Source of the DNA: a virus
IMG/VR virus record: IMGVR_UViG_3300025115_000244
Coordinates: 1 to 21,194 of that record
Reading direction: 5' to 3' (one strand)
Length of the DNA: 21,194 nucleotides
Below the pieces are notes generated by a model. It saw only the letters and a program-made list of their open reading frames with translations. It had not been told where the DNA came from and made no database searches. Within the stretch, counting starts at the first letter, position 1; every line of letters starts with the position of its first letter. A program made the position numbers and the translations under genes. Below are positions 1 through 21,194 of this stretch, in pieces.

Positions 1-294
1 TGGTTTGATGATTACCTCGCGCCGCTTCTGCAATCTGCAATCGAAGCGAAGTATGTTGGCATTACATCAGATAAGACATTGCGCATGAGCAGTGACTACT
101 GCGAAGCTTTCCAGTTGCTCGCATCGCGACCAGTAGGCGGCAAGTATGAGATGAAAGCCGACTGCCGCAATGGTCTGCTTCATGTACTTGAACTCCTGCC
201 AGAGGACCACGACACGGTGACTGGCAATGAGATCGCGGCACGGCTGGAAAAGACTGTTGAACCTGCCGCGATGATGCTAGCTCTTGGATTCTAA
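1..294 (+). CDS. 3' end of an unrecognised gene (N-terminus outside window)
   Basis: Frame 1 is open from the first base and ends in TAA at 292-294, giving the C-terminal 97 residues of a protein whose start lies to the left. An in-frame ATG at 79 exists, but the open frame and consistent codon use continue upstream of it, so a start there is unlikely. The fragment is soluble-looking and acidic, with a predicted helical tail (EIAARLEKTVEP near the end). Its codons are visibly richer in G and C than those of the genes from 825 onward, so it may belong to a different transcription block or have a different origin. It is followed directly by a hairpin terminator. No family is recognised. Confidence 0.7.
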   Translation, partial: WFDDYLAPLLQSAIEAKYVGITSDKTLRMSSDYCEAFQLLASRPVGGKYEMKADCRNGLLHVLELLPEDHDTVTGNEIAARLEKTVEPAAMMLALGF

Positions 295-302
295 TAACCT
301 AC

Positions 303-340
303 TGCCGCACTATGCTATTACAGATGGTGCGGCATTTTCT
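303..340 (+). terminator. Rho-independent terminator after the left-edge gene
   Basis: A perfect 8-bp stem, TGCCGCAC (303-310) and GTGCGGCA (327-334), with a 16-nt loop is followed by TTTTCT. It starts 9 bases after the stop codon at 294. It separates the left-edge gene from the origin-like region. Confidence 0.8.
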
Positions 341-445
341 TATCCTAAGATTTCACATAGAATCTATCTGCAAATGACTTCTCTAACAAAAGCAATTGCA
401 AATATGTTCTATAAGTTTCAGATACACCAGGATGTTAGGATACAA

Positions 446-482
446 TCCTATTATCCTATTATCCTATTATCCTATTATCCTA
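446..482 (+). repeat. 8-bp tandem array (iteron-like)
   Basis: Four exact head-to-tail copies of TCCTATTA (446-477) are followed by a partial copy TCCTA (478-482). The reverse-strand motif TTAGGATA lies just upstream at about 435-441, so the left end also forms a small dyad. The same words recur inverted at 745-776. The 8-bp period is not a helical repeat, so if a protein binds here adjacent units would not face the same side of the helix. Confidence 0.85.
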
Positions 483-514
483 AAGTGTTTTTGGGGTATC
501 TTATGGGGGGTGAC

Positions 515-523
515 TTATCCACA
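515..523 (+). promoter_or_regulatory. DnaA box (consensus 9-mer)
   Basis: TTATCCACA matches the high-affinity E. coli R1/R4 DnaA box exactly. It pairs with an inverted box 15 bp downstream. Confidence 0.75.
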
Positions 524-538
524 GGCTAACTGTTAGAT

Positions 539-547
539 TGTGGATAA
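539..547 (-). promoter_or_regulatory. DnaA box (consensus 9-mer, opposite orientation)
   Basis: TGTGGATAA is the exact reverse complement of the consensus box TTATCCACA. Centre-to-centre distance from the box at 515-523 is 24 bp. The AT-rich core begins immediately to its right. Confidence 0.75.
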
Positions 548-559
548 CTATTACCTATT

Positions 560-668
560 ACTACCATATAATATATATCATCTATTATTTATAGTGGGGT
601 ATATATTATTATTAATTTTTAAAAGGGGGTATTATTGTGCTAAGTAATATAGGGGTATATATGGTAGT
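560..668. repeat. 11-bp inverted repeat around the AT-rich core
   Basis: ACTACCATATA (560-570) is repeated as its reverse complement TATATGGTAGT (658-668). It is nested inside the 17-bp inverted repeat at 442-458/745-761 and encloses most of the AT-rich core. Confidence 0.6.
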
Positions 669-710
669 TATAGATAATGTAATAAATGCTAGTAGTATTG
701 GGAGAGGGCA

Positions 711-740
711 TTGACATGCCCATAAGGTATGGGGTAAAAT
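711..740 (+). promoter_or_regulatory. Early sigma70-type promoter
   Basis: TTGACA (711-716) and TAAAAT (735-740) are separated by 18 bp, a strong -35 and a good -10. Transcription would start near 747, inside the right arm of the inverted repeat (745-761), and would run into the genes from 825. This placement suggests repression by whatever binds that repeat (inference). Confidence 0.7.
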
Positions 741-789
741 CGGTTAGGATAATAGGATTGTAGGACATTATCCTAATTTGTTGTTTTTC

Positions 790-818
790 TGAATCTATTA
801 CAATGTAAAGAAAGCGAG
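790..818 (+). repeat. 29-bp direct repeat, copy 1 (5' leader of gene at 825)
   Basis: Twenty-nine bases ending in GAAAGCGAG are identical to 1347-1375. Each copy lies just upstream of a start codon (ATG at 825 and at 1385). Inside is an 11-bp palindrome, TTACAATGTAA (798-808). The copy probably carries ribosome-binding or regulatory information. Recombination between the copies would delete the two small genes between them. Confidence 0.8.
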
Positions 819-824
819 AAAATC

Positions 825-1100
825 ATGCAAACATTATCAGTTACTAAGATCGACAACGAATCAACATTTGACTCTGTTTTAGAAATTAAATTAGTATCAT
901 ATACTATTATAGATGTGCGTCATGCTAATGGATTAGGTGTTAGTATAACTCAATTCATATTTGATACATATAATTCAGGTGGCTGGACTTGTAATTGTTC
1001 TCACGATTGCTGTGGTCATTGGGCATCATTTGTATTAAGTATTTCCTTTATTCGTAAAGGACTAGCAGCAGTAACAGTTAGACATATAACGAATGTGTAA
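825..1100 (+). CDS. Small cysteine/histidine-rich early protein, unknown function
   Basis: A 91-residue protein, and the first gene downstream of the early promoter. A compact cluster of possible metal ligands is visible at residues 56-65: C56, C58, H60, C62, C63 and H65 in CNCSHDCCGHW. That density suggests a metal-binding knuckle, but no named zinc-finger family fits. The start at 825 is preceded by the repeated 29-base leader with GAAAGCGAG, a weak ribosome binding site about 6 nt from ATG. The stop is TAA. First position behind an origin-proximal promoter is typical of phage host-takeover or replication-regulator genes, but that is context only. The function is not recognised. Confidence 0.7.
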   Translation: MQTLSVTKIDNESTFDSVLEIKLVSYTIIDVRHANGLGVSITQFIFDTYNSGGWTCNCSHDCCGHWASFVLSISFIRKGLAAVTVRHITNV

Positions 1101-1133
1101 TTTCATTTCATTGTAAAGGTAAAGGAAACTATC

Positions 1134-1349
1134 ATGGCAAAGATATCTAAAATGGCAGCATTTTGCATTATTCTTGCAGATCAAAATTCTTATCTGTGCT
1201 CCTGTGGTTATATACTATCAGAGGGTAAAATGTGGGTAAATAATAGAATGGATCATATGAAAGAGTGGAACGATTCTTTTCGATTGTGTAATGGGGATTA
1301 TATTAAATATCAAAATGGTCGTTGGCATTATGTTTCTTATATGATTTGA
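1134..1349 (+). CDS. Small early protein, unknown function
   Basis: A 71-residue protein beginning MAKISK and ending in TGA at 1347-1349, which lies inside copy 2 of the 29-bp repeat. It has a good Shine-Dalgarno (AAAGGAAA, about 1121-1128) with short spacing to ATG 1134. Four cysteines are present (C11, C22, C24 and C52), with C22/C24 in LCSCG. The C-terminal half is rich in aromatic and basic residues (NGRWHYVSY). The 15 bases from 1131 to 1145, covering the start and first codons, are identical to 1382-1396 at the next gene. That suggests local duplication or shared translation signals. No family recognised. Confidence 0.65.
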   Translation: MAKISKMAAFCIILADQNSYLCSCGYILSEGKMWVNNRMDHMKEWNDSFRLCNGDYIKYQNGRWHYVSYMI

Positions 1350-1375
1350 ATCTATTACAATGTAAAGAAAGCGAG
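1347..1375 (+). repeat. 29-bp direct repeat, copy 2 (5' leader of gene at 1385)
   Basis: Identical to 790-818. This copy starts at the stop codon of the preceding gene and ends 9 bases before ATG 1385. Confidence 0.8.
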
Positions 1376-1384
1376 TCTATAATC

Positions 1385-2380
1385 ATGGCAAAGATACTAT
1401 GTTCTTATAGCTCACTGTATTATCAATGTGAGCATTTTCCAATTCATCTAACACAAGGTGAATCCCATCATCCAATATTTGACGCACCATTGAAGAAATT
1501 ATGGAAGATATTTCCTAAATGGCAAACTGGTGAATTAGATTCTGTATCATCCTATCTTTACTATCTTTCTCTATTGAAATCAACAGAGCTAGTAGAATTT
1601 AGAGTTGCAGCAGCATACACAGAAATGACAGATAGAATAGTTGCATCAAATATGGAAGAATTATTTGGTGTAATTGGTAATATTGTAAGTGTAAGAAATC
1701 CAAGAGTTGTATTTCCTCGATTTGTAATTTCACCTGACACGAAATCATTAGGGAATAGCAAACATTGGATTGAATTGTGGAAATCTGTATATGAAGATTT
1801 CACTAATGGACTAAAATCAGATGATATTAGAACTAATCTCCAGAGGCGTGAAGCTGTATTGGAGAAACTAATTAAAAATCCTGCCTTGAAACCAGAAAGA
1901 TATGCTCACCTACTTGCACAATGGGCATCAATTGCAGGAAATTTTCCAGATTCTCTCACATCTATCAATGGTAACTCAATACCATTAAATGAATATTGGC
2001 AAGATATCATCTGCAAATGCTATAAGCAGATTGATATCATTCAAATACCAGAATCAGATCTAATTGAATTACTAGAACACTGTGAGACTGAGATTGATCT
2101 TGGTTCTATATTCTCTTACAATCTCTTTACCACATTAAGAGAAGGATTAGAAACCATACGTGGTTTCTTTGGTATTGGTTCTCCCACATTCTCAATTCTA
2201 GGTTCAGATTCAGATGTTGGTGATTCTAATCTCCAACTACTAATTGCATCTGCGCCAATAACTGAACCTAAGAGGACAGAATATCCCACTGAATTTGCTT
2301 TTATTAAAGCAAGAATGAAATGGTCGCTTGCAATTGCATCATCCCAAAGCAATTCCAATAATGGTGGAGAATCCAAATGA
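1385..2380 (+). CDS. Unknown early phage protein (331 aa)
   Basis: A 331-residue protein starting MAKILCSYSS. An in-frame ATG at 1322 would overlap the previous gene. I chose 1385 because the 29-bp leader, shared with the gene at 825, sits right before it, and because the start context matches that of the gene at 1134. The protein looks soluble and mostly helical, with no membrane segment. Short conserved-looking blocks are the N-terminus with C6 and C15, and an aromatic segment KLWKIFPKW near residue 40. The C-terminus is polar and low in complexity (SSQSNSNNGGES). It is the largest gene near the origin, so an initiator role is conceivable but unsupported by motifs. It overlaps the next gene by ATGA. 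Confidence 0.75.
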   Translation: MAKILCSYSSLYYQCEHFPIHLTQGESHHPIFDAPLKKLWKIFPKWQTGELDSVSSYLYYLSLLKSTELVEFRVAAAYTEMTDRIVASNMEELFGVIGNIVSVRNPRVVFPRFVISPDTKSLGNSKHWIELWKSVYEDFTNGLKSDDIRTNLQRREAVLEKLIKNPALKPERYAHLLAQWASIAGNFPDSLTSINGNSIPLNEYWQDIICKCYKQIDIIQIPESDLIELLEHCETEIDLGSIFSYNLFTTLREGLETIRGFFGIGSPTFSILGSDSDVGDSNLQLLIASAPITEPKRTEYPTEFAFIKARMKWSLAIASSQSNSNNGGESK

Positions 2381-2775
2381 ACTCAATTGCACAAATTGAA
2401 TCGCATTTTAATGCAAATCAAAAAGAACTATTCGAATCTCCTTATTGTGAATATGATAGAATGGTAATTAGAAATGGTATTCGATTTTATACTACTCAGT
2501 GTATTTCAATACCAGCTCCAGTTACATTGAAATACTTTCAATACTATAAACTATTTTACCATAGTGCCTCATACATTGTGGAAGAAATACAAGCAGGTAT
2601 TATTGAAAAAGATGGTATTGCATTTAAAGTAAAATACCATAAATCTCTTACTCGTGGTAAAATCCTATGGAATCAGCAACATAATCCATTTGCACAATAC
2701 AGGCTCTCTTTCAGAGCACCAAAGAGTGAGTATAATATTGATCCAATTGTAATTATCTCTGAATGTGAGAATTGA
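2377..2775 (+). CDS. Unknown early protein (132 aa)
   Basis: A 132-residue protein translationally coupled to the gene before it (ATGA at 2377-2380). It is rich in aromatic residues, with several tyrosines in YFQYYKLFYH around residues 49-58, and looks like a mixed alpha/beta soluble fold. There is no signal peptide or membrane segment and no recognised motif. The gene lies between an unknown protein and the SF1 helicase, so it is probably co-expressed with the helicase. Its stop, TGA at 2773-2775, is one base from the ATG of the helicase gene at 2777. Confidence 0.7.
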   Translation: MNSIAQIESHFNANQKELFESPYCEYDRMVIRNGIRFYTTQCISIPAPVTLKYFQYYKLFYHSASYIVEEIQAGIIEKDGIAFKVKYHKSLTRGKILWNQQHNPFAQYRLSFRAPKSEYNIDPIVIISECEN

Positions 2776-2776
2776 A

Positions 2777-4567
2777 ATGACAAAACTATCTGAACTATTA
2801 GCTGCAGCAAAAGCTGCAAGACTTATAAAAGAGAAAGGAAATCAAAATGAGCAGTCAGGACGGAATGTTGATATTGGATATAATCAATCTAATATCGGGA
2901 GTAGTGATGGCAATAACGGAACTAGCACCAGCACCAATTCAACCACCAATTCAACCACCAATTCAACAACAATCCATACCGGAATCGGAAAACATGGAGA
3001 ATCAATTGAATACAATTCCGAACAGTGGCAATTCATTCAAACAGTTCTCAGTGGAAAATCCTGCATCCTCATTGGAGCCGCAGGAACAGGTAAAACCACA
3101 AGTACAAGAGGAGCAATCTCAGAACTATTGAGAACTAAATACATTCCAAAGATAGAAGATCATCATAAATACCTTTCCTCAAATGCACCATCAATTGTGG
3201 CAGTATCATATACTCGCCGCGCAGTAATGAATCTTAAACAAGCATTGCCTCCAGAACTTAAAGACAATGCAATTACAATCCATAAGTTATTGGAATATCA
3301 ACCTAATTTCTACGAAGTATTTGATGAGGAATCAGGTGAGTATAAAAAGACAATGCGATTTGAACCAAATAGAAATCAATACAATAAATTACCAGCATCA
3401 ATTCGTACAATTATCATTGATGAATCATCAATGGTATCTGTTGATCTATTCCATCAAATCTGGACAGCATTAGAATCACCATCGAATGTACAATTTATCT
3501 TTCTTGGTGATATTCAACAATTGCCTCCTGTATTTGGCAGTGCAATTCTTGGATTCAAAATGCTCAAGCTTGAAACAATTGAACTAATCCAAGTATATCG
3601 TCAAGCATTGGAATCTCCAATCATTAGGCTTGCACATCGCATCCTAAGTGGTAATCCTATACTGGAAAAAGAATTACCTACTTGGGAAGTTCCAAAACAA
3701 TTAAAACTTCATCCATGGAAGAAGAAAATCCATCCTGATTCTGCATTACTAACTATTGCAGCATTCTTTAAACAAGCATTTGATGCTGGACATTATGTAC
3801 CAGATTCAGATATGATTCTAATTCCATTCAATAAAGCATGTGGTACTGATGAATTAAATAAACATATTGCATCTCACATAGCCAAGAAATATGGATCAAT
3901 GGTATATGAAGTAATTGCAGGTTACAATAAGCATTACTTCAGAGTAGGTGAAAAGATTCTCTATGAAAAAGAGGATGCTACAATCATTGACATAAAAAGA
4001 AATCCTGTATATTCTGGCAAATGGCCGCAATCTCCAAGTATTAAAATGAACTATTGGGGAGATTTACAAGAAGATGAAGAGGATAATTTTGAACTAGGAT
4101 CATCCTCGTCAGTTAGTGATGGAGAAACAGAAGAAGATGTTGATGCAATGCTAGAAGCACTGGCAAATTCAGATGTAGAAGATCGAGTAAGAGAAGCATC
4201 TCATATTCTCACAATACGACTTAATGATTCAGAACGTGAAATAGAAGTAAAATCAGCAGCAGAGATTAATGCTCTAGTTCTATCCTATAGTCTAACTGTA
4301 CATAAATCACAAGGATCAGAATGGAAAAAAGTATATCTAATTATTCATAACTCACATAACACAATGATTCAAAGAGAGCTATTATATACTGCTTGCACTA
4401 GAGCAAGAGAGGAATTGTATGTAATCTGCGAGCCTGATTCATTTGAGAAAGGAATTAAATCACAAAGAATTAAAGGTAATACATTAGCAGAAAAGAAAGA
4501 ATTCTTCTGCGGTAAATTACAAGCAGGTGAAGATCAATATCTTACAGAAATGGGGATTACAAAATGA
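2777..4567 (+). CDS. SF1B DNA helicase, RecD2/Dda-like
   Basis: A 596-residue ATP-dependent helicase of the RecD/Dda/Pif1 group, expected to unwind DNA 5' to 3' during replication or recombination. Visible motifs: Walker A GAAGTGKT (100-107), Walker B DESS (215-218), motif III GDIQQLPPV (244-252), motif IV YRQ (274-276), motif V VHKSQGSE (508-515) and motif VI YTACTRAREELYV (537-549). Residues about 25-70 are a Ser/Thr/Asn/Gly-rich linker that includes three 12-bp DNA repeats. Residues about 429-470 are a strongly acidic insert within the region that usually holds the SH3-like domain. ATG 2777 is preferred over an in-frame GTG at 2765 that overlaps the previous gene. It overlaps the next gene by ATGA. 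Confidence 0.92.
   Translation: MTKLSELLAAAKAARLIKEKGNQNEQSGRNVDIGYNQSNIGSSDGNNGTSTSTNSTTNSTTNSTTIHTGIGKHGESIEYNSEQWQFIQTVLSGKSCILIGAAGTGKTTSTRGAISELLRTKYIPKIEDHHKYLSSNAPSIVAVSYTRRAVMNLKQALPPELKDNAITIHKLLEYQPNFYEVFDEESGEYKKTMRFEPNRNQYNKLPASIRTIIIDESSMVSVDLFHQIWTALESPSNVQFIFLGDIQQLPPVFGSAILGFKMLKLETIELIQVYRQALESPIIRLAHRILSGNPILEKELPTWEVPKQLKLHPWKKKIHPDSALLTIAAFFKQAFDAGHYVPDSDMILIPFNKACGTDELNKHIASHIAKKYGSMVYEVIAGYNKHYFRVGEKILYEKEDATIIDIKRNPVYSGKWPQSPSIKMNYWGDLQEDEEDNFELGSSSSVSDGETEEDVDAMLEALANSDVEDRVREASHILTIRLNDSEREIEVKSAAEINALVLSYSLTVHKSQGSEWKKVYLIIHNSHNTMIQRELLYTACTRAREELYVICEPDSFEKGIKSQRIKGNTLAEKKEFFCGKLQAGEDQYLTEMGITK
2847..3131 (+). CDS. Candidate overprinted small membrane protein inside helicase gene
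   Basis: A 94-codon frame lies entirely within the helicase gene. Its ATG at 2847 has a strong Shine-Dalgarno (AAAGGA, 2834-2839, spacing 7), better than that of the helicase itself. The predicted product has a hydrophobic segment at about residues 7-23 (MLILDIINLISGVVMAI), followed by a Pro/Gln/Ile repeat (PIQPPIQPPIQQQ) and a Gln/Glu-rich tail. It resembles small single-pass or Rz1-like envelope proteins only in general composition. It overlies the unconstrained linker of the helicase but also the Walker A region. Frames of this size arise by chance in AT-rich genes, so this is a low-confidence candidate. Confidence 0.25.
   Translation: MSSQDGMLILDIINLISGVVMAITELAPAPIQPPIQPPIQQQSIPESENMENQLNTIPNSGNSFKQFSVENPASSLEPQEQVKPQVQEEQSQNY
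2932..2967 (+). repeat. 12-bp tandem repeat, three copies, in helicase linker
   Basis: CACCAATTCAAC occurs exactly three times head to tail (2932-2943, 2944-2955 and 2956-2967). It keeps frame and encodes repeated Asn-Ser-Thr-Thr in the helicase N-terminal linker. In the +1 frame it encodes Pro/Gln/Ile-rich repeats. Confidence 0.85.
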
Positions 4568-4755
4568 CACAATATCTTAAAGATAATACAGATATAATTG
4601 AAGATGCTACAAAAAAACTTGCCTCTACATGGTATATATCACAAAATGCAGCAGATGCAGTATTTAAAGCGGGTATGGCTTTTACACTCATACTGATTGA
4701 ATCAGAGTATGATTCAGAACTTGTACAAGAAATAAAACAATTTCTTAAAGGATAA
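4564..4755 (+). CDS. Small helical protein, unknown function
   Basis: A 63-residue protein coupled to the helicase stop by ATGA (4564-4567). Almost all of it is predicted helix. Residues about 30-47 (FKAGMAFTLILIES) are hydrophobic, but the segment looks more like a buried or amphipathic helix than a membrane anchor. The acidic tail ends in KQFLKG. No motif is recognised. Co-expression with the helicase is the only functional hint. Confidence 0.65.
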   Translation: MTQYLKDNTDIIEDATKKLASTWYISQNAADAVFKAGMAFTLILIESEYDSELVQEIKQFLKG

Positions 4756-4761
4756 AATAAA

Positions 4762-5010
4762 ATGAATCGCGATCATTACAATGACAATATTCAAATACAA
4801 AACAGAATGAATACATTATCTCATACATCATCACTGCGGCGAGAAGAATCTCAGAAAGCAGCAACTCTTGCAAACCAAGGATGTAAGTGTGGTAATTGTT
4901 TCTATTACCTAAGTAAATTACAATCAGGTAATTGTATCTTAAAAAAGAAAACAATTAATCCATACAACATCTGTTACTTACATCTTGAGAGAGTCAATAT
5001 TAATCTGTAA
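4762..5010 (+). CDS. Small cysteine-cluster (metal-binding-like) protein
   Basis: An 82-residue protein with Shine-Dalgarno AAAGGAT (4747-4753) ahead of ATG 4762. The C-terminal half holds a probable metal site: C41, C43 and C46 in GCKCGNC, then C58, C71 and H74. The pattern CGNCxYY...GxC resembles small zinc-ribbon-like or iron-sulphur-like phage proteins that begin with CxxCxYF, but I cannot assign a named family. The N-terminal 35 residues are polar and probably flexible. It is the last gene before the promoter at 5022, and no clear terminator separates them. Confidence 0.65.
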   Translation: MNRDHYNDNIQIQNRMNTLSHTSSLRREESQKAATLANQGCKCGNCFYYLSKLQSGNCILKKKTINPYNICYLHLERVNINL

Positions 5011-5021
5011 AATTTTGCCCC

Positions 5022-5050
5022 TTGACACTCAGCCGTAGGGCTGATAATAT
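5022..5050 (+). promoter_or_regulatory. Strong sigma70 promoter with dyad-filled spacer
   Basis: Consensus TTGACA (5022-5027) and TAATAT (5045-5050) are separated by exactly 17 bp. The spacer holds a 6-bp inverted repeat, TCAGCC-GTAG-GGCTGA (5029-5044), that fits between the two boxes and could be an operator. This is the best promoter in the window and it drives the gene at 5130. Confidence 0.88.
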
Positions 5051-5057
5051 GCAAACT

Positions 5058-5104
5058 CCTCTCGAAAGAGAGGCACTTCTAGAAGTATCAACCTTGTAGT
5101 ACAA
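5058..5104 (+). promoter_or_regulatory. Structured 5' leader (GAAA-tetraloop hairpin plus two palindromes)
   Basis: The expected transcription start is near 5057. At once follows CCTCTC-GAAA-GAGAGG (5058-5073), a perfect 6-bp stem capped by a GNRA tetraloop. Next come the 12-bp palindrome ACTTCTAGAAGT (5075-5086) and the 11-bp palindrome TTGTAGTACAA (5094-5104). A 5'-terminal stem-loop is a known way to protect mRNA from decay (as in ompA). That role here is inferred. Confidence 0.7.
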
Positions 5105-5129
5105 ACCTTTCTTAATAGAGGAAATTCAA

Positions 5130-5768
5130 ATGAACGATCAAGTCCAATCTGTGCAAGCCAATTTCGACAACACCGTGGATGTTAAGGAATTTAAATTCCA
5201 TTTCAAAACTCAGAAAGATAAAGATTCTGGTATTGAAACCAAGCGTCCCACCGTTGAATTGAAACTTCCGATTCCTTCAGTCGAAGGTGTTATCAAAGTT
5301 TTGGAAGCTGGTGGAAAGCAACTGGAATTGCTGCTTACTGCTGTTCAAGATATTGTTATTGCTCAAGCTCGTAGCATTCTGAGTGAGAATGACAATATGA
5401 CTGGTGATACTTTCCCAATGGATCAAGTAAGTTGGGATTTTATTGCCAATATGCCGGAAGCAGAAAAGCGTGGCCGTGGTATTCCCAAGGAAATGTGGGA
5501 AGAATTTGCTGCTGATTATATTGAAGTTATGCCTGCTGTTACTGGCAAAACTACGGAACAAGTTGCACTTGCAGCTAAACTGTTCCTTAATAAGTTCCAG
5601 CAAGTTAAGACCAATAAGCCTGTCATTGGTAAGCTGCGTGAACAACTGGCAATTTACACCAATAACAGCAAGCAAGCTGAGAATTTTGCTGATTGCATCA
5701 AGTTCCTTGATGAGAAAGCTGAAGCTCTCCTGCAAGCTGATGAAACTGCACTGTTGGCAAATCTTTGA
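5130..5768 (+). CDS. Abundant-looking early phage protein, unknown function (212 aa)
   Basis: A 212-residue protein with its own strong promoter and structured leader, and Shine-Dalgarno GAGGAAA (about 5118-5124) before ATG 5130. Codon choice differs from neighbouring genes: more GTT, CTG, AAG and GCT and fewer ATA/AGA codons, which is typical of high expression. The N-terminal about 50 residues look like beta strands (VDVKEFKFHFKTQ...TVELKLPIP). The rest is helical and acidic, including EMWEEFAADYIEVMPAVTGK, and ends in an acidic-hydrophobic tail. There is no catalytic motif, signal or membrane segment. An abundant DNA-binding or scaffold role in replication is plausible from context, but the family is not recognised. 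Confidence 0.8.
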   Translation: MNDQVQSVQANFDNTVDVKEFKFHFKTQKDKDSGIETKRPTVELKLPIPSVEGVIKVLEAGGKQLELLLTAVQDIVIAQARSILSENDNMTGDTFPMDQVSWDFIANMPEAEKRGRGIPKEMWEEFAADYIEVMPAVTGKTTEQVALAAKLFLNKFQQVKTNKPVIGKLREQLAIYTNNSKQAENFADCIKFLDEKAEALLQADETALLANL

Positions 5769-5789
5769 TGTAATTTTCGGGTCTCCTTG

Positions 5790-5844
5790 CTAGTCTAGCT
5801 TTGCTGGTTTCTAGGACTAGGGAATCAAAACAAAGAAACCAGCA
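5790..5844 (+). other. Two overlapping hairpins downstream of the 212-aa gene (possible terminator/attenuator)
   Basis: Stem A is CTAGTC (5790-5795) with GACTAG (5815-5820), extended by TAG/CTA across one bulged G. Stem B is TGCTGGTTTC (5802-5811) with GAAACCAGCA (5835-5844), 10 perfect bp. They share bases and cannot form together. Neither is followed by a U tract, so a simple intrinsic terminator is not obvious. RNA stability or attenuation is possible. Confidence 0.55.
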
Positions 5845-5845
5845 T

Positions 5846-5891
5846 CCATACCACATCACCATATTTATACCAGTATAATGATGTGGTATGG
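5846..5891. repeat. 13-bp perfect inverted repeat overlapping the start codon at 5888
   Basis: CCATACCACATCA (5846-5858) pairs perfectly with TGATGTGGTATGG (5879-5891). The loop contains a second dyad, TTATAC-CA-GTATAA (5865-5878). The right arm contains the ATG of the next gene. TATAAT (5874-5879) falls between the arms. The region could be an operator, an RNA switch that hides the start codon, or both. Confidence 0.8.
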
Positions 5892-6169
5892 AGCAGAAAG
5901 AAGTAAAAGAACCAAGGTATTACCAACCGCAAACATCTAAATATCTTCCAATATGGAATGCACTTAAGAATGATAAACAGTGCAGACTTACTGCCCCTCC
6001 AATTTACCATAAAACTATTATAAAGATGGTAAAGAATCGTAGAGATAAAGATACTGCATTCTTGTTTGACCTATCAGAGCAGCATCTTACTCATCACATT
6101 AAGTATAAAGTATCAGGCTCAGTAATACATTTCAAACTAATCATTGAAGCCACACTAAGAGGATTATAA
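5888..6169 (+). CDS. Unknown basic phage protein (93 aa)
   Basis: A 93-residue basic protein. ATG 5888 is the first possible start because TGA at 5879-5881 closes the frame upstream. It lies inside the right arm of a 13-bp inverted repeat and has no Shine-Dalgarno. A TATAAT at 5874-5879 would put a transcription start at or next to the ATG, so leaderless translation is possible. An internal start would shorten the protein, but no good alternative is seen. The middle is rich in Lys and Arg (KTIIKMVKNRRDKD), followed by FLFDLSEQHLTHHIKYKV. The ending overlaps the ribosome binding site (AGAGGA) of the next gene. No family recognised. Confidence 0.6.
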   Translation: MEQKEVKEPRYYQPQTSKYLPIWNALKNDKQCRLTAPPIYHKTIIKMVKNRRDKDTAFLFDLSEQHLTHHIKYKVSGSVIHFKLIIEATLRGL

Positions 6170-6170
6170 T

Positions 6171-6452
6171 ATGTCATTACAATCATTACAATCAGATGGT
6201 ATTTCTCCAGATCTACAAATGAAAATCGCATCACTACAAGATGCTATTCTTTCTACTCATCCTACAATGCCAATCCTTCTAAAAGAAATCCATACCATAC
6301 TGAAGAATGATCCTAGTAATGTCACATTATTGGGAGAGGATGAGATTGCCATCATTGTATCTGGTCTTAAGCAACAAACAAAGGTAGCTATTACTGAATC
6401 AGCTACTAAAAAGAAAGTATCTCTCAAAGGTGTAAGTATTGCTGATCTCTAA
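6171..6452 (+). CDS. Unknown helical phage protein (93 aa)
   Basis: A 93-residue protein starting one base after the previous TAA, with AGAGGA upstream of ATG 6171. It opens MSLQSLQSDGIS, then a helical segment around residues 15-46. The tail is basic (ATKKKVSLKGVSIADL). It shows no metal-binding, membrane or nucleotide-binding motif. Position just ahead of the nuclease/recombinase genes suggests co-expression with them, with no more specific hint. Confidence 0.65.
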   Translation: MSLQSLQSDGISPDLQMKIASLQDAILSTHPTMPILLKEIHTILKNDPSNVTLLGEDEIAIIVSGLKQQTKVAITESATKKKVSLKGVSIADL

Positions 6453-6463
6453 AGTAATTGACT

Positions 6464-6751
6464 ATGAGCTTACAAGCCGTAGTTTATTGCCATCTGCGTT
6501 TGGCAAATAATATATCGTTTCAAGATTATAAATTATTTGCAGATTGGCTAGGATGCTATAACTACATCTTACCAGCACAAAGAGTAACGATACCTAAACT
6601 TATTCCTGCGATTGCAATATATCTTAGTGGTGATTTATCTACACTGTTTGATAAAACATTTGCAATTGACACAAACTTCAATTCACTCATTCAGAAAGAG
6701 ATACTACAGTGGATATTAGACTCAGAAGTTTATCATACTCATCGCTTCTGA
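6464..6751 (+). CDS. Unknown small protein overlapping the nuclease gene
   Basis: A 95-residue protein from ATG 6464, with an in-frame TTG two codons earlier at 6458. There is no strong ribosome binding site, and translation may depend on coupling with the gene ending at 6452. It has hydrophobic stretches (IPKLIPAIAIYL) and tryptophans (FADWLGCYNY, ILQWIL). The last 43 bases overlap the start of the next gene in another frame. The sequence is coding-like through most of its length, but the C-terminal YHTHRF is dictated by the overlap. No family recognised. Confidence 0.55.
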   Translation: MSLQAVVYCHLRLANNISFQDYKLFADWLGCYNYILPAQRVTIPKLIPAIAIYLSGDLSTLFDKTFAIDTNFNSLIQKEILQWILDSEVYHTHRF

Positions 6752-7629
6752 CACTTCATTCGTGCCCGCGCAAATACCAATTGAAAAGACTGAACTCTGA
6801 AATCAATGAAACTGATGATGTATTTTCAGGGGTAACATTTGCATTTGGTCATGTGGTAGGTCTTGGTATTCAAGAATATATTACCCATCACGACGTAGAT
6901 AAAACATATTGGGAATGCTTCCTAATGTGGGAACCTGATCTACTGGCAGATAATCCAAAACAAAACAAATCATTCTGGTCTGCAATGGCAGCAGTAGATA
7001 GATTTATTTCCATGTGCTTATCTGGTTTCCTAAAAGATTGGGAACTCTGTTATTATCAAGATCAACCAGCAACAGAACTATCTTTTATCATTGAATTCCC
7101 AGATGGTTTTACATACAAAGGATATGTTGATGCAGTATTACAACACAAAGAAACTAAAGAAGTAATGGTTTTAGAAGTTAAGACCACATCTGCATCATCA
7201 GTCAATGCTGCCACATACAAGAACTCAGCACAAGCAATTGGTTATAGTATAGTATTGGATACTCTATTTCCAGAACTATCATCTTATCTTGTAAAGTATT
7301 TGGTTTATAAATCCAAAGCACAAGATTATGATGTAATGGATTTTGAGAAATCATATCTTGATCGTGCACTATGGATTCGCACACTGCTTCTTGACATTGA
7401 TACAATTAAAATGTATGAAGAAGCAGGTATCTATCCAATGAGAGGACAATCTTGTAATGAGTTTTACAGAGAGTGCCCTTACTTTGGACTATGTACTCTA
7501 GCAACAGATAGAGTTACATCACCATTAACAGATGAAGAAGAAGTAGAAATTGTAAGAAGAAACTCAGAAGATTTTCTAATCACATTGCATCTAAATGATC
7601 TCATTCGATCACAACTATCTAAGGAATAA
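6709..7629 (+). CDS. Cas4/RecB-like PD-(D/E)XK nuclease with Fe-S cysteines
   Basis: A 306-residue nuclease of the RecB/Cas4/AddB-like group, expected to resect or trim DNA ends in phage recombination. Visible: the N-terminal SYSSLLTLHSCPRKYQL block (C19), H48, catalytic D141 in KGYVDAVL, E156 and K158 in LEVKTT, the QxxxY motif (Q175...Y179), and C-terminal C249, C256 and C262. With C19 these make the usual four-cysteine 4Fe-4S set. The GTG start at 6709 is required because the family N-terminal block begins within 10 residues and no ATG lies before it. A GAG-rich Shine-Dalgarno precedes it (AGAAAGAG, about 6693-6700). The Sak4-like gene is two genes downstream. Confidence 0.88.
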   Translation: MDIRLRSLSYSSLLTLHSCPRKYQLKRLNSEINETDDVFSGVTFAFGHVVGLGIQEYITHHDVDKTYWECFLMWEPDLLADNPKQNKSFWSAMAAVDRFISMCLSGFLKDWELCYYQDQPATELSFIIEFPDGFTYKGYVDAVLQHKETKEVMVLEVKTTSASSVNAATYKNSAQAIGYSIVLDTLFPELSSYLVKYLVYKSKAQDYDVMDFEKSYLDRALWIRTLLLDIDTIKMYEEAGIYPMRGQSCNEFYRECPYFGLCTLATDRVTSPLTDEEEVEIVRRNSEDFLITLHLNDLIRSQLSKE

Positions 7630-7647
7630 GGAATAAGGAATAAGGAG
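7621..7647 (+). repeat. 7-bp tandem repeat that multiplies a Shine-Dalgarno
   Basis: AAGGAAT occurs three times (7621-7641), followed by AAGGAGA. The repeat starts in the last codon of the nuclease gene, contains its TAA, and yields four AAGGA cores ahead of ATG 7655. Only the last core is at normal spacing. Confidence 0.85.
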
Positions 7648-7654
7648 ATATATC

Positions 7655-7846
7655 ATGGCAATCACACAAGTATATAAAACCAGTAATGGTACAACCTGGG
7701 ATACTAAAACAAAAGCGATTATTGCTGATACACTGGAGCAATCCTCTATCTATATTGAGCAATATAAATTCGCTTCCATAGTAGAAGCAATTGCAGAAAA
7801 AATTGTAATTATAAAATACCTAGAGAATGAAGAAGTTAAATCATGA
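7655..7846 (+). CDS. Unknown small protein (63 aa)
   Basis: A 63-residue protein with the closest AAGGAG ribosome binding site at 7642-7647 before ATG 7655. The N-terminal third looks extended (VYKTSNGTTWDTK). The rest is helical with hydrophobic repeats (SIVEAIAEKIVIIKYLE), possibly a small dimerising or coiled-coil segment. It is coupled by ATGA (7843-7846) to the Sak4-like gene. No family recognised, and it could be an accessory factor of the ATPase. Confidence 0.65.
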   Translation: MAITQVYKTSNGTTWDTKTKAIIADTLEQSSIYIEQYKFASIVEAIAEKIVIIKYLENEEVKS

Positions 7847-8706
7847 AACTTACATCTGTTACACCTTCCTCAACTCACCGTGTACTTATATTCGGTGCTC
7901 CTAAATCTGGCAAGACACAGCTTGCAGCTTCTCTTGCATCTCAATACAAACTTCTTTGGTTTGATTTGGAGAATGGATATGGCACATTACTTAAACTACC
8001 AAAGAGTCATCAAGAGAACATCGAGCTTATCCGTATCCCAGATTCAAAAACTTTTCCCATTGCGATTGAGACGATGCTCAAGGTTATTACTGGAAGCAAA
8101 GTCACAATATGTGATGAACATGGCAAGGTGGCCTGTCCAATCTGTGCAAAGACTCCTGACTATGAAACCAATTCCACAACGATATCTCTCAAAGAATTAA
8201 CCAATGATACTGTAGTTGTAATTGACTCTCTATCTCAGCTCTCCAATAGTGCAATCGCATTCATCACAAAGAACCAGCCTGATGATTATAAGATGGACTT
8301 CTCAGATTGGGGAAACCTACGCGCAGTGGTGGAAAAGTTTCTTTCACAAGTGCAACAGGCTAGATACAATATAGTCTGTATTTCTCATGAAGAAGAAGTG
8401 GAGATGGAAGATGGTCGCAAGAAGATTGTACCTGTATGTGGCTCTTCTAAATCTTCTCGCAATACTGCTAAATATTTTGACCATGTTATATATTGCGAAT
8501 TGAAAAACCGTAAGCATGTGTCTGCATCATCTACAACATATGCTAATAATATCCTAACAGGATCACGGACTGATGTAGTAATGGAATCACTAGCTAATCC
8601 TGATCTGTTTGCAATTTTTTCTCAGAAGCAATCAGCAATTGTAAAACCAATCACACCCGGCCAAACAGCACTTAATTCTCTCAAGGAAGGATTACAAAAG
8701 AAATGA
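7843..8706 (+). CDS. Sak4-like RecA-fold ATPase (phage single-strand annealing recombinase group)
   Basis: A 287-residue RecA-core ATPase. Walker A GAPKSGKTQ is at 18-26, followed by FDLENGYG (40-47), Walker B VVVIDS (124-129), and CISHEEE (179-185), the likely sensor strand end. An insert at 90-101 has C-x2-H-x4-C-x2-C (C90, H93, C98, C101), a probable small zinc site. Proteins of this type are annotated as AAA family ATPase or Sak4, a minimal RecA-like annealase shown in other phages to work with an SSB. The likely SSB gene at 9071 supports that reading. A related DNA-repair ATPase role cannot be excluded. It overlaps the next gene by ATGA (8703-8706). Confidence 0.82.
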   Translation: MKLTSVTPSSTHRVLIFGAPKSGKTQLAASLASQYKLLWFDLENGYGTLLKLPKSHQENIELIRIPDSKTFPIAIETMLKVITGSKVTICDEHGKVACPICAKTPDYETNSTTISLKELTNDTVVVIDSLSQLSNSAIAFITKNQPDDYKMDFSDWGNLRAVVEKFLSQVQQARYNIVCISHEEEVEMEDGRKKIVPVCGSSKSSRNTAKYFDHVIYCELKNRKHVSASSTTYANNILTGSRTDVVMESLANPDLFAIFSQKQSAIVKPITPGQTALNSLKEGLQKK

Positions 8707-8975
8707 CTGATACATTAACAGATATTCTAGCAGAACGTGGTTCTCGTTATGGTGAGTTTTCTTCTCACGCTATGATTACACAAGCTATCAAGATAGTAAT
8801 GGTAGCTTCTCCAAAATGGGAACAGTTATCATATTCCCAAAAAGAATCACTCGAAATGATTGCTCATAAGATCGGGCGCATTTTGAATGGTGATCCAGGT
8901 TATTCTGATTCTTGGCACGACATTGCAGGATATGCAAGGCTAGTGGCAGATGATTTGGATAAGCAGCAACAGTAG
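8703..8975 (+). CDS. DUF6378-type phage protein
   Basis: A 90-residue helical protein matching from memory the DUF6378 pattern: RGSRYGEF near residues 12-19, then ESLEMIAHKIGRILNGDP (48-65), then DSWHDIAGYARLVADDL. The family is common in phages beside replication and nucleotide genes. Its function is unknown, although the conserved acidic/lysine helices recall all-alpha NTP pyrophosphatases. It ends in KQQQ and TAG, the only TAG stop among the genes of this window. The frame after the stop continues as Gln codons with two more TAGs. Read-through would add 15 positions and end at TAA 9018-9020. Confidence 0.82.
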   Translation: MTDTLTDILAERGSRYGEFSSHAMITQAIKIVMVASPKWEQLSYSQKESLEMIAHKIGRILNGDPGYSDSWHDIAGYARLVADDLDKQQQ

Positions 8976-8996
8976 CAACAGTAGCAACAGTAGCAA
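8966..8996 (+). repeat. 9-bp tandem repeat with in-frame TAG codons
   Basis: GCAACAGTA occurs three times (8966-8974, 8975-8983 and 8984-8992), plus GCAA. In the frame of the upstream gene it reads CAA CAG TAG repeatedly, so three TAG codons (8973, 8982 and 8991) alternate with pairs of Gln codons. Confidence 0.9.
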
Positions 8997-9011
8997 TACT
9001 TCGAAGAAGTA
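8997..9011 (+). promoter_or_regulatory. Small leader hairpin before the SSB-like gene
   Basis: TACTTC-GAA-GAAGTA is a 6-bp stem with a 3-nt loop. It echoes ACTTCTAGAAGT in the leader of the gene at 5130. Between it and ATG 9071 lies a C/A/T-rich, G-poor stretch likely to be unstructured. No clear promoter is visible here, so transcription probably comes from upstream. Confidence 0.45.
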
Positions 9012-9070
9012 CATTCTTAACACTTATTCACACTTACATTCAACATTTACAATCTGAAAGGTAATATAAA

Positions 9071-9499
9071 ATGTCTGAAATCAATCTTGATTCCATCCTT
9101 GATTCTTCCATCGACGATCTGGCTGATCTTCCTGAGTTTGCAGTATTTCCTAACGGCGTTCACAAGGTTATCATTGACTTTGAATCCAAGGAAGTTAACA
9201 AGCATCCTTGCGTTGAGCTGAAGATGAAAGCAATTGAGACTATCGAACTGGCAAATCCTGCCGCCGATACTCCGCTGGAAGCTGGTGCTGAATCTTCTGT
9301 TCTCTTTATGCTGGACAATGAATTCGGCCAGGGTAAATTCAAAGCTATTGTTAAGACTCTTGCAGGTGCAGTCGGCACCAATAAGATTTCTGAAACAGTG
9401 GAAGCTGCGAAGGGAATGGAAGTACAAGTGGTTTGCAAAGTGCGCCAAAACAAGGATAAGACACAGTCTTATACTGACATTTCAAAGATCATCGTGTAA
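9071..9499 (+). CDS. Probable single-stranded DNA-binding protein (DUF669-like OB-fold)
   Basis: A 142-residue protein with Shine-Dalgarno GAAAGGT (about 9055-9061) before ATG 9071. Acidic N-terminal helices (SILDSSIDDLADLPEF) lead into a beta-rich body (GVHKVIIDFESKEVNKHPCVELKMKAIE). Then FMLDNEFGQGKFKAIVKTLAG matches from memory the phage DUF669/SSB-like pattern, and VQVVCKVRQNKDKTQSYTDISKIIV forms the last strands of an OB-like fold. Codon use is like that of the gene at 5130 (GTT, AAG, CTG), unlike its AT-rich neighbours, which suggests high expression, as expected for an SSB. It lies two genes from the Sak4-like ATPase and ends at its own terminator. The assignment is by pattern, not by a catalytic motif. 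Confidence 0.65.
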   Translation: MSEINLDSILDSSIDDLADLPEFAVFPNGVHKVIIDFESKEVNKHPCVELKMKAIETIELANPAADTPLEAGAESSVLFMLDNEFGQGKFKAIVKTLAGAVGTNKISETVEAAKGMEVQVVCKVRQNKDKTQSYTDISKIIV

Positions 9500-9503
9500 T
9501 TAG

Positions 9504-9566
9504 TTACACTGAATCAAGAGCCTTCAGTCTCTCACAAGGATTCTGAAGGTTTTTCTTTGAGTGTAA
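9504..9566 (+). terminator. Rho-independent terminator with extended stem
   Basis: The core stem CCTTCAG (9521-9527)/CTGAAGG (9543-9549) is followed by TTTTT (9550-9554). Outer pairings TCAAGA/TCTTTGA and TTACACT (9504-9510)/AGTGTAA (9560-9566) extend it into a long interrupted hairpin. It starts 4 bases after the SSB-like gene and would limit transcription into the next operon. Confidence 0.82.
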
Positions 9567-9592
9567 GTAATAGAAAAAGGAGAATATATAAA

Positions 9593-9964
9593 ATGAAATA
9601 CAGACCATACATGACATTGCAACAAATACATTATTTCCTTTCCCTCTGTGAGAATGACAACCGCGCAGAGACAGAGCCAATTAAAAATAAAACAATACGG
9701 GAATTAAAACTATTCCTAGTGAAGAATGATCTTGGTGCTGTTAAACCACAATACATTCCAACACCTAAGACCACAGTAGCAGAGAAACTAGGATTAGATT
9801 TAGATTCTCCAGATTTGGAAACAAGACGGGCCGCCGCACATGAACTATGGATGACAAATCCACATCTTTGCACACCAGAAGAAATTAAACAAGCAGAGAT
9901 TTATCGTTATGAAAATGATCTAATGTCACCAGATGAAGAAGCTACATTTGAGGAGAAGATGTAA
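9593..9964 (+). CDS. Unknown phage protein (123 aa)
   Basis: A 123-residue protein with a strong Shine-Dalgarno AAAAAGGAG (about 9574-9582) before ATG 9593. An in-frame TTG at 9557 lies within the terminator and is rejected. Residues 1-45 (MTLQQIHYFLSLCEND...ELKLFLVKNDLG) are helical. Residues about 60-90 (TTVAEKLGLDLDSPDLETRRAAAHELW) look like a charged helical region. The acidic C-terminus (SPDEEATFEEKM) overlaps the ribosome binding site (GAGGAG) of the next gene, and the two overlap by TAATG at 9962-9966. No family recognised. Confidence 0.68.
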   Translation: MKYRPYMTLQQIHYFLSLCENDNRAETEPIKNKTIRELKLFLVKNDLGAVKPQYIPTPKTTVAEKLGLDLDSPDLETRRAAAHELWMTNPHLCTPEEIKQAEIYRYENDLMSPDEEATFEEKM

Positions 9965-10299
9965 TGTGGGAACAGCTACTTACAAAACACCAGCACAAAG
10001 ATCCATCCAAGACGTACTTTCAACAGAAAGCAATTGAGCGTGAGCGTGCTAAAAGAATTGCAAATGGTTCAGATTTTAATTGCCGTGTTGCACAGGTAAT
10101 AGATTTAATTAGGCAGCATGATTTCCCTGATGGAATTTCAGCAGCACAGCTATCCAAATTGATGGGATACAGATCAGAATATATTGTAAAAATCTTAATA
10201 ACTGTCAGAGAAACAGGACAAGTAGTAGTTGAGAAAAGAAAAGAACTACTAAATGGTACATATCATTGGCGTAACTATTACTATTATAAAGTAAAGTAA
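9964..10299 (+). CDS. Winged-helix-like putative DNA-binding protein
   Basis: A 111-residue basic protein, coupled by TAATG to the gene before it, with GAGGAG about 8 nt upstream. The N-terminal 40 residues are basic and helical (QQKAIERERAKRIANG). From about residue 58, ISAAQLSKLMGYRSEYIVKI fits a helix-turn-helix. It is followed by LITVRETGQVVVEKRKE and TYHWRNYYYYKVK, which fit the strands of a winged-helix wing. It may regulate the late replication operon or assist the polymerase encoded next. The assignment rests on secondary-structure pattern only. The last codons form the beginning of a GTAAA repeat. Confidence 0.6.
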   Translation: MWEQLLTKHQHKDPSKTYFQQKAIERERAKRIANGSDFNCRVAQVIDLIRQHDFPDGISAAQLSKLMGYRSEYIVKILITVRETGQVVVEKRKELLNGTYHWRNYYYYKVK

Positions 10300-10325
10300 A
10301 GTAAAGTAAAGTAAAGTAAAGTAAA
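10291..10325 (+). repeat. GTAAA pentanucleotide microsatellite before the DNA polymerase gene
   Basis: Seven exact copies of GTAAA (10291-10325). The first copies encode the end of the upstream gene and its TAA (10297-10299), and the last base is the A of the polymerase ATG (10325). No Shine-Dalgarno other than the repeat itself lies upstream of the polymerase, so copy number could tune translation. Confidence 0.92.
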
Positions 10326-12583
10326 TGGAAAATTCTAAGCGCCTTTTATTCGTAGGGACTCCACAAGATAAGGCATACCTGCCGCGCCTAAAGCCTCACA
10401 TTGGCACTGCATCTTGTGCAGTAATACTAGAGACTCCTTCTACATTATATGAACTGTCTAAGATTGCAGAAGCTAAGAATGCAGATGCAATCATTACTAC
10501 TTCTCCAGCATTGCTTCATAAATTAGTTCAGACAGCTGGCCGCCGCAAACCATCCATTGATAACTATGCTGGTTCTTTATTTACCTCAAACAACAGAGAG
10601 ATAGTATTCATACATCCTCTTGAGCATCTTATTACTGTACCTTATGGCGGCTTTCTTGCATCTCGTTACATCAGTAAACTAACTAATAGAAAAGCTTGGA
10701 AGAAATACCAACCATTCAATTGGACATTAGCTGAGCCATCTAACATTGAAGATATATTTAGGAGATACCAAAGTGCATACGCGATTGCAGTCGATATTGA
10801 AACCTTTTCTGATCCTCTTAGCATCCGTTGCGTCGGTTATACTGCTATCTTTCTTGACGGCAGTTTTCATTCTACTGTCATTCCGTGTGATTCAACCTTC
10901 AATCTTACTTGGATTCGAAAGTTCAACTATGAATTGCAGGCACCTAAGCTCCTTCAGAATGGAAAATACGACAACTCGTACTTATCAATGTACAACGCAG
11001 TTCTATACAACTATCTTTGGGACACAGCCACTCTCTTTCACAGTTGGTATTCAGAACTCCCAAAAGACCTCGCGTCGTTGAATAGCTTCTGTGTTCGTGA
11101 GTCAATGTATTGGAAAGATCTAGCAGACACATCAGACTTGCAGCAATACTATCTTTACAATGCAAAAGATACTTATGCAACAGCTTGTGTATGGTTAAGT
11201 ATGATGGCAGAGATGCCGCAGTGGGCGCTAGATAATTATGCAAATGAATTTCCTCTGTTATTTCCATGCCATCTGGCTGAGATGACTGGCATAAAAAGAG
11301 ATGTACCCTCATTGAGTATCCAGTGTAAAGAAGTAGAATCATCAATTGCATCCAAGAATGCCTCCCTTTCAAAACAACTAGGTGTTGCATCATTCAATGT
11401 AAACAGCCCCGTGCAGATGAAAGAACTACTGGCAATACTTGGATGTAAAGATCTTGAATCAGCTGATGCAAAGAATCTAGCAAAAGCAAAATTGCGCCAT
11501 CCTCTTAATGCACATATCATTAACCAAGTATTAGAAATTCGTAAGGAGAGAAAACTTGTCAGCACCTACCTCACCCCAGGAAAAGAATACAAAGGAAGAA
11601 TCTTATATTCTCTTAATCCGCATGGAACCGACACCGGAAGGCTTGCAAGTAAAGAGCATCATTTTTGGTGCGGACTCCAAATCCAAAATATTCCAAGAGG
11701 GTTTGTTGTTAAGCGAACCTTTATTGCAGATGATGGATTCCGCATCGCAGAATGCGATCTCGAACAAGCTGAATCCAGAGATACTGCCCATATTGCAGGG
11801 GATGAGAATCTCATTAGATCTGTCTCAGGCGATAAAGATTTTCACTCTCTCAACGCCTCGGCGTTTTTTGGAGTACCTTACGATAGCATCTACGATGATG
11901 CAAAGGGAAAAACAAAAGACAAATCTCTCAGAGATTTAGCAAAGAGAGTAAACCACGGCGCAAATTATAACATGGGAGCTGGGGTTCTAGTAGAGACAAT
12001 GGGAGAAGATAAGATTGCACAGGCTGCAAAGATTCTAAAACTCCCACGCCTCTGGACTTACAAGCAAATTGCTGAGTATCTATTAGGTCAATTCCATAAA
12101 ACATATCCAGCTATTTCTAAAATCTATTATCCAGGAGTTATTCATGAAGTCACTACCAGTAAGAGATTACACTCCACTGCCATTCACAGCTGCGAGTACC
12201 AAGCATCTAGTAACGGGTGGACTCGTTATTGCTTCGACGATCCTAGTAAGTCTAAGTCTGCTCTTAATGCTTATGTAGCACATCCGCCGCAATCGCTTAA
12301 TGCGATGACTCTCAACAAAGCTTTCATGAAAGTATTCTATGAAATCGCGATCCATCCCGATCACAGACATAATTTTAAACTCCTCGCCCAGATACATGAT
12401 TCGATACTATTCGAATTTAGGGAAGGTCATGGGTATCTGGCAGAAAAGGTCAAACAATGTATGGAAATCAGTGTCAGTATCAAAGGATACGATGGAAAAA
12501 CTAGAGAGTTTACTGTACCTGCCGCTCTCAAAGCGGGAGAAGATGGTAACGGAAGTCTTAACTGGGGAAGTACAGAAGCGTGA
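10325..12583 (+). CDS. Family A DNA polymerase (PolA-type) with 3'-5' exonuclease
   Basis: A 752-residue replicative polymerase of phage PolA type. Residues 1-145 form an N-terminal region I cannot assign. The exonuclease domain is intact: DIET (D157, E159), NGKYD (N212, D216) and YNAKD (Y278, D282). Polymerase domain: TGRL (437-440); motif A CDLEQAESR (D478, E483); motif B R536...K540-R-V-N543-H544-G545...Y548; and motif C QIHDS (H691, D692). H544 aligns without gaps with E. coli Pol I F762, and S693 replaces the usual Glu of HDE. There is no 5' nuclease domain, and none is seen elsewhere in the window. Translation seems to start at ATG 10325, inside the GTAAA repeat. Confidence 0.95.
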   Translation: MENSKRLLFVGTPQDKAYLPRLKPHIGTASCAVILETPSTLYELSKIAEAKNADAIITTSPALLHKLVQTAGRRKPSIDNYAGSLFTSNNREIVFIHPLEHLITVPYGGFLASRYISKLTNRKAWKKYQPFNWTLAEPSNIEDIFRRYQSAYAIAVDIETFSDPLSIRCVGYTAIFLDGSFHSTVIPCDSTFNLTWIRKFNYELQAPKLLQNGKYDNSYLSMYNAVLYNYLWDTATLFHSWYSELPKDLASLNSFCVRESMYWKDLADTSDLQQYYLYNAKDTYATACVWLSMMAEMPQWALDNYANEFPLLFPCHLAEMTGIKRDVPSLSIQCKEVESSIASKNASLSKQLGVASFNVNSPVQMKELLAILGCKDLESADAKNLAKAKLRHPLNAHIINQVLEIRKERKLVSTYLTPGKEYKGRILYSLNPHGTDTGRLASKEHHFWCGLQIQNIPRGFVVKRTFIADDGFRIAECDLEQAESRDTAHIAGDENLIRSVSGDKDFHSLNASAFFGVPYDSIYDDAKGKTKDKSLRDLAKRVNHGANYNMGAGVLVETMGEDKIAQAAKILKLPRLWTYKQIAEYLLGQFHKTYPAISKIYYPGVIHEVTTSKRLHSTAIHSCEYQASSNGWTRYCFDDPSKSKSALNAYVAHPPQSLNAMTLNKAFMKVFYEIAIHPDHRHNFKLLAQIHDSILFEFREGHGYLAEKVKQCMEISVSIKGYDGKTREFTVPAALKAGEDGNGSLNWGSTEA

Positions 12584-12594
12584 ATGTTTGAAGT

Positions 12595-12612
12595 AGATAC
12601 GGGAGATACGGG
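12595..12612 (+). repeat. 9-bp tandem duplication upstream of the helicase gene
   Basis: AGATACGGG occurs twice (12595-12603 and 12604-12612), followed by AGGTACTT. It creates a GGAGG at 12611-12615, but that lies about 20 nt from ATG 12636, too far for normal initiation. Confidence 0.8.
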
Positions 12613-12635
12613 AGGTACTTGAAAAGTAAACTAAT

Positions 12636-13871
12636 ATGAGAGAAGATTTCATTTCATCCTATTTAGCATACATAGGTGAATCTGAATCTCCCACAACATT
12701 TCATCGGTGGTCTTGCCTTGCAATTCTTGGCGCTTGGCTTGGCCGCCGATACTCGTTTCAGCATGGACATTTCACAGTTGCTTCTAACTTATATGTTATG
12801 CTGATGGGAGGCGCAGGTTCGCGCAAATCTACTGCAATTAAAATAGCAGCTAATCTAATAAGAAAAGCTGGATATGATTCAATAGCAGCAGAGAGAAGTA
12901 CCAAAGAGAAATTCTTAATGGATTTAGCAGGAGAAGGTTCCATTGAGGATACTAAAGATTTAATGGAACAAAATCTATTTGGTGATGCAGATCATATCTC
13001 AGAACTGCTAGTTGCAGCAGATGAATTCAATGTTTTTATTGGTAATGGTAATATAGAATTTCTTTCACTACTTGGCACACTATGGGATTACTCAGGTAAG
13101 TTTGAGGATAGAAAGAAAAATTCTAAATCATTATCAATAGTTGATCCAACAGTTTCAATTCTAGCAGGTAACACAGCAACAGGTTTCTCACTTGCATTTC
13201 CAGCAGAAGCAATTGGTCAAGGCATTTTTAGCAGACTGATTCTTATTCATGGCGAAAAAACTGATAAACGAATTACATTTCCAGAGCCTCCTTCACAAGA
13301 CACAGAAAGATTACTAATAGATATACTACATGCTATTCGTCAAGTTGCCTCTGGTAATGCAGTACTATCAGCAGATTCAAAGAAAATGCTAGATGCAATT
13401 TACAAATCATGGCGCGGCATAGAGGATGTTAGATTTGAATCATATGGTAATCGCCGCTTCTCTCAATTATTAAAACTGTGTCTATTGTGTAGTGCTGCTG
13501 CATTGAGAAATACAATCGAAGAAACTGATGTAATATATGCAAATACAATTCTTACACATGCAGAACATCTAATGCCAAAAGCTCTAGGTGAATTTGGTAA
13601 AGCAAGAAACAGTGATGTGGCTCATAAGGTAATATCACTTCTTGAAGCTGCATATGAACCTGTGACATTAAAAGTAATATGGAAGAATGTTCATAATGAC
13701 TTAGAAGATATAGGTGTGCTAAAAGATCTACTGGCAAATCTAACAATTGCAGATAAAGTAATCTCAACCAAAGGAGGATTTTTGGCTAAAAGGAAAGTAC
13801 TAGAAGAATTGAATACAGAATTTGTAGATTTTACTTTACTAACTCCTGAAGAAAGGGTATTTATATCATGA
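12636..13871 (+). CDS. DUF3987-like phage replicative helicase/ATPase
   Basis: A 411-residue RecA-fold ATPase resembling DUF3987-type phage helicases. The N-terminus FISSYLAYIGESESPTTFHR and then LGRRYSFQHG is typical of the group. Walker A GGAGSRKST is at 58-66, Walker B LLVAADEF at 124-131, and SILAGNTATGFS near 178 could be the sensor region. The C-terminal about 90 residues look like a winged-helix module (VISLLEAAYEPVTLKVIWKN). It probably acts as the replication-fork helicase with the polymerase just upstream. No primase domain is fused. The start at 12636 is the only ATG that keeps the family N-terminus, although the ribosome binding site is weak. It overlaps the next gene by ATGA. Confidence 0.82.
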   Translation: MREDFISSYLAYIGESESPTTFHRWSCLAILGAWLGRRYSFQHGHFTVASNLYVMLMGGAGSRKSTAIKIAANLIRKAGYDSIAAERSTKEKFLMDLAGEGSIEDTKDLMEQNLFGDADHISELLVAADEFNVFIGNGNIEFLSLLGTLWDYSGKFEDRKKNSKSLSIVDPTVSILAGNTATGFSLAFPAEAIGQGIFSRLILIHGEKTDKRITFPEPPSQDTERLLIDILHAIRQVASGNAVLSADSKKMLDAIYKSWRGIEDVRFESYGNRRFSQLLKLCLLCSAAALRNTIEETDVIYANTILTHAEHLMPKALGEFGKARNSDVAHKVISLLEAAYEPVTLKVIWKNVHNDLEDIGVLKDLLANLTIADKVISTKGGFLAKRKVLEELNTEFVDFTLLTPEERVFIS

Positions 13872-14422
13872 CTATTCTCTCATACACTGAGATCATTGAT
13901 CTAATCGAAGATGGTGTAATTGAAAATGCAGATTACGAGTGTGTTAATTCGGCATCATTAGATTTGCATCTAGGCAGTACATTGTTACTTGAAGGCAATG
14001 TGGGATTTGGCCCTGATAATCTCAAGTATCTCAATAAGAAATCCGCGCTTACACATGAGACACTAGTACTGGAAGCTGGAGGTAAATATGTAATGGCCCC
14101 CGGCGAATTCATACTAGCATCGACTCGTGAAATCTTCAACTTGCCTAACAATATCTCAGCTGAATACAAACTGAAATCAAGTATGGCACGTCTTGGATTA
14201 GACCATCTCAATGCAGGCTGGTGTGACGCAGGATGGAATGGCTCAGTTCTTACACTTGAATTGAAAAATACCACACAGCGTCATCGCATCGTACTTACTG
14301 ATGGTGATAAGATTGGACAGATTGTTTTCTATCGTCACAAAGAAGTGCCATTGGATAAGTCTTATGCAACTCGCGGCTCATACAATAATGACAAGCAAGC
14401 ACAAGGAGTTAAGACACGATGA
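13868..14422 (+). CDS. dcd: dCTP deaminase
   Basis: A 184-residue dCTP deaminase, converting dCTP to dUTP as the first step to dTTP. Visible: SASLDLHLG (28-36), the substrate block KSSMARLGLDH (103-113, equivalent to RSSLAR of E. coli Dcd, with Lys in place of the first Arg), GWCDAGWNG (117-125, usually GWIDPGFxG), the catalytic glutamate E131 in LTLEL, and IGQIVFYR (149-156). The length is normal for the family. Some family members also hydrolyse dUTP (DCD-DUT), and I cannot tell from the sequence whether this one does. It is coupled by ATGA to both neighbours, which places it in the polymerase/helicase operon. Confidence 0.92.
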   Translation: MTILSYTEIIDLIEDGVIENADYECVNSASLDLHLGSTLLLEGNVGFGPDNLKYLNKKSALTHETLVLEAGGKYVMAPGEFILASTREIFNLPNNISAEYKLKSSMARLGLDHLNAGWCDAGWNGSVLTLELKNTTQRHRIVLTDGDKIGQIVFYRHKEVPLDKSYATRGSYNNDKQAQGVKTR

Positions 14423-14616
14423 CACAGTTGATTGAATACTATAATGTTATAAAGCAAGGAGTAGTTGTAAAACAATATACTTCTGAGCTGCATACACTAA
14501 GTGTATTAAATGGATTAGTAGTAATTCAAAATAAAGACACGCGTAAGATTGATGCAGTTATTTCACCTAACGCATATGACTACATTGAAGTAGAAAGAGA
14601 GGAAGCAAATGATTGA
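14419..14616 (+). CDS. Unknown small protein (65 aa)
   Basis: A 65-residue protein coupled to dcd by ATGA (14419-14422). It is predicted mostly beta (NVIKQGVVVKQYTS, LNGLVVIQNK) with an acidic C-terminus (YIEVEREEAND), suggesting a small beta-barrel or wing-like fold. It has no recognised motif. Its last 8 bases overlap the start of the exonuclease gene, and its terminal codons supply that gene's AGAGGA ribosome binding site. Confidence 0.65.
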   Translation: MTQLIEYYNVIKQGVVVKQYTSELHTLSVLNGLVVIQNKDTRKIDAVISPNAYDYIEVEREEAND

Positions 14617-15142
14617 TTTAATGGTGGATCTTGAGACTCTTGGAACGCGGCCTGGCTCAGTCATCTTATCACTTGCTGCTGTACCTTTTAATACTGCATA
14701 TGCACTTGAGCCATTCTATGTAAAGATTTCTTCTCGCTCCTGTTTAGAAGAGGGACTTACAACAGACGCTAGGACAATTGCTTGGTGGGAAAAGCAGAGT
14801 AAAGAAGCATATGATGAAGCATTCTCAGGCACAGTAGGGATTATTGATGCACTAAATGATTTCTCAGAATACTGTGCTGCATTACCTGCCGCGCCAATGG
14901 TATGGGGAAATGGAGCAGACTTTGACAATGTACTACTAGCCGAAGTTTATAACAAATGCGGTATTAGGCAACCGTGGAAATACACAGACAGCCGTTGCTA
15001 TAGAACACTGAAGAATCTATTTCCTCAAGTACCTTATATCCAACCGAAAGTAAAACACAATGCATTACAAGACGCAAGTGCTCAAGCTCAACATGCCGAA
15101 AGGATACATCAGTGGTTACACAAAAGAGATAAAGGAGGATAA
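14609..15142 (+). CDS. DEDDh 3'-5' exonuclease (Rv2179c/exoribonuclease-like)
   Basis: A 177-residue exonuclease of the DnaQ-like superfamily. Visible catalytic set: D7 and E9 in MVDLETLG, D104 in NGADFDN, H150 in HNALQDA, and D155. The layout VDLETLGTRPGS...WGNGADFDN...HNALQDASAQA is that of the 3'-5' exoribonuclease Rv2179c-like family (Pfam PF16473), common in phages. The substrate could be RNA or ssDNA. PolA in this window has its own exonuclease, so proofreading is an unlikely role and RNA trimming or nucleotide salvage is more plausible (inference). Start at ATG 14609 with AGAGGA upstream. The stop TAA lies in the duplicated ribosome binding site of the next gene. Confidence 0.88.
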   Translation: MIDLMVDLETLGTRPGSVILSLAAVPFNTAYALEPFYVKISSRSCLEEGLTTDARTIAWWEKQSKEAYDEAFSGTVGIIDALNDFSEYCAALPAAPMVWGNGADFDNVLLAEVYNKCGIRQPWKYTDSRCYRTLKNLFPQVPYIQPKVKHNALQDASAQAQHAERIHQWLHKRDKGG

Positions 15143-15146
15143 AGGA
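15128..15146 (+). repeat. 9-bp direct repeat duplicating a Shine-Dalgarno
   Basis: GATAAAGGA occurs at 15128-15136 and 15138-15146, giving AAAGGAGG at correct spacing and a second AAAGG abutting ATG 15146. The repeat holds the stop codon of the exonuclease gene. Confidence 0.75.
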
Positions 15147-15397
15147 TGATAGTAGAAATGTTCCCTCCAGTTGTGATAGCTCTCAATGAAGAAGTAAGAA
15201 AGCATCCACTACTTCTTGCTGAACTATCTAAACTAGAGCAAACTAATGGCCAGTTAGATATGAGTATAATGGCCGGTACAGTAGCAGCTTACTGTGGAAT
15301 TGGTTTAGATGGATACTATCTTGAGGAAGATTTGATTGTTCTATTCCATCTATTGCTAAATGAACTACAAAAGAGAAGTGCAATAGTAATTCATTAA
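15146..15397 (+). CDS. Unknown small helical protein (83 aa)
   Basis: An 83-residue protein with AAAGGAGG (15131-15138) 7 nt before ATG 15146. It is helical throughout: VVIALNEEVRKHPLLLAELSKLE, then a Gly/Ala-containing turn (AGTVAAYCGIGLDGYY), then a leucine-rich C-terminal helix (LIVLFHLLLNELQKRS). The last helix is hydrophobic enough for dimerisation but too short and too charged at its edges for a clear membrane span. It is the last gene of the plus-strand block and stops just ahead of the bidirectional terminator. No family recognised. Confidence 0.65.
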   Translation: MIVEMFPPVVIALNEEVRKHPLLLAELSKLEQTNGQLDMSIMAGTVAAYCGIGLDGYYLEEDLIVLFHLLLNELQKRSAIVIH

Positions 15398-15418
15398 CTG
15401 AAAAGAAAATGCAGATAC

Positions 15419-15452
15419 AAAAAAGCCACCCTGTAAAAAGAGTGGCTTTTTT
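15419..15452. terminator. Bidirectional rho-independent terminator between convergent blocks
   Basis: AAAAAAGCCAC (15419-15429) and GTGGCTTTTTT (15442-15452) are exact reverse complements with a 12-nt loop. GCCAC/GTGGC is the stem, and the A/T runs give a U tract on either strand. It sits between the plus-strand genes and the minus-strand virion genes and serves both. Confidence 0.93.
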
Positions 15453-15492
15453 ATTTAGTTTAATTATTTTATATTAAACAGGTGGATACTCA

Positions 15493-18400
15493 TCACTCGC
15501 CTCCATTCATGAGAGTTTGTAGCATTTGAACATGCGGCGAATTACCTTTTTGCCTGAGTTGTTCCGCTTGCGACACGGTAGCATTCTTGTATAATCCAGC
15601 ATACCACTGTGCGAATTTATCTTGCTTACCGCCTGTGCGCGCATATGCTTCTGCAAATTCAGCAATCTGCGCTTCATCTGGTTCTTTACCACCTACAATA
15701 GATTGCTTAATTCCCTCAGATAATACTTTTCTTTTAGCTGCATCAGCTGTATTGTAAGTATTAATTCTATGCACTGCATCATTTACCATTGCTTCATCAA
15801 GTGGTTTAGCGCCAGCAATTCTCATAAGAGATGACAGCGACCACATATCATGTGCAATTAACATGTTGCCTTGCTGATTCATAGAAATGAGTTTCTTATC
15901 ATCTCTACCAGCAGCTTCAAGTACTTGTGCCATACCAGACAGCGGGCGTGAAATACCATTCTGCTCCACACCGCGCAAGAATGTACTCCACACATCAGCA
16001 CCCATAGATACCTTAGTATAAGCTTCCTTCATGTTACTGAAGAATCTGCTAGTCGCTTGATATATTGGAGTCTTAGTAGGATCAACAGGAAGCAGTGTAA
16101 CATGCCGCGGATTAATATCTCCACGAGAATACATATTAATCTTCAGGTCAGGGTGTGCAAGACCTAGGCCATTAGATAAGCCACCATACAGTAACCACTC
16201 TCCAGCCTCTTTACCACCAAGACTAAAGATAGAATCATACAGTGTCTTATGTTCCAGATTGCCACCAGCTTGCCCAATAAGATATGTATTAATGGCATTA
16301 AATGCTGGCAATCCATTCAGGCCGTACACAGATGCTTGCAACCCCATCATGGTTAATACATTACGGGAATTGCCATCCCCAATATGACGGAATACTTGTT
16401 GTAATAGGTTGAATTGATAGGTTTGGAATAATCCAATAGCCTGTCCAATCGGGCCTTGAAATACCACAGGACGCTGCGATGCAAGATAGTTACCTTGAGT
16501 TCTATTTACAAATGTATTAATATAACTCAGCGCAGATTTTTCATCCATCAATCCATGCTTCACTGCCACATCTGTAATATCTTTCATTACACCAGCAGCA
16601 ACATAGCGGTTAAATTCTTCTGCTAGTTTATTACCTGTCCACTTCTCTGCAGAGTCTCCAAGTCCTTTCATACTATCCATTGCTTTTTGCACAGCAGAAT
16701 TATCTCCGCGCGACAATGCAATAGAAATATGATCCAGTGTTTGATCGTACTGGTCAGTGATTGAGGAAATGAATCCATGCTTTTTATACCATTCACGCCC
16801 CGCCTTATCCCCATGGAACTTAGCGATCTGTTTTGCAATCAGCTTAGCAGGACTGGTAATGTAGTCATCAGTTCCAGGAACTTTTACTTTCATCAATGCT
16901 GCTAGTTCCCCAACTGCATCCTTATTACCAGCTTGAATGGCGCGAATTACAGCTTTAGTTTCCGATCCCAAAAGTACAACAGATCCAACAGTGTTATTGA
17001 GCGAGTTCATCCAGTCAGCTCGCAGTGCAAGAGTTGCAATTAGCGAGTTGACTTTATTAACAACACCGGACAGCACACCGCGCGGCACAGTTGCATTAGA
17101 TGCTTGATACAATGCCTCAGTTACTATTGGCCCTTTGTATCCTGCATTCTCAAGACTCTGTTGAATACTTACCAGGTCATCAGGATTCTTAGCGGCGTAG
17201 AATAGCTTACCTGCCTTATCTGCAAGCGTAGAGAAAGCATTGTCAGCGAATTTATTGATAGCATTCCAAAGAGGATATTCATCCATCTTAGAAATATCAA
17301 GTGCCATCTTCATCAAGTTAACTGCTGGATTATCTACAGCTTTCTCGGCATAAGCCAGTGGACTAATGTATCCAAACTTAGATTTGGCAGCCTGCACAGA
17401 TGGATCTGCAATAGCTCGGAAGCCTGCAAACTCAGGAGCATACTTATGTTCTACAAGAGTACGAACAAGAGCAGCATCGCGAGACTGATGCCAATCAAGA
17501 AAGTCTTTTACAATCTGCTTTGGATCAGTAACAGGAAGCAATGACTCAGAAGTACCTTTACGCGCAAGTGCAGTATTGATATAATTCTCTGACAGTGTTC
17601 TCTCAAACTCATACTGCCCGATAGACTTATAGTATTCTTCACTCTCAGTCTTGGTAAGAACTCGAATACCACGATCTCGTAATGTAGGATCAGTCATAAT
17701 ACTGTTACGCATCTGATCAAGAGTCTCTGCATCTTTTGCATAGATCATCTTAGAATGACCAGTAGAATTAACTGACTCGTCAATTACAAATGCGTAGTGC
17801 GGTGTATTTCTAGGGTCGCGCGGAATAGGATAGAAAACTCCTTCTTGGAATCTATCCTGATATCCATTGTCAGAATGTACTTTTTGCAATGTGGAGCGGC
17901 GACCTGTGTTTCGTGTGATATGAGAAGCAGCAAGCTCTCGCACTTCTGCTGATTTCAATTCTACCCTAAGTGGGAATCCTTTATCAGCGGCCTCAGCAAG
18001 AGATTCTTGATACTTAGTAATTGCTTTCTCAAAAGCTACCTCATTGATATAATCATCAATTACTGGAGCTTTGCCATACACCAAGGCCGCGCCATCATCT
18101 GCAAGGAAATACCTATTAGGCAATCCTCTCATTTTTTCATTGATGACAGACCATTCAATAGCAGCATCTTGATTGTTAGCAAGTTTCAGAAGTGTGGGGT
18201 TAAAGATCTCAGCAGTTTTCTCTTTTGCGGTTTTGATTAATCTATGAGCTACTTGTCCAGTATAAGAGAAGAATGAACTCCAAGTACCGTAGTTACCTCC
18301 CTCCGCTGTAAGTAAAGTGGCCCCCGTAGTGGTACCGATAGGAGCACCGCGCATACCAGTAGCATCAAGGAGTATTGTACCAGGTGCTATCTTATTAACT

Positions 18401-20799
18401 TCATTATCAGCAGTCGCAGAAATTCTCTTTCTATACTCTGCCATCTTTTGCTCAATGACAGTCATACCCTCCAGCAAATTACCATCCACATCTTTAGTTC
18501 TGGAAGATGTAGTAATAATCTTCATGTGATTAGGAGACACGCGAGGATCTGGAAGATTATTCTTCTTTGCAAAATCTACAGCGGCCTGACGCGCATTGTA
18601 AAGAGATACATCATCAACCACACCGCGCACAACAGCCTTGTTAGCATTGATAATCATTGCAACTTCTTCAGCAGTTGGCTTAAGAGTTCTCTGCAATGCT
18701 GAATCGATTACATCTTGCGGCAATGGACGAAGTAGATGACCAGCGAATTTTTCAAATTCTGGATACTTAGAAAGTAGATTAGGATTCTTAGAAAGATAAG
18801 AGAAACTATCTGCCATCATCTCATGCCAATTAGTACGGTATGAAATTGAAACAGGATCTTTAGCTCTCCACAGTTGAGGCCGCGCAAGCTGAGAAAGTCG
18901 TGTAACTTCTTTACTCATTGCTGGCCAGGCTGCATCAAGATTAAGCCTAGATACTCCACGCGCATCTAAGAGAGATTGGAAAATAGAATGTCCTTCTTCA
19001 TGTTTCAGTGTGCGAATCATTTCCATCAATGGACGCTTTAGATTAGCAAACTTTTCCATTGTGATTGCATCGCCGCCAACATCCTTGCCGCGCGCAGTCT
19101 TACCAAATACACGCTTGAACATTCCATAATAACCAGCACCGGCATCTTCAACCACATTGATATTAATACCTAGATAATACTTAAGCTTGTCAACAATGGC
19201 ATCGAAATCTTGCACTAGCGCTTCAGCTTTAAGAAGCTTATCACCAACTACACGTTGAGATTGTCTTGTAAATTCAGCAATTTCATCAGCAGTTTTAAGA
19301 ATCACTGCTTCATCAACTGCGCCAGATTCAGGTATAACTTTCAACCGCGTCAGGCCATCACGCTGCGCTTTTTGTAGTAGTGGAATATCACTCCAATGCA
19401 CAGTTGCAGATCCATCATCAGCCCACTTAGGCAATGATTCAGCCCACAGGTAACGAGACTGTGCATTCATATAATCCTGGCCAAGAATATTGTACGGCTT
19501 GTATGGATTATTGGTGTGGTGATAAGTCTTAGTTCCTACTTGTACAGTATCTCCATTTACTACTGGACGCGCCTTATCTCCAAGTGCCATAAGCGGCGGA
19601 CGCTCATTGGAGATTTCTTTACTGTACATATTTACATAACTAACTTTATATTTTAATGCCTCATCTACCTCATCTGCAGTAGCTTGTAATCCAAGCTTAC
19701 CTTTACCACTAACAGCACGCAGCGCCTCATTCATACGCTTCTCAGCTGCACTTGTAGTAGTGATTCTAGCTATTGAAGTAGCTTCAAGGTATTTACCAAC
19801 ATTGTCAGTAAACTGGCCCGCCTTGATATTTTCAAATACCATGCGAGTTAATTCTTCATCGCCACCAGTGAGTGCATTAATATGTCCGCGAATTTCAGTC
19901 TCAAGAGTAGCAACTGATTGCGCCTGTGTCTTACCTGCACGTTGTGCAAATGGCATTTCAGGATGGATCTGTGGCATAGAATCAATCTGTTGCAACTTGT
20001 ACAACATCTTGTCTGATTCAAGTAGATTCTCAGCGGGGTGCGATGTAATCTGCCACGGCATCATTTCTTCGTCAATCTTACCAAGGCCGCGGCGAATAGC
20101 AGAGGAAGCACCGATGCCTGAAATCAATCCACCAACAAGGCCGCCTCCGATTGCTCCCCAAGTTACAACATCAACCATCAGATCTTTTACACTACGCTGC
20201 TCAAGGATGGGAGAGTTATACATTGTTGCATTAACAGCAGCAGTGAAGGCCGCACCTTCTAGTGCATTCTGTGCAATACCAGCACCAAGTGCACGTACCA
20301 CTTCAGCGTCAGTATATTTAAATACTCTACCTTCATTACCTATAGCTTGAACAGCTTTGGTAACTAAAGATTGCTGAGAAGGAATACGAAGCCCCATCGC
20401 AGTAGCAATGTTAGCTCCCATAGTTCCTTCTTTAACAGCATTCCGCACCAATGCTTGTCCAACCCGTACACCTTTGATACCAGCAGTGCCAGGTACTATA
20501 GATGCAGCTATAAATCCAACAGTATCAATACCTAGTTGGTGATCATCGTAGTATTTAGCTAGATCAGAATCATATGAAGCAATTGCATCACGGTTGGATG
20601 TAAGTTTGAATGCATCATCTCCAGATACCCAATTGCCAATGGTAGCAACAGTATTACCCAATTCATTACCTGCCGCAATAAATGAAGCAGGAAGGCCGCG
20701 AGTAATAAGATTAGCAGCAGAATCAAAAATGCTTCCAGATTCTTGAGCAGTCGCAAGAACATCATGAGATTCAGCGGCTAATTGAAAAGCAGTGGCCAT
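15493..20799 (-). CDS. Giant internal virion (ejection-type) protein with embedded zinc-metallopeptidase motif
   Basis: A 1768-residue protein. Hydrophobic glycine-rich segments at about 90-105 and 208-231 (VVTWGAIGGGLVGGLISGIG) resemble membrane-inserting parts of podovirus ejection proteins. Residues 600-604 are HEEGH, a HEXXH zinc-protease motif, followed by HEMMAD with E660 as likely third ligand, a gluzincin-like layout. The middle is long, charged and helical. The C-terminal third has GPIGQAIGLFQTYQFNLLQQ and alternating Gly/hydrophobic segments. I see no lysozyme or transglycosylase motif. Size and composition match T7 gp16-like internal virion proteins or large polyvalent proteins, but homology is not shown. 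ATG (20797-20799) follows AGAGGAAA and overlaps the previous stop by TAATG. Confidence 0.72.
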   Translation of the reverse strand: MATAFQLAAESHDVLATAQESGSIFDSAANLITRGLPASFIAAGNELGNTVATIGNWVSGDDAFKLTSNRDAIASYDSDLAKYYDDHQLGIDTVGFIAASIVPGTAGIKGVRVGQALVRNAVKEGTMGANIATAMGLRIPSQQSLVTKAVQAIGNEGRVFKYTDAEVVRALGAGIAQNALEGAAFTAAVNATMYNSPILEQRSVKDLMVDVVTWGAIGGGLVGGLISGIGASSAIRRGLGKIDEEMMPWQITSHPAENLLESDKMLYKLQQIDSMPQIHPEMPFAQRAGKTQAQSVATLETEIRGHINALTGGDEELTRMVFENIKAGQFTDNVGKYLEATSIARITTTSAAEKRMNEALRAVSGKGKLGLQATADEVDEALKYKVSYVNMYSKEISNERPPLMALGDKARPVVNGDTVQVGTKTYHHTNNPYKPYNILGQDYMNAQSRYLWAESLPKWADDGSATVHWSDIPLLQKAQRDGLTRLKVIPESGAVDEAVILKTADEIAEFTRQSQRVVGDKLLKAEALVQDFDAIVDKLKYYLGININVVEDAGAGYYGMFKRVFGKTARGKDVGGDAITMEKFANLKRPLMEMIRTLKHEEGHSIFQSLLDARGVSRLNLDAAWPAMSKEVTRLSQLARPQLWRAKDPVSISYRTNWHEMMADSFSYLSKNPNLLSKYPEFEKFAGHLLRPLPQDVIDSALQRTLKPTAEEVAMIINANKAVVRGVVDDVSLYNARQAAVDFAKKNNLPDPRVSPNHMKIITTSSRTKDVDGNLLEGMTVIEQKMAEYRKRISATADNEVNKIAPGTILLDATGMRGAPIGTTTGATLLTAEGGNYGTWSSFFSYTGQVAHRLIKTAKEKTAEIFNPTLLKLANNQDAAIEWSVINEKMRGLPNRYFLADDGAALVYGKAPVIDDYINEVAFEKAITKYQESLAEAADKGFPLRVELKSAEVRELAASHITRNTGRRSTLQKVHSDNGYQDRFQEGVFYPIPRDPRNTPHYAFVIDESVNSTGHSKMIYAKDAETLDQMRNSIMTDPTLRDRGIRVLTKTESEEYYKSIGQYEFERTLSENYINTALARKGTSESLLPVTDPKQIVKDFLDWHQSRDAALVRTLVEHKYAPEFAGFRAIADPSVQAAKSKFGYISPLAYAEKAVDNPAVNLMKMALDISKMDEYPLWNAINKFADNAFSTLADKAGKLFYAAKNPDDLVSIQQSLENAGYKGPIVTEALYQASNATVPRGVLSGVVNKVNSLIATLALRADWMNSLNNTVGSVVLLGSETKAVIRAIQAGNKDAVGELAALMKVKVPGTDDYITSPAKLIAKQIAKFHGDKAGREWYKKHGFISSITDQYDQTLDHISIALSRGDNSAVQKAMDSMKGLGDSAEKWTGNKLAEEFNRYVAAGVMKDITDVAVKHGLMDEKSALSYINTFVNRTQGNYLASQRPVVFQGPIGQAIGLFQTYQFNLLQQVFRHIGDGNSRNVLTMMGLQASVYGLNGLPAFNAINTYLIGQAGGNLEHKTLYDSIFSLGGKEAGEWLLYGGLSNGLGLAHPDLKINMYSRGDINPRHVTLLPVDPTKTPIYQATSRFFSNMKEAYTKVSMGADVWSTFLRGVEQNGISRPLSGMAQVLEAAGRDDKKLISMNQQGNMLIAHDMWSLSSLMRIAGAKPLDEAMVNDAVHRINTYNTADAAKRKVLSEGIKQSIVGGKEPDEAQIAEFAEAYARTGGKQDKFAQWYAGLYKNATVSQAEQLRQKGNSPHVQMLQTLMNGGE

Positions 20800-21194
20800 T
20801 ATTGTTTTCCTCTTTGCCGCGTCACTATATTTGCACCGTAGGATTCAACAAGTCCAGGAGCAAGAGTAACCATCTTAGATGCAATACCCTTAGAGATTGC
20901 CATTCGTACTTCTGATTCATCTAATAGATTAACAGGAATACTTTGTTTATTAAGCATGTTACCTACAAATGCAGAGGTAGCGCCAGCTCCAACTGCCAGA
21001 GGAGTACCAGCGCCTGTAAGCACACCGCCAGCAGTAATAACTGGGGCGGCTGCAATCATAGTCTCGCCGAGTGCAGAACCCGGTTTAACATATACACCAA
21101 CCTTACTTTGATCCCAGCCTGTCAATTGAAATACCTTAGCAGTATTGGCAACATATGATCTACCAGCAATACCAAGATCAACTAGGAATTGAGT
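20799..21194 (-). CDS. Partial glycine/alanine-rich virion protein (start beyond right edge)
   Basis: The minus-strand frame is open from the right edge to TAA (20799-20801), giving the C-terminal 131 residues. Residues from about GSALGETMIAAAPVITAGG onward form a hydrophobic, glycine/alanine-rich stretch (VLTGAGTPLAVGAGATSAF) typical of proteins that insert in or cross membranes, as in phage ejection complexes. An in-frame TTG at 21125 is an unlikely start because the frame continues upstream with good coding character. The gene is coupled to the giant virion protein by TAATG, and the two probably form one morphogenesis operon. The identity is inferred from context. Confidence 0.6.
   Translation of the reverse strand, partial: TQFLVDLGIAGRSYVANTAKVFQLTGWDQSKVGVYVKPGSALGETMIAAAPVITAGGVLTGAGTPLAVGAGATSAFVGNMLNKQSIPVNLLDESEVRMAISKGIASKMVTLAPGLVESYGANIVTRQRGKQ

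Follow-up and report, generated by a model that had tools for sequence, protein, structure and literature searches.

Plasmid origins of the pSC101, P1 and R6K type combine iterons and DnaA boxes with an AT-rich region and with a promoter carrying operator-like iteron copies. The origin of phage lambda contains one cluster of ~18-bp iterons that lies inside the O gene, next to an AT-rich region, and phage P4 relies on two arrays of octamer-like repeats, ori1 and crr, that are found kilobases apart and are bound by an initiator with helicase activity. In PICI origins, an AT-rich region is invariably enclosed by two sets of iterons, an arrangement said in 2018 to be absent from other known bacterial replicons (PMC6092414). 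The Rep helicases of SaPIs bind the iterons via their C-terminal domain, apparently as two hexamers (PMC7581432). For podoviruses of the PaP2/PaMx41/Tiera type, no described origin was found in the literature searched.

Here, a linear viral fragment of 21,194 bp from IMG/VR (G000; the window, that is, the whole stretch of DNA that was analysed) was considered. Its PolA, helicase and DUF3987 protein are closest to those of Polaromonas phage Tiera, EBPR podovirus 3, Aeromonas phage P5 and Jamesmcgillvirus, the last being represented among the closest protein matches by the Pseudomonas aeruginosa phages PaP2, 119X and PaMx41. A repeat region occupies a 530-bp non-coding gap (295-824) between a gene encoding a ~208-aa protein and an early replication operon, which it heads and which encodes a 331-aa protein, a Dda-like helicase, a PD-(D/E)XK nuclease, a Sak4-like protein, PolA and a DUF3987 protein. 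The arrangement of the sequence suggests, with moderate confidence, that positions 435-776 serve as both the replication origin and the early-promoter control region of a podovirus related to PaP2 and Tiera. The features in question are as follows.

1-294, plus strand: 3' end of the ~208-aa gene, which precedes the region in all relatives (complete in L004 at 4161-4787)
435-483, plus strand: left array, comprising inverted TTAGGATA (435-442), CAATCCTA (443-450) and four copies of TTATCCTA (451-482)
515-523, plus strand: DnaA box TTATCCACA, exact match
539-547, minus strand: DnaA box TTATCCACA, exact match, inverted and 15 bp from the first
548-660, no strand assigned: AT-rich core, candidate unwinding region
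612-629, plus strand: central conserved motif TTAATTTTTAAAAGGGGG
711-740, plus strand: early promoter TTGACA-18-TAAAAT, 11 of 12 consensus bases
744-776, minus strand: right array, an inverted copy of the left, overlapping the predicted transcription start and comprising TTATCCTA (745-752), CAATCCTA (753-760), ATGTCCTA (761-768) and an outer TTAGGATA (769-776)
1385-2380, plus strand: 331-aa early protein, candidate initiator, present in all relatives, with no known fold
2777-4567, plus strand: Dda-like SF1 helicase
12636-13871, plus strand: DUF3987 P-loop protein with a winged-helix-like C-terminus, candidate initiator helicase

Organization of the non-coding gap

A preliminary description of this DNA had noted 17-bp outer inverted arms (442-458/745-761), the left one overlapped by an 8-bp tandem array. 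These arms not only exist but can be extended to a perfect 18-bp inverted pair (441-458/745-762) within a 32-bp pair of 84% identity (435-466/745-776). The best inverted score in the gap is 19.5, as compared to a maximum of 13 across 60 dinucleotide shuffles, and no other 560-bp slice of the window reaches a score of 15. The 8-bp array (445-482; 4.8 copies) is likewise present, although it does more than overlap an arm, both arms being themselves arrays. In each, one inverted TTAGGATA unit is followed by NNRTCCTA units, five on the left and three on the right, at an exact spacing of 8 bp.

Two stretches bordering this region were also seen to contain repeated or conserved sequence. The flank to the left of the left array (350-434) is 88% identical in L004 and includes a TATAAGTTTC-like element that recurs at the corresponding place in several relatives (L033, L034 and L040); this flank is possibly a further functional site. 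To the right, a perfect 29-bp repeat, TGAATCTATTACAATGTAAAGAAAGCGAG, at 790-818 and 1347-1375 precedes both the ORF at 825-1100 and the gene encoding the 331-aa protein, as a duplicated leader.

Examination of the sequence between the arms confirmed two consensus DnaA boxes that are exact and inverted, with about 0.27 exact boxes expected per shuffled window, as well as the AT-rich core, in which A or T occupies 35 of 40 bp. The three inverted pairs are, however, not nested around this core as had been proposed, since the DnaA pair and a pair of 11-bp inner arms (560-570/658-668) lie side by side, both within the outer arms. The inner arms exist as part of a 21-bp pair of 90% identity (550-570/658-678), but the stretch containing the right copy (647-705) has just 68% identity to its counterpart in L004, where the pair no longer exists. 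As such, the inner pair is probably incidental, and it was ruled out as a conserved element.

The layout in related phages

Searches of viral contigs with the helicase as query and with a profile of the 331-aa protein returned overlapping sets of 6, 1 and 24 related loci. The set considered comprised 20 loci, the window included, corresponding to 16 distinct lineages. Where the gap is intact, the order is a ~215-aa gene, left array, core, promoter with right array and early operon. The common layout, namely two oppositely oriented arrays with a period of 6-9 bp around a core of 195-476 bp bearing a central TTTTTAAA-GGGG element, is clear in about 18 of the 20 loci and weak in L024 and L043, where inverted arms were found without a clear short-unit array. 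Conservation of this layout across the group strengthens the origin reading.

Because the arms of each relative had been picked, within a gap selected beforehand, as its highest-scoring inverted pair, genome-wide scans served as control. In the window, G006, G012 and G015, the array pair was the best or near-best inverted pair of the genome; G012 and G006 each contain one more inverted pair, whose score is similar or lower. Double units were restricted to the array site in each of the five genomes tested (the window, G012, G015, G022 and G025); G006 lies outside this test, as the pattern used was too strict and missed that genome's own array.

When the arms and the 8-bp unit were sought in related phages, as had earlier been suggested, the layout recurred in all 20 loci while the unit word changed. 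Unit sequence varies between lineages, whereas within a phage the left array matches the right. The units are as follows.

TTATCCTA: window and L004
NNRNCCYR, degenerate: L006 and L023
TATCCTAA: L032
TTATCCTG: L029 and L031
TGTAGAC: L007
ATTAGACT: L008
CAGACTGTA: L027
TTTGACTT: L033
ATTGACTA: L034 and L040
CRRTTAA: L009 and L037
ACCAATTA: L025
TAATCA: L041
GCCAAAAT: L042

Matches between the two arrays of one phage scored 11-29, as compared to a median of 5.5 between phages, the exception being L006 (7.5), which was recognised by its unit motif and spacing. Among cultured phages, FBPa48 presents CYTTG units at 10-bp spacing on the right side (positions 458, 468, 478, 488 and 499 of its gap), with inverted units on the left side at positions 143, 153, 166 and 208, and Tiera presents facing arms with a score of 15.5. 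No comparable arms were detected in the gaps of Aeromonas phage P5.

Arms that remain complementary while their sequence changes between lineages could also act by base pairing, be it as an RNA leader hairpin, a long-range stem or an RNA primer on the left arm, such that complementarity alone matters. Indeed, for the right arms of the window, L004 and L006, folding gives hairpins with z between about -2 and -3. Those of L023, L027, L033 and L041, however, fold no better than shuffles, copy number is unequal between the two arms, and L006 keeps the unit motif and spacing despite its poor complementarity. Moreover, several unit positions drift in L006 and L023 while R-N-CC-Y-R and the 8-bp spacing stay fixed, a pattern that argues against slippage or arm pairing and that would fit a protein reading the sequence at every unit. 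Base pairing is considered very unlikely to be what the arms are for.

Within the core, the strict pattern TTTTTAAA(GT)GGGG was found in 10 of the 16 non-redundant phages, as opposed to 0.29 in shuffles (maximum 3), a shuffle figure that is optimistic given that the pattern was written after the cores had been inspected; on the opposite strand, the pattern was found in one of the 16. The AT maximum falls near the middle of the core in most loci. In all 20 cores, the right half has the higher GC skew, yet this local rise is confined to the non-coding core. A switch in cumulative GC skew at the region, to which the preliminary description had looked as a sign of an origin, was not cleanly seen in the complete relatives, where skew mainly follows gene strand. 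Global GC skew was therefore rejected as an origin marker, not being diagnostic.

The promoter recurs as well. A TTGAC-N17/18-NANNNT promoter was located at the right array in 16 of the 20 loci by script and in L043 by eye, and was not found in L009, L037 or L032. An invertible segment was ruled out, the promoter and the core motif always pointing the same way with respect to the genes on either side.

The DnaA boxes, by contrast, are of limited distribution. Both boxes and their spacing are retained in L004, the closest relative (~90%), where identity is 100% at the boxes and 79% over the whole gap. The segment containing the boxes is missing from L006 and L023, which come next among relatives possessing the gap and whose 331-aa protein is 61% identical, and a consensus box is absent from the gap in every other relative examined. 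Conservation of the boxes in close relatives, on which the proposal had in part been made to depend, thus extends to L004 and no further. The pair is, to judge from these comparisons, specific to the lineage of the window and L004 and, because of this restriction, host DnaA would be at most a recent add-on to the origin-like region. That host DnaA takes part in replication, as had been proposed, is accordingly the weaker part of the origin reading. A stronger version, in which initiation depends mainly on host DnaA and the phage arrays play an accessory part, could point to the two perfect boxes preserved in an otherwise diverged region of L004 but is highly improbable, given that relatives outside this lineage contain no consensus box in the region. 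At least 120 viral contig stretches (L076-L195) contain inverted DnaA-box pairs 11-19 bp apart; therefore, such pairs are not unique among viral contigs, and host-type DnaA boxes may be common in some phages.

The region was found to contain no RNA families or tRNAs, and no relatives were found among plasmid sequences. Among genome contigs, searched for prophage relatives, the sole hit was L196, a 4.7-kb contig of a Thermoprotei MAG with a 27% match to the 331-aa protein, which is probably a mis-binned viral contig. The 45.9-kb record G020 is apparently cut within the array region, with AGACTG-type half-arrays at both ends; this genome is probably circular or permuted.

Possible operator and partition roles and candidate binding proteins

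The main rival of the origin reading, although itself unlikely, holds that the arrays are paired operators and that no origin is present; a repressor or early regulator of the phage would occupy both and draw the ~300 bp between them into a loop, silencing the early promoter, for instance during episomal pseudolysogeny. In most relatives, the right array overlaps -10/+1 of a TTGACA-17-NANNNT promoter, so that it sits exactly where an operator would, which counts against the origin reading, and it is common for repressors of related phages to recognise different operator words. In addition, phage Shea, assigned to the related genus Jamesmcgillvirus and 98.6% identical to PaP2, forms turbid plaques and persists as an unintegrated episome (PMC13348215). 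Yet no HTH_3 repressor was identified in seven records, namely the window and six relatives (three apparently complete), the only two HTH_3 hits falling in minus-strand genes that adjoin the ~215-aa gene and probably encode the small terminase. A tyrosine integrase was likewise absent from the seven records, such that the pairing of HTH repressor and integrase that marks a CI-type temperate operator was not seen. Arrays were found nowhere else in the genomes tested, no good promoter points outward from the left array, and the conserved AT-rich core and central motif would have no necessary part in an operator.

The persistence of Shea, a distant relative, as an episome (PMC13348215) makes a plasmid-like origin plausible for the wider phage group. 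The same possible episomal life style, together with two clusters of short direct repeats flanking a promoter, as in plasmid parC, could instead speak for a centromere-like partition site. Since no ParA-type (AAA_31) gene was detected in the window or the six relatives, this is held to be the least probable of the explanations considered.

Should the region be an origin, a phage protein would be expected to bind the arrays; no conserved protein, however, convincingly tracks unit type. When array similarity was compared with 11 protein families by Mantel tests, only the 331-aa protein gave a signal, which was weak (p 0.014, uncorrected) and which weakened to p 0.10 after control for the helicase and to p 0.12 without near-duplicates. 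Profiles of the 331-aa and ~208-aa families found no matches in the PDB, nor did AlphaFold models of the 331-aa protein built from 6 or 22 sequences (pLDDT 73 and 79; pTM 0.44 and 0.52, respectively) match any fold. The 331-aa protein is nonetheless a candidate initiator. The winged helix of the DUF3987 protein bears no relation to unit type and a DUF3987 profile returned nothing significant from the PDB, while its relatives give weak matches to winged-helix and MCM models; by analogy, this protein is a candidate for the role of iteron-binding helicase assumed by SaPI Rep. Rep-family initiators (Rep_3, RepA_N or RepA) were not found in Pfam and PHROGs scans of most early proteins. Two further points count against the origin reading, namely that the repeat period spans 6-10 bp, which is much for one protein family, and that 12 kb separate the region from the DUF3987 gene, whereas PICI rep genes adjoin the origin.

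Two other proteins of the window drew attention. A 135-aa protein (9557-9964) has weak homologs in several relatives, including the short array-region records G014, G016 and G023, and resembles, by eye, the product of the first gene after the right array in L007; its gene may have moved by about 8 kb in the lineage of the window. On the minus strand, 15493-20799 encodes a 1768-aa protein with no Pfam match that is conserved in relatives and is perhaps an internal virion protein.

A proposed origin and its relation to described systems

An origin built of iterons and an AT-rich core, as first proposed, is still the best reading. In such an origin, a phage initiator would bind the 8-bp units as two facing assemblies, one on the left array and one on the right, upon which the AT-rich core between them would open and forks would be set up in both directions. 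Given the position of the right array across the start of early transcription, such binding would at the same time control the early operon, either repressing its transcription or coupling replication to transcription; such autoregulation by the array-bound protein is probable. In the lineage of the window, a DnaA-box pair would have been added between the left array and the core, where host DnaA may help opening. More tentatively, it is possible that the region is a PICI-type bipartite origin fused to an early promoter, that the diversified iteron words constitute a lock-and-key identity system, for instance one excluding co-infecting relatives or origin-parasitising satellites, and that one lineage recently recruited host DnaA.

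The region offers a precise origin candidate for these podoviruses, among which are phages of Pseudomonas aeruginosa that have an episomal carrier state. The changing repeat word under a fixed layout represents a natural experiment on the coevolution of initiator and site, and the bipartite inverted-iteron layout is extended from phage satellites to autonomous phages, with bearing on the ancestry of satellite origins.

Like the origins of pSC101, P1 and R6K, the region combines iterons, DnaA boxes, an AT-rich region and a promoter with operator-like iteron copies. It differs in that the iterons are of 8 bp and split into two facing arrays, the DnaA boxes are not conserved and no Rep-family initiator was recognised. 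With the lambda origin it shares short iterons beside an AT-rich region in the early replication region, whereas its two facing arrays lie in a non-coding gap. Compared by layout, P4 ori1 and crr are similar in presenting two octamer-like arrays but differ in being kilobases apart. In PICI and SaPI origins, the origin lies directly 3' of rep, rather than at an early promoter between the ~208-aa gene and the operon, and the phages considered here are autonomous podoviruses with their own PolA, one lineage of which carries DnaA boxes. Still, PICI and SaPI origins present the same two sets of iterons around an AT-rich region as seen in the group of the window, and in those elements a self-encoded helicase acts as initiator, its C-terminal domain recognising the iterons (PMC6092414, PMC7581432).
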